A DNA stretch of 58,177 nucleotides from assembly GCA_023131225.1 (NCBI GenBank), contig JAGLZW010000017.1, forward strand, positions 1-58,177, written 5' to 3'. Positions within the stretch are counted from its first letter, which is position 1; each line of letters opens with the position of its first letter. Positions 1 through 58,177 of this stretch are shown here, in pieces. Position numbers and translations under genes: made by a program. This DNA is from Candidatus Bathyarchaeota archaeon. Lineage in GTDB: Archaea > Thermoproteota > Bathyarchaeia > Bathyarchaeales > SOJC01. Below the pieces are notes generated by a model. The model did not search any database. It was not told where the DNA came from and saw only the letters and a list, made by a program, of their open reading frames with translations.

Positions 1-385
1 CGAAACCAGAAGCTCCTTTTTCACTCTCTATCATACCTTTCAGTAATTGCTTTCCGAAGCTGTGCCCTTTACCCCTTCTATGCACCCATATACAATTCAT
101 AACGACAACGTTGTCACCAATGATGGGAAGACCTGAACCCTCAGCAGGTGCATACTCGATTGTGCCAACTGGGTCCCCCTTGAAAATCAAAATCTTCTTG
201 TGAAAGCCCTTTGGAATTACAGACTGCAAGTACTCATGGCGCTGCTTATAGAAGGCATCTCTCTTACTACGAAAGCGACCTCCGTAGGTATCTCGCCTAC
301 TATGAAAGAGGCATCTGTAAAGGTATCTCTCATACTCGGGATTTTCAGTTACATCAACGATTTCAACTGCAGAGTTAACCTTCAT
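1..385 (-). CDS. GNAT-family N-acetyltransferase, 3' end cut by window edge
   Basis: The reading frame is open from ATG at 385 down to base 1, about 128 residues with the C-terminus outside the window. After a basic N-terminal stretch it reads GDPVGTIEYAPAE, then DNVVVMNCIWVHRRGKGHSF. The second block is the beta4/RxxGxG-like acetyl-CoA loop of GNAT enzymes. The same two blocks occur in the GNAT-YoaP protein at 2551-3327 (PVGFIEYYPVED, then DAVVVPCMNVKV), so the two are homologs. The substrate is unknown. The start follows GGTGA closely; no other ATG in frame precedes the conserved part. Whether this copy also carries a C-terminal YoaP domain cannot be seen here. Confidence 0.8.
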   Translation of the reverse strand, partial: MKVNSAVEIVDVTENPEYERYLYRCLFHSRRDTYGGRFRSKRDAFYKQRHEYLQSVIPKGFHKKILIFKGDPVGTIEYAPAEGSGLPIIGDNVVVMNCIWVHRRGKGHSFGKQLLKGMIESEKGASGF

Positions 386-685
386 TTCACCATATACCTA
401 ACCAACCCACAGAAGATAAGATTTCTTGTCTTTCATAGTCCCTCTACACTCTTCGTGATAACAACACTACTAGCAACCTTAACGTATAGAATAAGCGGAA
501 AAATCAGATTCTTCTTTCTCGCAAAACCTTAATCAATTGATTAAGCCTATTAAAATCATTACAGAAATCAACAAAATCTTTCTACACAACGATTTTCGTG
601 ATTTTAGAAGCTAGACAATGAAATTTGATATAAAACTTCGTTTAATGACTAGTTAGTTGCCGTTTTCAGAGAGGGACGACTTGAC

Positions 686-1198
686 ATGAAACAATGGAAA
701 CCACCGTCTCGCTTGGAGAGAGCGGTATATATGCTAATGCTTTTGCAAATGATACTGGGCGTTATTTATGGAGTCTTATTTGGACCTTATTTGGGTGTCG
801 AAATTCTACTGTACTTTGGATGCGTTGTCTTGACAGTTGGCTTTGTCTTTTTCTTTCTGGGTCCATATGAACTTGGAAAAAAGGGTGGCGCTTCAAAAGG
901 AGCAAGTTGTGTGTTTGCTTTAGTTCTCGTTGACAGTGGAGTTTATGCCGTTGTTCGACATCCCCAAGCTCTGGGCTTTAAACTGTTAATGTCTGCCTCT
1001 GTTCTAATTTCCCAACATTGGTTAAGCGCAATTCTTGGTGTTCCAATGATAGTGTACGCTTACGTATCCATGCGAAAGGAAGAACAATCCAACATCGAGA
1101 AATTTGGCGATGCCTACAAACGCTATATGCAAAAGGTGCCAAGAATGAATTTTGTGCTAGGATTTATTAGACTGCTAAGACGCAGAAAAGAGCAGTAA
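686..1198 (+). CDS. Isoprenylcysteine/phospholipid methyltransferase-like membrane protein
   Basis: This 170-aa protein has four or five hydrophobic segments. Its C-terminal block resembles the ICMT / phospholipid methyltransferase superfamily: GVYAVVRHPQALGF (the RHP motif near residue 93) followed by KEEQSNIEKFGDAYKRYM, the E-E-x..-Y-x-x-Y signature that binds S-adenosylmethionine. Members are integral membrane methyltransferases acting on prenylcysteine, phospholipids or other lipophilic substrates; the substrate here is not determinable. The ATG at 686 lies downstream of a GAGGG element. It stands alone, facing away from the partial GNAT gene, with about 300 bp of AT-rich DNA (386-685) holding no other gene I can support. 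Confidence 0.75.
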   Translation: MKQWKPPSRLERAVYMLMLLQMILGVIYGVLFGPYLGVEILLYFGCVVLTVGFVFFFLGPYELGKKGGASKGASCVFALVLVDSGVYAVVRHPQALGFKLLMSASVLISQHWLSAILGVPMIVYAYVSMRKEEQSNIEKFGDAYKRYMQKVPRMNFVLGFIRLLRRRKEQ

Positions 1199-1315
1199 GA
1201 ATCTATGAATCTAATCTTTCACAGTCATCAACATGGTATTGAACCAAATCTCTCCAAATTTGTTATATTTAATTGCCCCTCAAATAACAAATTTGTATAA
1301 TGAGGGGATGAAAAT

Positions 1316-1513
1316 ATGAAAGACACTATGAGGCTGGAATTGCTTGGTTCGGTTCAATTAATTGTGGGTATAGTCTTGGTTCTCCTCTGGTCATTCTATT
1401 CTTCGGAGTGGTGGTCTGTGGTATGTGGATTTCTCGCAGTATTTTTCTTGGTTGAAGCAATTTGGCACTATGCAGTATGTGACTGTCTACGATATTTCAG
1501 AAAAGTTGTCTAA
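1316..1513 (+). CDS. Small two-helix membrane protein, unknown
   Basis: A 65-aa protein with two hydrophobic helices (about residues 10-25 and 30-52) and a short basic tail. GAGGGG ten bases before the ATG supports translation. I do not recognise a family. It sits in a run of small membrane proteins after the methyltransferase-like gene, followed by another hairpin protein at 1615. No catalytic motif is visible, so a function cannot be assigned. Confidence 0.5.
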   Translation: MKDTMRLELLGSVQLIVGIVLVLLWSFYSSEWWSVVCGFLAVFFLVEAIWHYAVCDCLRYFRKVV

Positions 1514-1614
1514 CAAGTGCGTGCAAGTGAGACATAAATCTTGAAAGGTTATTGAAAAAAATGGGATCCGTTGAATTGGAATGTGATTGCAAAAATGACA
1601 GGGAAGGGATTTAG

Positions 1615-1788
1615 TTGGAAAGAGAACATCTGGTGGGTTTCTTGGTCCGTTTTGTGGTTCTTCAAATTATTGCGGGTTTTTTCCTGTATAACCGAGAGAG
1701 TTTCTTGGCAGTAGCCATTTTTGGATGGATAATCATGATAGTTGGGTTTGTTATAGGTTTGATGGGTGTCTCTACTCTTAGAGAATAA
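1615..1788 (+). CDS. Small hairpin membrane protein, TTG start, unknown
   Basis: A 57-codon frame opening with TTG gives LEREHLVGFLVRFVVLQ and then a second hydrophobic helix ending GVSTLRE. The layout of two helices and charged ends resembles the preceding 65-aa protein. An in-frame ATG at 1561 begins a 17-codon frame that ends in TAG directly before this TTG. I take the TTG as the start because the purine-rich GGGAAGGGA lies upstream, but a leader peptide or an artefact is possible. No family recognised. Confidence 0.35.
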   Translation: MEREHLVGFLVRFVVLQIIAGFFLYNRESFLAVAIFGWIIMIVGFVIGLMGVSTLRE

Positions 1789-1977
1789 CGTACATGAGAG
1801 TGTTGCTCATAGGTTATTTCCATTTTTTTTTGGAATTTATGCAGAGTTTTCTTGTTCATGCTTTTCCATCTGTCCATATATGGTTCATTGTTACTATTTA
1901 CCCGTGTGCATGTCACTACTGAGAAGAATTGGGGAAGTTATGGTTTTATAACCTTAGGCGACTCTGTAGTTTTTGTT

Positions 1978-2454
1978 TTATTTGCTTTTCATGACTTCGA
2001 TGTATAAGAAACCCTCTTTAACCTTCTTTTCCATTTCCTCAGCCCACTTTTCTTTTCCTATCTCTTTGATTCTACGAAGCCTATCTAGATGCCCTCCGTA
2101 GGCTTGAACTTGTGGTTTTAGTTTGTCGCAAGGCATTTTTTTGCACTCTGCACATGTTGAAAATCCTTTTTCCCTACAACAATCTCTGATTACACAGACT
2201 GGTGGTCCGCCACCAGCTAAGCAGCTAGGACATTCTCCAAACATTTTCATCAGAGATTGCAGAACTTCTTCAAACTGGGAGTAGAAAGCAAGCTTTGGGT
2301 CCCATTCTTTGGCTTCCTTTGCTATTTCTCGAAATTGATAAGCATTCAATACTTCGAGTAGTTGCAAGGCTCTCTTCCTAATCATTTGCTGATAAATTGC
2401 ACACGCACCGCAATAAAGACCACAATACCCAACTAAACTTGGCCCATCACTCAT
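1978..2454 (-). CDS. DUF3795 cysteine-rich protein
   Basis: A 158-aa protein opening with GYCGLYCGACAIYQ, the diagnostic N-terminus of the DUF3795 family. Further cysteine groups follow (CPSCLAGG, CVIRDCC, CAECKKMPC), likely metal ligands. The family is common in anaerobic archaea and bacteria and its function is unknown. GGGGGAG five bases before the ATG fixes the start. A second family member lies at 45419-45883; this copy lacks that one's C-terminal zinc ribbon. It is downstream of, and co-oriented with, the GNAT-YoaP gene, about 95 bp away. Confidence 0.85.
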   Translation of the reverse strand: MSDGPSLVGYCGLYCGACAIYQQMIRKRALQLLEVLNAYQFREIAKEAKEWDPKLAFYSQFEEVLQSLMKMFGECPSCLAGGGPPVCVIRDCCREKGFSTCAECKKMPCDKLKPQVQAYGGHLDRLRRIKEIGKEKWAEEMEKKVKEGFLYIEVMKSK

Positions 2455-2550
2455 AGATGCTCCCCCTTTCGGATTGAAGATAAGATTGTTGATGCTTCAA
2501 ATAAGTTTCACCTTTTAAGAAATGAAGATATAAAGCATTTATCCGCCTAA

Positions 2551-3327
2551 TTATACAGTTTTCAGCCTTTCTTGGAAAGCCTTTCTAATCTCTTCCTCAC
2601 TTAGCGGTGGTCCTGCACCTAAGTATTCGCCATTTACAATAATCGCTCCCACGATTCCATATTTTAATATGTTCTCCCGCTTGTTGGTATCAAAATCATT
2701 TACGACAACACGGTCCCCGAATTCTCTTGCTATCTTCTTAACTCTTTCCGAGTTCTGCCAGTCAAACGGACATTGGTCATTATGGAAAATGTCGATTTTC
2801 AACTTTCCCTCAACTAGCTTTTGCTTATGTAACAATGTTAACCAACAAGGATTTTCCACACTTCCAAATTTTTTCATAAAGATGTTGACTGGACCACTTT
2901 TCGTCACATTCTTAAATCCATACTTCTCAAAGAAAGTTCTTGGCATAAAATTCTGCCAGTCAGTCGCTTGCACAGTCAATCCTTTCCTTCCCATATTTTT
3001 AGTGTCTTCAATGCACGCTCGAAGAAGTTTGTCTCCAATTCCTTTTTTTCGTTCATTAACTTTGACATTCATGCAAGGAACAACCACAGCATCTTCACCG
3101 ACAACGTTCAAAGGAGCGTCTTCTACGGGGTAATACTCGATGAATCCAACTGGCTTGTCCTCCTTATACGCGATATTGGCCCGTCCACCCCTTTGCAACT
3201 TCTCCAGCAAAAGCTTCTTCTTTCTCTTTTCTCCTTGTAGAAAGAATTCATTTTTGGTTCCTCTCGGAGAACAAAAGGTTGCCACATCTTCCACGTTTTT
3301 TTCAGTTAACTCACGAATCTCAACCAT
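2551..3327 (-). CDS. GNAT acetyltransferase fused to YoaP-like thioredoxin-fold domain
   Basis: About 258 aa. Residues 1-155 form a GNAT domain with NERKKGIGDKLLRACIED as the acetyl-CoA loop and a C-terminal FFEKYGF. Residues 165-258 match the YoaP-like domain: KIDIFHNDQCPFDW, then VVVNDFDTNKRENILKYGI and GPPLSEEEIRKAF. The fold resembles thioredoxin, but the usual CxxC is CPFDW, with only the first cysteine. The same two-domain order is known from YoaP-type proteins; physiological substrates are unknown. GTG at 3339 is possible, but MVEIRELTEKN at 3327 is the natural GNAT start. It is homologous to the partial gene at 1-385. Confidence 0.8.
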   Translation of the reverse strand: MVEIRELTEKNVEDVATFCSPRGTKNEFFLQGEKRKKKLLLEKLQRGGRANIAYKEDKPVGFIEYYPVEDAPLNVVGEDAVVVPCMNVKVNERKKGIGDKLLRACIEDTKNMGRKGLTVQATDWQNFMPRTFFEKYGFKNVTKSGPVNIFMKKFGSVENPCWLTLLHKQKLVEGKLKIDIFHNDQCPFDWQNSERVKKIAREFGDRVVVNDFDTNKRENILKYGIVGAIIVNGEYLGAGPPLSEEEIRKAFQERLKTV

Positions 3328-3592
3328 GTTCTTCGCCACTAGTAACTAGCCTCTGCCGTTTTAAAGCCTTGAGGGATATGTGTGTTCTGGGCAACCTTTG
3401 TCAAAATCTCAGTCTATAAGAAACGACATTCTTAAGCAAACTTGACTTGATATAGCATCAAATTCAAGGTGATATCGGGAGATATCTCCATTTATGATAG
3501 TTCTGACAAGAAAATACGCTGCATTATCAATGTCGTCTCTAAACGAGCCATCTTCTGGTAAACCACAACTTTGGGACAAATAGCCAGCTCTT

Positions 3593-5173
3593 CTACAGCT
3601 TACTAAAAGGATTAATAGAGCAGTTCTGCTTGGAAAAAAACAGTCTCGTCTGCCCCATCGCACGCACGTCTAATTTTCTAACTTTAACAACAATCGGAAA
3701 ATCATTTACAACCCGCCCCAAAACAAGACAGTGATGCGGCGGCAAATCTCGAGCCACAGCCTTCACAGTTTCCGCGTCCACCTTAGAAGCTCTAGAAACA
3801 GTCTCTAGATCATGCCCATTAGTAAAGTTAAAGAGAAACAAGTTATCGGCTTGACGATAAATATTCTCTCGAATCGTATCTGGCTGATTAGTTATGAAAG
3901 TGGTGAACACCCCAAAATGCCGCATTCGAGTAACTATGTCAATCCAGTAAGTCTCTCTCAGATACAAGTGCGCCTCCTCAGCAAACAAAAAAATAGCTCG
4001 CAGTTTCCAATCTGTTAATAGCTCTACAAGCTTGCCAAGCACATACTCAACCACAATAAGCCTATTTATCGTTGATGTGTCACGAAGATTGATCACAACT
4101 GCACCGCCTACTCGGGCTTTGTGAAGCGAATTCGTCAACGAGGTTGCCTGTGCCGGGTTGTCAGTAAGCAAACCAGAATTCAGCAATGTATGATATCGAG
4201 ATAACAAAGCATCACGCACATGCTGATTACACTTCCAATTCCTTATCGCCTCACCTAACTCATGCATCGTCAAAACGTCTTTTTCTTCAAGAAAACGCCA
4301 TATGCGTTTAAACTCTCTGGCTGAGGTCCCTGGCAAACTAAGCGCGTTCACAAGAACATTAAGCATTACACGAAGTTTCAACTGCCCCAGAGTTACTTTG
4401 AGGTTTTTTCCAGGCGTTAAAACATGAATCTTTTCACGAAACTCGTTAGGTTTTCCATCAACATTTTGACCAAGGCCTGCATATTCGCCGTTCAAATCAA
4501 GGATTACAACGGGGGCACCGTGGCTTATCAGACTAAGGGTTAACAGTTTGGATATGTGAGACTTACCGGTTCCTTTTTTGCCTGTAATAATGTTTAGACT
4601 GCCATCTAAAGCCCGCAAATCAACGAGAAGCTGCTTCTTTTCTGTTGTTTCACCCAGATTTATCTGATAATTCCCGTCAATTTCTGTCTGAGCAAGTAGC
4701 CTTTCAATTGGGAGCGTCTTGATTATTGCACGAGAACGGGAAGGAAGCCAAGAACTCGTAGGCACTAACTCGCCGTTATTGTTTGTAGCTCGAATTTTGC
4801 AGATTAGTAGGCGTGCATCTTGAATATAGGCAATATGAGTCGCCACTTCAAAAGGATCTACATCTTCCCCTTCTATATAGGAACCATCATTATGGTTTCG
4901 AAGCAATTCCTCCAGAATGCCTGGTATGTCAGCGTATTGTATGTCTATGACTTGAACGATTAGACCTTTTCCAGTTTTAAGGTCCTCAATAGTTAGGTAA
5001 TCACCTTTCTCAACTTCTTCATTTGGAAAACTTATGATGTGCACCGTTGAACCTTCTTTTCTATAAAGCCGCAAGTCAACTAACCTTCCGGTCCTTTGCC
5101 GAAGCGACCAAAAAGTATGCGACGTATATTTGGCCTTCTTAAAATTCTTATGTTGTTTTCTCTTGCAACGCAA
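3593..5173 (-). CDS. herA: HerA-type DNA translocase/helicase ATPase
   Basis: This 526-aa protein begins with a HAS-barrel-like region (residues 29-90). Walker A GKKGTGKS follows near 198-205, then VVILDLNGEYAGLG, a Walker B-like LFAEEAHLYL, and an arginine/sensor region (TRMRHFGVFTTFITNQPDT). HerA hexamers pump DNA and work with NurA in end resection; the pair here is adjacent and co-oriented. The ATG at 5173 overlaps NurA by 94 nt. The only other in-frame start is TTG at 5074, which would cut into the first barrel strand, so the overlap is probably real. No Mre11 or Rad50 gene is nearby. Confidence 0.85.
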   Translation of the reverse strand: MRCKRKQHKNFKKAKYTSHTFWSLRQRTGRLVDLRLYRKEGSTVHIISFPNEEVEKGDYLTIEDLKTGKGLIVQVIDIQYADIPGILEELLRNHNDGSYIEGEDVDPFEVATHIAYIQDARLLICKIRATNNNGELVPTSSWLPSRSRAIIKTLPIERLLAQTEIDGNYQINLGETTEKKQLLVDLRALDGSLNIITGKKGTGKSHISKLLTLSLISHGAPVVILDLNGEYAGLGQNVDGKPNEFREKIHVLTPGKNLKVTLGQLKLRVMLNVLVNALSLPGTSAREFKRIWRFLEEKDVLTMHELGEAIRNWKCNQHVRDALLSRYHTLLNSGLLTDNPAQATSLTNSLHKARVGGAVVINLRDTSTINRLIVVEYVLGKLVELLTDWKLRAIFLFAEEAHLYLRETYWIDIVTRMRHFGVFTTFITNQPDTIRENIYRQADNLFLFNFTNGHDLETVSRASKVDAETVKAVARDLPPHHCLVLGRVVNDFPIVVKVRKLDVRAMGQTRLFFSKQNCSINPFSKL

Positions 5174-6153
5174 CGTTGTATTCCTAAGACCTCTGTTGCC
5201 GTGAACGTAGAGAATATATGAGCAAGACGGAGGGTTTCTGGATAACTCTGTAGAATTAAATCGTTCCCAAGCAATCTTTGGACCGCTTCAATCGCTTGTG
5301 TATGAGACAACTGCTTATCAACATCTAATCGGAAACTGCAGCAGCCCCCAGTTAGCCTTGCTACATATATATTACCCATTGAGCGCATTGGGCCTCCATA
5401 CTCAGGATAGCCCTGTATTTTGAGCAAGCATGGAGGCGGATATTTCCATGCAAGGTCTGTTAGGCGATGACCATATAGAAGTAGTCGTGTCATCTTTGAA
5501 AAAGCTAAGATAGTGTTTTGATTGTCACGCGATTCCTTTAGCAGTCGTTCCATGTTATGTACAGGTGTTTCAGGAGTGCCCGCTGTGAGACTTCCATCCC
5601 AAAGAATAAGGTTGCCATGCGTTGTCTGGTTGATGGTTGCCTGTATCCATCGTTCGAAAAGAGTTGTTAGTCTGAGCTGCATGTGAAGAATGTTAGGTGA
5701 AATGTATCGTTGTATATGTGCTGTTTGGCGATTTTCACCAAAGTTGTGAATATCATTTTTGTTTTTCTCAGTAATGTGAAAAGGAAAAGGACCCAATCGC
5801 AAGTAACGGTAGCGATCAGCTTGTTTCCATACAATAGCACCTCTTACTGCAAGTAACAAGCCCGTTTCGGTTTCGCCCAGTTTTATGCTTGAGACATCTA
5901 TTGCAACTATGGGAGTTTTTGTATGATTTGGCTTCAGCTTCACGAGTCTTGTCGAAGGAAGGAAACATTTTGGTTCTTCTCGTGCAAAACGTTGAGTTGT
6001 TGTGTTTCCTGCAAAAAATGGTTGATTGTCCACCCATTTTTTCATGGAGCGTACGCTGAGCTCTATGAATTGCTGCGGAAATTGTAGGTCTTCTTTTTGG
6101 GGTGGAAAATTATATTTTGGTGTTGTTGTTATAGGTAATTGTGCATTCACCAA
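5080..6153 (-). CDS. nurA: NurA-domain 5'-3' nuclease
   Basis: This 357-aa protein carries the two NurA acidic motifs: TPIVAIDVSSIKLG (around residue 80) and LILWDGSLTAG (around residue 185). A C-terminal block RILRRPNIRRILFG follows. NurA is a Mn-dependent nuclease that resects DNA ends with HerA. The consensus first motif VDGS is changed to IDVSS while the aspartate is kept. It starts at TTG 6153 or GTG 6150, inside a tandem 9-bp repeat that supplies GGTGA. Divergent from the winged-helix gene at 6246 across less than 100 bp, so the two may share control. Confidence 0.8.
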   Translation of the reverse strand: MVNAQLPITTTPKYNFPPQKEDLQFPQQFIELSVRSMKKWVDNQPFFAGNTTTQRFAREEPKCFLPSTRLVKLKPNHTKTPIVAIDVSSIKLGETETGLLLAVRGAIVWKQADRYRYLRLGPFPFHITEKNKNDIHNFGENRQTAHIQRYISPNILHMQLRLTTLFERWIQATINQTTHGNLILWDGSLTAGTPETPVHNMERLLKESRDNQNTILAFSKMTRLLLYGHRLTDLAWKYPPPCLLKIQGYPEYGGPMRSMGNIYVARLTGGCCSFRLDVDKQLSHTQAIEAVQRLLGNDLILQSYPETLRLAHIFSTFTATEVLGIQRCVARENNIRILRRPNIRRILFGRFGKGPEG

Positions 6154-6222
6154 GATTCACCAATATCTTTATGTTTGGTGTTCTTGGCATTTAAGTATTG
6201 TGCATGAACAAATTGCACAATA
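6145..6222. promoter_or_regulatory. Divergent control region with direct and inverted repeats
   Basis: Between nurA (-) and the winged-helix gene (+) lie ATTCACCAA at 6145-6153 and again at 6155-6163, with TTGGTG at 6175-6180 in inverted orientation. A perfect 9-bp inverted repeat follows, TATTGTGCA (6196-6204) and TGCACAATA (6214-6222), separated by nine bases. Such spacing suits a dimeric winged-helix regulator. The encoded neighbour is itself a winged-helix protein, so autoregulation is a reasonable inference. No binding data exist in the sequence. Confidence 0.5.
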
Positions 6223-6245
6223 CAATAACCAATAGGCGAGAAACA

Positions 6246-6689
6246 GTGGTTGAAAGCAGAGATGCCAAGGGTCGTGTACATGTACGGTTGAAAGTGGGGA
6301 GCATCGATGTTGAGGTTGAGTGTGGTGTAGATGAAGTGGGGGACGTTGTTAGTAGGGTTTTGGAAGCGCTAGCTGAAAGTGGTGGTGTCGTTGCGGATGG
6401 TGCAAGTTCTTCTGGAAGAGTCGGGGTTAGCTATCGAGAGACCTGCAAAGGTTTGATTTTGGATCTGTGGCGGGAAGGCTGGTTTGGACTTGGTCGTAGC
6501 CTTGGTGAAGTTCATGGGGAAATGGGTCGTAGAGGTTTTCATTATGATCGCACAGCTGTAGCGCACGCGTTGGTCGATTTGGTTCGAGAGGGAGTCTTGA
6601 CACGGGAGGGAAGGCCCAGAAGGTATCGCTATCTGCAGAAACGTCCACCGCCAACTGTCGCCAAAACCAAGAAAAGCCAAGAGAAGTGA
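6246..6689 (+). CDS. Winged-helix protein with N-terminal strand-strand-helix segment (paralog A)
   Basis: About 147 aa from GTG 6246; upstream in-frame starts at ATG 6204 and TTG 6198 would place the inverted repeat inside the gene. Residues 10-45 (RVHVRLKVGSIDVEVEC plus an EV-rich helix) match the N-termini of the three proteins encoded at 7172-8595. The C-terminal 90 residues form a winged helix. Its recognition part, HYDRTAVAHALVDLVREG then YRYL, aligns with paralog B (HYPSTTLSGVLSWLVKKG, YVYIL). The tail is basic (TVAKTKKSQEK). Not a family I recognise by name; DNA binding is likely, the target unknown. Read divergently from nurA. Confidence 0.65.
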   Translation: MVESRDAKGRVHVRLKVGSIDVEVECGVDEVGDVVSRVLEALAESGGVVADGASSSGRVGVSYRETCKGLILDLWREGWFGLGRSLGEVHGEMGRRGFHYDRTAVAHALVDLVREGVLTREGRPRRYRYLQKRPPPTVAKTKKSQEK

Positions 6690-7171
6690 AAAAACGATAG
6701 GGGGGAGAAGAGGGGGAGGTAGGGTGTTTTTGGTGTGTGCATGCGCAATGCTAGGAGCTCTGAGTTTTGTTTAGCTTCGAAAAACTTTCTAAAAGGATTG
6801 CGAATGCGAATGAAGTATTTGTATCATTTACAGGCTACATGGGTTACTGTGTGTTTCAAATTGATATTGGCTTCTGTTATTTCAATTGGAGATTTTCGAA
6901 CTGCAGGATCTGTTCCTGATGCGCGCGCGTATGAAGAGATACAAGGGCGTGGATTCGGCCATTGAGAATCATTTTAGAAAACTACGAAAGAACCGGAAAA
7001 TTGTATATTTACGCTAAGAAAGGAAAAAACCCATATAATAATGAGAACACAAAAATTGTACGAAATGCTAAAGCGACTTGTGTGAATATGCGGGTGTATA
7101 AGAACTATAAACTGTCGAACGCAGCGACGAAACAATCCGAATCTTGTAAAAAAGAACAAGAACTCTAAAGT
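6690..7171. other. Gene-poor interval between two convergent regulator genes
   Basis: A G-rich purine run (6698-6722) follows the stop of the preceding gene. No family-level coding signal is visible. One frame with protein-like composition runs from TTG 6886 to TAA 7017 (43 codons, strongly basic C-terminus), but it has no ribosome-binding site and no recognisable motif. No RNA gene, mobile element or terminator is evident. Confidence 0.4.
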
Positions 7172-7669
7172 CTAAGCCTTGCCTCGAATCTGTGGCAAGA
7201 CCTCATCTATTAACTGCTTGACCCCTAAGGTCGAAAGCCGAAAACCTACATCCTCTACTCTCACTACTAGACCCTTACGACACAGCTCGCCAAGCCGGGT
7301 ACCTGTAATCTTTCCGCTCTTTCCCAGCCAAATCTGCATCTCTTCCTTTGATAACCACGGTTTGTATAAAACGCCCAACCGCCCCCCAACATAAGCTGCA
7401 AGCAACATCAACAGCAAACCTTCATTATCAGTCAACTTTTCCTTAGGAACCAAAACCGCCGGTCCCTCCTCTGCCACAGCAACCAAACCCTTTGCAGCTT
7501 CAACAACCTCCACTAAATCCACAGTAAGAACCACTTCCCGCGTCGCATCAAAAAGCGGAATCATCTTACCGAAAAACTGGTTAATGCCCGCCCAAACATC
7601 GTCAACATCACCTGTAAAAGTTTCCTCAATGTCCTTATACTTAATATGCACCGTAACACTCAACGTCAA
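7172..7669 (-). CDS. Winged-helix protein, paralog D
   Basis: A 165-aa protein, last of three co-oriented genes. It starts at TTG 7669 and overlaps the upstream stop (TTGA). The N-terminus, VTVHIKYKDIEETFTGD followed by VDDVWAGINQFF, has the same strand-strand-helix outline as its neighbours. The C-terminal winged helix contains GTRLGELCRKGLVVR and FRLSTLGVKQLIDEVL, close to paralog C (ARLNEMTKRGLV, FRLTTQGEKWVEEEI). Function unknown. Translational coupling with paralog C suggests the products act together. Confidence 0.7.
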   Translation of the reverse strand: MTLSVTVHIKYKDIEETFTGDVDDVWAGINQFFGKMIPLFDATREVVLTVDLVEVVEAAKGLVAVAEEGPAVLVPKEKLTDNEGLLLMLLAAYVGGRLGVLYKPWLSKEEMQIWLGKSGKITGTRLGELCRKGLVVRVEDVGFRLSTLGVKQLIDEVLPQIRGKA

Positions 7670-8139
7670 GTGCTCTCCTTCAACTTCGACATAATTTCCT
7701 CCTCAACCCACTTCTCACCCTGCGTTGTCAATCTAAATTGCGGTCGCCCCGGGTCAGGCTTGAACACCAAACCCCGCTTCGTCATCTCATTCAACCTTGC
7801 TGGCACCATAGACTTCACACCGCTAGATTGCAGCAAACGGTCAATTTGCGTCGCCGTATTCGTCTTTCCATCAGAAGCATACAAAACCAGCCCAATAGAT
7901 TCATAATGCGTGAGTTTACGTCTCGCTGTAATTACTGGTCCTTTCGTAGTAAACTCTACAATTCCATCCAACTGTGCTTGCAAAGGCGGTGTCAGCTTCG
8001 ATGAAACCAGATCGCCAATTCTCTCCATAAACTCAGGGGGCATCTCTTGCAGCATATCCAAAATATCATTTGCGCTATTACCTTCAATAATAACTTCACC
8101 GAAAGACGTCTTCACTCGAATTCGTAGGTGCCCAGGCAA
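7666..8139 (-). CDS. Winged-helix protein, paralog C
   Basis: A 157-aa protein starting at TTG 8139, with GGAGG eight bases upstream inside the end of paralog B. The N-terminal segment LRIRVKTSFGEVIIEG plus the helix DILDMLQEM matches paralogs A, B and D. A linker follows, then a winged helix (ARLNEMTKRGLVFKPD, FRLTTQGEKWVEEEI) that pairs best with paralog D. It lies in a tight three-gene operon with B (3 nt gap) and D (4 nt overlap). No known family assigned. Probably a DNA-binding or protein-binding adaptor. Confidence 0.7.
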   Translation of the reverse strand: MPGHLRIRVKTSFGEVIIEGNSANDILDMLQEMPPEFMERIGDLVSSKLTPPLQAQLDGIVEFTTKGPVITARRKLTHYESIGLVLYASDGKTNTATQIDRLLQSSGVKSMVPARLNEMTKRGLVFKPDPGRPQFRLTTQGEKWVEEEIMSKLKEST

Positions 8140-8142
8140 TAC

Positions 8143-8595
8143 TTAAGCCTCCTTCTTGGCCAAAATGTAGACGTACCCAGCGTCAGTTTTCCATCGTCTC
8201 ACTTTCCCTTTTTTCACAAGCCAAGACAATACACCCGACAAGGTTGTGGATGGATAATGAATAGCATTCGCCTTCAAAGCTTCAGTGATCTCAGGTGTTG
8301 TTCTAGGTCTCCAAGCCCCCCATTCAGTCTCAAGCAGCTTTAAAACAGCCTGACTACAGTTCTTTGCCTTCTTGATTGAGGGGTACATTTTGGACGGTTT
8401 GGCAGTGGGGGAAGTCAACTGCACTGTTACAGGTGATTTTTGGGTGGCACTGATTTTAGAGTCTATGTGGGAGAATGCTTTGGAAATATTCTCAACAAGT
8501 TTTGGGAGATCCCTAACTGTTTTCAAAACTTCCTTTTGTGTGCCTGAAATTTCAACCTCGTTTTGGTTTATTTTGATGCGGAACGAAAATGGCAT
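8143..8595 (-). CDS. Winged-helix protein, paralog B
   Basis: A 150-aa protein from ATG 8595, chosen because GAGGT lies nine bases upstream and because SFRIKINQNEVEISG begins the shared N-terminal segment directly. A longer frame to 8664 is unlikely. A Ser/Thr-rich linker follows, then a winged helix with IHYPSTTLSGVLSWLVKKG and a YVYILAKK wing. This domain is close to paralog A, which lies on the other strand beside nurA. First gene of the B-C-D operon. The duplication and divergence within 2.4 kb suggest a local expansion. Confidence 0.7.
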   Translation of the reverse strand: MPFSFRIKINQNEVEISGTQKEVLKTVRDLPKLVENISKAFSHIDSKISATQKSPVTVQLTSPTAKPSKMYPSIKKAKNCSQAVLKLLETEWGAWRPRTTPEITEALKANAIHYPSTTLSGVLSWLVKKGKVRRWKTDAGYVYILAKKEA

Positions 8596-8764
8596 GCTTT
8601 GTCTAACCTCATAATGATAGAGTGATATTAGATAGATATTATAAAATCTTTTACTGTTCAACATGGGATTTCGTATTCATTCATAAGAGAAGATATGTGC
8701 TGTTGTTGCGTCGAAGCCTTATGTTGCCAAAGCTGTAACTTTCAGACAGAATCGCGGAAAGATG

Positions 8765-9116
8765 TCAAGATATGATTTCACCCGTTTCTTGTCTGTATGA
8801 TTGAGCGAAGTGAATGCGGTAAAAAGTCGTTTCTCTTCCGTTAACGACTTCTTTGTAGCTGCCTTTGTAGACTTCACAGTCGCAGCGGCTGGGTTCAATG
8901 GCCACTGAAACGAAGTTGGGGAAGCATTTGAACAATCTTGTGCAGAGTTTCCTCCCTTTTTCTGTTAGTTCGAACGCTTTTTTCTTTTTCACCTACTTTC
9001 TTGATGCTGTGTTTTACGAGTCCTTTTTGTTCAAGTTGCTGTCGATGGGAAACTTGCGGGAGTGTGCGCCGTCGCCGACACGTTAAAAAAAAGATTCTGT
9101 TAAGTTGAGTAGACAT
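8765..9116 (-). pseudogene. Frameshifted small winged-helix regulator (candidate)
   Basis: Two overlapping frames each give half of a winged-helix protein. The upstream frame (from ATG 9116) reads RTLPQVSHRQQLEQKGLVKH then KKVGEKEK. The downstream frame (from 8992) continues AFELTEKGRKLCTRLF and then a cysteine-bearing tail to 8765. Together they make the GLVK...wing...LTEKGRKL pattern of small regulators. The frames switch at an A-rich run, where one extra A would explain the break. The downstream half alone would begin with GTG right after a TAG. True mutation, assembly error or recoding cannot be told apart here. Confidence 0.4.
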
Positions 9117-9356
9117 TCGCCCCTTCTCATAAACTGAAGTAGAAGGTGTGAAGTGAGTGGCAAAGGATGCACTTGCAGCATGGAAGTTGATGAGAAGGGC
9201 ATCTAACTAGGCTAGATTCGCTGTTTCTAATACTCCTAATTTTTGATTATTTTGAGAAAACCTTGGATATTATATACTGAGCGATTACATTAGCGAAACG
9301 CTCTTAGAAGATCATCTTTGAAACGATAGGTTGACGCTTAAATCTCCTAGTTTTGC

Positions 9357-9830
9357 CTAGACCTTTTCAAGATCTGCAAGAGTAAGGTGCTTTTTTATTC
9401 CAGCTAATGGTGCTATGAACGAATTCATGTTTTGGACAGTTTTTGTTTTCTGCAAGTCTGCAAGGAATTCTGAATAGTCAGTATAGTTCTTGTGCATAGT
9501 GACGATTATGGAATTTTTTCCGTCAAGTCCGTTGCCTTTGCCAACAAATACTACTCTAGGGTCTTTTTCAAGCCATTTGTAAGGTATTTCAGTATCTGCT
9601 TTTTCCTCTGATAGCCATTGTGTGAAAGTAAATGCTGCTAGTTCGAATCCAAGCTTGGTAAAGTCTGGCAGCGCAGTATATTGCAAAACATACTTTTCGT
9701 CTTCAAGTTTTCTCCTTGTCCGCGTAACGGTAGGTTGTGAAAACCCGAGAACCTTTGCTAAGTCTCTATCGCTTCTTCGAGAGTTCTTAATCAATTCGTA
9801 CAGAAGTTTCGGAATTTTGTCAGTATGCAT
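9357..9830 (-). CDS. Lrp/AsnC-like transcriptional regulator
   Basis: A 157-aa protein with an N-terminal helix-turn-helix (RSDRDLAKVLGFSQPTVTRT, residues 18-37). A C-terminal alpha/beta domain of RAM-like size follows, less conserved than in classical Lrp. The family forms dimers or octamers and senses amino acids or other small ligands. The start at ATG 9830 sits just after a TATA box (around 9855-9862) and a perfect 7-bp palindrome, so the gene is probably autoregulated with almost no leader. Its downstream neighbourhood (9117-9356) holds no gene I can support. Confidence 0.8.
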   Translation of the reverse strand: MHTDKIPKLLYELIKNSRRSDRDLAKVLGFSQPTVTRTRRKLEDEKYVLQYTALPDFTKLGFELAAFTFTQWLSEEKADTEIPYKWLEKDPRVVFVGKGNGLDGKNSIIVTMHKNYTDYSEFLADLQKTKTVQNMNSFIAPLAGIKKHLTLADLEKV

Positions 9831-9832
9831 GC

Positions 9833-9851
9833 CTTTGCATAAACTGCAAAG
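9833..9851 (-). promoter_or_regulatory. Palindromic operator of the Lrp-like gene
   Basis: CTTTGCA (9833-9839) and TGCAAAG (9845-9851) form a perfect inverted repeat with a 5-bp spacer. It lies between an AT-rich TATA element (about 9852-9866) and the ATG at 9830, that is, over the expected transcription start. A repressor bound here would block initiation. The adjacent Lrp-like protein is the obvious candidate. Confidence 0.55.
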
Positions 9852-9922
9852 TAATATATAAATTATATGATTGCCTTTGAGACAGGTGCGATTTTTTAAT
9901 TTCAGCTAGAAATTAGCGTTTT

Positions 9923-10990
9923 TTATGACCTTTTTAAAACATAGAGCCCTCTGGTGAATCTTTCAGCTCTGCTTTTCCTCACCAACACTGTGTCTTCAAT
10001 TCGAAAACCGCCGAAGCCAACGATGTATACCCCAGGCTCGTCGGTAACCACGTTTCCAACCTTTAGTATGTCTTTGCTTGTAGGACTCAAAACAGGCTGC
10101 TCATGAACTTCTAGCCCAACGCCATGACCGAGACCGTGGACAAAATATTCACCGTACCCCTCCTTCTCTATAATACTCCTTGCAGCTGCATCTGATTCCG
10201 CAGCCTTCGCTCCCTCCCGCATCTCTTGAAAAGCTTTCTCCTGAGCCCTTTTCACCACAGTATAGATTTTTTCCTGTTTTGCAGATGGCTTACCGACTGC
10301 AAACGTTCTAGTCATGTCTGCACGGTAGTTCTTGTATGTCGCCCCAATATCGACAACCACTAGATCTCCAGTTTTAAGTTTTCGTTCACCACATCCCCCA
10401 TGGGGATAAGCCGAGTGGGAACCTGAGGCAACTATAGTGTCAAAAGCTACGCCATAAGACCCGCTGACGCGCATCGCATACTCAATTTCAGCGGCAACCT
10501 CATACTCTCGAGGCCCAGCTTTAATTGTTTCGTAGGCAGCTTGCATGCCCTCAACTGTCAACTCTGCAGCTTTTCGCATTTTCCTCAGCTCATCCTCATC
10601 TTTTACTTTGCGAAGATTCCAAACGTATTCGCTCTTAGCTTCGAGCTTAGCGGTGTTCATAAGAGTTTTGCTGAATTTCTGATATGTCTCAACATTCATT
10701 GTGTCGAAGCCTAACTTCTTTAACTTTAGGCTCTTAATCTGCTTGGCAACTTTCTTAACCAAGTCTTCGCCACGTTTCACCAGTTCTACCCTACAGTTCT
10801 CAGCTTCAGCCTTTGCCCCTTCATAATTTACACCGTAGACGTAAAGGATACTTTCATCATCGCTTGGAACTAACATCGCAGCAGCACCCGAGAAATCGGT
10901 AAAATAGAGCATATTAATCAGGTTGATGATTAAGTAGCCGTCAAATTCCTTTCTGAAGGCAGCTTTCAAGGCTTTAATTCGATTCCTCAA
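9923..10990 (-). CDS. pepQ: M24 family metallopeptidase, Xaa-Pro dipeptidase/aminopeptidase type
   Basis: A 355-aa protein with a creatinase-like N-terminal domain and a C-terminal pita-bread domain. The metal ligands are in place: VVVDIGATYKNYRADMTRTF supplies two aspartates, HGLGHGVGLEVHE the histidine, DEPGVY and RIEDT the glutamates. The enzyme would remove residues N-terminal to proline in cytosolic peptides. Length and motifs are standard for archaeal PepQ-like proteins; dipeptidase versus aminopeptidase cannot be decided. ATG 10990 is followed at once by the conserved region. About 90 bp from the Lrp-like gene, same strand. Confidence 0.9.
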   Translation of the reverse strand: MRNRIKALKAAFRKEFDGYLIINLINMLYFTDFSGAAAMLVPSDDESILYVYGVNYEGAKAEAENCRVELVKRGEDLVKKVAKQIKSLKLKKLGFDTMNVETYQKFSKTLMNTAKLEAKSEYVWNLRKVKDEDELRKMRKAAELTVEGMQAAYETIKAGPREYEVAAEIEYAMRVSGSYGVAFDTIVASGSHSAYPHGGCGERKLKTGDLVVVDIGATYKNYRADMTRTFAVGKPSAKQEKIYTVVKRAQEKAFQEMREGAKAAESDAAARSIIEKEGYGEYFVHGLGHGVGLEVHEQPVLSPTSKDILKVGNVVTDEPGVYIVGFGGFRIEDTVLVRKSRAERFTRGLYVLKRS

Positions 10991-11056
10991 CGCACATCCT
11001 CCATTATAAAGAATTCTAGTTGATAAAAATAGAGTATAACCTTTGTGGACTTCTGC

Positions 11057-11344
11057 CTAGCCGCCACTCATTAGCGACATAAGTATAACTTGGTCTCCGT
11101 TCCTAAGACTTGTCTCTACGTCGTCAAGCTGTCCAATCAGCACTCCATTTACAGTGACCACAAAACCTGTTTTAACATCTTTTTGACCTGGCTCAAAAAT
11201 TTCCTTTTTGAAAAGCGTTCCATAAAGATTTGACAAATCACTCAGCAGTTCCTGAAGCGAAGCTCCCTTGCTTAACTCGATTTCTTCAACTCGTTTGTTA
11301 AGCAAGTTCTTGATGAAGCCTAAATACTCCACTTTCACCTTCAT
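11057..11344 (-). CDS. MoaD/ThiS-family ubiquitin-like sulfur carrier
   Basis: A 95-aa protein beginning MKVKVEYLGF and ending in the activated di-glycine tail MSLMSGG, with the beta-grasp pattern VTVNGVLIG and GDQVILM between. Such proteins carry sulfur as a C-terminal thiocarboxylate for molybdopterin, thiamine or tRNA thiolation, or act as SAMP protein modifiers. The frame extends upstream to 11470, but family members start at MKVKV. No MoaE, ThiF or E1-like gene is in the window, so the pathway is open. Molybdopterin would suit the tungsten oxidoreductase at 18845. Confidence 0.8.
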   Translation of the reverse strand: MKVKVEYLGFIKNLLNKRVEEIELSKGASLQELLSDLSNLYGTLFKKEIFEPGQKDVKTGFVVTVNGVLIGQLDDVETSLRNGDQVILMSLMSGG

Positions 11345-11516
11345 GTTAAGCCACGTCTTCAAAGAATATTTTTCGACGGGTCTATTTAACTCTTCTAAAA
11401 GAGTCATGTTGTAAGCGGAAGGGGAATTGTATGTACTAATCGATAAAAGTGCAAATCTAAGCTTAAACAAAGTTACGGTGTTAGCCTGAAAATAGAATCT
11501 TGCTCAACTGAGTGGT

Positions 11517-11592
11517 TGGTAGCCCGGGAGAGATTCGAACTCTCGTCTGAGGGTCCAAAGCCCTCTATGCTTGTCCACTACACCACCGGGCT
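11517..11592 (-). tRNA. tRNA-Gln (TTG anticodon), CCA encoded
   Basis: On the minus strand AGCCCGG (11592-11586) pairs with CCGGGCT (11527-11521), followed by A and an encoded CCA (11519-11517). The anticodon arm is GAGGG-CTTTGGA-CCCTC, giving anticodon TTG, glutamine. The T arm is GAGAG-TTCGAAT-CTCTC. No intron is seen. A TATA-like element (GTGTATAAGC on the minus strand) lies about 20 bp upstream, back to back with the FEN-1 promoter. Confidence 0.95.
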
Positions 11593-11635
11593 CTACATTG
11601 CTTATACACGTAACCATCGTAAAAATCTTAACATC

Positions 11636-11648
11636 CACTTATACATAG
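11636..11648 (+). promoter_or_regulatory. TATA box of the first FEN-1 gene; leaderless start predicted
   Basis: CACTTATACATAG lies 22-34 bp before the ATG at 11670. The usual archaeal distance from TATA box to transcription start then puts the first transcribed base at or next to the ATG. No clear Shine-Dalgarno sequence is needed in that case. Confidence 0.45.
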
Positions 11649-11669
11649 TGTTAAAAAGCGGGAAAAGCT

Positions 11670-12707
11670 ATGGGCGTCAACCTCACTCCAATTATGGTAA
11701 AACAAATTCTCACCCTAAACGATTTAAAAGGCAAAAGCCTTGCAGTGGATGCCAACAACTACCTCTACCAATTTCTATCCCTCATACGAGTAAGGGACGG
11801 AACACCTCTAAAAGACTCAAAAGGAAACATCACATCCCACCTTACAGGTCTAATGTTCCGATCCACCCGCTTAATACACGATTTTAACATAGACCTTGTC
11901 TTTGTATTTGACGGTCAACCACCAGCACTAAAAGGAGGAGAAATTAAAAGGAGACGCGAACAGCGAGAGAAAGCCCTTCAAGAATGGCAAGAAGCATTGA
12001 AAGCCCGAGACTACGCTAAAGCCTTCTCAAAAGCGGTCATGACAAGCCGACTAACACGAAGCATGATAGAAGACGCTAAAAAATTACTCACGCTTCTCGG
12101 AATCCCTTACGTGCAAGCTCCAAGCGAGGCAGAGGCTCAAACCGCTTATATGGCGATGCGAGGTGATGTTTGGGCCGCAAGCAGCAAAGACTATGACTGC
12201 GTTCTTTTTGGGGCACCAAAACTGTTGCGGTTTTTAACAATTCATGGACGGGAATACCTGCCAAGCAAAGGAGTAGCGAGACCCTTGAAGCCTGAACTTA
12301 TCACCTTATGCCAACTTCTTTCGCATCATGAAATAACGCGTCAGCAACTTGTTGACTTGGCGATTCTGATTGGAACGGATTTTAATAAAGGAATAAAAGG
12401 TGTAGGACCTAAAACAGCTCTCAAACTTGTCAAAGGACATGGGAGAATAGAAAATCTGCCTAGCAAGTTTTTGTCAAAAATCCCACCACAGTACAAGGAA
12501 GTAAGAGAAATTTATCTTCATCCAACAACAACGTTAGAATACGATCTTAGTTATAATCCCTTGCGTGAAGAGGAGCTTTTTCACTTTCTCTGCGATCAGC
12601 GAGACTTCGCTCAGAAACGGGTGAAAACGATTGTTCAAAGAATGAAAGAAATTCACAGACTAAAAAAGCAAGCAAGACTTGAAAAATGGTTTACCAGGAG
12701 CATGTGA
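11670..12707 (+). CDS. FEN-1/XPG-family flap endonuclease, divergent copy
   Basis: A 345-aa protein starting MGVNL. Active-site acids are present: D27 (LAVDANNYLYQF), VFDGQPPAL, APSEAEAQ, SSKDYDCVLFG and GTDFNKGIKGVGPKTALKL (helix-hairpin-helix). FEN-1 cleaves 5' flaps in Okazaki-fragment maturation and long-patch repair. The C-terminus QARLEKWF fits a PCNA-interacting peptide (Q-x-x-L-x-x-aromatic-aromatic). The usual ASQDYD is changed to SSKDYD. A second 345-aa FEN-1 lies at 32957; this one is the more diverged from consensus. Divergent from tRNA-Gln. Confidence 0.9.
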   Translation: MGVNLTPIMVKQILTLNDLKGKSLAVDANNYLYQFLSLIRVRDGTPLKDSKGNITSHLTGLMFRSTRLIHDFNIDLVFVFDGQPPALKGGEIKRRREQREKALQEWQEALKARDYAKAFSKAVMTSRLTRSMIEDAKKLLTLLGIPYVQAPSEAEAQTAYMAMRGDVWAASSKDYDCVLFGAPKLLRFLTIHGREYLPSKGVARPLKPELITLCQLLSHHEITRQQLVDLAILIGTDFNKGIKGVGPKTALKLVKGHGRIENLPSKFLSKIPPQYKEVREIYLHPTTTLEYDLSYNPLREEELFHFLCDQRDFAQKRVKTIVQRMKEIHRLKKQARLEKWFTRSM

Positions 12708-12830
12708 CCTGTTTGCTCTGCGCCAAGGTTTCTGAAAAACAGTCTAAACACTCTAAAAAGACAGAAAAGTATCAGAAAATTATTTAAACCATTTCCACAG
12801 AAGCCTATGATACCATGGGAGGCAGGTAGA

Positions 12831-13157
12831 ATGAGATTCGATTACGCTTTGTATGTTGTAGCAATGGTGTGCTTCATAATAGCGATCTATGCTTTTGTTG
12901 CATCTTTAGCCGAAGTAACTGAACTTTATCTTTATGTGCTAGCCGTTATCGGCGTTGTTTTCATAGGGCTTGGATACATGGCAAGACCAAAACAGGCAAC
13001 ACTTGCGTCAGCAACAACAGTAGCTCCGCCATCACCACCCGTATCATCGCCAGAGCCAACAGTGAAGCCAAAAACTGAGCCAAAAGAAGAACCGAAGAAA
13101 GCTTCAACGAAAAAAAGAGCGCGAAAGAAAAGAACCACAAGAAAACGTAAAAAATAA
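12831..13157 (+). CDS. Small membrane protein with Lys/Arg-rich C-terminal tail
   Basis: About 108 aa. Two hydrophobic helices span residues 6-27 and 33-52. A Pro/Ser/Thr-rich linker and a strongly basic end (KKRARKKRTTRKRKK) follow. ATG 12831 is preferred because GGAGG stands 11 bases upstream; an in-frame start at 12807 exists. The tail may touch nucleic acid or lipid head groups, but this is inference. A TATA-like TTATTTAAACC lies near 12780. Family unknown. Confidence 0.6.
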   Translation: MRFDYALYVVAMVCFIIAIYAFVASLAEVTELYLYVLAVIGVVFIGLGYMARPKQATLASATTVAPPSPPVSSPEPTVKPKTEPKEEPKKASTKKRARKKRTTRKRKK

Positions 13158-13465
13158 CCTAGCTTTGCTGCTTCACTTCTTGATTTCTCAATGTTCCAGT
13201 TCCGTCGTGAAAAAACTTTCTGTCATTTAGAAATAGAGTGCGAGCTAACAAAAAAAATAACTGCGTGTATTGACTAGGCATCAGTTTTAGTTACAATTTT
13301 GCTAATCGCTGAAAATCCAACAAGATATGATAAACGATGTTCAAGCGCGCGCATTGAGACAGAAAGAACTTATAATTTAAATTCCCAAAATTTGACGGCT
13401 CCTAGAGCGATAAAAGTTAAGAGAATGTTAGTTGCATTAGGAAAGCAGAAAAGTAGTCTATTGAG
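13158..13465. other. Intergenic region with promoter of the Kbl-type gene
   Basis: No coding frame with family signal. The only element I see is CTTATAATTTAAAT at about 13369-13382, a plausible TATA box some 90 bp before the GTG at 13466. That distance implies an untranslated leader. Confidence 0.4.
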
Positions 13466-14677
13466 GTGAACAGTGTGCAAGTAAAACGTCATCCAACAAA
13501 ATACATGGGCGAAGAATACCGCCGCCTCGTAAGTGAAAGCTTGAACTGGGAGCTCAAAGAGCTTCAAACTGCCAGCGAACCCGTCTGCACAATCGATGGC
13601 AAAGAAGTCATCATGCTCTGTGCCAACAACTACCTCAACCTGTCAACACATCCTAAAGTTGTCAACGCTATGCTGGAAGCAACCAAGAACTATGGAGCAG
13701 GTGCAGGGAGCGATCGCTCCATTGCAGGAAACATGATGCTGCATGAAGAATTGGACATCCGTTTAGCCAAGTTCAAGAAAGCTCCCGCCTCATTAACATA
13801 CCAGACTGGCTTCATGGCTAACGAAGGATTAATTCCCCAACTATGTGGTAGAGGTGATCTTTTCGTGTCTGATGAGCTTAACCATGGCTCCATCATAGAC
13901 GGTGTCCGCTTGACCCACGCTGACCGAGCAATCTTTAAACACAAAAATGTTGAAGATCTGACCCGCGTCATGGACGAAGCTGAAAAACACCAACCACCTT
14001 ACAAGCACATTTGGATTCTAACTGACGGAGTCTTCAGTATGGACGGTGACCTCGCTCCTCTCCGCGAAATTGCCAAAATCGCTGAAGAACACGGTGCAGG
14101 CGTTTATGTAGACGATGCCCACGGAGAAGGCGTGCTCGGCGAAGGCGGTCGCGGAATCGTCAGCCATTTCAACCTAACCCCAGACCAAGTGCACGTTGAA
14201 ATGGGAACGTTTTCCAAGGCCTTCGGCGTCATAGGAGGGCACATAACAGGCTGCGAAGACCTGCGAAACTTTGCCTATAACAAATCCAGAAGCTGGCTTC
14301 TCAGCGGAGGCGTACCGCCAGGTGTAGCTGCGGCATGCATCGCAGCGATCGATGTTCTTGAAACTGAGCCGGAACACGTAAGAAAGGTTTGGGAAAACCG
14401 CAACTACTTCCTCAAAGCAATGCAAGACCTCGGCTTTGACACGGGAAATAGTGAGACTCCGATTGTACCGGTTATGTGTGGAGAAAGTAAAACAGCGAAG
14501 GAGCTTGCAAACTTCATTTGGGAGAAAGGCATCTTTGCATTGCCAATTGTTTTCCCAATGGTGGCGCGTGGAAAGGCGCGAATCCGAGTCCAACTATGCA
14601 CCAAACACACGAAAGAGTATTTAGACAAGGCAGTTCAAGCGTTTGAGGAAGGGGGAAAGAAGCTAGGTCTAATCTAG
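13466..14677 (+). CDS. kbl: Glycine C-acetyltransferase / 2-amino-3-ketobutyrate CoA ligase-type PLP enzyme
   Basis: A 403-aa alpha-oxoamine synthase. The family motifs are GAGAGSDRSIAGNMMLHEEL, VYVDDAHGEGVLGEGGRG and the PLP-lysine loop TFSKAFGVIGGH, followed by RSWLLSGGVPPG. Kbl cleaves 2-amino-3-ketobutyrate with CoA to glycine and acetyl-CoA; the paralog BioF makes 8-amino-7-oxononanoate. No tdh or bio gene is next to it, so the exact substrate is unsure, but length and sequence favour Kbl. Start is GTG 13466, just after TTGAG. Confidence 0.8.
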   Translation: MNSVQVKRHPTKYMGEEYRRLVSESLNWELKELQTASEPVCTIDGKEVIMLCANNYLNLSTHPKVVNAMLEATKNYGAGAGSDRSIAGNMMLHEELDIRLAKFKKAPASLTYQTGFMANEGLIPQLCGRGDLFVSDELNHGSIIDGVRLTHADRAIFKHKNVEDLTRVMDEAEKHQPPYKHIWILTDGVFSMDGDLAPLREIAKIAEEHGAGVYVDDAHGEGVLGEGGRGIVSHFNLTPDQVHVEMGTFSKAFGVIGGHITGCEDLRNFAYNKSRSWLLSGGVPPGVAAACIAAIDVLETEPEHVRKVWENRNYFLKAMQDLGFDTGNSETPIVPVMCGESKTAKELANFIWEKGIFALPIVFPMVARGKARIRVQLCTKHTKEYLDKAVQAFEEGGKKLGLI

Positions 14678-14752
14678 GCAGAGTGAAATAAGAGGCCAGC
14701 ACAACCCAATTTTTTCCACAACATACATTTAAAGTTCTTCGTTGCGTAAAAT

Positions 14753-15400
14753 ATGATGGGCTTGAAAGAAGAGAAAAGAGCTTTCAGAGAAACTATCTGG
14801 CGCGAAATGACAGAAAAGGAAATAGTGGAATTCCCACTACCATGCTTTGGCAGAATTCCAAACTTTACAGGCTCAGGAGAGGCAGCTAACAGAGTCAGGT
14901 CATTACCTGAATGGAAAAACGCATCAATAATTTTTGCAAACCCGGACTTCGCCCAGCAAAAAGTCAGAGAGAACACGCTGAGAGAAGACAAACTCCTAAT
15001 CATGGCTTCGCCAAGACTGAAACACGGTTTTCTTTTGGTCGCTCCAGATAATGTGCAGGAGAAAGAAAGTTTTGCATCCACCATAAAAGGGGCATTCAAA
15101 TATGGACGAAAAATCGAAGCCAACAATCTTCCGAAGCCGAACCTTGTGGTAACTGGCTGCGTGGCCGTGGATAAGCATGGACATAGGCTTGGAAAAGGCG
15201 GCGGTTTCGGAGACCGAGAGCTTCAACTGTTGAAACGTAGGTTTGGCAATATTCCAGTAGTCACAACTGTTCATGACACACAACTGGTGAAATTGGTGCC
15301 TTATGAGACGCATGATGAAAGCGTCGACATAATTGTTACGCCAACTCGAATAGTTAGAGTTAAATGCAGTCGAACCCAAATCACTGCAACTGAAAAATGA
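14753..15400 (+). CDS. 5-formyltetrahydrofolate cyclo-ligase-like protein
   Basis: A 215-aa protein of the MTHFS-like fold. The phosphate/substrate loop GHRLGKGGGFGDRELQLL (around residues 145-162) and VVTTVHDTQLV with VTPTRIV near the end are typical. Bacterial and eukaryotic members convert 5-formyl-THF to methenyl-THF using ATP. In archaea the substrate may be a modified folate or tetrahydromethanopterin derivative. It follows kbl on the same strand, consistent with one-carbon/glycine metabolism, and precedes a DedA-like gene by 9 bp. Confidence 0.75.
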   Translation: MMGLKEEKRAFRETIWREMTEKEIVEFPLPCFGRIPNFTGSGEAANRVRSLPEWKNASIIFANPDFAQQKVRENTLREDKLLIMASPRLKHGFLLVAPDNVQEKESFASTIKGAFKYGRKIEANNLPKPNLVVTGCVAVDKHGHRLGKGGGFGDRELQLLKRRFGNIPVVTTVHDTQLVKLVPYETHDESVDIIVTPTRIVRVKCSRTQITATEK

Positions 15401-15409
15401 AGTGTCAAC

Positions 15410-16021
15410 TTGTTGTTCATAGACTGGGATTGGATGTATCAAGTGGCATCGCAGTTTGGATTTTTTGGCGTCTTTCTAGTTAGTCTGATAGGCACTATGA
15501 TGATTATCGTTCCTATCCCTTATACGCTGGTGATTTTAGGGTTAGGTGCTGCTGGATGGAACCCTATATTGCTCACAATTGCAGGAGGCTCTGGCTCTGC
15601 TATTGGAGAACTTTCAGGTTACTTTCTTGGATACTACGGACGAAGAATAATCAGCGAAGAAAGACAGAGAAAAATGCGTTATTTCCTCAAGCTTTTTGGC
15701 AGATACAGTCCCGCCGCCATTTTTGTTTTTGCACTAACCCCGCTTCCAGACGACCTGCTCTTTATTCCACTAGGCATACTGCAGTACAACCTTTTCAAAG
15801 CGTTCATTCCAGCTATATTAGGGAAGCTTCTCATGTGTTACATCCTAGCATCCTTCGGCAAGGTCTACGGGGACATTCTCATTTTCCTTTTCGGAGACAC
15901 AGGAGGCTGGATAGGCGCACTTATAATGGCTGTGCTTCTGATCCTCGTCATATATGCCCTATATCGGGTTGACTGGGAAAAACTCTTTGACAAGTATGTT
16001 GCAAACAGAGGAAAAAGTTAA
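15410..16021 (+). CDS. DedA/VTT-domain membrane protein
   Basis: A 203-aa integral membrane protein starting at TTG 15410. The core GSGSAIGELSGYFLGYYGRR followed by FGRYSPAAIFVFALTPLPDD is the VTT (SNARE-associated) domain. It contains the re-entrant E..G...GR..G loop, the conserved arginine, and the proline-rich TPLPDD. DedA proteins are lipid flippases/scramblases or proton-linked transporters in other organisms. Four or more helices follow. Packed between the cyclo-ligase-like gene and endoQ, all co-oriented. Confidence 0.8.
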   Translation: MLFIDWDWMYQVASQFGFFGVFLVSLIGTMMIIVPIPYTLVILGLGAAGWNPILLTIAGGSGSAIGELSGYFLGYYGRRIISEERQRKMRYFLKLFGRYSPAAIFVFALTPLPDDLLFIPLGILQYNLFKAFIPAILGKLLMCYILASFGKVYGDILIFLFGDTGGWIGALIMAVLLILVIYALYRVDWEKLFDKYVANRGKS

Positions 16022-16062
16022 GATGCCATTGACTTCAAAGACTTGAGGATAGGCGAAAGAAC

Positions 16063-17352
16063 TTGAGGGTTATAGCTGACTTACACATTCACAGCCGCTT
16101 CAGTAGAGCCACAAGCAAAAGGATAAACATCCAAGAGATTGCGCGATTTGCCAAAATAAAAGGCTTGAACTTAGTAGGCACGGGAGATTTTACGCATCCC
16201 AAATGGATGAAAGAGCTGCAAGAGGATTTAGTTGAAGCGCCAGGCAAGGGGCTTTTCAAGTCATCCAAATTCGCAAACTCAGCCTGTTTCATGATAACCG
16301 GCGAAGTAAGCACGATATTCATGTTCAGAGGCGAAACAAAGAAAATTCATCATCTAATTTTGACGCCCAACTTCGAGACGGCAATACAAGTCAACGATCG
16401 ACTAGCACAGTATGGCGACTTGAGCCTTGATGGAAGACCTACACTTGAAATGTCTGCGCCGCAGCTGGTGGAGGAAGTCATGTCTGTTTCGGCAGATAAC
16501 GAAGTGATACCCGCTCATGTTTGGACCCCGTGGTTCAGTCTTTTCGGTGCCTTCAGTGGCTTCGACAAAATAGAAGATTGCTATCAAGACATGACAAAAC
16601 ACATTCACGCCTTAGAAACCGGCTTGTCTTCCGACCCACCTATGAATTGGCGGATAAGTGCCTTAGACAAGTTTACCCTAGTATCAAACAGCGACAGCCA
16701 CAGTTGCTGGCCATGGAGAATTGGACGAGAAGCCAACGTTTTAGACCTTGAACAGCTCACATATGAGGAAGTTGTGGACGTAATTCGCAAGAAAGACCCA
16801 GAACGGTTCAAGTTCACCATCGAAACAAACCCAGCCTATGGCAAATATCATTGGTCTGGACATAGAAGCTGCAATGTCTCCATGCCGCCACAAGAAGCAA
16901 TGAAGTTTGGTAATCTTTGCCCAATGTGTCGTAAGAGGCTAACGAAGGGCGTGGAACAAAGAGTTGAAGAGTTAGCGGACAGACCAGCAAGTTTCAAGCC
17001 GCAAAACGCTATCGGCTACATGCATCTACTGCCACTGTCAGAAATCATTGCAACAGTTTTGAACGCGTCATCTCCTAGCGTGCAAAACGTCTGGAGCGTC
17101 TTCAATAGCCTGATGGCCAAGTTTGGCAGCGAATATAATGTGCTGATTGACGCTTCTGCAGAAGAACTGTCTAAGGTTGTTGACCCAAAAATCGCTGAGG
17201 CGGTTGTTAAGGTTAGAGAAGGAAGAGCCCAAGTCATCCCTGGTTATGATGGGGTTTATGGTCAACTTATTCTCTTTAAGGAGCGCAAGACGGAGCCTAG
17301 GGTTAGCAAAGTTCCCCAACGCAGTCTGACGGAATGGTGTAGCCACACTTAA
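16063..17352 (+). CDS. Endonuclease Q (PHP-family DNA repair endonuclease)
   Basis: A 429-aa protein from TTG 16063. The PHP metal site is visible: ADLHIHSRFSRA, GTGDFTHPKW, PAHVWTPWFSLFGAFSGFD and SNSDSHSCWPWRIGREANV. A cysteine cluster follows (SCNVSMPP, LCPMCRKRL), the zinc-binding part known for EndoQ, then a C-terminal helix-hairpin-helix-like region. EndoQ nicks DNA 5' of uracil, hypoxanthine, xanthine and abasic sites; it is known from Thermococcales and some other archaea. Length matches the family (about 420). It converges on endonuclease III 370 bp away. Confidence 0.85.
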   Translation: MRVIADLHIHSRFSRATSKRINIQEIARFAKIKGLNLVGTGDFTHPKWMKELQEDLVEAPGKGLFKSSKFANSACFMITGEVSTIFMFRGETKKIHHLILTPNFETAIQVNDRLAQYGDLSLDGRPTLEMSAPQLVEEVMSVSADNEVIPAHVWTPWFSLFGAFSGFDKIEDCYQDMTKHIHALETGLSSDPPMNWRISALDKFTLVSNSDSHSCWPWRIGREANVLDLEQLTYEEVVDVIRKKDPERFKFTIETNPAYGKYHWSGHRSCNVSMPPQEAMKFGNLCPMCRKRLTKGVEQRVEELADRPASFKPQNAIGYMHLLPLSEIIATVLNASSPSVQNVWSVFNSLMAKFGSEYNVLIDASAEELSKVVDPKIAEAVVKVREGRAQVIPGYDGVYGQLILFKERKTEPRVSKVPQRSLTEWCSHT

Positions 17353-17720
17353 TACCTGCTGGCACACATACATGAAGATATATAGGGCTAGTTAAGCACG
17401 CGTTCTCTAATCTGATTGTTTTCATTTCTATGTTCAATCTTATCTCTATTCAAGGTTTTTCAGCGTCTATGTCTCTCACTGAGCTTCCCATTCCGTAATG
17501 CGGCACAATCAAGTGCTTTGAGGACGTCTGCTCTCTCCTTAAAAAACCTTCTAAAATAAACTTCAAGATTCTTGATTTGCACATTCTTACGGGGTATCTT
17601 AAAGCTCATCTGGAGTGTATATCCTTGGAGAAATGGATTGGAACTGGCGGTGTAGTTGCGGAGGCTCAGGTTGAAAATCTCCTGAAACAGCTGCAGCAGT
17701 TGCCAACGAATGTTCTAAGA
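17353..17720. other. Intergenic region with an unassigned open frame
   Basis: The interval lies between convergent endoQ and nth. On the plus strand a frame of protein-like composition runs from about 17494 to TGA 17727-17729. It reads LDLHILTGYLKAHLECISLE and ends AEAQVENLLKQLQQLPTNVL. It has no ATG; TTG 17577 would give 51 codons, with no ribosome-binding site. It may be a gene remnant. No RNA gene seen. Confidence 0.3.
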
Positions 17721-18368
17721 TTAGGATGATAACTCAAATGTGAAAGCTGAAGGACATAGCTTATTTACTGTACATTCCCCGCAGTTAGGTTTCTTGGCGG
17801 TGCAAACTCGTCGACCATGAAATATGAGCAAATCATTAAGTTTCGCCCATTGTTCCTTGGGAACAAGCTTCATCAAATCCCTTTCTATCTTGTCAGGGTC
17901 CTTACTCGCACTCAATCCTAATCTTTGGGAGAGTCTTCGAACATGCGTGTCAACGGCAATTCCTTCAACAACTTGGAAGGCGTTCGACAATACAATGTTT
18001 GCAGTTTTTCTAGCCACTCCAGGCAGTGTAGTCAATTCATCCATTGTCTTCGGCACTTTTGACCAGAACTTTTCCACAAGCATCTGCCCCATCTTCTTCA
18101 AGTATTTAGATTTGTTTCGATAAAAGCCAGTAGATTTTATGTCCTTTTCTAGTTCCTTAAGGTCTGCATTTGCATAATCTTCCGCTTTCCTATATTTTTT
18201 AAACAAGCTCTTCGTGACTTCGTTGACTATCTTATCAGTTGATTGAGCTGAAAGTATTGTTGCAACTAGAAGCTCCAACGGGTTGCTGTAATGAAGCGCT
18301 ATTTTCGCATCTGGGTGTTCCTCTGCTAGAAGTTGGATGACTTTTTGAACTAGTTCCTTATCTTTCAT
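17721..18368 (-). CDS. nth: Endonuclease III, DNA glycosylase/AP lyase
   Basis: A 215-aa HhH-GPD protein. TTLPGVARKTANIVLSNAF holds the hairpin and the catalytic lysine, and GIAVDTHVRRLSQRLG the catalytic aspartate. The 4Fe-4S loop is C-x6-C-x2-C-x5-C near the C-terminus (CTAKKPNCGECTVNKLC). The enzyme removes oxidised pyrimidines and cuts abasic sites. Size and motifs are standard. Its 3' end faces endoQ, placing two base-lesion nucleases side by side. Confidence 0.95.
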   Translation of the reverse strand: MKDKELVQKVIQLLAEEHPDAKIALHYSNPLELLVATILSAQSTDKIVNEVTKSLFKKYRKAEDYANADLKELEKDIKSTGFYRNKSKYLKKMGQMLVEKFWSKVPKTMDELTTLPGVARKTANIVLSNAFQVVEGIAVDTHVRRLSQRLGLSASKDPDKIERDLMKLVPKEQWAKLNDLLIFHGRRVCTAKKPNCGECTVNKLCPSAFTFELSS

Positions 18369-18427
18369 TTTGCAGACTGCCTTTATTTCTCCTAATGAAT
18401 AACGGAGAAGCTGTAGAAACGGGGCGA

Positions 18428-18739
18428 CTATGATTCTGTTATCTTAATCGCTTGAGTTGGACAATTGACTTCGCAAGCTCCGCAGAAGATGCATTCAGGC
18501 TCGTTCACTGGGTCTGATTTTTGTTCCGAAACAGGATGCCCAGGCGTATCGATCATTTCAAAAACTGATACGGGGCAAACTGAGACGCAAATGGCATCTC
18601 CATTACATAGGTCTTGGTCTACGGCCACTTGAGTTCCATGAATGCCAAGTTTCTTCGGAGGGTTCACTTCTCCTCTCACGTCATGACCATTATGGGTGTC
18701 CACTTTCGATTTCTTCATAAAGTCGGGGTCAATAGGCAT
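18428..18739 (-). CDS. Zinc-containing ferredoxin (Sulfolobus type)
   Basis: A 103-aa ferredoxin with an N-terminal extension. H16, H19, H34 and D76 fall exactly where Sulfolobus zinc ferredoxin binds its Zn. The first cluster motif has C45, D48, C51 and C55, aspartate replacing one cysteine, as in [3Fe-4S]/[4Fe-4S] ferredoxins. The second is CIFCGACEVNCP (C83, C86, C89, C93). Strong GGAGGAATT precedes ATG 18739. Divergent from the aldehyde:ferredoxin oxidoreductase, for which it is the likely electron acceptor (inference). Confidence 0.9.
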   Translation of the reverse strand: MPIDPDFMKKSKVDTHNGHDVRGEVNPPKKLGIHGTQVAVDQDLCNGDAICVSVCPVSVFEMIDTPGHPVSEQKSDPVNEPECIFCGACEVNCPTQAIKITES

Positions 18740-18844
18740 CTTTCACAATTCCTCCTAATTCTTTCACTACTATCCAAGTGCCATTATATATTTGCTTTTT
18801 TCAAATTTTACAGAAAACCTTAATCATGGTTCGACGCTATCTAG

Positions 18845-20743
18845 GTGGCATTGGTGGAGAAATTGGAAGGATACGCAGACAAAATATTGAGAGTAGATCT
18901 ATCTACCAACGCTTTTAAGGCAGAAACACTGCCACCCGGATGGCCGCGCAAATTTTTAGGTGGAATGGGCTTTGCAAGCACCTTGCTTTTCAAGGAAACA
19001 AAAAAGGGCTTAGATGCTCTTGGCGCAGATAATAAGCTAATCATTGCACCAGGGCTTCTGACAGGGACCGGTATTCCGACTGCTTCGAAAACACTTTTCT
19101 TAGCGAAATCTCCTCTAACAGGTGGCTTTGGAAAGGCAGCCGCGGGTGCATCAATTGGACCTGCATTGAAAAAGGCTGGATATGACCTTTTAGTAATACA
19201 AGGAAAAAGCTCGAACCCTATTGTCTTGGTTATCGCTGATGACGTAGTAAAGGTGGATGGTGCGGGGGAGCTTTGGGGCAAAAACGTGCGTGAAACTGCC
19301 GCTCTGTTAAAGAAGCGCTATGAAGGTTTTTCAACTGCCGTGATTGGGCCAGCTGGTGAAACTCTTTCGAGAATAGCTGGAATTGACTGCGATGAGCGAC
19401 AGGCTGCACGAACGGGTGTTGGCGCCGTTATGGGTTCCAAAAAATTGAAGGCAATTGCTGTGAAAGGCACTTCTAACATTGAATATGCTGACGCTCAAGC
19501 TTTGCGTGATTTAGTTATTAAATGGACTAAGAGTATTAGAGAAAACCCTGGCTCGCAACTGGACATGAAGTACGGAACAGGAGAGTTCTATGCTTGGATG
19601 AATAAAGACAAAGGAGTTCATCCGAGTCGCAACTGGCAACAAGGCTACTTCCAAAAGTCTTTCGACAACCTCAAAGAAGGAGATTTGAGTCAATTGGATC
19701 CCTATTATTGGTCGCCAAAATACACAGTCAGAAACAAAGGTTGCCCAAACTGCACCAAGCCGTGTGGCAGGATCGTTAGAATCAATGAAGGCAGATACGC
19801 AGGCACTGAACTCGATGGTCCGGAATATGAAACAATTTATTCTCTAGGGGCCAACCTTGAAATCGACGATTTTGAGGCACTGTGTCACGTCCAGATGATG
19901 TGCGACCTTTACGGATTGGACGCTATCTCTGCAGGACTTACTGTTTCGTGGGCCATGGAAGCTTTCGAGAGAGGGTTGCTTACTATGGAAGATTTGGACG
20001 GCGTTGAGTTGAAATTCGGAAATGTAGACGCGACGCTCGAAGTTTTGGGGAAGATGGCGCATCGAGAAGGGAAAGTTGGCGCACTTTTATCGGATGGCGT
20101 AAAGGCTGCCAGTGAAAAGCTGGGCAAAGGCTCCAGTCACTTCGCAATTCATTCAAAAGGGCTTGAATTACCTGCCTATGACATCAGAGGAATCAAGGGA
20201 ATGGGCTTAGCATTGGCGGTTGCTGTCCGCGGCGGTGACCACTTGACAGCAGTGGTTTATGGAACGGAGCTTGTTGGAAAATGGTGGAAATTCTCTGGTA
20301 TAGACCGGTTTTCAGCTGAGAACAAGGGTTATGAAATAAAGGTTCACGAGGACTTGATGACCCTTTATGATATTGTTGGAGTCTGCAAGTTTACTAGACA
20401 CATGTTCTTCGCTGAGGCTTATCCTGAAATGATTAAGGCAGTTACTGGAATGAAACTGAGTGTAACTGATCTCTTTGCGATTGGTGAGCGAGTATATAAC
20501 CTGCAGCGAGCTTTCAACGCCAGAGAAGGGCTTGACAGAAAGGCTGACTCTCTGCCTGCTCGAGTGTTTGAAGATCCGATTCCCAAAGGGATTTCTAAAG
20601 GCAGTAGAATCAAAAGAAGCGAGTTTGAAAGGATGCTTGATGACTACTATCAAGTTCGAGGATGGTCATGGAATGGTGTCCCCACAAAGGTCAAGCTTGT
20701 TTCCCTTGACTTGTATGAAGTTGCAGAGGAAGTGGGTGTCTAA
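18845..20743 (+). CDS. aor: Tungsten aldehyde:ferredoxin oxidoreductase family enzyme
   Basis: A 632-aa protein. It starts GYADKILRVDLSTNAFKAE with LGGMGFASTLLF, has the pterin-binding GGFGKAAAGASIGPALK, the cluster motif CPNCTKPCG (near residue 300) with the fourth cysteine in GVCKF, and GLELPAYDIRG. AOR oxidises aldehydes to acids with a tungstopterin and a 4Fe-4S cluster, passing electrons to ferredoxin. GTG 18845 is taken as start; TTG 18851 and GTG 18854 are alternatives. The ferredoxin gene lies back to back 105 bp away and a MoaD-like carrier is at 11057. Substrate subclass not resolved. Confidence 0.9.
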   Translation: MALVEKLEGYADKILRVDLSTNAFKAETLPPGWPRKFLGGMGFASTLLFKETKKGLDALGADNKLIIAPGLLTGTGIPTASKTLFLAKSPLTGGFGKAAAGASIGPALKKAGYDLLVIQGKSSNPIVLVIADDVVKVDGAGELWGKNVRETAALLKKRYEGFSTAVIGPAGETLSRIAGIDCDERQAARTGVGAVMGSKKLKAIAVKGTSNIEYADAQALRDLVIKWTKSIRENPGSQLDMKYGTGEFYAWMNKDKGVHPSRNWQQGYFQKSFDNLKEGDLSQLDPYYWSPKYTVRNKGCPNCTKPCGRIVRINEGRYAGTELDGPEYETIYSLGANLEIDDFEALCHVQMMCDLYGLDAISAGLTVSWAMEAFERGLLTMEDLDGVELKFGNVDATLEVLGKMAHREGKVGALLSDGVKAASEKLGKGSSHFAIHSKGLELPAYDIRGIKGMGLALAVAVRGGDHLTAVVYGTELVGKWWKFSGIDRFSAENKGYEIKVHEDLMTLYDIVGVCKFTRHMFFAEAYPEMIKAVTGMKLSVTDLFAIGERVYNLQRAFNAREGLDRKADSLPARVFEDPIPKGISKGSRIKRSEFERMLDDYYQVRGWSWNGVPTKVKLVSLDLYEVAEEVGV

Positions 20744-20797
20744 TAAGCAAGTGATGGCAGCTAGGGGCTTAAGAAGCATAGGAAGAAGAAGAAAGAT

Positions 20798-21205
20798 TTG
20801 AGTAAGACAAATGAGCCAACAGGTGGAGAGAGGTTGAGTGAAGGGAACATATATGTGATTCAAAAGCACAATGCAACCCATCTTCACTATGACTTGAGAT
20901 TAGAAATGGACGGTGTCCTGAAGAGTTGGGCGGTTCCAAAGGTTCCTCCAACCCAACCAAGAATCAAGAGGCTTGCTGTGGAGGTAGAAGACCACCCTAT
21001 TGAATACGCTAGTTTCGAAGGTGAAATACCCGAAGGTGAGTACGGTGCTGGCACTGTGAAAATCTGGGATAGCGGGAGCTATACACTTTTGGAGCGGAAA
21101 GAAAACAAAATAATTGTTGACATTCATGGCGAAAAGCTGAATGGAATCTATTTTCTCATTAGATTTAAGGGTAAAAAGAATTGGTTGTTCTTCAAAAAGA
21201 AATAA
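20798..21205 (+). CDS. Stand-alone LigD-type 3'-phosphoesterase
   Basis: A 135-aa protein matching the phosphoesterase module of bacterial LigD. It has [18 protein letters not shown] (metal and phosphate-binding histidines, aspartate and arginine), [20 protein letters not shown] and [15 protein letters not shown]. It trims 3'-phosphate and 3'-ribonucleoside ends so that ligase or polymerase can act. Free-standing archaeal versions are known from Korarchaeum and Methanosarcina. It starts at TTG 20798 after a GGAAG-rich stretch. No ligase or Ku gene is nearby. It follows aor by 55 bp on the same strand. Confidence 0.9.
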
Positions 21206-21403
21206 AGTGTGCTTGACTCAATGTTAGACGTTCCAAAAATGCGGAAGCGGCTTGAATGTTTATGCATGGCTTAACTTTCCACTATGAGCTCTGAACGGAG
21301 CTTGATAGGTGCCAAATGTAAGTAGGGATTTTCTAGAGAAATGAAACACTATTTTAATAAATCTGGATATTCTGTAGTCGTAGTCTTGTAGAGATGCTAC
21401 TCT

Positions 21404-22261
21404 ATGGTTGTGGTCGGTAAGCTCCGAAGTAAAAAAGACTTTCATCACTTCCTTAGAGAACTTGATGTCAAAAGCGTGATTTTCGTAGTAAAACCAAACT
21501 GGAGCAACGCGCATACTTTTACTTCAGCTGAGACGCTTGACAAGCTTTTTTCCGCATTGCAAGGCAGAATCAAAGTGATTGAGGGCTATTCAGCGTGGAG
21601 AAACGAACTTAATACTGGACCAGAACCAAGAGATGTCATAACTCCAAGTAACGCCAAAGCGAAGTGGCAGTGGATTAAAGAACAAGACAAGTGGTTTCTC
21701 AAATACAGCGGCATCGATGAAATCTTGGCAAAGCATGATGTTGAGTACATAAACGTCACAGAAGAAATCTGGTCAATGAGAACCCTCGATCCCAACGAGG
21801 TTAGAGAGTTCGTTGATAACAAATACGGAATACTTGTTAGCCAAGAGATGTACAGTTTTGTACCCACCAAAATCTATGAACTTCGAGAGAGCGTCCTCAT
21901 CAGTCTCAACAACAGCCGGCGAACCCGCGAAAAAATCTCGCTCTCAACCAAAAATCTGTTCGGCTTGATCCCTGACCCTGCACGATATGGAAAATGGCAC
22001 GGCAAAAACGACAGTCACCTATCCCGAAGCATTGTAGACATTAATAAAATCTACCGCAGCCTCTTCTCACCGTGCTACTGGATTAACGAGATAAAGGAAT
22101 CGGGCATTTTTGTGGGAAGTAAAAACTCGATGGAGGCTGACGCGGTTACAGCCAAATTAATGGGCCTAGACCCTGAAACGATTGATTATCTCAAGCTTGC
22201 CACTAATGTCTTTGGTGGGTATGACAAGGAAGTTTTGACAAAAATACCTAAAAAGCTCTGA
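21404..22261 (+). CDS. DUF362-domain protein
   Basis: A 285-aa protein. FVVKPNWSNAHTFTSAETLD near the N-terminus, KNLFGLIPDPARYGKWHG in the middle and NSMEADAVTAKLMGLDPETI near the end are the hallmarks of DUF362. Many DUF362 proteins carry ferredoxin clusters; this one has no cysteine motif. Function unknown; some relatives belong to iron-sulfur or nucleotide metabolism. Start at ATG 21404. No operon partner; convergent with the ArsR fusion gene. Confidence 0.75.
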   Translation: MVVVGKLRSKKDFHHFLRELDVKSVIFVVKPNWSNAHTFTSAETLDKLFSALQGRIKVIEGYSAWRNELNTGPEPRDVITPSNAKAKWQWIKEQDKWFLKYSGIDEILAKHDVEYINVTEEIWSMRTLDPNEVREFVDNKYGILVSQEMYSFVPTKIYELRESVLISLNNSRRTREKISLSTKNLFGLIPDPARYGKWHGKNDSHLSRSIVDINKIYRSLFSPCYWINEIKESGIFVGSKNSMEADAVTAKLMGLDPETIDYLKLATNVFGGYDKEVLTKIPKKL

Positions 22262-22325
22262 CCTTCGCTTTCTTACATCTCTTCAGTGAAAAAAATGGGG
22301 ATTATTGAAAGCATAGAGCTTTCTT

Positions 22326-23714
22326 TCATGGCGTCTCCCATTCCTCAAGTGCCCTCTTCATGTGCATGAGCGCTTTTTTCTCTAAGGGCTTAACTTTCCT
22401 CAGCATATCTGCTCCTTTCCTCCGGTCCTCTAGTTTCATTTCGCCTTGGAATTTGAAGGGGAAAATTCTAGTGAATTCTCCCATGAACTTCGCTCCTTTC
22501 GCATAGCATTCAGCAGCAGCCAACAAGTGCTCTGAATGTTTGCCGGGGTGCTTTTTGGCAAGCCGCTTCAGAAACTCGCCAGACATTTCTCGCCCTTCCT
22601 GAACACAAGCGGCAACATAGCTGTTGCCATGATAGTTTTGCTTTTCCTCTGGAAGATTCTCCAGAACGTTAACCCACTCGTCTAGCGCAGCAGGACCCGC
22701 AACATAATTTTCGAGAATCGGAACACCGGCTTCAGCGAAGCGAACAACTCTCTCAAGGGCCTTTCTATCCAGTCGAGCAAGGTCTGGCTTAGCTTTGTCT
22801 CTGAAGAAGAGAGCCTCAAGACAGCCTGGCGCTTTCAAGTCATAGAAGAGAATAGGGTCTTCAGGCTTATTGGTGAGATGTCTGAAGGTGCTTGTGAGAT
22901 ATGATTTTCCCTCATACCCCTTGACGATCCCATATTCGGGCACTACCAGCCCCCATAGAACCACAGGCCTATCTTTCTCATCTATCTCTTGCTTAATCTT
23001 CTCGAATAGCTTTCCGGCAATCTCGATTTCTTTAGGCGTATGTTTGCCCTCAACCTCTGGGTAAGAGTGAGGATACTCATACTGTTCTAATGTCCATCCG
23101 AAATTTTCGGTGGCATTGTGGATTTGCTTCCAAGTTTCGTTGGGTAGGGCAGTTGGTCCCGAGGGGCAAGTGATGCCTTTTGAGACATTGATTAGAAATG
23201 CGTAGCCAGAGTAACCGCCTATGTCCACTGTATCGCAGTCGACTCCCAGGGCTTTCAGTGATCCAGATATTGCACCAGTGTAGGACAACCAGCAATGCTG
23301 ATACACAACTTCTTTGCTTATCACTTTTCTACTCAAGGTTTTTCCCTCAATCAAACCTTTGGTGTAGCGTCTGCGTAGAGCATATCTTCTCTCCTCTTTT
23401 CTCCAAGCAGAATTTTTGTACGTAGTCGCTGCTGCGCTTAATAGTTCCTTGCCATCAACTGTTAGATTGTATTCTCCCTTAGCAACTCTCTGGACGAGTC
23501 CTTTTTTTATCAATTGGCTCATGTGGTTGGCAAGGGCTGTTTTCGAGAGTTTTGTATGTTGCATCAATTTAGAGAAGTCATGGACTCCTTGTAGGAGTAG
23601 CGCTAGTACTTTTATCCTTATAGGATGAGCTGCTGCTTTTAGAAGTTCTGCTATGCCTTTAGGAGACTCTGAGAGAATGTTTCTTAACTGTTCATTGTCC
23701 TCTTTTTTGCTCAA
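22326..23714 (-). CDS. ArsR-type winged helix fused to a BtrH_N-like papain-fold domain
   Basis: A 462-aa protein from TTG 23714. Residues 20-110 are an ArsR-like winged helix (AAHPIRIKVLALLLQG, LSKTALANHMSQLIKKGLV). Residues 130-300 resemble the butirosin-BtrH N-terminal family: VYQHCWLSYTGAISGSLKAL gives a possible nucleophilic cysteine and GYSGYAFLINV the downstream strand. The remaining 160 residues are helical (YVAACVQEGREMSGEFLKRL). The architecture suggests a regulator that senses or modifies a small molecule, which is inference. Related fusions occur in archaea, I believe, but none is characterised to my knowledge. Confidence 0.65.
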   Translation of the reverse strand: MSKKEDNEQLRNILSESPKGIAELLKAAAHPIRIKVLALLLQGVHDFSKLMQHTKLSKTALANHMSQLIKKGLVQRVAKGEYNLTVDGKELLSAAATTYKNSAWRKEERRYALRRRYTKGLIEGKTLSRKVISKEVVYQHCWLSYTGAISGSLKALGVDCDTVDIGGYSGYAFLINVSKGITCPSGPTALPNETWKQIHNATENFGWTLEQYEYPHSYPEVEGKHTPKEIEIAGKLFEKIKQEIDEKDRPVVLWGLVVPEYGIVKGYEGKSYLTSTFRHLTNKPEDPILFYDLKAPGCLEALFFRDKAKPDLARLDRKALERVVRFAEAGVPILENYVAGPAALDEWVNVLENLPEEKQNYHGNSYVAACVQEGREMSGEFLKRLAKKHPGKHSEHLLAAAECYAKGAKFMGEFTRIFPFKFQGEMKLEDRRKGADMLRKVKPLEKKALMHMKRALEEWETP

Positions 23715-24032
23715 TTAGGCTACACCTTAGGCGAATTAATTGAGTATCTGTGTTCATTTAAAGGTTTCTATTTTCTGTGAACTAAAGCACTAATTTTGGT
23801 GAACAAGCGCGACAACTCTTGGAAAATGAGCACTCTAAAATTCGCTAGTTTCTAGTATTTGGTTTAATTTTTCTCAGGATTCTCTATATGTGTTCTGGAG
23901 AGATGCCACAGGAATATGCCAGAAAAGAACACTAATAGCTCTAAAGAAAGTTAAGTCGTAAGTCCCAAAGGAGCACAGAACTACTGTTATGCAAACTGAG
24001 AAAAGAACAAAAAAGGATGATTGAAGCTGACG
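23715..24032. other. Intergenic region upstream of the ArsR fusion gene
   Basis: No gene supported. Three similar half-sites occur: TGTTCATTTAAA (about 23751), TGTGAACTAAA (about 23776) and TGGTGAACAAG (about 23798). They share TGAAC/GTTCA and could be operator half-sites for the adjacent winged-helix protein. Otherwise AT-rich DNA with only very short frames. Confidence 0.3.
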
Positions 24033-24239
24033 CTACCTTACTACATCAACTGAGATGACGGTTTTCTCTTGCATTCGTTCAGATGCATACTTCAATAAAG
24101 CATTAAACTCTTCATTATCTAAAACATTTTTCGCGCGTGCTAAAATCTCCAAACAAACTTCTTTGAACACCAAGTCAGCACATCCAGCTTTGGCATCGTC
24201 AATCAAATCCTTAGAAGCGTTATACAAAACACTGTTCAA
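24033..24239 (-). CDS. Small helical protein, unknown
   Basis: 68 aa, predicted all-helical: KDLIDDAKAGCADLVFKE, then ILARAKNVLDNEEFNALLKY. It starts at TTG 24239 with GAGGTGA correctly placed upstream, which supports it over the opposite-strand frame. No family recognised and no membrane segment. Sits alone between the ArsR fusion and the cupin gene. Confidence 0.5.
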   Translation of the reverse strand: MNSVLYNASKDLIDDAKAGCADLVFKEVCLEILARAKNVLDNEEFNALLKYASERMQEKTVISVDVVR

Positions 24240-24381
24240 ATGATTTCACCTCAGCCAAAAAATGAAGGGGCAAACCATTAACCTTTACGACTTGAAAATA
24301 CATATTAAAAATACATTTTCTTTACTCGATTCAAACGGATAATTAATATTCAATATTCAAGGGAAAAGAAGAATTGGTTGA

Positions 24382-24729
24382 TTATTGATGATGGGGGACT
24401 AGACAGAGAAACCTCAAAACTGCGCTTCCTTCATTTCTAAAGTGGTGCATCGCGTTGGGCGGAATGAAAGTTACATAGCCGGGGCCAACTTTTTTTCGTT
24501 GGTCACCACAGACAACTAAACATTCACCGTCCAATATGAAAACCTCATGCTCCCATTTGTGAGAGTGATGAGGGGTGCTCCCTCTTGGAGCAATTTCGAA
24601 GCAGCGCATAGCGAAATGTTCTGCCCCGTCGTCTTTGGTTATTAGCCAACGAACTTTAACTCCTTCAGCGCCACTCTCCGTTACTTCATCTGCCTCTACT
24701 TCTGAAAAATGCAGCGCTTTGAATCCCAT
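24382..24729 (-). CDS. Small cupin-domain protein
   Basis: 115 aa from ATG 24729. Cupin motif 1 is PHHSHKWEHEVFILDGE (H-x-H, glutamate, glycine) and motif 2 is PPNAMHHFRN. The three histidines and the glutamate would hold one metal ion. Single-domain cupins act as metal-dependent enzymes or ligand-sensing proteins; the role here is unknown. The frame continues to 24795, but those residues lie ahead of the normal cupin start and overlap promoter-like DNA. Confidence 0.8.
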   Translation of the reverse strand: MGFKALHFSEVEADEVTESGAEGVKVRWLITKDDGAEHFAMRCFEIAPRGSTPHHSHKWEHEVFILDGECLVVCGDQRKKVGPGYVTFIPPNAMHHFRNEGSAVLRFLCLVPHHQ

Positions 24730-24893
24730 GTAAATCACATATTCACAAAAAAGAACAGCTGTATTTAAAATTAGCCCAACTCTTCTGATCGACATATATC
24801 GGTTTTTGACATATGTTTTCTCTGAGAATACTGGCTTAATTAGTGAGAAGTGTATTTTTCTTCTAGAGTTATTATCTAGAGGAGTTGTTCATC

Positions 24894-25553
24894 GTGGTCA
24901 GGAAGGGTGTTGCTGTTTGGATTTTAGGCTCTTTGACTTTTATAGCTGGGTTACATGTTCTAGACAGTTTTCTATGGTTAACAGGCAATGGAAGTGAACC
25001 GCTACTCTTGGCGATTTACCCATTCACTCGGCTGTTAGAGACCATTGATCCAATTGTTTACTTGCTCTGTTCCTCAGTGACAGTGTTTTTTCTTTGGGGT
25101 GGAACAACAGTAATTGCACTGCGAAATCCTATTGAAACATTTTTAGGGAAAGTGTTGGAGGACGGAAAGAAGGAAAATCAATCTGATGTGGAGTTGTTAG
25201 AGGCCAAAACGAGTATTTTGGAAATGATGAGTGAAACTTTGGAAAACAACAGCAGGTTGTTGTCTGGGTTGCGAGACGTTGTTTTCAATGTGCGTAGCGA
25301 GGTCTTGAATATTAGACCCTTAAACAAGAGCGTAGAAGGGTTGAAAAACGATGTTGAAAGGTTGAAGAAGATGATGAAACGCTTGGAGAGAGAGGTTAAG
25401 AGATATAAGTTGTGCCCAGCTTGTGGGCGAGAGGTATTGGCAGAGTTTAGAATATGTCCCTACTGTGGCGAGAATTTGCTGAAACCCGCAGTGGACAGCG
25501 GAGCGGTGATGTTAGCAGCCTTGCCGATATCGCATGCTAAGAAGAGGAAATGA
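24894..25553 (+). CDS. Membrane protein with coiled coil and C-terminal zinc ribbon
   Basis: 219 aa from GTG 24894 (GGAG nine bases upstream; TTG 24885 is too close to it). Two hydrophobic helices (residues 5-25 and 50-75) precede a coiled coil (ILEMMSETLENNSRLLSGL to KKMMKRLEREVKRY). A zinc ribbon LCPACGREVLAEFRICPYCG and a basic end follow. The order membrane anchor, coiled coil, zinc ribbon suggests a scaffold facing the cytoplasm. No known family. Divergent from the cupin gene. Confidence 0.6.
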   Translation: MVRKGVAVWILGSLTFIAGLHVLDSFLWLTGNGSEPLLLAIYPFTRLLETIDPIVYLLCSSVTVFFLWGGTTVIALRNPIETFLGKVLEDGKKENQSDVELLEAKTSILEMMSETLENNSRLLSGLRDVVFNVRSEVLNIRPLNKSVEGLKNDVERLKKMMKRLEREVKRYKLCPACGREVLAEFRICPYCGENLLKPAVDSGAVMLAALPISHAKKRK

Positions 25554-25775
25554 CGTGTGGGTTCGCCTTCATGGTATCACTAGATTTTACTTAGTTTCAA
25601 CTAAGTAGCCAACAGACACTAGGTGTGCATCTCATTCTACAGCGTGAATGGATGATGAACAGCAAAAATTATGCATTCCTTATGTTTTCATTTTCCTTCA
25701 AGATGCATCTTAAGCACAGCAAATATAAGTAACCCTTCATTATACAAATCCAAATTCACAAAGGAAAACCTCACC

Positions 25776-25970
25776 ATGACCGCAACCAAAACCACAACTA
25801 CGATACAAACACCCATCTGCACCAGCTGCAACCGCACCATACTCACAGGCACAAAAGCCACAAAATTCAACTGCCCAAATTGTAACGAAATAATCATCTG
25901 GCGATGCCAAAAATGCCGCAAATTCGGGCGCCATTATAGATGCCCAAAATGCGGATTTACGGGGCCATAA
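25776..25970 (+). CDS. Small four-CxxC zinc-finger protein (HVO_2753-like)
   Basis: 64 aa with CTSC, CPNC, CQKC and CPKC pairs, two zinc sites, and the ending CPKCGFTGP. Small archaeal zinc finger proteins of this pattern (HVO_2753 type) are known beside the gene for translation factor aEF-1beta, as seen here with a 2-nt gap. ATG 25776 follows AAGGAAAACC; a TATA-like AAATATAAG lies at 25721-25729. Probably a translation-associated or RNA-binding accessory (inference). Confidence 0.85.
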   Translation: MTATKTTTTIQTPICTSCNRTILTGTKATKFNCPNCNEIIIWRCQKCRKFGRHYRCPKCGFTGP

Positions 25971-25972
25971 AA

Positions 25973-26248
25973 GTGGCAAACGTAGTAATAAGCTACAAAA
26001 TTTTTCCAACAGGAATAGAAGTGGACTTTAATAAGCTGCAAAAGCAAATAGAGAAAGCCCTTCCGCCTCAAGCAAAAATTTACGCTGACTACCAAACAGA
26101 GCCCGTTGCTTTTGGCCTAAACGCTCTTATAGCCTACATTCGAATTCCAGAGGATGAAACTGGCATCTTAGATGAAGTGGAAAGAAATATAGAAAAAATT
26201 CCAACAGTGAGCCAGATTCAAACGCTTATGGTGAGAAGAACACGCTAA
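25973..26248 (+). CDS. Translation elongation factor aEF-1beta
   Basis: 91 aa from GTG 25973, two bases after the zinc finger stop. ANVVISYKIFPTGIEVDFNK, EPVAFGLNALIAYIRIP and IPTVSQIQTLMVRR match the archaeal guanine-nucleotide exchange factor for EF-1alpha. Length equals the archaeal norm (about 90). An open frame reaches back to 25940 but would overlap the upstream gene and add residues absent from the family. Read as a bicistron with the zinc finger gene. Confidence 0.9.
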   Translation: MANVVISYKIFPTGIEVDFNKLQKQIEKALPPQAKIYADYQTEPVAFGLNALIAYIRIPEDETGILDEVERNIEKIPTVSQIQTLMVRRTR

Positions 26249-26265
26249 TGCCTATTAGCTTGTAA

Positions 26266-26276
26266 TATTTATAAGT
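26266..26276 (+). promoter_or_regulatory. TATA box for cdc48
   Basis: ATATTTATAAG lies 60-70 bp before the TTG start at 26336 and just past the EF-1beta stop, so cdc48 is probably its own transcription unit with a leader of about 35 bases. Confidence 0.4.
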
Positions 26277-26335
26277 CACATGACCCTTTTCGACTTCGTA
26301 AACTTCACAATCATATCAAAAAAGAAGGCGTAAAT

Positions 26336-28507
26336 TTGAGTGAAATACAGCTCCGCGTAGGGGATGCAAAACAACGAGATGTAGGTCGTGGCATAGCCCG
26401 CCTAGACCAAGAAACCATGCAAAAACTCGGCATAAGCGCTGGCGACGTCATAGAAATCACAGGCAAACGAACAACGAGCGCCATTGCCTGGCCCGCGTAC
26501 AGCGAAGACCAAGATCGGGGCATAATCCGCATAGACGGCTTCGCACGCAAAAACGCGAGTGTTGCCATAAACGAATATGTTGCAATCAAACCAGCTGCGG
26601 TAAAGAACGCGACAAATGTAGTTCTAGCGCCTGTTGATATGCGCTTAAACGTAGACGAGGACTTTACAAACTTTGTTAAAAACCGTTTAATGGAACGCAC
26701 CTTCGTCGAAGGCGACACAACACTAGTGATGATGCTCGGGCACGCTATACCCTTCACAGTAACAAAAAGCCGTCCTCATGGAATAGTTCGCATCACAAAA
26801 GACACACATTTCCAAATACTTAACGAACCAGCTCCAGAAACAAAAGGACTTCCTCACACCACTTACGAAGACATAGGCGGTCTACACGAAGAAATGCAAC
26901 GTGTAAGAGAAATGGTAGAGCTGCCACTGCGGCATCCAGAACTTTTTCAACGTCTAGGAATAGATCCTCCTAAAGGTGTTCTACTCCACGGTCCACCAGG
27001 TTGCGGTAAGACCTTGCTAGCAAGAGCCGTGGCAAATGAATCAGAAGCAAATTTCGCTTCCATAAACGGTCCAGAAATAATGAGCAAATTCTATGGTGAA
27101 TCAGAAGCAAGACTACGAGAGATTTTTCAGCAAGCGCAGCAAAACTCTCCAAGCATCATATTTATCGACGAGTTAGATGCAATTGCGCCAAAAAGGGAAG
27201 AAGTCACAGGTGAAGTTGAAAGACGAGTAGTTGCACAACTCTTAGCTCTCATGGATGGTTTGAGCGGAAGAGGGAACGTGATCGTCATAGGTGCCACCAA
27301 CCGACCCCAAGCCCTTGATCCTGCACTTCGAAGACCAGGCCGCTTCGACCGAGAGATAGAAATAGGTGTTCCAGATAAGAAGGACCGCCACGAAATCATG
27401 CAAATTCACACACGCGGTATGCCCCTAGCAGAAGACGTTGACCTGAAGAAACTATCTGGAATGACCCATGGCTACACAGGAGCAGATATGGCTGCCTTGA
27501 GCAGAGAAACAGCGATGAAGTCTCTGAGACGATATCTCCCCGAAATAAACTTAGAAGAAGAACATATTCCCCCCGCAGTTTTAGAAAAGATGGAAGTACG
27601 TATGGAAGACTTTCTTAACGCCTACAAAGAAATAACTCCTACTGCCATGCGAGAAGTATATATAGAAACACCTACGGTGAACTGGACTGACATAGGCGGG
27701 TTGGAAGAGGTAAAACATGAGCTAATAGAAGCAGTTGAATGGCCCATAAAAAACCCAGAAGTTTTCAGCCGGTTGGGCATAACACCGCCAAAGGGCATTC
27801 TCTTATTTGGGCCGCCTGGGTGCGGCAAGACTATGCTGGCAAGAGCAGTAGCAACAGAAAGCGAAGCAAACTTCATTACAATAAAAGGCCCAGAGATCTT
27901 CAGTAAGTGGGTTGGAGAGTCGGAAAAAGCCATAAGAGAAGTATTCCGGAAAGCGAGAATGGCCGCACCAGCAGTGATTTTCTTTGATGAATTTGACTCT
28001 CTTGTACCTAGAAGAGGTATGGGTCTCGCCGATAGCGGCGTCACAGAACGCGTTATCAGTCAGCTTCTAACAGAGATGGACGGCATAACGACCTTGGAAG
28101 ATGTAGTTGTCATCGCGGCCTCAAATCGACCTGACATTATAGATCGTGCTGTGCTACGTCCGGGACGCTTTGACCGACTTATCTATGTACCCGAGCCAGA
28201 TGAGCAGGCTAGACTGAAGATGTTCAAAATCTATACAAAAGATATGCCTTTGGCTGAAGATGTTGATTTAGAGGCTCACGCTAAGACAACGAAGGGTTAC
28301 AGTGGAGCGGACATTCAAGCACTCTGCCGTGAGGCTGGGTTGAACGCTCTGAGAAAAAGTATAACTTCAGAACTGGTGACACTAGCGGATTTCAAGGCCG
28401 CAGTAAATCAGATAGGGCCAACAATTTCACCTGATATGGAAATATGGTATAAAGGATTTGTCAAACAGATAAGAAGAGTGCAGAAACCTACAACACCTGT
28501 GGCGTAG
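26336..28507 (+). CDS. cdc48: Cdc48/VAT-type AAA ATPase with two ATPase rings
   Basis: 723 aa from TTG 26336. The N-terminal double-psi barrel ([19 protein letters not shown]) and beta-clam are followed by two AAA domains. Each has Walker A GPPGCGKT (about 218 and 495), Walker B ([12 protein letters not shown] and [12 protein letters not shown]), and second-region arginines with [13 protein letters not shown] and [15 protein letters not shown] unfolds proteins and feeds the 20S proteasome, whose alpha subunit is encoded at 32035. Full length, no defects. The C-terminus PTTPVA lacks a clear HbYX motif. Confidence 0.95.
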
Positions 28508-28521
28508 GAGATGTTGTTAAA

Positions 28522-28770
28522 ATGACTGTCAAAACTTGGAAACCCCACCCTCTTTCCACGGTAATCGTAGAACTACTACAACGCAAAGGACCTACAACTG
28601 ATGCTGAACTGCACGACATGGTCAAGGAAGTTCGTGGTGACTTAGGATTCAGCGTCTTGAACAAGGAGCTAATGCGATTGGAAATAAAGGGTATAATCCA
28701 TGTTTCTGCTCTTGCAAGAGGCAAACGACGAGTGGAATTGCGCAAAGTGAGGAGAAGAAAAAGCACGTAA
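28522..28770 (+). CDS. Small winged-helix protein downstream of cdc48
   Basis: 82 aa: PLSTVIVELLQRKGPTTDAE, VLNKELMRLEIKGII and a basic tail VELRKVRRRKST form a compact winged helix. It begins 14 bp after the cdc48 stop and is probably cotranscribed. I do not recognise a named family; small winged-helix proteins of this kind are common in TACK archaea. Nucleic-acid binding is likely from fold and charge. Confidence 0.7.
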   Translation: MTVKTWKPHPLSTVIVELLQRKGPTTDAELHDMVKEVRGDLGFSVLNKELMRLEIKGIIHVSALARGKRRVELRKVRRRKST

Positions 28771-28805
28771 GAACGGGGCTTTGTTGATTTTTGTTATTCC
28801 CCTTT

Positions 28806-29075
28806 CTAACCTTCTGTGGAAGCTCCTCTTGCTGCTCGTTTTGCCGTAGCGCCTAGTTTAGTTGAAGGCGTATAGGCTCCTCCAGTGAAGGTAAACCCGC
28901 ATTTTCTGCATTCCCAAACTCCAACACTTTGGCGTTTCACAGTAGACGCGTGGCATTGAGGGCATCTGTGTCGCTTTTTGGTCTCTGTCACCACTTCGAT
29001 ATATCTTTTCCTTACAGTTGCACCGTATCGGCTCTTCAACCCTCCTGTTGGGCCGATCTTCTTTGTTTTTCCCAT
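28806..29075 (-). CDS. rpl37ae: Large-subunit ribosomal protein L37Ae (eL43)
   Basis: 89 aa: GPTGGLKSRYGATVRKRY, then the zinc ribbon CPQC...CRKC (RHRCPQCHASTVKRQ, WECRKCGFTF) and FTGGAYTPSTKLG. All hallmarks of eL43 are present at standard length. It starts two bases after the rrp42 stop and closes the exosome operon, a conserved archaeal order. Confidence 0.95.
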   Translation of the reverse strand: MGKTKKIGPTGGLKSRYGATVRKRYIEVVTETKKRHRCPQCHASTVKRQSVGVWECRKCGFTFTGGAYTPSTKLGATAKRAARGASTEG

Positions 29076-29077
29076 TG

Positions 29078-29866
29078 TTACTTCACCAGCAGTTTGCGTA
29101 TTTCTGAAGCTTTTTCTTTAGCGATTTTTGCTGCTTCCAAGATATATTCTGTGGTAAAATAGCCAGTTCCTCCCTTCTGAACGGCGCATATTTTTCCTTC
29201 TTTTTCAATGGTTATCGTCAGTCTAGCGTCCATAACCTGTTCTTCCTCTAGCCAAGGATCAACAGCAAGTTTGCCATTTATCTTTGCGAACGTTACTGCT
29301 ATGGGGTAGTTTTGCATCGGTAATGGAGTGTAGCCTGGTTTTACCTTGACTTCTCCTTCTTCAACTTCGTACTTGAACATCTTTGTGTTCAATAAAGCTG
29401 CTAGCGTTGCGATAGCTGAAGCGTCAATGAGGTTTCCGTCATAGTTGAGCACATAGACATCAACGAATACTATGAGTACATTTTTCCCTGGTTCTAGGCA
29501 GAGCTTTTCAAGGTCTATGGCTTTTGACTCTCGTATACCTCTGTCTACTACTCTTGCGAGTTCAATAGCGTCTTCTTTTGGGGGACCAGGTTCGAATGTT
29601 GGTGATGCCAGGGGAACAAGCTCAACGTTTACTGTTAAGACCCCTTCGTTTGGAGTGTCTGGGAAAGGTTTGCCGATTCCAATTTTTACTCCCACCAAGA
29701 CTTCAGTTTTACCCAAAAGAACACGTGCTGAGCCTTCTGCTTTTTCGATGACGCCCATTTCCACTTTGATTTCACGGTAATCGTTTAACTCTCTTCCATC
29801 TAATCTCTTACCTTTACTCATTAGTTGGGCGATTTGTTGCTGTTTTACACGTATAATCATTGACAT
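29078..29866 (-). CDS. rrp42: Exosome complex RNase PH-like subunit Rrp42
   Basis: 262 aa, RNase PH fold: KRLDGRELNDYREIKVEMG, GSARVLLGKTEVLVGVKIG and NYDGNLIDASAIATLAALL. Rrp42 is the structural partner of Rrp41 in the hexameric exosome ring and lacks the catalytic aspartates but helps bind RNA. Its ATG overlaps the rrp41 stop (TAATG), so the two are translationally coupled, which suits their 1:1 assembly. Confidence 0.95.
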   Translation of the reverse strand: MSMIIRVKQQQIAQLMSKGKRLDGRELNDYREIKVEMGVIEKAEGSARVLLGKTEVLVGVKIGIGKPFPDTPNEGVLTVNVELVPLASPTFEPGPPKEDAIELARVVDRGIRESKAIDLEKLCLEPGKNVLIVFVDVYVLNYDGNLIDASAIATLAALLNTKMFKYEVEEGEVKVKPGYTPLPMQNYPIAVTFAKINGKLAVDPWLEEEQVMDARLTITIEKEGKICAVQKGGTGYFTTEYILEAAKIAKEKASEIRKLLVK

Positions 29867-30603
29867 TATTCTTTCACTTCCTCCTTTACGACCACATATT
29901 TCGTCTTTAACGCTTCTTTTTGCATCTTATAGAGTTGTGTGCACCCCTCAAGAGAGAGCTTAATGGCTTTTTCAAATTCTTCAAGCGTTAATTGACCGTC
30001 CATCTGAAGCAGTGTTATGGCGTTTAGGTTTGGCATATATGCTAGAGGAACGTCTGCTTCCCCTTCTTTGTCTTCGCTGTCATTTAAGTCAAGAACAAGC
30101 TGCCCTTCTAATTTTCCTGCAGCGCAAGCCGCTGTCAAGTCTCGCATGGGAACACCTGCATCTGCCAAAGCTAATGAAGCCGCTGTTATTCCTGCGCATC
30201 TTGTGCCGCCGTTTGCTTGTAGGACTTCTATGAAAAGGTCTATGGATGTTCGAGGATAGTATTCTAGAAAGATTGATGGTTCTAAGGCCTCTCGTATCAC
30301 TTTCGAAAGTTCTACTTCTCTTCTTGAAGGAGCGGGCGACTTTCTCTCATCCACGGAAAAAGGCGCCATGTGATATCGGCATCTCAATCGAGAACGGTCG
30401 GGTAAAGCAAGATGTTTTGGATGAACTTCATGAGGTCCATAAACTGCCGTTAAAATCTTATTCTTCCCCTGCTCAATATATGCTGAGCCGTCTGCATTGC
30501 TAAGAATGCCAATTTGTATCGTTGTTGGTCTTAACTCGTTAAATTTCCTTCCGTCTATTCTAACACTATCTTTGTCAATCAATTTTCCTTCTGCTTTAGG
30601 CAT
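29866..30603 (-). CDS. rrp41: Exosome complex catalytic exoribonuclease Rrp41
   Basis: 245 aa from ATG 30603, with GGAAGGTG nine bases upstream; GTG 30615 is less likely. Motifs: [37 protein letters not shown], then [21 protein letters not shown] and [20 protein letters not shown], which bears the catalytic acidic residues. It degrades or tails RNA phosphorolytically. It overlaps the end of rrp4 by 8 nt. Confidence 0.95.
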
Positions 30604-31300
30604 TTTTAATTTCACCTTCCTTTTCTTTTTTCAACATTTCTGCTACGCGATCGGTTAGACCACTTGTGTGGGACTCGTCTTCTATTTTGCGGATAGCCAT
30701 GGCTGCAAGCTGCTCGTCCTCTAAGTTCTTGCCGCTTATAAGCACCACTCCGTTTTGGCCTAAAAGAATTTGACATCCTGTCTCACGTTTTATCATGCTT
30801 ATCATTGAACCTTTTCTACCGATAATTCGCGGGATTTTCGTCGAAGTGATTTCAATGATTTGACCACGAGTAATTTTTCCAAGACCAGGCTCTCGTACTG
30901 TCAGAAGCGGGTCGCGGGTTCTGTCGTAAGACACAATTTTGGCTATAACTAGGTCTCCAACATCGAAGATGGATGATAGTTCGTTTTTCTGAGGGCGGTA
31001 TGACCGCTCCATGACGTCTGAAGCACGTAGGACCGCTGGATAAGGTGCATCGATATCTAGGATCCATCCCCCTAGTGTTAATCCTACCACTTTTCCGATC
31101 ACGGTGTCTCCAACTTTTGGAATATAGAACGATTTCAAAGCGACAACGCTGACTTTTCGTTCTTCATATTCTACTAGTCCAACACGAGTTGCGTACAGTT
31201 TTTCATTTTCTTTGAATGTGTTCTCACCAGCTATGTAGTTTCCTTCGGCTACTAAATCGCCGGGAGTTACAAGTTGTCGTCTTTCATAAAATGTGGGCAT
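30596..31300 (-). CDS. rrp4: Exosome complex RNA-binding cap subunit Rrp4
   Basis: 234 aa with N-terminal, S1 and KH domains: [20 protein letters not shown], then the S1 barrel ([20 protein letters not shown]), and the KH/GXXG region [20 protein letters not shown]. Rrp4 forms the cap that channels RNA into the Rrp41-Rrp42 ring. Co-oriented and nearly contiguous with SBDS and rrp41. Confidence 0.95.
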
Positions 31301-31333
31301 TTTTTCGCCACCATTCCTTTTTTTAACCTTTTT

Positions 31334-32020
31334 CTACATCTTTTTTGCTTCTGCGGTTCCTTTTGTTAGTTCTCCAAGTTTGTCCAGGAATGGTCCGTAG
31401 AGACCTGCTGGCATTTCGATTATGGAGAACCATGAGCCGTCTGCGCGCCATTCTTCACGTTTAATCGTGCCATAACCTTTGATTGTTCCATAGGCTTTTG
31501 CGGCGTATTCTGGGGGGATTCGCACTTTAACTTGGATTTGCTCTATTTTGAGTGGGAGAATCGGACGTAGAAGTTTGATTATGTCTTTTGCTTGTTCTTC
31601 AGCTTCTTTGAAAGGATCTATTGAGTAGTGGATCTGTTCCATTGCTTGTTCGATGCGTAAGGGTGGGTGAGGCAGGTTTGTTTTAGGGTCAACCGCTTGT
31701 CGTGCTATGAAAGCAATTATCTGTCTTCGTTTCTCTGCGGTTAGTTGTCTCCTCTGGTCTGTTGTCAGCTGTAGATTTCCTTTTCTCAGTATTATTTCCG
31801 CGATTTTTCGAATGTCTGTTGTTTTAAAAGCAGTTTCAAGTTTGCCTTCGCTTGCCTTTGTGCCCTTGTTAGCATCAGTAAATATTGTGTCTGTAACTAA
31901 GACTTCAGATATTGACGTGGTTTTGCCCATTGTATAGTTTCGGGCGGGTTGCGGTTTAACTAGGATTTCGAAGCGTTCACCGTCGCGGGTTATGCGCGCA
32001 ACGGTGTATCGTTCACTCAT
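31334..32020 (-). CDS. sbds: SBDS ribosome maturation protein (Sdo1 homolog)
   Basis: 228 aa: YTVARITRDGERFEILVKP, FTDANKGTKASEGKLETAF and QAVDPKTNLPHPPLRIEQAM are the SBDS N-terminal and linker signatures; the C-terminal domain ends in the ferredoxin-like fold (GSWFSIIEMPAGLY). SBDS helps release the anti-association factor aIF6 from the large subunit. Position between psmA and rrp4 is the classical archaeal order. Confidence 0.95.
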   Translation of the reverse strand: MSERYTVARITRDGERFEILVKPQPARNYTMGKTTSISEVLVTDTIFTDANKGTKASEGKLETAFKTTDIRKIAEIILRKGNLQLTTDQRRQLTAEKRRQIIAFIARQAVDPKTNLPHPPLRIEQAMEQIHYSIDPFKEAEEQAKDIIKLLRPILPLKIEQIQVKVRIPPEYAAKAYGTIKGYGTIKREEWRADGSWFSIIEMPAGLYGPFLDKLGELTKGTAEAKKM

Positions 32021-32034
32021 TTCAGCATTTCACT

Positions 32035-32757
32035 CTACTCTACGGTCTTCATGTATTTCTCGACTTCTTCGTCTGGTAGTGCCTGGTAAGTTTTTGTAGT
32101 TGTGGGTACTATGCTGATCTTGACTCTAAGCTGTTCTTCCCTAGCTTCAAGCGCTTTTCTGAGACATTTCACGGTGAGTTTTATGGCGTCTTCCAAGCCT
32201 AAGTCTTTACGGTATTCCTCTTTTAGGATGCCTTCAACTGTTTCTCTTCCAACGCCCACTGCAATTGCTTTGTAGGCTCTGTATGTTCCGCTGGGGTCTG
32301 TAGAGAAGAGGCGGTTACCTGTCTTGTCGATGCCGCCGAAGATTATAGAGACTCCAAAGGGACGCACTCCGGCGTGTTGTGTATAAAGTTGCTTTATGTC
32401 GCCTATGCGTTTGGAGATTATTTCAACGTCGATGGGCTCGTCGTACATTAATCTGTTACTTTGGCAGTATACACGTGCTTGGTCGATTAGAATTCGTGCA
32501 TCAGAGCCTAAACCAACGACTGCCGCACCAATATGGCTGTCTACTGCGAAGATTTTCCATGTGAAGCTTGAGTCTTGTAGTTTTGATTCAATTTTTTCTT
32601 CTGCACCTAAAACTACGCCTTCTGGGCAGACTATTCCTAGTATGGTTGCTCCTCGGTTTACTGTTTCGAGGGCGTATTCTACCTGAAATAAGCGGCCATC
32701 TGGGGAGAACACGGTTATGGCTCGGTCGTATGCTCCTGGTGCCGCAAATATAGACAA
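32035..32757 (-). CDS. psmA: 20S proteasome alpha subunit
   Basis: 240 aa. AYDRAITVFSPDGRLFQVEY is the alpha-subunit gate/N-terminal helix, then RGATILGIVCPEGVVLGAEE and RPFGVSIIFGG. I place the start at TTG 32757 because GAGGTGA lies eight bases upstream; GTG 32769 overlaps that very element. First gene of the proteasome-exosome operon; an AT-rich TATA-like element lies near 32814-32823. Works with the Cdc48/VAT unfoldase encoded nearby; no beta subunit is in the window. Confidence 0.95.
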   Translation of the reverse strand: MSIFAAPGAYDRAITVFSPDGRLFQVEYALETVNRGATILGIVCPEGVVLGAEEKIESKLQDSSFTWKIFAVDSHIGAAVVGLGSDARILIDQARVYCQSNRLMYDEPIDVEIISKRIGDIKQLYTQHAGVRPFGVSIIFGGIDKTGNRLFSTDPSGTYRAYKAIAVGVGRETVEGILKEEYRKDLGLEDAIKLTVKCLRKALEAREEQLRVKISIVPTTTKTYQALPDEEVEKYMKTVE

Positions 32758-32956
32758 CTGTATTTTCACCTCACGCAGACATTACTCATTTGCTTGACAA
32801 GAATCAGCAAGCTATACTAAAAACCTTTTCGTATAAGTTCGCATGTCAGAATACCCAGTCAAGAGTGGTAGTTAACCTTTTTCGCATAGCCATTTTGCGA
32901 GTTTATGGTAAGGCTTATTTTGTGTCTTCAACGCTTCTATTAAATGGTGCCACGTT

Positions 32957-33994
32957 TTGGGAGTTAATCTTAAGGTTTTAGTGCCAAAAACTCAAGTTGA
33001 TCTGCAAAACCTCGCTGGAAAATCCATCGCTATCGACGCCTACAATGCTCTCTACCAATTTCTGGCAATTATCCGCCAACCTGACGGCACTCCCCTGAAG
33101 AATAGCACTGGCAGAGTCACCAGCCATCTTAGCGGTCTGCTCTACCGCACCTCAAACCTCGTCGAAATGGGCATAAAAGTCGCCTATGTCTTCGATGGTG
33201 CCCCACCAGCCCTAAAAAAAGTTGAAATAAAACGGCGAATAAAGATAAAAGAAGAAGCTACTGTCAAGTATGAAAAAGCTTTGACAGAGGGCAGGATTGA
33301 AGAAGCCCGCACCTACGCTCAAGCCACATCCCGATTGAAAGACTACATGGAACAAGATAGCAAACGACTCTTAACGCTCATGGGCATTCCATGGATTCAA
33401 GCACCAAGCGAAGGAGAAGCCCAAGCCGCATACATGAATAAAAAAGAAGTCTCAGATTTCTGCGCCAGCCAAGACTATGATTCACTTCTATTCGGCGCCC
33501 CAACTCTAATCCGCAACGTAACAATAAGCTGCAGACGCAAACTTCCAAGAAAACCAGTATATGTAGAAGTCGTTCCAGAAGTCATTGAACTCAGCAAAGT
33601 CTTAACCGAACTGGGCATAACACACGAGCAGCTGGTAGAAATAGGTATCCTTGTCGGCACAGACTACAACCCAAAAGGAGTAAAAGGCATCGGTCCAAAA
33701 ACAGCCCTAAAACTCATCAAAGAACACGGCAGCCTTGATGAATTGCTACGAACATCATTAAAAAATAAAGAATTCCCAGCCAACCATCAACGAATAAAAG
33801 ACATATTTCTCCACCCAAAAGTCACAGACAATTACAGCCTAGAATGGCGCGAGCCTGACACAGGAGGCGTTGTGGATTTTCTTTGCAGAGAACATGACTT
33901 CACAGAAGGCAGAGTAAGAAAAGCTTTAGAAAAGATGAGTAAGGGAATAAAGGAAGAGAAAGCCAAAACCACTCTGGATGCATTCTTCGGGTAA
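32957..33994 (+). CDS. fen: FEN-1 flap endonuclease, canonical copy
   Basis: 345 aa from TTG 32957 (GVNLKVLVPKTQVDL). The catalytic acids are in standard contexts: IAIDAYNALYQFLAIIR (D27), YVFDGAPPALKK, APSEGEAQAAY, CASQDYDSLLFG and GTDYNPKGVKGIGPKTALKL. The C-terminus KTTLDAFFG is a PCNA-interacting peptide. The consensus contexts suggest this is the housekeeping FEN-1, the copy at 11670 being the diverged paralog. Divergent from psmA and convergent with pcm (5 bp apart). Confidence 0.95.
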   Translation: MGVNLKVLVPKTQVDLQNLAGKSIAIDAYNALYQFLAIIRQPDGTPLKNSTGRVTSHLSGLLYRTSNLVEMGIKVAYVFDGAPPALKKVEIKRRIKIKEEATVKYEKALTEGRIEEARTYAQATSRLKDYMEQDSKRLLTLMGIPWIQAPSEGEAQAAYMNKKEVSDFCASQDYDSLLFGAPTLIRNVTISCRRKLPRKPVYVEVVPEVIELSKVLTELGITHEQLVEIGILVGTDYNPKGVKGIGPKTALKLIKEHGSLDELLRTSLKNKEFPANHQRIKDIFLHPKVTDNYSLEWREPDTGGVVDFLCREHDFTEGRVRKALEKMSKGIKEEKAKTTLDAFFG

Positions 33995-33999
33995 AACGC

Positions 34000-34683
34000 T
34001 TAAACCTTATGACCAAAACGCCCTGTCAAGGGCACAAAAGCCACTCCACCCAAATTCTCTCTAGCCAAACTACCATCAGCACCTTTACGTATACGAATTA
34101 AAGACTGAAACAAGTGAACATTACCAACAGGAGTAACTAAAACACCCCCAATCTTAAGCTGTTTCACAAGAGGAGGAGGGATCTCAGGAGCGGCTGCAGT
34201 TACTAAAATGCGGTCATAAGGACTCTGATCGGGATAGCCTAATGAACCGTCTCCATGAATCACAGTCACGCGATCACCGAACCCGTGACGCATAATATTC
34301 TCCCTAGCAAGCCGTGCCAACTCAGCTACAATTTCCACAGTGTAAACGTGTCCCCGCCCCGATCTTGAGGCATCCTTCGGCGCCACAATCTCTGCGATAG
34401 TTGCGGCATGCCACCCACAGCCAGCGCCAACCTCCAAGACACGATGCCCCAACTCCAACTCCAACGCTTCGTTCATAATAGCAACCATGTGAGGCGCACT
34501 AACTGTTTGTCCGTTGCCTATCGGCAATGGTGCATCTACTGACGCATATTCGACCGAACGTTCGGGTAAAAAGAGGACGCGGGGCACTTGTTTCATTGCA
34601 CGAATGGCGTCCAAGGAACGGAGAGCCTTCTCGTTAGCAAGGTTGTCAACCAGTTGCTCCCAAGCACTTGTATCTCTTTTCAT
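34000..34683 (-). CDS. pcm: Protein-L-isoaspartate O-methyltransferase
   Basis: 227 aa. VPRVLFLPERSVEYASVDAP and LPIGNGQTVSAPHMVAIMNE form the substrate region, VLEVGAGCGWHAATIAEIV the SAM site, and YDRILVTAAAPEIPPPLVKQ and LKIGGVLVTPVG follow. The enzyme methylates isoaspartyl residues to start repair of aged proteins. Length and motifs are standard. Alone on its strand between fen and glmS. Confidence 0.95.
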   Translation of the reverse strand: MKRDTSAWEQLVDNLANEKALRSLDAIRAMKQVPRVLFLPERSVEYASVDAPLPIGNGQTVSAPHMVAIMNEALELELGHRVLEVGAGCGWHAATIAEIVAPKDASRSGRGHVYTVEIVAELARLARENIMRHGFGDRVTVIHGDGSLGYPDQSPYDRILVTAAAPEIPPPLVKQLKIGGVLVTPVGNVHLFQSLIRIRKGADGSLARENLGGVAFVPLTGRFGHKV

Positions 34684-34768
34684 CTCTTAGCAGGCTCCTC
34701 TCACTTTACAATATTGCTAAGGTTCCTTAAGTACTTGAAATTGGAGAAGTGGAGGGCGAGGAAGCGTA

Positions 34769-36625
34769 TTACTTTACTGTTACTGACTTTGCTAGGTTAC
34801 GAGGCATGTCTGGGTCATAGCCACGTTCGATGGCCATGTAGTAAGCAAAAAGTTGAAGGGGCACCACGTAAGGTATAGGCGATAAAACTTCAGGAATCCC
34901 TCTTGTAACTTCAACGTAATCATCGGCCAACTTCATTATCTCCTCATCACCTTCCTCACAAATGGCAATAATGGAGGCCCCCCGAGCTTTCATCTCCATA
35001 ATATTCCCTATTAGGGTCTTCCGCGTATCATCCGGAGGACAAACAAAAATCACTGGGAACCCATGCTCAATAAGGCTGATGGGGCCGTGTTTGCTTTCGC
35101 CAGCAGGAAAAGCAATGGATGGCACGTAAGCGATCTCCATAAGTTTCAAGCGACCTTCCAGAGCAGTTGCGTAGCTTATTCCTCTGCCTAGAAAGAAGAA
35201 GCAACGCTTATTCCTGTATTTTTTGGCCAATGCCTTTACTTTTTCCTCTTGTGTCTCAACTATTTTTTCCGTGATATCTGGGATTTTTTCGATTTTCTCG
35301 TCCAGAAGATCAATTTCTTCTTGAGAAACCTTGCCTCGCTTCTTAGCCAACCTGATTGCTAACTGCGAAAGAACTGAGAGTTGAGACGTAAATGTTTTGG
35401 TTGCTGCAACGCCGATTTCAGGACCAGATTGTTGACCAATGTAAACTCTAGAGACGCGAGTTAAAGTGGAGCCTACACCGTTCGTCAATCCAAGAATTGT
35501 GGCGGCTCTTTGTCTGGCAGTTTCGACCGCAGCTAAAGTGTCGGCTGTTTCACCCGACTGGCTGACTGCAAGAATTGTGCTGTCAATGTTAACCGATTTG
35601 CCATGTTGCTCAGTAAACTCTGAGGCTATTACTGGGTGAGTAGCCAAGAATGACAATTTTGAGAACATGTAGGACGCCGCTAGACAAGCGTGATAGGATG
35701 TGCCGCAAGCCACCATAATTACCTCGCGAGCTCTATCAAGAAAAGTTGTCAACAACTCCAAATACTTATCTTGCATCCGCAATGTATTGCGAAGGCAAAG
35801 CGGTTGTTCATGAATTTCTTTCAACATAAAATGTGGATACCCCTGTTTCTCAGCCATTTCAGATGTCCAGTCAACAAGCTTCGGTTCGCGAACCACGGTG
35901 CTACCATCAACCAGCTTCTTTATCTCATAGGCTTCATCGCTTAGAGTTACCAGTTCTCCATTTTCCACGAAAACAACCTTATTTGTTAAAGGTAGGAACG
36001 CCGGAATATCAGAGGCAAAATAGTAAGCATCGTCAGCGATGCCTAGAACAAGAGGACTTTCGTTGCGCACACAGATAATTCTGTTAGGTTCATAAGTTGA
36101 AACGACTGCGATTGCGTAAGAGCCTTGAAGACGCTCAATAGCACTAATCACTGCATTCTCAAAATCTGAAGAGGCAGTAACTTTTGATGTAAACTCCTTC
36201 TTTTTAAGATTCTCTTCTATCAGATGAGCTATTACCTCAGTGTCAGTCTTTGATCTAAAAACATGCCCGCTGTCTTCTAATTCCTTTTTGAGTTCGGTGA
36301 AATTTTCGATTATACCGTTATGAATGACAGCTATTCTAGGCGGGTCTGAACAGTCAAAGTGGGGATGCGCATTCACTTGAAGTGGTGCTCCATGTGTCGC
36401 CCAACGAGTGTGCCCAATACCAATCCTCCCAGGTAAGTCATCAAGGTTCCGTATGGCATGGACATCGTCGATTTTTCCCGCATCTTTTTTCACGAATAGC
36501 TTTCCATTTTCTATCGTTACTTCGCCCACAGAATCGTAGCCACGGTATTCAAGTCGTTTTAAAGCAGCGTGAATTACTGGCGCAGCACTTCCGTTTTTGA
36601 GAATACACCCAAATATTCCGCACAT
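34769..36625 (-). CDS. glmS: Glutamine--fructose-6-phosphate aminotransferase (isomerizing)
   Basis: 618 aa starting MCGIFGCIL, so Cys2 is the N-terminal nucleophile of the glutaminase domain. IGHTRWATHGAPLQVNAHPH and GIIENFTELK follow. Two SIS sugar-isomerase domains (VACGTSYHACLAASYMF, SQSGETADTLAA, FLGRGISYATALEGRLKLME) and the end MPRNLAKSVTVK complete the enzyme. It makes glucosamine-6-phosphate for UDP-GlcNAc and glycan synthesis. Intact; no ribozyme or other control element is seen upstream. Confidence 0.95.
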   Translation of the reverse strand: MCGIFGCILKNGSAAPVIHAALKRLEYRGYDSVGEVTIENGKLFVKKDAGKIDDVHAIRNLDDLPGRIGIGHTRWATHGAPLQVNAHPHFDCSDPPRIAVIHNGIIENFTELKKELEDSGHVFRSKTDTEVIAHLIEENLKKKEFTSKVTASSDFENAVISAIERLQGSYAIAVVSTYEPNRIICVRNESPLVLGIADDAYYFASDIPAFLPLTNKVVFVENGELVTLSDEAYEIKKLVDGSTVVREPKLVDWTSEMAEKQGYPHFMLKEIHEQPLCLRNTLRMQDKYLELLTTFLDRAREVIMVACGTSYHACLAASYMFSKLSFLATHPVIASEFTEQHGKSVNIDSTILAVSQSGETADTLAAVETARQRAATILGLTNGVGSTLTRVSRVYIGQQSGPEIGVAATKTFTSQLSVLSQLAIRLAKKRGKVSQEEIDLLDEKIEKIPDITEKIVETQEEKVKALAKKYRNKRCFFFLGRGISYATALEGRLKLMEIAYVPSIAFPAGESKHGPISLIEHGFPVIFVCPPDDTRKTLIGNIMEMKARGASIIAICEEGDEEIMKLADDYVEVTRGIPEVLSPIPYVVPLQLFAYYMAIERGYDPDMPRNLAKSVTVK

Positions 36626-36852
36626 TCTTTTATTGCCTCACTCAAACTCTTTGCTGAATCGCTGAAATCCAAGATCTAGTAAGCAAGGGGGCTCTATAAG
36701 CATTTTTAGGAAAAACCTCTTAGCTTAAAAAGCATTTTCTTAATGGTCTTTATACGTTCATCGAAAACGCAACATCAACTATTAAAGCCACAGCCTCCCG
36801 GCCATATTTAATTTCTAAAGCATTAATAAAATTTTTATAAAGGAACTGGTTT

Positions 36853-37833
36853 ATGCTCAGAAGAAGAACATTGGAAAAAAAACTACTGATCAGTGAAGAC
36901 AGAAAACGGCAAGAAGTCAAAGAAATTGTCATTTATAAGCATCCAGAAAAACTGAAACCAGTTCTAAGCAAGCTAACATGGCAAATCCTCCTGTTGCTCA
37001 GTAAAAAAGAAATGTATCCAATGGAAATAGCTAAAAAACTGAACATTCACGAGCAAAAAGTCTATTACCACATGAGAAAGCTGGCAAAAGCGAACGTTAT
37101 AAGAAAGGTGAAGGAAGAGGAGAAGAAAGGAGCAATTGCAAAATACTACAAGGCGAGCTTTCCAGCTTTCGGAGTGGAATTGCCTTTCGGCGGTCAAAAG
37201 CAAAAAATAATTTTGCCCTCTTTTATCGACAGAAAAACATCTTTATTCTTACATCCTATTCTGAAAGATTGTCTCTTCGATGGCAAAATTGTGGTAGGGA
37301 GCCCTGATCCTCACGGGGCCTTCAAAACAAGTGCTCGTGATGGCCACTATGCATCCTATCTGACATTTTTTCTCGGGCGATACGCAGAGCTACCAGATGA
37401 ATTTGCCATAAAGCTGGATGTAGATGTAAAGGCTGAAAAAGAGGAAAAAAACAACCTGATTCTAGTAGGTGGTCCAGGCACCAATCTTATTACCCAAGAA
37501 ATTAACGATTATCTTCCCATAAGGTTTAATATGACGCCTTCAGAGCATGGTTTTCTTTTCGGTGGTCTAGTTTCTCAAAAGACTAAGAATGTGTATACTG
37601 CTGACACCGTAGGGTTAATTGCGAAGATAGTAAACCCGTGGGCCAAAGACAAAAGAGTTATAGTTTTTGCAGGCAACAAAGCTGTAGGTACTAAGGCATG
37701 TGTCCTCGCATTTGCGAAGTTTTGGAAACAAACATTAAAGAATTATCAAGGTGAAGACAATTTTGGCGTGATTATTCAAGGTTTTGATTTGGGCGGCGAT
37801 GGGAAAGTCGACTCAGTAGAAGTACTCGAATAG
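36853..37833 (+). CDS. Winged-helix protein with a conserved C-terminal domain of S-layer-like type
   Basis: 326 aa. Residues 35-95 are an ArsR-like helix-turn-helix (LTWQILLLLSKKEMYPMEIA, NIHEQKVYYHMRKLAKANVI). Residues 140-325 form a separate alpha/beta domain: KIVVGSPDPHGAFKTSARDG, NNLILVGGPGTNLITQEIN, VGLIAKIVNPWAKDKRVIVF. That part resembles the C-terminal region called S-layer-like in methanogen proteins, a tentative link. No signal peptide, so a cytoplasmic regulator is more likely than a surface protein. TATA/RBS-like TTTATAAAGGAAC precedes ATG 36853. Confidence 0.6.
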   Translation: MLRRRTLEKKLLISEDRKRQEVKEIVIYKHPEKLKPVLSKLTWQILLLLSKKEMYPMEIAKKLNIHEQKVYYHMRKLAKANVIRKVKEEEKKGAIAKYYKASFPAFGVELPFGGQKQKIILPSFIDRKTSLFLHPILKDCLFDGKIVVGSPDPHGAFKTSARDGHYASYLTFFLGRYAELPDEFAIKLDVDVKAEKEEKNNLILVGGPGTNLITQEINDYLPIRFNMTPSEHGFLFGGLVSQKTKNVYTADTVGLIAKIVNPWAKDKRVIVFAGNKAVGTKACVLAFAKFWKQTLKNYQGEDNFGVIIQGFDLGGDGKVDSVEVLE

Positions 37834-37851
37834 CAGCGTGTGCATAAAAGC

Positions 37852-38328
37852 ATGAAAGAAATAATCATAAGAAAAATGCGGAAAAGCGACTTAGAAATCG
37901 TTTCTGAACTAGCGATGCTGGCTAACCCCTTCGCCGAGAAGGCAGGGTATAAAAGACATATTGAAGAAGAACTAGAAGGCAAGCCTGGGCTGGCTTTTGT
38001 AGCAGTCAAGGACAACAAAGTTGTAGGCTACGTGATGGGCGATGTAACCAATGGTCACGGTGTACTAGAAGACATAGCCATAGATTTAGCTCACCAACAT
38101 CAAGGCATCGGAACACTGCTTTTAGAAACCGAATCCAAAGCGTTAAAAAACACTCAAGTAAAAATCATTGTAGCAGAAGTACATTATAAATGTGCCTCTG
38201 CAATTCCCTTCTACTACAAACACGGATTTAGAATATCCGGCATCGGGCGCGACTTCTTTGGTATGGGCCATGACGCCATAATACTTGAACTCATATTGTC
38301 AAAGACGAACAGCCATGAAAGCAGTTGA
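37852..38328 (+). CDS. GNAT-family N-acetyltransferase, RimI-like
   Basis: About 158 aa from ATG 37852; GTG 37840 is possible. GHGVLEDIAIDLAHQHQGIG then TLLLETESKALK is the acetyl-CoA loop, and NAT-type IPFYYKHGFRISGIGRDFF ends the fold. Similar archaeal proteins acetylate protein N-termini or small amines; the substrate is unknown. Overlaps the DUF371 gene by 14 bp and follows the winged-helix gene by 18 bp, so the three probably form one operon. Confidence 0.8.
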   Translation: MKEIIIRKMRKSDLEIVSELAMLANPFAEKAGYKRHIEEELEGKPGLAFVAVKDNKVVGYVMGDVTNGHGVLEDIAIDLAHQHQGIGTLLLETESKALKNTQVKIIVAEVHYKCASAIPFYYKHGFRISGIGRDFFGMGHDAIILELILSKTNSHESS

Positions 38329-38746
38329 GGCCATAATTGCACGGGGCCATGAAAATATTCTTGCCTCAAACAAGAGCACGTTCGAAATTACAAAGGGTAC
38401 TTATCTAACCAAACGAGGCGATTGCATAATTGCTGTGGGAGCGGGCAAAGGAATAACAGACTTGAGTGATGAATTCAAGAAAATTCTGAGGAAAAAAGGT
38501 GCTAAACTGACAGTTGTAATTCAAGTTGGCGGCGAAAAGGAAGTAGTTGAAGCTTGGGGAGACCCAAGACTCACATTTAATCATCCCACTGATATGGTTG
38601 TTCGCAAAAGCAACTACATTTGTGCGAGGACACTTGCAATAAAGGCTAACAAAGCAGCCTTAGATTTCTCAAGGTCCTTCGTGACAAAGCTAAGAAACTC
38701 TCAACAGGAAATCGACGTGATGTTAACCGTTGAGGATGCCACATAA
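38315..38746 (+). CDS. DUF371 protein
   Basis: 143 aa starting KAVEAIIARGHENILASNKS with the conserved TKRGDCIIAVGAGKGITDL and DPRLTFNHPTDMVVRKSNY. The family is almost confined to archaea; no function is established. The start at ATG 38315 is set by the GHENI region typical of the family's N-terminus. Overlaps the preceding GNAT gene, indicating translational coupling. Confidence 0.85.
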   Translation: MKAVEAIIARGHENILASNKSTFEITKGTYLTKRGDCIIAVGAGKGITDLSDEFKKILRKKGAKLTVVIQVGGEKEVVEAWGDPRLTFNHPTDMVVRKSNYICARTLAIKANKAALDFSRSFVTKLRNSQQEIDVMLTVEDAT

Positions 38747-38968
38747 TTTTTAGCCTACGATCCACTCAACTGCTCTGCTGTTTCGATAAATCGAATTTAG
38801 CGATGCCGCAAGTTGGAATAGTCGTCAAATTCGTGATAACACATAATATTTCTTTCCCGTAATTTCCACAAGTCAAATCTTTCTTACACAGATATTTCAG
38901 ATTTTGAGTAAGGTTTCAAACTTCATAACTCTTATCATAAAACTGAGTGTCTTCTATGATGATTTGCA

Positions 38969-39154
38969 ATGAGTCAAAAAGAATTGTTTTTGAAAGAAGT
39001 TGTTAAGAAAGTTGGAGATAGAGTGGGTGATCAGTCTACAACTGAGAAAGTGGAGCATTTCGCAAAACATGGCACTTTATTCTTGTTTTTCGAAGTCTTA
39101 AATCTGAGAAAAGAAATAGAGAGATTAAAGAGAGAAGTGAAGACAAAAAAATAG
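38969..39154 (+). CDS. Small hypothetical protein, helical
   Basis: 61 aa, basic and helical (FLKEVVKKVGDRVGDQST, LFLFFEVLNLRKEIERLKRE). A short hydrophobic patch sits mid-sequence and a coiled-coil-like end follows. No family recognised. ATG 38969 without a strong ribosome-binding site. Followed at once by DNA that codes on the other strand. Confidence 0.45.
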   Translation: MSQKELFLKEVVKKVGDRVGDQSTTEKVEHFAKHGTLFLFFEVLNLRKEIERLKREVKTKK

Positions 39155-39263
39155 TTCTTCCTTGAAAGCTCGCCGATATTTCGGAGACCTTGATGTTTCC
39201 CTTCTAGACAACCACGCCAACCATCACATATGGACATTCCGGGCAAGCTCAAGCGATGGTAGA

Positions 39264-40124
39264 TTAAAGGGTGGGAGGTGGTGGAGGCGGTGGAATTTCT
39301 CTGGCAACCATTGCATAATAGAGACAGGTTATCGCAATTGGATAAATTGGGCTTACAAAGGCGGATATTACGTTTGTGATAAGGGGACTAATGACTGGAT
39401 AGCTAGTGTTGAATGGCATTGCTAACATCATTGCGACACCGGTGACGATGCCAACAATTATGCCTAAGACCAGCAGGAGAGCAAAGATTTTCAGCCAACG
39501 ATTACTCACAAGTCTCCTACTTCTTCCCAGACTTTCAAAGGCTCCTCTTTGCTCAGCAATTATTGCGGGAATTATCAGCGAAAACATTATGGCGATAATT
39601 ATGCCAGGTACTACGAAAAGAACCAATCCGACTAGAGTCAAGATTCCAGCAACAAGTTGAGCCACGAGCAGTGATGGAAGCTTGGAAATTGCAAAGTCAA
39701 AGCTGACGCCAAGATTTGAAGTACCTTTCTCTATTTGATCAGAAGCACATTTGATAACAACTCCAACAGTGATGGCGCCTACAATCCACGAAACGAGACC
39801 CGACAAAACACCTATTGTGATGGTTACTGAAAAGAAGGCAAAAAGCCATTCTACTAGTTCTTCATAAGAGACTGTCGGGCTTGGCTGTGCTGGCAGAGGA
39901 AAAGACGAAGTTATTGCATATGTGGAAAGCCCCATTATTATTCCGGCAACTAGAAAAGGCAAGAAAAACTGCCAAAACTTGGAAAGGTAAAGGTTGAATG
40001 TTAGCGAAAGGATTTCGCCGACAGACAATTCGTGTGAAGGTTTTTCAATAGTCGTTTTGTCACACCTGTCTAATTGTATCAGGAAGTTTGTATTTAGTTT
40101 TAAATGTTCTATATGCATAATCAT
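39264..40124 (-). CDS. Polytopic membrane protein with proline-rich C-terminus
   Basis: About 286 aa from ATG 40124 (GGA seven bases upstream); the open frame continues to 40244, but those residues look non-native. ELSVGEILSLTFNLYLSKFW opens the domain, then five or six helices with AEQRGAFESLGRSRRLVSNR between two of them. That pattern is shared by archaeal membrane proteins related to the glycerophosphodiester phosphodiesterase membrane domain / YciC group. It ends in PPPPPPTL. Function unknown. Confidence 0.6.
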   Translation of the reverse strand: MIMHIEHLKLNTNFLIQLDRCDKTTIEKPSHELSVGEILSLTFNLYLSKFWQFFLPFLVAGIIMGLSTYAITSSFPLPAQPSPTVSYEELVEWLFAFFSVTITIGVLSGLVSWIVGAITVGVVIKCASDQIEKGTSNLGVSFDFAISKLPSLLVAQLVAGILTLVGLVLFVVPGIIIAIMFSLIIPAIIAEQRGAFESLGRSRRLVSNRWLKIFALLLVLGIIVGIVTGVAMMLAMPFNTSYPVISPLITNVISAFVSPIYPIAITCLYYAMVAREIPPPPPPPTL

Positions 40125-40313
40125 TTGATTCCAGGTAAATTCGCAAGTTGAGGTTCCTTTTTTTCTGGATGCGGCACCGCTAGAATAACGAACAAGAAGC
40201 ATGGGAATATGGCAATGTTGGCGCTGATAGATACAGAATGACAAACAACGAAATCGTGGTGTGGCGATATGAAATATCCAAACTATATTTGATTCATGTT
40301 TTGAGGAAGAATA

Positions 40314-40391
40314 TGGCGGGCCCGACGGGAATTGAACCCGCGACCTACGGATTAAGAGTCCGCCGCTCTAGCCTTGCTGAGCTACGGGCCC
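40314..40391 (-). tRNA. tRNA-Lys (CTT anticodon), CCA encoded
   Basis: GGGCCCG (40391-40385) pairs with CGGGCCC (40324-40318); discriminator G and CCA (40316-40314) are encoded. D arm GCTC...GAGC. The anticodon arm GCGGA-CTCTTAA-TCCGT gives anticodon CTT, lysine. T arm GCGGG-TTCAATT-CCCGT. No intron. An upstream AAAAATATTAG on the minus strand may be the promoter. Confidence 0.95.
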
Positions 40392-40467
40392 ACAAGTTCT
40401 CCAGTCCTTTTGTAGCATAGTTACCCTAATATTTTTCGTTATTGCACATAAGCTAGTGGTGACTTAA

Positions 40468-41271
40468 ATGGGTGCCCTTGTGTTTGTGGGCTTGGGATTA
40501 CACGACGAAAACGATGTTTCACTACGTGGTCTAGAAGAAATTAGAAGAGCAGATTTTGTCTTCGCAGAATTATACACCAGCCTAATGAAGGGGCTGAAAA
40601 TCGAGAAACTGGAAAATCTTGCGGGGAAGAAGATCGTTTTGGTGACTAGGAAAATGCTTGAAGAGGAAAATGGGCGGCAGATTCTTGCTGTGGCAAAGAA
40701 AGGAAGAGCGGTTTTTCTTGTGCCTGGGGATCCGCTGATTGCCACCACACATGTAAATCTGCGGATAAAAGCAAGAGAATTAGGCATTGAAACGTTTGTA
40801 GTTCACGGCGCTTCCATAGTCTCCGCAGCAATCGGGATGTCAGGCTTGCAGAACTACAAGTTTGGGAGAAGCGTAACAATCCCCTTTACCGACGGCTGCA
40901 TTGTTTCAGAAACGCCCTACAACGTGGTGAAAAAGAACCTAGAGGCAGGATTGCATACACTTTGCTTCCTAGACATTAGAGCAGAGGAAAAGCGATTTAT
41001 GACTATAAAGGAAGCGCTGGAAACGCTTCTGGTAACAGAGAAAAGAAGGAGAGAGTCAATAATCACATACAGTACATTAGTTGTGGGTATAGCAAGGGCA
41101 GGTTCTATGAACCCGGTTGTTAAAGCCGGTCTACTAGGCGAAGCATTAGATTATGATTTCGGAAGTCCTCCTCACACACTCGTTTTCCCAGGAAAGCTTC
41201 ATTTTGTAGAGGCAGAAGCTCTCATTAAACTCGCAAATGCTCCTGAAAGCGTGAAGAAGTTGATTGGATGA
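40468..41271 (+). CDS. dphB: Diphthine synthase
   Basis: 267 aa starting with ALVFVGLGLHDENDVSLRGL, then VPGDPLIATTHVNLR, GASIVSAAIGMSGLQNYKFG and ETPYNVVKKN, the SAM-dependent tetrapyrrole-methylase fold of DphB/Dph5. It methylates the histidine-linked precursor on elongation factor 2 during diphthamide synthesis. GGTGA precedes ATG 40468. First of a three-gene overlapping operon with DUF357 and ribL. Confidence 0.95.
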   Translation: MGALVFVGLGLHDENDVSLRGLEEIRRADFVFAELYTSLMKGLKIEKLENLAGKKIVLVTRKMLEEENGRQILAVAKKGRAVFLVPGDPLIATTHVNLRIKARELGIETFVVHGASIVSAAIGMSGLQNYKFGRSVTIPFTDGCIVSETPYNVVKKNLEAGLHTLCFLDIRAEEKRFMTIKEALETLLVTEKRRRESIITYSTLVVGIARAGSMNPVVKAGLLGEALDYDFGSPPHTLVFPGKLHFVEAEALIKLANAPESVKKLIG

Positions 41272-41528
41272 CTATTGAAGGGTTAGTTGAAAAATATTTA
41301 AGAAACACTCAGCAAGTTTTCAAACAAATAAAAGAAGGAAGTTTCCATAAAGGAGGGGGCGAAAAGGTTTTGGATTATGCGAAGAGATACTTGGAGGATG
41401 CGCTATATTATCGTGACCAAAAAAGATTTGAGACCGCTCTCGCCTCGGTGGCGTACTGTGAAGGTTTGCTCGAAGCGTTAAAATTACTAGAAATGGTAGA
41501 GTTTCAATGGCCAATAGAAAACAAGTAG
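41268..41528 (+). CDS. DUF357 protein
   Basis: 86 aa, helical: VLDYAKRYLEDALYYRDQKR, FETALASVAYCEGLLEALKL. This matches the archaeal DUF357 family, predicted to form a helical bundle; function unknown. The ATG overlaps the dphB stop (ATGA) and the 3' end overlaps ribL by 22 bp. The same neighbour order occurs in other archaea, to my knowledge. Confidence 0.85.
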   Translation: MTIEGLVEKYLRNTQQVFKQIKEGSFHKGGGEKVLDYAKRYLEDALYYRDQKRFETALASVAYCEGLLEALKLLEMVEFQWPIENK

Positions 41529-41983
41529 AAAAGAAGCGCCCTATAGTTCTAACTGCAGGCGTGTTCGACTTGCTTCATCTTGGGCATGTTAAGTTCTTAG
41601 AAGAAGCAAAAAAGATGGGTGGAAAAAACGCGGAGCTAATCGTCATTGTTGCAAGAGACAAGACTGTTAAAAATAGGAAAGGCGAGAAACCAGTAATGTC
41701 TGAGAACCAACGTCGAGCGTTGGTGGAATCCTTAGAGGTTGTGGATGAAGCGATTCTGGGGTACGAAAAATTTAGCATAGACAGGGTTGTGGAAAAGATA
41801 AAGCCAGACATTATCGCTTTGGGACATGACCAGAAAGGTATTGGAGAAATTGTGAGAAAGGCTATCATGAATAAAAGCCTTAAAATAAAGGTTGTAAAAA
41901 TTGGGAAGTTCAGTGAAGACGAGCTTAATAGCAGCTCTGAAATCAAGAGAAAAATAATTCAATTGTACAAACGTAGGTCCTAG
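41507..41983 (+). CDS. ribL: FAD synthase (archaeal RibL, CTP/ATP nucleotidyltransferase fold)
   Basis: 158 aa. LTAGVFDLLHLGHVKFLEEA carries the nucleotidyltransferase HxGH-type motif, IVIVARDKTVKNRKGEKPVM follows, and the ISSTKI-like end is SSSEIKRKI. RibL adenylates FMN to FAD in archaea. The related glycerol-3-phosphate cytidylyltransferases have a similar fold, but the sequence and the dphB-DUF357 context fit RibL. RibK, the preceding step, is encoded 1.5 kb away at 43480. Confidence 0.85.
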   Translation: MANRKQVEKKRPIVLTAGVFDLLHLGHVKFLEEAKKMGGKNAELIVIVARDKTVKNRKGEKPVMSENQRRALVESLEVVDEAILGYEKFSIDRVVEKIKPDIIALGHDQKGIGEIVRKAIMNKSLKIKVVKIGKFSEDELNSSSEIKRKIIQLYKRRS

Positions 41984-42801
41984 ACTGTTGTTCCAGCCAG
42001 CGTAATCATCGCCAGAAAAGCCTTGTAAACTTCTATCATATCTTCTGAGCTAAAAGAGATAATTCTGCCATTGATATGCTTTGAACCTGGCACTAAGGCT
42101 GCCATTTCAGCCATTCCAGGATTGATGAATGCAACTTCAAGATTTATCGGCGGCTTCATCTTGAAAAGTGTGAGGTTGCCAATTTGTTTCAAAGCTTTAA
42201 TCGCGCCTTTCTTTATTAACTGTCTAGCTTTGACTGGACTGAGACAACGGGCAGCGGTTCTTCCCACAGCTTTCTTGACAACTACAGTCTCAACTTTTCC
42301 GAGGAATGTGTGTGCTTCTTCTATCAGTTTCTGGTCTCCAGTGACTAACGCAATGGGCACACCATAATACCCTGCTATTGCAGCATTGATGCCAGTTTCG
42401 CCCATTAATCTATTATTTATGGATATGTTGTATACTACCCGGCTGCTGTATGTATGTTCAAGAATGCTTGGATAGGCGCCTCGCATTCCATGATAGCCTA
42501 TGAAAAATATAGCGTTGAACGACGCGTCGAGGCCTTCCATCATAGACATGGGTTTAGGTGAGCCAGTTATGAGTTCTGCGTTTTCATGGAGTTCTTCTGG
42601 GATTATATTTTTCATAGTGCCGTGAGAATCGTTGACTACTATCTTTCTGGCTCCTGCTTCAAAAGCGCCTTCGACAGCGGCGTTTACTTCCTCGGTCATA
42701 AGTTTTCGGGCACGTTCATGCTCTTTTCCGCTTCGGAGTACATGTTCGGCATGTGTTATACCTGAAATTCCTTCCATGTCCGCTGAAATGAAAACCTTCA
42801 T
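41980..42801 (-). CDS. M55-family D-aminopeptidase-like protein (DppA type)
   Basis: 273 aa from ATG 42801. KVFISADMEGISGITHAEHV has D8 and E10, NDSHGTM has H60, and FFIGYHGMRG has H104, the zinc ligand positions known for DppA. LEHTYSS supplies the likely catalytic histidine. The family includes self-compartmentalised D-aminopeptidases. The open frame runs upstream to 42942, but nothing before MKVFIS is conserved. Tail-to-tail with ribL (4-bp overlap). Confidence 0.85.
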   Translation of the reverse strand: MKVFISADMEGISGITHAEHVLRSGKEHERARKLMTEEVNAAVEGAFEAGARKIVVNDSHGTMKNIIPEELHENAELITGSPKPMSMMEGLDASFNAIFFIGYHGMRGAYPSILEHTYSSRVVYNISINNRLMGETGINAAIAGYYGVPIALVTGDQKLIEEAHTFLGKVETVVVKKAVGRTAARCLSPVKARQLIKKGAIKALKQIGNLTLFKMKPPINLEVAFINPGMAEMAALVPGSKHINGRIISFSSEDMIEVYKAFLAMITLAGTTV

Positions 42802-42889
42802 TGTAGACCGCTTCTTATTTGCCTTTGATAAATAAAAGACTTCATTACGTACTTGCGCATTTAGAACTAGGAATAAAGAAGGCGTTTGA

Positions 42890-43483
42890 TTGAGAAGTAC
42901 GACTTGTAGGTTTTCGCCAACGTTCATCTTGGTAGCTGTCAATGTGGCAGTTTACATTTATACGTCTCTAATAGGAAATGACTTTATTCGCGCTTCAAGC
43001 AATGTCTTGGCGATATATGGTCAATACAATTATGCAGTTCTCCATTATGGTTGGTGGTGGCAGCTAATTACATCCATGTTCGTCCACGTAAGCATAGTTC
43101 ACATTTTCAGCAACATGTTCTTTTTGTTGATATTCGGGTTAAGAGCGGAAGAACTTTTCACTGACACTGAGTACTATCTTGTTTATTTGATGTCGGGACT
43201 TGCAGGTAACCTTCTAAGCCTACTTTTGCCTCCATTAACTATATCTGCTGGAGCGTCTGGCGCCATCTTTGGCTTATTCGGCGCTGTCATAATATATATG
43301 AGAAAAATGGTTGAACGCTCTATAGTGAGCGCTCTGGTTTTCGTCTTCATGTTCCTCATCATTACTATGTCCACAAGCACAAACATATTCGCTCATTTTG
43401 GCGGACTTGTTGCAGGATTAGGAATTGGATATTACCTGGCGAAAAGACGGAAAATCTATTTGGCTTATAAAATGGGCCATTAG
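42890..43483 (+). CDS. Rhomboid-family intramembrane serine protease
   Basis: 197 aa, six hydrophobic helices, TTG start at 42890. QLITSMFVHVSIVHIFSNMF is the L1/helix-2 H...N signature, ISAGASGAIFGLFGAVI carries the catalytic serine, and NIFAHFGGLVAGLGIGY the catalytic histidine. It cleaves membrane proteins inside the bilayer; substrates unknown. Convergent with ribK (4-bp overlap). Confidence 0.9.
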   Translation: MRSTTCRFSPTFILVAVNVAVYIYTSLIGNDFIRASSNVLAIYGQYNYAVLHYGWWWQLITSMFVHVSIVHIFSNMFFLLIFGLRAEELFTDTEYYLVYLMSGLAGNLLSLLLPPLTISAGASGAIFGLFGAVIIYMRKMVERSIVSALVFVFMFLIITMSTSTNIFAHFGGLVAGLGIGYYLAKRRKIYLAYKMGH

Positions 43484-44181
43484 GGCATCGTGAAGACTTC
43501 AAACTTCATCTTCTGTCCATCCTTGATTTTAAGCTGATTACGTAAGTATTGAGGCGCAATAACTTCCAGCACAGATGAGTCGTAGTGGGTTCGAAGGGCA
43601 AATATTAAGGCGCCTTTCGCCTTGTTATTTATAAGAGTTGGGTAACATTTGACTGGACCAAAGGCCCGCGACTCATCTTCGAAGCCTTTAATTTCCACAG
43701 CTGGGTAGCCTTCTAACTCCTGTCTGGTTTTCATGTCATAGTCGGAGGTTAATTTAACGTTTAAAGTACCGGGATAAGGGGCAAATCCAAGTTTTTCAAT
43801 GAACTGCTTCTTGTAGCCGTCCTGCCTGATGTAGTAGGCACCTTCGCCTAGACCGCTAAACACCACCCCTTCCAGTGTTACCGAAAGAGGATGAGCAGCT
43901 TCTACAATGACTTTCAACTTCGAGTGCAAATTATTCAACTGTGCCTTCCCCAAATCGGTCAGCCTAATTAGGCAACCTTCAGGCGTGATTGACCGGTTTA
44001 TCCAGCCTAGGTTATCGAGTTCTATTAGGTGGCGAGAGGCTGTCTGTTGGGAAACCCCGACCTTTTCCGCCATATGTTGGGTAGAGACCTTCACAGTTCT
44101 GTGGTAAGCTCCTATCTCAGCAAGTTTGTACAGCATAAATTGCTGTCTCCACGATTGTGGGTTGGAGTAGGAAATACTCAT
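43480..44181 (-). CDS. ribK: CTP-dependent riboflavin kinase with N-terminal helix-turn-helix
   Basis: 233 aa. Residues 15-85 are a MarR-like winged helix (VSTQHMAEKVGVSQQTASRH). Residues 95-233 are the RibK domain: VVFSGLGEGAYYIRQDGYKK, FAPYPGTLNVKL, YPTLINNKAKGALIFALRTH and IAPQYLRNQLKIKDGQKM. Archaeal RibK makes FMN from riboflavin using CTP. The fused DNA-binding domain (RbkR-type) implies that it also regulates riboflavin genes. Confidence 0.9.
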   Translation of the reverse strand: MSISYSNPQSWRQQFMLYKLAEIGAYHRTVKVSTQHMAEKVGVSQQTASRHLIELDNLGWINRSITPEGCLIRLTDLGKAQLNNLHSKLKVIVEAAHPLSVTLEGVVFSGLGEGAYYIRQDGYKKQFIEKLGFAPYPGTLNVKLTSDYDMKTRQELEGYPAVEIKGFEDESRAFGPVKCYPTLINNKAKGALIFALRTHYDSSVLEVIAPQYLRNQLKIKDGQKMKFEVFTMP

Positions 44182-44423
44182 TTTTGTACGCCTTACTCGA
44201 AAAAGAGAGGCTACTCGCCTATAAAAATAACGTAAATTCAGAAGCTCGCCACTAGATACTATGGGTGACGTCTGCGACCTAAGAATAAACCTCCCTAAAG
44301 TTCAAAGCTCTGTCACAAATCATATCTGACCTTATATCCAAAATACGTGCGACATTCATACTTAACAATTAGACAAGAAAAACCCCTTGTCACCATTCTT
44401 AAGAACGCCTCGAGTATAAATTC

Positions 44424-44945
44424 TTGAACTACGATAATCTAAAAAGATATGCAAAAAAATGTTACAGATTGAAAAGAAAGATGAGGATGATGGAAAGAAA
44501 AATTTGGATGATGATTAAAGCGGTTTTGCTTGATAAAAGGGTGGTTTTACCAGGTTTTCTGCTTTTGGCAATTGTCTTTATAGAGTTTCTCTTTCTAAAC
44601 CGAATTTTTCCTGAGCTTGACATACCTGAACACTTTCTATTCGGCTTCGTATTGTCAGAATCCGCAAGCAAGTTAGCAAACGTTATGGGCTTGGATAAGC
44701 ATCTAATGAGTAAGTTCGATGAAGAAAACCTGCATTACACAGACCTACTAATCCGACTACTTGGATTCCTACTTGTTGGCGGCTTATTATGGGAGTTAAG
44801 TGAACGATTTCTTTTTCCTATGTTTGAGGTCCCGTACAACCCGTTCTTTAAGTTGCCAATCACATTGCATAACATTGATGGTGCAATTGATGTGGCCGCT
44901 GGAACTTTAGGGTGTATAATGGCTTGGTGCACAAAGAGATTCTGA
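44424..44945 (+). CDS. Membrane protein, unknown
   Basis: 173 aa from TTG 44424, possibly starting later at a methionine near residue 21. The basic N-terminus is followed by helices (VVLPGFLLLAIVFIEFLFLN, IRLLGFLLVGGLLWELSE). A C-terminal HNIDGAIDVAAGTLGCIMAW resembles the D-x-x-x-N/G pattern of DUF2238/VanZ-like membrane proteins. Function unknown. The upstream 240 bp hold no gene I can support. Confidence 0.55.
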   Translation: MNYDNLKRYAKKCYRLKRKMRMMERKIWMMIKAVLLDKRVVLPGFLLLAIVFIEFLFLNRIFPELDIPEHFLFGFVLSESASKLANVMGLDKHLMSKFDEENLHYTDLLIRLLGFLLVGGLLWELSERFLFPMFEVPYNPFFKLPITLHNIDGAIDVAAGTLGCIMAWCTKRF

Positions 44946-45009
44946 TGTGAGAGCTTGGTCTGAGTCCTTTAAGATTTGTTTTCAAGCTTCTTTGTTGAGA
45001 ATCGGCACA

Positions 45010-45396
45010 TTATATTTGTTGAATGCTATTTGTATCGGTTTCTATCTGGTCACTGTGGATGCTGGCCATCTGTCTATAAACTTCTAGAAAATTTCTGGCG
45101 AATGCATCAGCTAGTTTTTCGGTGCCTCTATGTTTTTCTCCTTGAGTGCGTAAGTGATGATAAAATTCGTGGAGTACAACATGTGGGTTATAAAGAGCAT
45201 CTTGGTTTGAGAAGTATATTGTCTTCTTTCTAACAACATAACAACCCCGATTTTTCGCGTGACCCTTCGGCATGCCGATTCTCACTTTAGGAGTTTCAAC
45301 ATTGTAGTACCTGCTAAGCTGCTCTAACGCTTCTTCTGGTTTTTTGGATAAGATTAAGTAGACTATTTTCGCTTTAAATGGAAAATGGATTTTCAA
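45010..45396 (-). CDS. Small HExxH metallopeptidase-like protein
   Basis: 128 aa with a C-terminal zinc motif NPHVVLHEFYHHLR and a downstream KLADAFARNFLEVYRQ, whose aspartate or glutamate may be the third ligand (minigluzincin-like). The N-terminus is a short strand-rich part (KVRIGMPKGHAKNRGCYVVR). The substrate is unknown; such small proteins may be peptidases or inactive binders. It is separated by 22 bp from the DUF3795 gene upstream, so cotranscription is likely. A second small HExxH protein is at 49175. Confidence 0.65.
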   Translation of the reverse strand: MKIHFPFKAKIVYLILSKKPEEALEQLSRYYNVETPKVRIGMPKGHAKNRGCYVVRKKTIYFSNQDALYNPHVVLHEFYHHLRTQGEKHRGTEKLADAFARNFLEVYRQMASIHSDQIETDTNSIQQI

Positions 45397-45418
45397 TATG
45401 CGACCGCCATATCATGTT

Positions 45419-45883
45419 CTAGTGTGAAAGGTCTTTACCGCAGTGGTAGCACTTCTTTCTAAATGCGCTGAAAGACAGGGGTTTACCGCAATATGGACAG
45501 CGGAACTTCTCCTTAGACTTTTTTAGCCAATCCTCACCCTCGCCCGCTTCAATTCTCGATAGATTAGCTCTCAAGTCTACGCCGTCTTCTTTTAAGTATG
45601 CTTTCGAGAACTTGTCGAATTTTTCGCAATCATGCTCCTTATAGTCGAGGCATTCATAACAAAACTTGAATCCTTTCGCGTTTAAGCATTGGAGGATTTT
45701 GCAATCGTTGCCCCAGCATTCAGGAGTCAAAACCTGGCAGCCTTCGCATCGCACTTTCTCTGGAGAACACTTAAAAAAAGCTGCTACTCGTTGACGAAAC
45801 TTCCCACCGTCTTTATGAGCTCTATAAATTTCACAAGCACCACAATAAAGACCACATCTTCCGACAAGACCAGTGTTAATCAA
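45419..45883 (-). CDS. DUF3795 protein with C-terminal zinc ribbon
   Basis: 154 aa. The N-terminal GRCGLYCGACEIYRAHKDGG and cysteine groups CEGCQVLTPECWGNDC and CYECLDYKEHDC define DUF3795. A separate ribbon, RCPYCGKPL...CYHCGKDL, ends the protein and is missing in the copy at 1978. Function unknown; a metal-binding or redox role is likely from the cysteines. Read away from the TPP riboswitch. Confidence 0.85.
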   Translation of the reverse strand: MINTGLVGRCGLYCGACEIYRAHKDGGKFRQRVAAFFKCSPEKVRCEGCQVLTPECWGNDCKILQCLNAKGFKFCYECLDYKEHDCEKFDKFSKAYLKEDGVDLRANLSRIEAGEGEDWLKKSKEKFRCPYCGKPLSFSAFRKKCYHCGKDLSH

Positions 45884-45983
45884 GGCGAGAACTCCTTTTC
45901 AGTGCTTAAAGGAGTCTTCCCTATTCTATGTTTTGGCAGACTGCCATTTACATCGTTATTGTTATATACTTGATGCGTTTTTA

Positions 45984-46085
45984 TGCTTCAGCAGGGGAGC
46001 TGGGAACGTTACCCGGCTGAGAAGATGGGTGAAGCCCATCGACCCTTTGAACCTGACCCAGGTAATACTGGCGGAGGGAAAGAAG
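45984..46085 (+). ncRNA. TPP riboswitch (THI element)
   Basis: All conserved pieces occur in order: GGGGAGC (45994-46000), a variable hairpin GCTGGG..CCCGGC, CTGAGA (46017-46022), hairpin GATGGG-tgaa-..CCCATC, ACCCTTTGAACCTGA (46042-46056), then GGTAATACTGGCGGAGGGAA. CTTC (45986-45989) can pair with GAAG (46082-46085), so P1 ends at the TTG start codon of the transporter gene. GGAGGG (46073-46078), the likely ribosome-binding site, sits inside the conserved 3' strand. Ligand binding should therefore block translation; this mechanism is inference. Confidence 0.9.
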
Positions 46086-46832
46086 TTGAGTGAAAGTAAG
46101 ACTATATTTCAAACAAAGATAATCGCTGAAATAGTTGCTTTTGTTGCTGTTTCAACTGCACTAAGTTACGTAAAGGTATTCAGTCTACCACAAGGAGGCT
46201 CGGTAACAGCCGGTTCAATGGTGCCTATTATATGGCTCTCGTTGAGAAGAGGCCCCAAAATGGGTATATTTGCCGGTGCACTCTATGGACTCGTTCAGTT
46301 AGTAGTCGAACCTTTTGTCTATCATCCAATGCAGGCGTTGCTCGATTATCCAATAGCCTTTGGAGCCCTCGGACTCACTGGCTTCTTTCAAAGGCGCCCA
46401 TCTTTGGGCAGAGGGACAACTATTACCATAGACCGGTTAATCACAGTGTTGCTTTGCGTTATTACTTTCTTCCTTTTCAGCTACGAGCTGACGCAATATA
46501 AACTACGTGAGACTTTGTTCTTTTCTTGGATTTTTGCGTTTAGTTTCATCTTTCTATTGTGGCTAGAAGACAAAATACGAACCAATAGAAAAGGGGAACA
46601 GCAAAGAAATGTTACTCCAGCGCTTATTGGAGCAACTATAGGAATCTTTGGTAGGTTCTTGGCACATTTTGTTTCTGGAATAGTTTTTTTTGGCTCTTAT
46701 GCTCCTGAGGGAATGAGCCCCATTATTTACTCTGCTATCTATAACGGTGCCTACATAGTACCAGAGCTTCTAGTTAGTGCTTATTTCATATATTTGCTTG
46801 CCAAAAGCGGCATGATAGGAATATATAAATGA
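46086..46832 (+). CDS. thiT: ThiT-type thiamine transporter (ECF substrate-binding subunit)
   Basis: 248 aa from TTG 46086, seven bases after GGAGGG. An open frame continues upstream only because it runs through the riboswitch. LPQGGSVTAGSMVPIIWLSL, RRGPKMGIFAGALYGLVQLV and HPMQALLDYPIAFGALGLTG match ThiT (YuaJ), the membrane S component that binds thiamine and joins the EcfA-EcfT energising module. The middle contains an extra stretch (residues 120-165) with helices and a charged loop. No ecfA or ecfT gene is in the window. Confidence 0.9.
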   Translation: MSESKTIFQTKIIAEIVAFVAVSTALSYVKVFSLPQGGSVTAGSMVPIIWLSLRRGPKMGIFAGALYGLVQLVVEPFVYHPMQALLDYPIAFGALGLTGFFQRRPSLGRGTTITIDRLITVLLCVITFFLFSYELTQYKLRETLFFSWIFAFSFIFLLWLEDKIRTNRKGEQQRNVTPALIGATIGIFGRFLAHFVSGIVFFGSYAPEGMSPIIYSAIYNGAYIVPELLVSAYFIYLLAKSGMIGIYK

Positions 46833-46851
46833 ACAGAAAGCGGTAAGCGTA

Positions 46852-47559
46852 ATGAAACTCAAAACTGGAATCAAAGGGCTTGACGAGTTAATAGGCGGCG
46901 GAATCGAGTCTGGTTCGCGAAACATTCTTTATGGACCTGTGGGAGCTGGAAAAACCGTTTTTGCCATGCAGTTTCTTTGGCAAGGACTGCAAGAAGGGGA
47001 AACCGTTGCTTTCGACGTTATGGATAAGCCGTTTCCACGGTTGAGAGCATACTTCAAATCTTTTGGATGGAACATAGAACCCTATGAGAAGGCAGGAAAA
47101 CTGATCGCCATACAAGCCTTTCCCCATTTTGAACCTTACCCAAAAGACCCAAGAGTAATTTACTTCGGTCTGGACAACTTTGAGGAAATGAAACGTATCG
47201 ATAACTTGCTTTCAGAAAAGAAGGTGACAAGATTCGCAGCTGGAGATTTCAGCGAACAACTCTTCTCCTTATACGATTTGAAGTACATGGAACCTGTGGA
47301 AGATTGGACCATCAACTGGTGCCACTTCGACAACATTGTCAACATAGATATAATGACCGAGGCTACGCAGAAAGACGTTGCAACTCAGCGGGCAACCGAT
47401 CTCGACCTAAACAAATCCCATAACATTTTCTTCTTCAGGTTTAATGAAGAAAAATGTCGCAGAGAACTGCGCATAGTGAAGATAGAAGGCTGCGACCATC
47501 CGTTGGAATGGTTGCCTTTCAAAATAACCAGCAAAGGCGTTAAAATGTTGAAAATATAG
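46852..47559 (+). CDS. Single-domain KaiC/RadA-like ATPase
   Basis: 235 aa. LKTGIKGLDELIGGGIESGS leads into Walker A YGPVGAGKTVFAMQFLWQG, then GETVAFDVMDKPFPRLRAY. The paired catalytic glutamates of KaiC (normally FEEP) are replaced by VMDKP, so kinase activity is doubtful. Archaeal single-domain KaiC homologs are mostly uncharacterised. It follows thiT by 20 bp and precedes the HypE-like gene by 6 bp, so all three may be one transcript under the riboswitch. Confidence 0.8.
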   Translation: MKLKTGIKGLDELIGGGIESGSRNILYGPVGAGKTVFAMQFLWQGLQEGETVAFDVMDKPFPRLRAYFKSFGWNIEPYEKAGKLIAIQAFPHFEPYPKDPRVIYFGLDNFEEMKRIDNLLSEKKVTRFAAGDFSEQLFSLYDLKYMEPVEDWTINWCHFDNIVNIDIMTEATQKDVATQRATDLDLNKSHNIFFFRFNEEKCRRELRIVKIEGCDHPLEWLPFKITSKGVKMLKI

Positions 47560-47564
47560 CTCCT

Positions 47565-48575
47565 TTGGACACGGTTGAAGTGGGAAAACTCCATACTAAC
47601 GAGCTTAGAAAACTGCTTAAATGCATAAAGAAACACCCAAAAACCATAATCCCGCCCGCGCCTGGCTTCGACTCAGGCGTTCACACAATAAACGAAAACG
47701 AATATCTCGTGGTATCCACAGATCCCTGCATCGGCGTACCGGAGAAATGGTTTGGCTGGCTACTTATACACTATGCAGCATCAGATGTAGCCTTGTTCGG
47801 CGCGAAACCAGAATTTTGCACAATAACGCTGACAGGTCCCCCGTCAACGGAAGCGAATACCTTCATAAAAGTTATGAAGCAAATCTGTGCGGCAGCAGAG
47901 GAGCTTAACATGACAATTGTAACTGGACACACGGGAACCTATGATGGGCTTTCAACACTTGTTGGAGTGTGCACTGCTTATGGTGTCGTTCACAAAGATA
48001 AGCTGATTACTCCAGGAGGCGCCCAAGCTGGAGACCATATACTTTGCACTAAGCAAATTGGTCTCGAAACAGTTGTCAACTTCGCTCTCACACACAGAAC
48101 CCTTGCAGAGAAACTCTTCACTACCGCTCGAACCCGAGCGCTTCAAAACCTAGTAAACAAGCAAACATGCGTCAAAGAGGCATCTCTTCTCGCTGATCTC
48201 GGAGGAGTTCACGCTATGCATGATACCACTGAAGGAGGGCTGGTAGCAGCTTTGAACGAAATGGCTGAAAATTCAAATCTCGGTTTTACTGTGGATTCGG
48301 ATAAGTTTCCAATTTTGGAAGAGGCACAGATTCTTCGGAAGCACTTTGATCTTTCGCAAAGAGAGCTTCTCTCAATCTCTTCTACTGGCACTCTTCTAGC
48401 TGCAGTCGACCCTGAGAAAAGAGAGCAAGCGCTTCGGGAATTGCAAAAACAGGGTATAGAAGCTAGTTTGATAGGTACTTTCACGAAGAATAGAAAACGG
48501 GTGATGCGGCAGGTGAGAAAGAAAGTGGATTTTCCGGAAGAGGCTGAGGATCCTTATGCCAAAATAATGTTGTGA
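47565..48575 (+). CDS. HypE/AIR-synthase-like PurM-fold protein
   Basis: 336 aa from TTG 47565. YLVVSTDPCIGVPEKWFGWL, HYAASDVALFGAKPEFCTIT, GHTGTYDGLSTLVGVCTAYG and HDTTEGGLVAALNEMAENSN follow the HypE / PurM ATP-binding fold. HypE itself ends in PRIC for carbamoyl transfer; this ends AKIML, so it is a family relative without that function. Role unknown; a small-molecule ATPase or cofactor enzyme is likely. Confidence 0.75.
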   Translation: MDTVEVGKLHTNELRKLLKCIKKHPKTIIPPAPGFDSGVHTINENEYLVVSTDPCIGVPEKWFGWLLIHYAASDVALFGAKPEFCTITLTGPPSTEANTFIKVMKQICAAAEELNMTIVTGHTGTYDGLSTLVGVCTAYGVVHKDKLITPGGAQAGDHILCTKQIGLETVVNFALTHRTLAEKLFTTARTRALQNLVNKQTCVKEASLLADLGGVHAMHDTTEGGLVAALNEMAENSNLGFTVDSDKFPILEEAQILRKHFDLSQRELLSISSTGTLLAAVDPEKREQALRELQKQGIEASLIGTFTKNRKRVMRQVRKKVDFPEEAEDPYAKIML

Positions 48576-48658
48576 TAACTTGCTGTATTGCTGATTCATA
48601 TTTGGTTTTCATAATTCTTTTCTCTCAAGATTCCTACTAGAACACGGTAGCTAAGAGT

Positions 48659-49105
48659 ATGAGGAGCCTTCTTGCTGTTCTTTGCGTTCTCCTTGCTTTC
48701 GTCTCAGCGTGTGGATTTGCCATTGCATATTCTGAGACTATCGAACTGCCAGGAGGAAAAAGCGAAATTAGGACTGTAAACCTGAACGAGGGAGACGAAT
48801 TTTCTGGGCAAGTAATTGTATTGGGCAACGCAATTAACTTCTCTGTTTCCGATCCCGATGGTATGATAATCCTGAACTACACAATTGCTAACCCAACAAA
48901 CTTTCGATTTACCGCCGCGAAAACAGGCACGTACAGCTTCAGCTTTGAAAACCGGTTCTCAGAAGAAATCAAATCCGTAACTCTCAACTACAACGTGCAA
49001 CATTACATTTTTGGTTTTCCGCAAGAGTACATTCTCCTTTTTTTCATAGTGGGCCTTGCTATTGTCGGCGTTGTGGTCTTCGTCGCGATGTCACCGAAGC
49101 CCTAA
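48659..49105 (+). CDS. Secreted, membrane-anchored GOLD-like beta-sandwich protein
   Basis: 148 aa. A signal peptide (LLAVLCVLLAFVSACGFAIA) is followed by about 90 residues of beta-rich sequence: VNLNEGDEFSGQVIVLGNA, INFSVSDPDGMIILNYTI, then FTAAKTGTYSFSFENRFSEE. This strand order resembles the GOLD domain of p24 cargo proteins (a phi-x-V-x-D-P/G region, then G-x-Y-x-x-x-x-x-N). A transmembrane helix and a short tail (MSPKP) end it. The domain would lie outside the cell. The assignment rests on pattern, not alignment. Confidence 0.6.
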   Translation: MRSLLAVLCVLLAFVSACGFAIAYSETIELPGGKSEIRTVNLNEGDEFSGQVIVLGNAINFSVSDPDGMIILNYTIANPTNFRFTAAKTGTYSFSFENRFSEEIKSVTLNYNVQHYIFGFPQEYILLFFIVGLAIVGVVVFVAMSPKP

Positions 49106-49174
49106 AACTGTAATGCTGCAAAAGATTAAAGAAGGAAAACACCGATTTTTCACTTCAGATAAGTTGAAGGATAT

Positions 49175-49672
49175 ATGGACAAGATAGAAGAGAACCGAAA
49201 GCGGTTGGATAATGCGCAGGGATACAGCGAAGTGTGGGAAATAGTAAAAGACAACGCGAAGGCTGTTTTGAAGCAACAACGGCGAGGAATGATGCTTTTC
49301 CTCGATGACATGCCTCTCAGGCTTGGGGCGTACCATCCATTAGGAACAAACAACATAGTTTTAAACCGTGTTCTTGTCCAAATAGTTGAAGCAACCACGA
49401 AGTCTAGAAAGCTGTTAAACGCTTTCGTCTATACACTACTACTTCATGAGTACCTTCACGCCTTAGGGTACATCGCGGAAGTTGAAGTGCGACCCCTCGT
49501 TTATAGGGTTTCTAAAGCGTGCTTCGGTGAGGAACATGTTGCCACGCGGCTGGCGAAGTCAGGTCCTTGGTCTTTACTGCGGGGGGTCCCGTTGGGTGCT
49601 TTGAAGGCGCCAAGACGTGTGATGGAAATTGTGAAGGATTTTGAAAAGACGAATCAGAAATACATAGTTTAG
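49175..49672 (+). CDS. Small HExxH metallopeptidase-like protein
   Basis: 165 aa. AFVYTLLLHEYLHALGYIAE contains HEYLH, followed by a glutamate-bearing helix EVEVRPLVYRVSKACFGEEH, the gluzincin arrangement. The N-terminal half is helical with RLGAYHPLGTNNIVLNRVLV before the zinc helix, a typical minigluzincin order. No signal peptide. Function unknown. About 70 bp after the GOLD-like gene on the same strand. Confidence 0.65.
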   Translation: MDKIEENRKRLDNAQGYSEVWEIVKDNAKAVLKQQRRGMMLFLDDMPLRLGAYHPLGTNNIVLNRVLVQIVEATTKSRKLLNAFVYTLLLHEYLHALGYIAEVEVRPLVYRVSKACFGEEHVATRLAKSGPWSLLRGVPLGALKAPRRVMEIVKDFEKTNQKYIV

Positions 49673-49778
49673 TCGCGATTTCCCGGGTTTGCAGCTTAAA
49701 ATCGTGAAACGAGGCTCGCTGAGCCGTTAAAGCTACCCAAAATCTTAAAAACGAATCAGCCAATCAAGTGTTTGGATT

Positions 49779-50135
49779 ATGGAGAGAACGGGCTTGGTTT
49801 ACTGTACTAAATGCGGAGCCAAAAACGAGGACGATGCCAAGGTCTGCGCGGATTGTGGTGCGCCACTGCAAGTATCTCGTCCGGAAAAAAAGTATCGCTC
49901 GGACGATGAATGTTTTGGGTCGCGTGAACGCCATCATGTTGAAGATGAATGTTTTGGGTTGCCTCATGGGGGGGCTATAGCGGGGATAATCTTTGGAGTT
50001 ATGATTGTCTTCTTTGGGCTGGCGATCTTGTTAGGGCTTGCTAATGTATGGATTTACTTGTGGCCACTCATAATAGTTATTGTTGGCATACTGCTTATCG
50101 CTGGCGCGCTCTACGGAATGCGGCGCAGACACTAG
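49779..50135 (+). CDS. Zinc-ribbon protein with two membrane helices
   Basis: 118 aa. YCTKCGAKNEDDAKVCADCG is a zinc ribbon. A linker with two DECFG copies separates it from a C-terminal pair of helices (AGIIFGVMIVFFGLAILLGL, IYLWPLIIVIVGILLIAGAL). Zinc ribbon plus small membrane domain proteins are common in archaea, with unknown roles. Its stop overlaps the stop of the gene on the other strand by 4 bp. Confidence 0.75.
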   Translation: MERTGLVYCTKCGAKNEDDAKVCADCGAPLQVSRPEKKYRSDDECFGSRERHHVEDECFGLPHGGAIAGIIFGVMIVFFGLAILLGLANVWIYLWPLIIVIVGILLIAGALYGMRRRH

Positions 50136-50878
50136 TCATTTTCCACGCTTTTTCTACCGCAAATTCCGCATTCTTCAATGGGACAAGCGTCGCAAATTTC
50201 TTTGTGGTCGAGTTGAGAAAGCAGTATTCTAGTATAAAGCCAAAAAATGCTTAAGGCAATCAGATAAAAATCGACAATGATATTCTGAGTTATTGCGTCG
50301 ACTCCAACAAGAAGTAGAAGCATACCAAAGATAAAGAAAGTATTCACTGAGAGGTGAATAGAGCTTTTACCCCAGTTAAACAGGTGATACTGAAGCAGCC
50401 CACAAGAAACTCCTATGAGACCGATCCAAAAAACCAGGCAATGGTTCAACCAAATTGGTAGATTAGCAAAGAAGTACAGTGCAACTCCAAGGAGAGAAAG
50501 AACAGCGCCTAAAATCAATCCCACGCAACCAGCGCAAAAAACTCTGTTGCCCACTCGAAATACGTGAGCACCAAAGTTTCCGCAATTAGGGTGATGCCCA
50601 CGAAATGCGTACTTTTCCAGCGAACCAGCTGATTCGTGAGCAAACCCTTCCTGCTTTATCTTTCTAAAATGAAACATTTTTGAGCATTTTGAAGGAAATG
50701 CGCCAGCAAGAATTCCTAGGACGCAGACAATGCTGAAAACAGTACCGACGAGAGGTTTTCGCCAAGAAACTTCATTTTGTGTTGTTGGCGCCACGTTTGC
50801 AAATAAGGCGATGAGGATTAGTCCTAAAAAGGAGAATGTGAGGAAAAATATAGTGGCAAAGTTGTGGTGTGTTCTCAA
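50132..50878 (-). CDS. DUF2085-like polytopic membrane protein
   Basis: 248 aa from TTG 50878. Six or seven hydrophobic helices surround a soluble stretch with HHPNCGNFGAHVFRVGNRVF followed by CAGCVGLILGA, the histidine/cysteine motif of DUF2085-like proteins. The C-terminus is cysteine-rich (CDACPIEECGICGRK). Function unknown. The start codon overlaps the stop of a short radical-SAM-like frame upstream (TTGA), so translation may be coupled to it. Confidence 0.65.
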   Translation of the reverse strand: MRTHHNFATIFFLTFSFLGLILIALFANVAPTTQNEVSWRKPLVGTVFSIVCVLGILAGAFPSKCSKMFHFRKIKQEGFAHESAGSLEKYAFRGHHPNCGNFGAHVFRVGNRVFCAGCVGLILGAVLSLLGVALYFFANLPIWLNHCLVFWIGLIGVSCGLLQYHLFNWGKSSIHLSVNTFFIFGMLLLLVGVDAITQNIIVDFYLIALSIFWLYTRILLSQLDHKEICDACPIEECGICGRKSVEND

Positions 50879-51015
50879 AACAGTTCCCTTAACGCTTTCA
50901 AAAGACCTTGGCTTGCAAGGTAAGCAGCTAGTTCAAGGACTCCAAGAGGGGGAGGAAGATATTCACCCATGACAAACCAATATTCTTTCGGCGGTTCTAC
51001 GAAAAGAACTCTCAT
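50875..51015 (-). pseudogene. N-terminal remnant of a B12-binding radical SAM protein
   Basis: A 46-codon frame from ATG 51015 to TGA 50875 reads MRVLFVEPPKEYWFVMGEYL then PPPLGVLELAAYLASQG. That is exactly the opening of cobalamin-binding radical SAM proteins (VLFVEPP....PPLGLLxLAAYL). After about residue 38 the family pattern is lost and the frame ends. Full-length relatives have 450-600 residues, so this is a decayed or deleted gene. Its stop overlaps the start of the DUF2085-like gene, so it could still act as a leader frame. Confidence 0.6.
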
Positions 51016-51265
51016 CAAGTGTCCCAGCTTAACTCTAAGCTTTCATGTTCATTACATCTTATTAAAACTGTAAAAAGCTTTCACGGTCGAAAAGACTTTT
51101 TGTCTTATAGGAAGCTTGTCTTCTAAGCATGGATTGAAGCTTCAAGAAGATTCTTGCGTGTTCTTTGTTGGGATGGTTTTGACAACATTGAATCTCGCAT
51201 TTGAGGCGGTGGATTATGATTCAAGTCTCTGTAGAGACCATAAGAGATTGTTAGTGTTGCTTTAG

Positions 51266-51637
51266 TTATTGAGGTATTAGTGTTCTAAGGCGTTCGACAA
51301 ACTCGTTGTCTGTGTTTTCTTCAAGTTCAACGTGTTGAAACAGGCCTAGACCAGAGTAGAAGCTTTCGAGTATCTCTTTCTGCACGACTGTTGCCCCTGA
51401 ATTCAAGTATTCTTGCATTGCTTGACTGAAAGATTCAAGGTTTTCGGCGATTTCGTTTTTCCTTATGGAATAGTTTTGTTCCAAGTATGTGTAAATAACA
51501 TTAGTTGCTGTGGTCCCGAAAACTCGGTTGAGTGTCTTATCTACCGCTTTGTTGAGCATTTCTTCGTATCTGCTTGTTTTTTTGCAAATCTGTAGGGTCA
51601 TCTTAGCGATCTCTTTAATTATAGTAAATAAAAGCAT
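51266..51637 (-). CDS. Small helical protein, possibly NitrOD5-like
   Basis: 123 aa, mostly helical: EEMLNKAVDKTLNRVFGTTA, NVIYTYLEQNYSIRKNEIAE, ATVVQKEILESFYSGLGL. This resembles the NitrOD5-type domains seen in Thaumarchaeota and related archaea, usually as output modules; the assignment is tentative. No membrane segment. The first 12 residues are poorly supported and the start could be at MTLQICKK. Upstream lies the long gene-free interval. Confidence 0.5.
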   Translation of the reverse strand: MLLFTIIKEIAKMTLQICKKTSRYEEMLNKAVDKTLNRVFGTTATNVIYTYLEQNYSIRKNEIAENLESFSQAMQEYLNSGATVVQKEILESFYSGLGLFQHVELEENTDNEFVERLRTLIPQ

Positions 51638-51745
51638 ATATTACGATTTAATAAACCTTCGTGTCTAAATGTACAACACAAATACAACTGCAGCGAGGAT
51701 TTTTCAGATGCGTGCATCTCTAGGTTGATGGTTAAACAATGGGAA

Positions 51746-51779
51746 AAGCTATCAAAAAAGCTGTCAAAAAGCTATCAAA
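51746..51779. repeat. Three tandem AAGCTRTCAAA units
   Basis: AAGCTATCAAA starts at 51746, AAGCTGTCAAA at 51758 and AAGCTATCAAA at 51769, spaced 12 and 11 bp. About one helical turn apart, they could be binding sites or simple slippage products. No gene is close enough to assign a target. Confidence 0.5.
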
Positions 51780-51872
51780 CACCAAAAACTAGGAAAACTG
51801 AAAACTTCAATGCACAACAGTGGAACAAAGGCTGCACAAACAAGCGTTTTGAGAGCTCCGAAAGAAAGAACA

Positions 51873-52025
51873 TGAACAATCCATTTTTGGCTTCTTCTCG
51901 TGAACAAGGTTGAACGCATAGAGGAACACAGTTTTACAACGCTCTAAGACGTTCTCACAAAACTCAATTGTACCGTAGTTTTGTTTGAACAATGGTGAAC
52001 TTGTTCAGAACATAGGGTTGAACAA
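51873..52025. repeat. Cluster of TGAACAA repeats
   Basis: TGAACAA occurs at 51873-51879, 51901-51907, 51986-51992 and 52019-52025, and inverted (TTGTTCA) at 52001-52007. Partial copies TGAAC stand at 51910 and 51996. Five exact 7-mers in 153 bp is far above chance even in AT-rich DNA. The pattern is iteron-like, but no initiator gene lies nearby. Confidence 0.6.
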
Positions 52026-52145
52026 ATTGAAGAAAACAATAAGATTCATTGCAGATTTCAGAAAATCGGAATTTTGTTCCAGAGTTCAGTTGGGAAAATC
52101 AAAAATTTGCGCACGATGTGCGATTTACCCAAAAAAGTGAGGGGG

Positions 52146-52246
52146 GTGGGATTTGAACCCAACCAACCAACCAACCACGGACGACGACGGACGACGGAAC
52201 GACCAACGACGGGACAAACGACGGACGACGGTTAATGGACGACGGG
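52146..52246. repeat. T-arm-like fragment followed by CCAA and ACGACGG low-complexity DNA
   Basis: GTGGGATTTGAACCC (52146-52160) is the complement of a tRNA T arm. It is followed by CCAA units (about 52158-52176) and then six copies of ACGACGG between 52177 and 52246. No acceptor or anticodon arm can be drawn around the T-arm part. The ACGACGG copies are irregularly spaced, unlike a satellite. Confidence 0.5.
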
Positions 52247-52382
52247 AAAAAGGTTAACTATTTTTTTCCTTCCATCTGTGGATAGTAATGGAATAGGAAT
52301 AAGGAAGGATGGATATAGAGAGAATAGAGTGAGGGGTAAGAAATGCACAAAAACCAGCCAACTCCGCGCAATGTCCGGTATT

Positions 52383-53471
52383 CTAGAAGCTGAACCTGCC
52401 TTGTTTGATTAATGTCTTTCCATCGAGTTCTACAGTGGGCTCTGCAATAGTGGATCTGAAACCCCAATCGCTTTCGTTTTTTCCACCAATCTTAGAGTTG
52501 TCACCTATACCTATCGTAGCTGTTCCAAGGACGATGGGGTTGTAGACGAATCCAGTCTTGGCTTTTGGGTTTATACCCAGTGTAAACGTTCCTATCCTGT
52601 CTTTGTCTCCCGTTCCTTTCTCCCACATTTCCTTTACTACATCGATGTTCTTACCTCCTTCGAAAGTCACCAACTTACCATCTTTGAAATCCCATCTGAC
52701 ATTGGGGACTAACACACCTGTTGTAGGTTCAGGGACATCAGAAATGAAAGTGCCATCCGCAGTTGCCTCTGAAGGAGCGAGCCGTACTGCCCCGCCAGGC
52801 AATCCAACAAAAATAGCTCCCTTTTCTACGTCCTCTTCATCAACTACACCATCATATATGTTGACGGGTCTGTCTGCAAGGTTGAAGGTTAGGTTAGTTC
52901 CATTGGGAGCTGTAATGTGTACTCTCTGTGCTTGTTCTAGAAGGCTTCTAAGCTTCTTTCCTAGTCTTCTCATGTCTTCGTATTTCACATCCAAAGCGTC
53001 GTAAACATTCTTCTTCCATTCTTGGAAGTTGAACCCATAGGTTTTAGCTCGTTGAGGTGTCACGTGTCCCAACAGTATCTCTGCAGATCGAATCCTCCGT
53101 TCAAAGAGTCTATCATAGAAGGGTTTGTCAGCTTTGGAAACTGCATTCCACCTTTCGGCGGAAACCTGCCTTAGTCTCTCGGGCTCTTCTGGGCCTGATA
53201 TGAAAATACTGGCAGTGGCTATGTCCACCAGTGAAAGCCCAAAGGGGTTAGAAGTCTTAAGATCTTCCAAATCACCATTTAGCAGCCTGTCATAGAAAAT
53301 CTCATCCGTCCCAAACTCTGTATGAATTTGAGCACCAGCTCGTATACATTCTATAGCTAGGGCTTCTGCCAAATCAAGCGTGTGGCGCCAAGTGAAAATC
53401 GTCACCCTATCGCCCTTCCCTATTCGAAGACAAGTCCTTACTACTTGGTTCACAAACGAATGGGTCGACAT
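52383..53471 (-). CDS. M29-family aminopeptidase (AmpS/AmpT type)
   Basis: 362 aa. The conserved C-terminal metal-binding part includes LPGGAVRLAPSEATADGTFI, EGGKNIDVVKEM, FTLGINPKAKTGFVYNPIVL, GTATIGIGDNSKIGGKNESD and the end WGFRSTIAEPTVELDGKTLI. M29 enzymes are dinuclear metal exo-peptidases, mostly from thermophiles. Start ATG 53471 with GGGGAG upstream; GGTTATAAAG just before it is a likely TATA element. Intact length. Confidence 0.9.
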   Translation of the reverse strand: MSTHSFVNQVVRTCLRIGKGDRVTIFTWRHTLDLAEALAIECIRAGAQIHTEFGTDEIFYDRLLNGDLEDLKTSNPFGLSLVDIATASIFISGPEEPERLRQVSAERWNAVSKADKPFYDRLFERRIRSAEILLGHVTPQRAKTYGFNFQEWKKNVYDALDVKYEDMRRLGKKLRSLLEQAQRVHITAPNGTNLTFNLADRPVNIYDGVVDEEDVEKGAIFVGLPGGAVRLAPSEATADGTFISDVPEPTTGVLVPNVRWDFKDGKLVTFEGGKNIDVVKEMWEKGTGDKDRIGTFTLGINPKAKTGFVYNPIVLGTATIGIGDNSKIGGKNESDWGFRSTIAEPTVELDGKTLIKQGRFSF

Positions 53472-53615
53472 TTCAACTCCCCTTTATAACCTTCCCAACT
53501 TTGCTATAAAGGTTTTACACCCAACCATGCGCTATTTGCAGATTTTGCTTTTATATGGCAAATCTCATAGAATAGTTAATTGTGAACTAGTGGTCCATAT
53601 GCAGGTGACCTGTTA

Positions 53616-54836
53616 ATGGATACAAGAAGGACTTCAACAAGTGATGGACTCAGCAAAGAACTGGGTTGGGCTGCAAAGCGCGTTTTGGAAGACTTGGTTC
53701 TAGTGGGCGACAAAGTCTACATGAAAGGTCTCTCCGGAGACACTCAGAAGTTCATGCAAGAAGAGTCAGCCCGACTGAAGGCGAAATTGCTGCTGGACCC
53801 AAGGAAGGCAAAGGTTGGTGAAGAGATTCATATGCAGTTCCATCTCGCCAATGAAGGGAAAATTCCAGTTTTTCTGACCAAGATTGAGGAGATCCTCCCA
53901 CCAGCCTTTGAGCTGGTTGCCAAGCCTGACTACAGTCACCTTAGTGCAGGTTTTCTCGATTTGAATAAGAGACAGCTCAACCCTTCAGAAACTGAAGATC
54001 TCCATCTTGCCTTCATACCTCTAAGTGAAGGTACATTTTCAGCAATGCCAAAGATCAGCTACTTTAATGGAGCAGAACAGCAAATGACTTGTGAGCCCTG
54101 CTGTGCAACTGTCGAGATTCTAGAGAATCTACTTCCAGACCGTATCAGAACTGGATACAAAGATCTCGACAACTTACTCCTAGGCGGAATACCTGAAAAA
54201 TATTCAGTTATCATAACTTCAGTTTCCTGTGATGAAAGGGAATTACTCATCAAGAAATTTCTTGAAACAGCGTTGAAGGCGGGAGAAGTTACTTTCTGCT
54301 TCACGATAGACGCTATAGGTGTCAAGGCTTTGGCTGAAAAGTTTCCAGAGAATTTTTTTCTCTTCATCTGCAACCCACAAGCAGGCACAATCATCAAAGA
54401 TATGCCGAACGTTTACAAACTTAAGGGTGTTGATAATCTGATTGACATCAACATTGCCTTGACTTCCGCTTTACGCAAATTGGATGGTCAGTTTCCTGGA
54501 GGGCGAAGGGCATACATCGGGATAATTTCAGACGTTCTCCTGCAACATGGGGCTATTCAGACCAGAAGATGGTTAACTGGGCTTGTCACTGAGTTGAGGT
54601 CAAGAGGTTTCACATCTCTCTCGTTGGTGAATCCTTATATGCATAGTTCTGAAGAAGTTCAAGCGATATTAGATCTCTTTGAGGGAGAGATCAGCATCTT
54701 CGAAAAGGGAGCTGAAAGATTTTTGCAGATCAAGAAACTCTACAACCAGACCTATTTGGAGAACCAACGACCGATAAGAAAGATGAGGTTAATCAGCGAA
54801 CATCTGAGAAGAAGAGGCAAATGGCAAAGATACTGA
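53616..54836 (+). CDS. Ig-like domain fused to a degenerate KaiC/RadA-like ATPase domain
   Basis: 406 aa. Residues 50-165 form a beta-sandwich of CARDB/Ig type (LLLDPRKAKVGEEIHMQFHL ANEGKIPVFLTKIEEILPP). Residues 175-390 are KaiC-like: RIRTGYKDLDNLLLGGIPEK, then VIITSVSCDERELLIKKFLE. The P-loop GxxxxGKT is lost (SVSCDEREL), so ATP binding is unlikely. YIGIISDVLLQHGAIQTRRW marks the Walker B strand. No signal peptide or membrane helix. Start ATG 53616 with AGGTGA seven bases upstream. Function unknown. Confidence 0.7.
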   Translation: MDTRRTSTSDGLSKELGWAAKRVLEDLVLVGDKVYMKGLSGDTQKFMQEESARLKAKLLLDPRKAKVGEEIHMQFHLANEGKIPVFLTKIEEILPPAFELVAKPDYSHLSAGFLDLNKRQLNPSETEDLHLAFIPLSEGTFSAMPKISYFNGAEQQMTCEPCCATVEILENLLPDRIRTGYKDLDNLLLGGIPEKYSVIITSVSCDERELLIKKFLETALKAGEVTFCFTIDAIGVKALAEKFPENFFLFICNPQAGTIIKDMPNVYKLKGVDNLIDINIALTSALRKLDGQFPGGRRAYIGIISDVLLQHGAIQTRRWLTGLVTELRSRGFTSLSLVNPYMHSSEEVQAILDLFEGEISIFEKGAERFLQIKKLYNQTYLENQRPIRKMRLISEHLRRRGKWQRY

Positions 54837-54959
54837 AACGTGCGCACGCGTAAAAAGTAGCCAAAGGTAAAGGCAAGCCTTGATATAAGTCAAGTAGATG
54901 GTTCTCAAAGTGTCTTGTATGAAAGTCTAAGGAAAAATCAATGCGCGTGCGTGTGCCAT

Positions 54960-55508
54960 TTAGCTCAAGAATTTAGCGACCGCGTCGACTGATTTCCTAG
55001 GACGGGGTTTTGGAGTATGGGTGGGCCATCCAAGTGCGACAGCTGCCATTAGCTTCCAAGGCTTTCCAAGGTGCTTCTTTAAAGCATCAAGCGTGTAGAA
55101 AATGTCTCCAATCCATACGGTTCCCAGCCCTAAAGCATATGCTTTCAGAAGCATATTCTGAATCGCAGCGGCTACACTGTGAATCTCAGTCTCCCAGCCT
55201 CTCTCTCCAGCATTCCAAACCATTATCACAACCTGAGCCTGCTCCATAATGTCGCAAGACAAGAATGAGGAGCCCATGTTCTCTCGACCGGTTCTTTCGG
55301 AAACCATTTCTAGTTCACGTCTGAACAGGTCGGTCAGCTCTTTTTTTGATTTGCCAGTGAGTACAGTGAACCGCCATTGTTGACCATTTTTTGCCGAAGG
55401 AGCAAAGGTGGCAGCCTCGATGACTTGCCTCACCAATTCTTCCGGCACATTCTTGTCGAGGTAACTTCGAATACTTCTTCTACCCTTTAATGCTTTGTCC
55501 AGGTCCAT
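54960..55508 (-). CDS. Nitroreductase-family flavoprotein
   Basis: 182 aa: ALKGRRSIRSYLDKNVPEEL, AATFAPSAKNGQQWRFTVL, SVAAAIQNMLLKAYALGLGT, VWIGDIF and LMAAVALGWPTHTPKPRPRK are the nitroreductase FMN-binding motifs. The family includes NAD(P)H-dependent reductases and, in anaerobes, flavin-based BluB-like and dehalogenase enzymes; the exact reaction is unknown. Start ATG 55508. No operon partner; the neighbouring GNAT gene is co-oriented upstream. Confidence 0.9.
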   Translation of the reverse strand: MDLDKALKGRRSIRSYLDKNVPEELVRQVIEAATFAPSAKNGQQWRFTVLTGKSKKELTDLFRRELEMVSERTGRENMGSSFLSCDIMEQAQVVIMVWNAGERGWETEIHSVAAAIQNMLLKAYALGLGTVWIGDIFYTLDALKKHLGKPWKLMAAVALGWPTHTPKPRPRKSVDAVAKFLS

Positions 55509-55588
55509 CTGCCTTTCCTTCTGTGTTCTTTACGGTGGGCAGATTAATCAGTTTTACGCGCGCAATGGTTGTGCTTTTCTATGTTAGC

Positions 55589-55605
55589 AGTGGAGATGTC
55601 TCCCG
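55589..55605. repeat. 17-mer repeat AGTGGAGATGTCTCCCG, copy 1
   Basis: Identical to 56944-56960. It contains the palindrome GGAGA-tg-TCTCC. It lies 45 bp past the stop of the minus-strand GNAT gene; copy 2 lies 36 bp past the stop of another minus-strand gene. In both copies the plus strand then runs CCC into a T-rich tract. A terminator-like or small mobile repeat is possible. Confidence 0.55.
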
Positions 55606-55649
55606 AGTTTTCCCGCACAACCCCTTTTTTTTCTCGGTGAATATACGAG

Positions 55650-56222
55650 TTAACGTCTTTCTCCTCTCATGACAAAGTATTTTCTGTATGGTTTGAATCC
55701 AACGTTTTGGTATACTCTGATTGCTGGCGGGTTGTCACTCGACGTGTAAATGATTGCGATGGGCATTTTCTCCAAGATTAGTCTGACTAAGTATGATACG
55801 ACGGATGTAGCATAGCCTTTGTTTCTGTGAGCCTCATGAGTGGCAACTGTAGGTATATGACCTACCCTCTCAGTTAGACGTGCTCTGCCAATGGAAACAA
55901 GTTCTCCATCCTCCTTTATTCCAACCCAGTTCACGGTGCTCATTCCCTCAACAATCTGTTCACTGTTGATCTCTCCCCAAAATTCAGTGTAGACCTTCTT
56001 CATCATGGCTGCTATTTGTTCAGTGTCAGAGGAATCTAATGGGACTATTGGATGGGTGATGTGAAGCCTTTCTTCACCTTTGCTAAGCATCATAAGCATC
56101 AATTCGTGGCTCCAAGTTGGCTTATACTTCCCAAGGACGTATTTCTTATGCTGCTTCAACGACCGTTTCTTGTCTTCAGTATATTTCCATATTGAAGAAT
56201 TGCTATTCTCGAGATGCTCCAA
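55650..56222 (-). CDS. GNAT-family N-acetyltransferase, possibly missing its N-terminus
   Basis: 190 aa from TTG 56222. VGIKEDGELVSIGRARLTER, VGHIPTVATHEAHRNKGYAT and SSDNPPAIRVYQNVGFKPYR are the acetyl-CoA loop and C-terminal fold of FR47-like GNATs. Relatives of this type usually have about 80 more N-terminal residues. The same frame stays open upstream to a TAG near 56280 without any ATG or GTG, so a 5' truncation or an unusual start is possible. Confidence 0.7.
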   Translation of the reverse strand: MEHLENSNSSIWKYTEDKKRSLKQHKKYVLGKYKPTWSHELMLMMLSKGEERLHITHPIVPLDSSDTEQIAAMMKKVYTEFWGEINSEQIVEGMSTVNWVGIKEDGELVSIGRARLTERVGHIPTVATHEAHRNKGYATSVVSYLVRLILEKMPIAIIYTSSDNPPAIRVYQNVGFKPYRKYFVMRGERR

Positions 56223-56324
56223 TAAGCAGATTGCGGATATTTGAGAATAGAGAATGTTCTCTTTTAATATTATGAAATTCGAGAGAGTCTATTCCTAACT
56301 TACTGAGCCCCAAACTAATGAGCT

Positions 56325-56756
56325 TTAATTTTCTAGAGGGTTCGGTTCTATATCCTCTCTTGTCATTGTTGGTATCTTGAGTATATGCAGGCTTACTGAA
56401 AAAGCTATAATTAACAATGCCATTTGGATAATTAGGATATTAACGACAAAGATAATTGAATAGATTATCGTTGACCACAATAAGGCTATGATAAAAGCTT
56501 TGTTTCTAAGTGATATTCCCTTTCCCTCTTTATAGTTCTTTATGTAACTTCCGAACCATCTATTGTTCAACATCCAACGATGTAACCTTTCAGATCCTTT
56601 GTAGTAGCATGCAGCAGAAAGCAAGAGAAAGGGTGTAGTGGGTAAAATAGGAATGAAAATTCCGATAGCTCCAAGACCGAGAAATATTGTTCCCGCTACG
56701 ATGTAGAAACCCTTTTTAAGCTTACTCGAAGTTGTTGCATCCCTTTCTTTAGTCAT
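56325..56756 (-). CDS. DUF454 (YbaN-like) inner membrane protein
   Basis: 143 aa. KKGFYIVAGTIFLGLGAIGI, FIPILPTTPFLLLSAACYYK, GSERLHRWMLNNRWFGSYI and GKGISLRNKAFIIALLW are the DUF454 hallmarks, with four membrane helices. Function unknown across the family. Start ATG 56756. Co-oriented with its neighbours but spaced by 100-240 bp, so not clearly an operon. Confidence 0.85.
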   Translation of the reverse strand: MTKERDATTSSKLKKGFYIVAGTIFLGLGAIGIFIPILPTTPFLLLSAACYYKGSERLHRWMLNNRWFGSYIKNYKEGKGISLRNKAFIIALLWSTIIYSIIFVVNILIIQMALLIIAFSVSLHILKIPTMTREDIEPNPLEN

Positions 56757-56921
56757 CGCTCAATCGTATTAGAATTGGTTCTAAGCGTTAAAAAGGAGAA
56801 GAAAGGATAAGTTGATTGTTATATTTCTTCAAGCCCTTGAAGGTGTCGTGATGTTCTTTTTCGTCTTGTAGTTGGTTTTACTCAAGTGTCAGCTATCAAA
56901 AGCAGTTGGTTGATTGGTTAG

Positions 56922-56960
56922 GTGGGATTTGAACCCCGCACCAAGTGGAGATGTCTCCCG
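56922..56960. repeat. T-arm-like fragment joined to 17-mer repeat copy 2
   Basis: GTGGGATTTGAACCC (56922-56936), complement of a tRNA T arm, is followed seven bases later by AGTGGAGATGTCTCCCG (56944-56960). No acceptor stem can be completed. GGTTGATTGGTTAG precedes it on the plus strand, much as GGTTGGTTGGGT precedes the fragment at 57819. Likely degenerate tRNA-derived sequence. Confidence 0.5.
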
Positions 56961-56995
56961 CAACTTCCCCATTTTTTGCTTTTTATACTATGCTA

Positions 56996-57562
56996 TTACT
57001 TTTTGCGCCATACTTTAAAATATACAATGGTCAAAATTATCGCTGCTGGGATACCAAAAATTACGAGCAACCAGGCTAAAGTATGGAACCAGGGATACAC
57101 CCAATATGTATAAGGATAGTCTCCGAATGGGGTGAAAAAATCTCCATTGATATACATGTAAATTGAATACGCAATGAACATAAGGAACTCAAAAACCCCA
57201 CTTTCAGTTGTTCCCTTACCGCGCCATCTGCCTTTAAACTCCGCTTTCTCCTCAGCTGAAAATCTATTCCACCATAAATACCAACCCACTCCAAAAGCAA
57301 CCCCGACAGGTATTCCTACAATCAATAACTCCCACAATGTAAGAAATATGAAAAACTCCCAAATCCACGCTAAGGTCCATTCTCCGATGGTTGCGGTACC
57401 CATAGCTCCAATTGGAGAAGTCTCAATGAACCAAAAAAGAACCAGAAGCGCTCCTATGATAGCAACTACACAACCAATAATAAAGACCGTAAATACTTTC
57501 CAGTGTTCCTCAATTTTTCGCTTCCAAAACTCTCCGTCGCTACAATTACTCTTTTCTTCCAT
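56996..57562 (-). CDS. Polytopic membrane protein, unknown
   Basis: 188 aa with four hydrophobic segments (VFTVFIIGCVVAIIGALLVL, WIWEFFIFLTLWELLIVGIP, and two near the C-terminus). An acidic/basic loop lies between (WNRFSAEEKAEFKGRWRGKG). The N-terminus and C-terminus are charged. No family I can name. Start ATG 57562. Not in an evident operon. Confidence 0.6.
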   Translation of the reverse strand: MEEKSNCSDGEFWKRKIEEHWKVFTVFIIGCVVAIIGALLVLFWFIETSPIGAMGTATIGEWTLAWIWEFFIFLTLWELLIVGIPVGVAFGVGWYLWWNRFSAEEKAEFKGRWRGKGTTESGVFEFLMFIAYSIYMYINGDFFTPFGDYPYTYWVYPWFHTLAWLLVIFGIPAAIILTIVYFKVWRKK

Positions 57563-57983
57563 TTTTTCACCATTTTTTGAGTCTTCAACAAGAAGGCGAC
57601 TGCATAACCCAGAAATCTATTTATGGATTATTAGTATAAAAGATGTTTCATCAAAACATTGGTTCAATTCTAAATTATTAACATCAATCTTTGGAGTAGG
57701 AACCAAAAGAATTGGTTGTAAGGACAATAGCAAGGGAAACGTCTTAATTCCGAGGAAGTTTTTTGCCAAAAACATCCTAAGCAAGAAATTGGTAAGATTA
57801 ATTGTGTTGGTTGGTTGGGTGGGATTCGAACCCCCCACACACATTTTGCGAACTGAGGGCTGATTTGCTCGAATGAAAGTGCAGTGTCAAGGCGCGCAGT
57901 TTATAAGCGACTCTAAGGTAAGCATTCCAGAATTAGTGTTCTGACGAAACTAGTTCTTTCAGCGAATCGGAGGTGTAGTCTAG
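57563..57983. other. Intergenic region with a T-arm-like fragment and the promoter of the last gene
   Basis: No coding frame with family signal. GTGGGATTCGAACCC (57819-57833) is a third T-arm-like fragment after GGTTGGTTGGGT; upstream arms of a tRNA cannot be found on the minus strand. CAGTTTATAAGCG (57897-57909) is a good TATA box for the CxxC gene and gives a leader of about 50 bases. Confidence 0.45.
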
Positions 57984-58142
57984 ATGTCGTATGGAAGTAG
58001 AGAACCAAGAGAAATGCACAAGGCAGTTTGCGCGGAATGTAAACAAGAATGTGAAGTTCCGTTCAAACCTGACGGAAGCAGACCCGTATACTGCCGAGAA
58101 TGCTATGCAAAGAGAAGACCCCCAAGAAGAAATAGATATTAA
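57984..58142 (+). CDS. CxxC-x17-CxxC small zinc-binding protein
   Basis: 52 aa from ATG 57984, with GGAGGTG eight bases upstream. HKAVCAECKQECEVPFKPDG, then SRPVYCRECYAKRRPPRRNR. C16, C19, C37 and C40 give exactly C-x2-C-x17-C-x2-C, the pattern of the CxxC-x17-CxxC family in archaea and some bacteria. The ends are basic. Probably nucleic-acid binding (inference). It is complete, ending 35 bp before the window edge. Confidence 0.9.
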   Translation: MSYGSREPREMHKAVCAECKQECEVPFKPDGSRPVYCRECYAKRRPPRRNRY

Positions 58143-58177
58143 ACTCACAAGCTGACTTCCTATTCTTCGTTCACAAT

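Follow-up and report, generated by a model that had tools for sequence, protein, structure and literature searches.

Sulfolobus islandicus cannot live without the HerA–NurA complex (PMC4351679), and what is known about the control of this complex comes mainly from the Orc1-2 network of the Sulfolobales (PMC10470591). Within this network the Sulfolobus herA-mre11-rad50-nurA operon is induced about two-fold by NQO (PMC10470591), and we found no winged helix-turn-helix (wHTH) partner reported for it. The locus described here lies in a window (the whole stretch of DNA analysed) of 58,177 nucleotides from a Bathyarchaeia genome of 1.9 Mb, and it comprises herA, nurA and four small wHTH genes, pA to pD (positions 3593–8664), all borne out as real genes. 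It resembles the Mre11-Rad50-linked operons of the Sulfolobus and Pyrococcus type in its intact HerA and NurA motifs, in its overlapping genes and in the adjoining mre11-rad50 of several relatives, but it has a local wHTH gene and a candidate operator attached. With divergent autoregulators of the MarR, PadR, ArsR or Fur type, pA shares small size, a wHTH, a divergently oriented gene and a palindrome by the TATA box. In contrast to these regulators, pA to pD carry an N-terminal beta-hairpin and helix that match no Pfam family, no Pfam or NCBIfam model scores above its gathering or curated cut-off on any of the four proteins, and the proposed target of pA is the genes of a recombinational repair complex. 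Orc1-2, the global DNA-damage regulator of the Sulfolobales, offers a parallel in that pA, too, would control herA-nurA through a winged helix; Orc1-2, however, is an AAA+ protein that acts genome-wide, whereas the pA site occurs once in the window genome. The winged helices of HOP2, Sso10a and AspA resemble the predicted models of pA and pC in domain structure, but they show no sequence relation and have a different N-terminal domain. We know of no LexA-like control of herA-nurA genes in archaea, and our literature search, with most subscription journals outside its coverage, found nothing linking a wHTH gene to NurA–HerA. Our analysis points to a previously undescribed switch that may be dedicated to DNA-repair genes.

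The nurA-herA genes and their setting

The herA gene (3593–5083, minus strand, its end at about 5083) encodes a hexameric-type ATPase with a DUF87 match of 49.6 bits (E 6.9e-13), and its Walker A (GKKGTGKS) and Walker B (ending EEAH) motifs are those of a HerA-family ATPase; the closest relative in the PDB is Sulfolobus HerA (4d2i, residues 141–478). It is overlapped by nurA (5080–6153, minus strand), which starts at TTG 6153 or GTG 6150 behind an inferred Shine-Dalgarno-like GGTGA (6157–6161, minus strand) lying within ATTGGTGAATC, a highly conserved stretch preceding the nurA start in the order. The nuclease is a divergent NurA: it falls below the Pfam NurA cut-off and has no match in a sequence search of the PDB. 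Conserved in it are D86, E167, D186, Y304 and H312 (ORF numbering), which we take to be the known catalytic positions of NurA; D86, D186, Y304 and H312 are invariant among 35 sequences. Profile A3 of this NurA has matches in 100 of the 151 genomes of the class, and of 80 named Bathyarchaeota loci all but two have herA directly 3′ of nurA. The predicted activity of the complex is 5′-3′ resection. In relatives, gatE/gatD is a recurrent neighbour of the locus.

The sequence-only reading had noted the absence of Mre11/Rad50 and considered an accessory defence or replicon-maintenance system. The absence holds for the neighbourhood but not genome-wide, as rad50 is present at the start of contig C10, away from the locus; mre11 was not found in the window genome, likely owing to an assembly gap. 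In several relatives rad50-mre11 adjoin herA (8 of 57 assessable named loci; loci L180 and L181). Nor is this the sole herA-nurA copy, which that reading had named as a point that would tell against it: the genome has four pairs, three more than the one described here. A defence module, or one for plasmid or virus maintenance, would fit the frequency of HerA homologues in defence loci, and another nurA-herA pair of this genome does sit with genes for an SMC-like ATPase, a methyltransferase and SIR2. The present locus, however, is the lineage's conserved, vertically inherited NurA–HerA locus and not an accessory one. Instead of a sporadic distribution or a defence-island setting we observed a context conserved from order to phylum, with mre11-rad50 and gatE adjoining in relatives, and we found no pA relatives in viral contigs. 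The distribution already largely refutes a defence or maintenance role, and on conservation, gene context and the viral contigs together we rejected it as highly improbable.

Two pairs of winged-helix paralogues

The mechanically called frame of pA begins at TTG 6198, within the inverted repeat described below; GTG 6246, preceded by AGGCGAG, is the likely start, giving a protein of probably 147 aa (6246–6689, plus strand). Its AF2 model (pLDDT 79) consists of the hairpin and helix, a disordered linker and the wHTH. The top Foldseek match is the wHTH of the recombination factor HOP2 (2mh2, TM 0.85 by target), so a repair role would fit too; the other neighbours are for the most part DNA-binding regulators. 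For pC (7666–8139, minus strand; pLDDT 84), for which AF2 likewise predicts a wHTH fold, the best matches are MarR/PadR-like proteins, RosR, Sso10a-2 and the wHTH of pNOB8 AspA. Since every one of these matches has E > 0.001, neither protein can be placed in a specific regulator family. A sequence search of the PDB with pA returned SERCA matches only, which we judged to be chance. The recognition-helix region of pA (Y-D-R-T-A-V-A-H) is nearly invariant, and the window protein is 51–53% identical to two ammonia-oxidiser sequences, compared with 21–24% for NurA from ammonia-oxidiser loci; by sequence identity, pA is better conserved than its neighbour.

The remaining paralogues lie on the minus strand: pB (7172–7669), whose nearest relative is pC, and pD (8143–8595, with an open frame to 8664), whose nearest relative is pA. 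The sequence-only reading saw four genes sharing one N-terminal segment and a frameshifted fifth. The hairpin and helix are indeed common to all four, but hhalign aligns pA with pD (97.7%, E 1.7e-12) and pB with pC (98.4%, E 6.6e-15) over their full lengths and pA with pB over the N-terminal hairpin only (45%), so they form two close pairs and not a uniform family. The fifth gene has to be dropped: a sister genome has other DNA in place of 8646–9297 (minus strand), the two frames there have no tblastn match in any other locus examined, and we regard the segment as an unrelated remnant outside the module. Relatives of pA to pD in other families match generic wHTH models only, an ammonia-oxidiser pB exceeding the MarR_2 cut-off at 27.4 against 27 bits. 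A wHTH (C19) next to the second nurA-herA pair, considered as a candidate member of the group, reaches only 21.8% in hhalign.

Profile A6 found pB in 115 of the 299 genomes of a phylum-wide sample. Of the 77 genomes having both pB and nurA, 57 have the two genes no more than 6 kb apart; pB occurs without this NurA in 10 of 87. In other Bathyarchaeia orders pB, pC and pD precede nurA-herA and are read in the same direction, and in three loci pD is the gene immediately upstream of nurA, on the same strand. We consider pB to pD related small wHTH proteins, and any role of theirs beside nurA-herA is putative.

The pA–nurA control region

In the same 299 genomes pA and this NurA occur together in 69, and in all 69 they are divergent neighbours, about 100 nt apart (Fisher p ~1e-44 for co-occurrence); among named Bathyarchaeota the arrangement is found in 74 of 76 assessable loci. 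The adjacency is thus strict across the whole phylum sample, and the families that have it include amoA-bearing ammonia oxidisers. The question whether the paralogues keep company with nurA-herA is therefore answered in favour of pA, which is not widespread without them, and only in part for pB, pC and pD, which are sometimes apart. In two families in which the A9-type NurA was undetected, the two loci examined have pA divergent from a different NurA–HerA pair (PF09376 at 70 and 54 bits, plus DUF87), each with its own inverted repeat 3′ of the TATA box. This NurA occurs without pA in other Bathyarchaeia orders and in three families.

That nurA and pA share one divergent control region had been proposed from the sequence; our analysis confirms this region, and no other part of the locus is as informative. 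A TATA-like element, ATTTAAGT (6189–6196, plus strand; TATTTAAA or TATAAAT in relatives), stands beside the inverted repeat TTGTGCATGAACAAATTGCACAA (6198–6220), a palindromic site at pA's own promoter that we propose as the pA operator, with binding predicted. The pattern TTGYGCA-N8..10-TGNNCAA (N9 layout) is present in 40 of 43 non-redundant loci of the order against 0.04% of shuffles, and TTGNNCA-N3-TGNNCAA at the same place in 11 of 15 loci of other families against 0.09% (0.04–0.55% for shuffled controls overall); these patterns were chosen after viewing the sequences, the shuffles test chance alone, and related loci are non-independent. The strict pattern is absent from three of the 43 loci, and the two spacings would require one protein family to read two layouts. 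In a scan that took in 61 relatives and a reversed-pattern control, the strict repeat has a single copy in the 1.9-Mb window genome. One genome keeps nurA and the repeat with no pA detected. On the nurA side, a TTGTGCA half-site in the first codons (6139–6145) may be a second operator element or reflect coding constraint, and second inverted repeats are present there in three loci. Upstream of the pD-pC-pB genes of the order we found a TATA-like element, TAAATTCTAAAAGG, and no conserved operator.

Regulator, subunit or neutral neighbour

We consider it probable that pA is a wHTH autoregulator, dedicated to this locus, that controls both its own gene and the nurA-herA end-resection genes through the proposed operator. 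The idea of winged-helix regulators tied to NurA–HerA thereby gains strong support from the divergent adjacency and the conserved palindrome. In this model pA, probably in dimeric or higher oligomeric form, would bind the TTGNNCA..TGNNCAA half-sites, which begin immediately after its TATA box, and block its own promoter. Because the same ~100 bp serve nurA-herA on the other strand, bound pA would also set how much nurA-herA is expressed, either hindering or helping the pre-initiation complex, possibly in response to an inducing signal such as DNA damage. HerA–NurA would then be coupled to its own feedback loop and not be constitutive. In the orders where pB, pC and pD lie upstream of nurA-herA, these paralogues may act likewise through a different operator, for which ACGT-core palindromes are candidates. 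Several observations weigh against the model: the three loci of the order that lack the strict pattern, the two spacings, the genome with nurA and the repeat in which pA went undetected, the orders and families that have this NurA without pA, and Foldseek matches too weak to assign a regulator family.

It is also conceivable, though distinctly less probable, that pA and pB to pD are mainly DNA-binding accessory subunits of HerA–NurA, the wHTH gripping DNA and the hairpin docking onto NurA or HerA, with the repeat serving autoregulation of a stoichiometric partner. The subunit-like position of pB to pD in the strand and run of nurA-herA in several orders, a number of paralogues (four to five) beyond the needs of one promoter, the conservation of pA above that of NurA and the HOP2 match all speak for such a role. 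Yet pA is divergent and not co-transcribed, an operator-like repeat is found in nearly every nurA|pA region examined, and pB, pC and pD are often unlinked from nurA; the retention of pA beside a different NurA–HerA pair in two loci is also harder to reconcile with a docked subunit. Chance or neutral synteny, with pA beside nurA by accident and the repeat an ordinary promoter feature, could draw on the persistence of archaeal gene order and on gatE/gatD, a recurrent neighbour as well. We regard it as very unlikely, given an adjacency that holds in 69 of 69 genomes though other neighbours change between families, a strict repeat in single copy and the low frequencies in shuffled controls.

If pA is such a regulator, a dedicated protein with a defined operator would make archaeal recombination control directly testable, the regulator would be common to uncultured Bathyarchaeia and ammonia-oxidising archaea, and small wHTH families lacking a curated match would gain names and targets. 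More tentatively, and somewhat short of what we would call probable, the wHTH family with its undescribed N-terminal domain and conserved operator may form a phylum-wide, vertically inherited end-resection switch, which would sense how recombination stands, from cues such as DNA ends or free NurA–HerA, and adjust the amount of HerA–NurA accordingly in Bathyarchaeia, in ammonia oxidisers and in relatives of both.

Winged-helix genes around nurA-herA

The window genome, a member of the Bathyarchaeia with named relatives, comprises 1.9 Mb in 50 contigs. ORF calls, family searches and PDB comparison confirmed the nurA, herA and four small winged-helix (wHTH) genes, pA-pD, of the sequence-only reading: herA and nurA lie on the minus strand, pA lies divergently from nurA on the plus strand, and pB, pC and pD form one minus-strand run of small-protein genes. 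All four proteins combine an N-terminal beta-hairpin and helix with a C-terminal winged helix; the proposed common N-terminal segment holds in this sense, but by profile comparison pA groups with pD and pB groups with pC, and alignment across the pairs is weak and confined to the N-terminal hairpin. AF2 models of pC (pLDDT 84) and pA (pLDDT 79) both consist of hairpin and helix, flexible linker and winged helix. Foldseek returned MarR/PadR/RosR/Sso10a/AspA-like winged helices for pC and HOP2/H1/Fur/RTP-like ones for pA (all E > 0.001), so that in the models the fold is clear while the matches are too weak for family assignment. The stretch at 8646-9297, taken at first for a frameshifted fifth paralogue, is missing from the sister genome, and none of the fetched loci holds a relative of it, so we no longer count it. 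It is an insert particular to this species and contains a broken wHTH-like gene.

Four nurA-herA pairs in one genome

An accessory module had been suspected in the window, with a search for a Mre11-Rad50-linked pair elsewhere as a check. Three further pairs were indeed found, but in several relatives rad50-mre11 follows directly past the window-type herA. The pair on contig C19 (L010:4605-7623) lies beside Cdc6 and the PolD small subunit; on C28 (L009:5348-9116) a sub-threshold 636-aa NurA-like protein overlaps a 628-aa HerA; and the C9 pair (L011:2722-13745) is accompanied by SMC-like ATPase, DNA adenine methyltransferase-like, AAA and SIR2-like genes, surroundings that are likely a defence island. 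The pair kept across the order and class is the window type (43/61 relatives, 100/151 class genomes). Because of this conservation and the rad50-mre11 genes beyond herA in several relatives, the pair in the window is the housekeeping copy rather than an accessory one. The rad50 of the window genome occupies the very start of its contig (C10:1-1980); mre11 was not found in the assembly and most simply falls into the gap before C10:1.

On C19, the same-strand gene ahead of nurA-herA encodes a wHTH protein of 142 aa whose N-terminus is hairpin-like and which is only weakly related to pA-pD (hhalign 21.8%).

Association of pA with nurA-herA

Whether the paralogues keep company with nurA-herA was examined in 80 named Bathyarchaeota loci: pA is divergent beside nurA in 74 of 76 assessable loci, and pB, pC or pD is within reach in 32/63. 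Across a phylum sample of 299 genomes, counting strong pA and strong NurA of the window subfamily, pA occurs in 75, NurA in 85 and both in 69, and the two are divergent neighbours in 69/69, mostly 60-120 nt apart. These families include amoA-bearing ammonia oxidisers (f52, f55), where pA, at 51-53% identity to the window protein (two loci), is far better conserved than NurA (21-24%). Other Bathyarchaeia orders and families f28, f36 and f41 include genomes that have this NurA but no pA, and most opened loci of these groups carry pC, pB, pB' and/or pD ahead of nurA-herA in the same orientation. Conversely, pA without window-type NurA occurs in genome G108 and five genomes of f29/f33; in the two opened f29/f33 loci (L190, L191) its divergent neighbour is a different NurA (54 and 70 bits to PF09376) with a HerA-family ATPase gene behind it. 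Since pA also faces this different pair, its association appears to follow function rather than one gene lineage.

The L190 ATPase (L190:2062-4656) carries an inserted segment of ~350 aa, probably an intein, which is absent from its L191 homologue. Genes of the pB/pC/pD type also recur beside gatE and gatD (Glu-tRNA(Gln) amidotransferase) in L056, L069, L079, L193, L201, L202 and others, including f17 genomes (L184-L187) where window-type NurA was undetected.

The nurA-pA control region and its proposed regulation

The divergent control region proposed for nurA and pA was borne out by 43 aligned non-redundant loci of the order: the block of nurA start and Shine-Dalgarno sequence is conserved, the middle varies, and a TATA-like TATTTAAA is directly followed by TTGYGCATGNNCANNATGNNCAATACAATA. 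Of these loci, 40/43 contain the inverted repeat TTGYGCA-N8..10-TGNNCAA, against 0.04% of Markov shuffles, and in other families TTGYKCA directly follows a TATAAAT-type box in 13/15 loci (0.55% of shuffles) and TTGNNCA-N3-TGNNCAA occurs in 11/15 (0.09%). Since the sequences had been inspected before the patterns were defined, and the loci are related by descent, the p-values are to be read as orders of magnitude. L190 and L191, the two loci that lack the TATA-TTG core, have longer palindromes in the same place, and in L199, L200 and L205 the nurA side bears a second such repeat. The window repeat (6198-6220) has no other copy in the 1.9 Mb genome; most of 61 scanned relatives have the repeat at the nurA-pA locus with few further sites, and a reversed control pattern was nearly empty.

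A local autoregulator is typically recognised by a small wHTH protein, its divergent gene, a palindrome lying between the TATA box and the expected start, and a single strict site in the genome. As pA combines these features, we consider it a probable regulator of itself and of nurA-herA. Bound to the repeat, pA would repress its own gene, whose expected start the repeat overlaps; relative to nurA, the repeat lies upstream of the TATA, from where pA could either block or activate nurA-herA. Damage control of herA/nurA-type genes has a precedent, as in Sulfolobus NQO raises expression of the herA-mre11-rad50-nurA operon about two-fold, as part of the Orc1-2 network (PMC10470591). Neither HerA-NurA nor a divergent wHTH autoregulator is new as a kind; no paper linking a wHTH gene to NurA-HerA was found in an incomplete coverage of the literature, and their phylum-wide pairing, with a putative operator, appears to be new.

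ACGT-core palindromes (AACGTTA, TTACGTAA, TATACGTAACGTATA) lie upstream of the pC/pB-led wHTH-nurA-herA run in L171, L172, L174-L176 and L179-L182, with 19 sites where 4.8 were expected and where none of 1000 shuffles gave more than 13. The orders that have them are those without divergent pA, suggesting a parallel circuit there.
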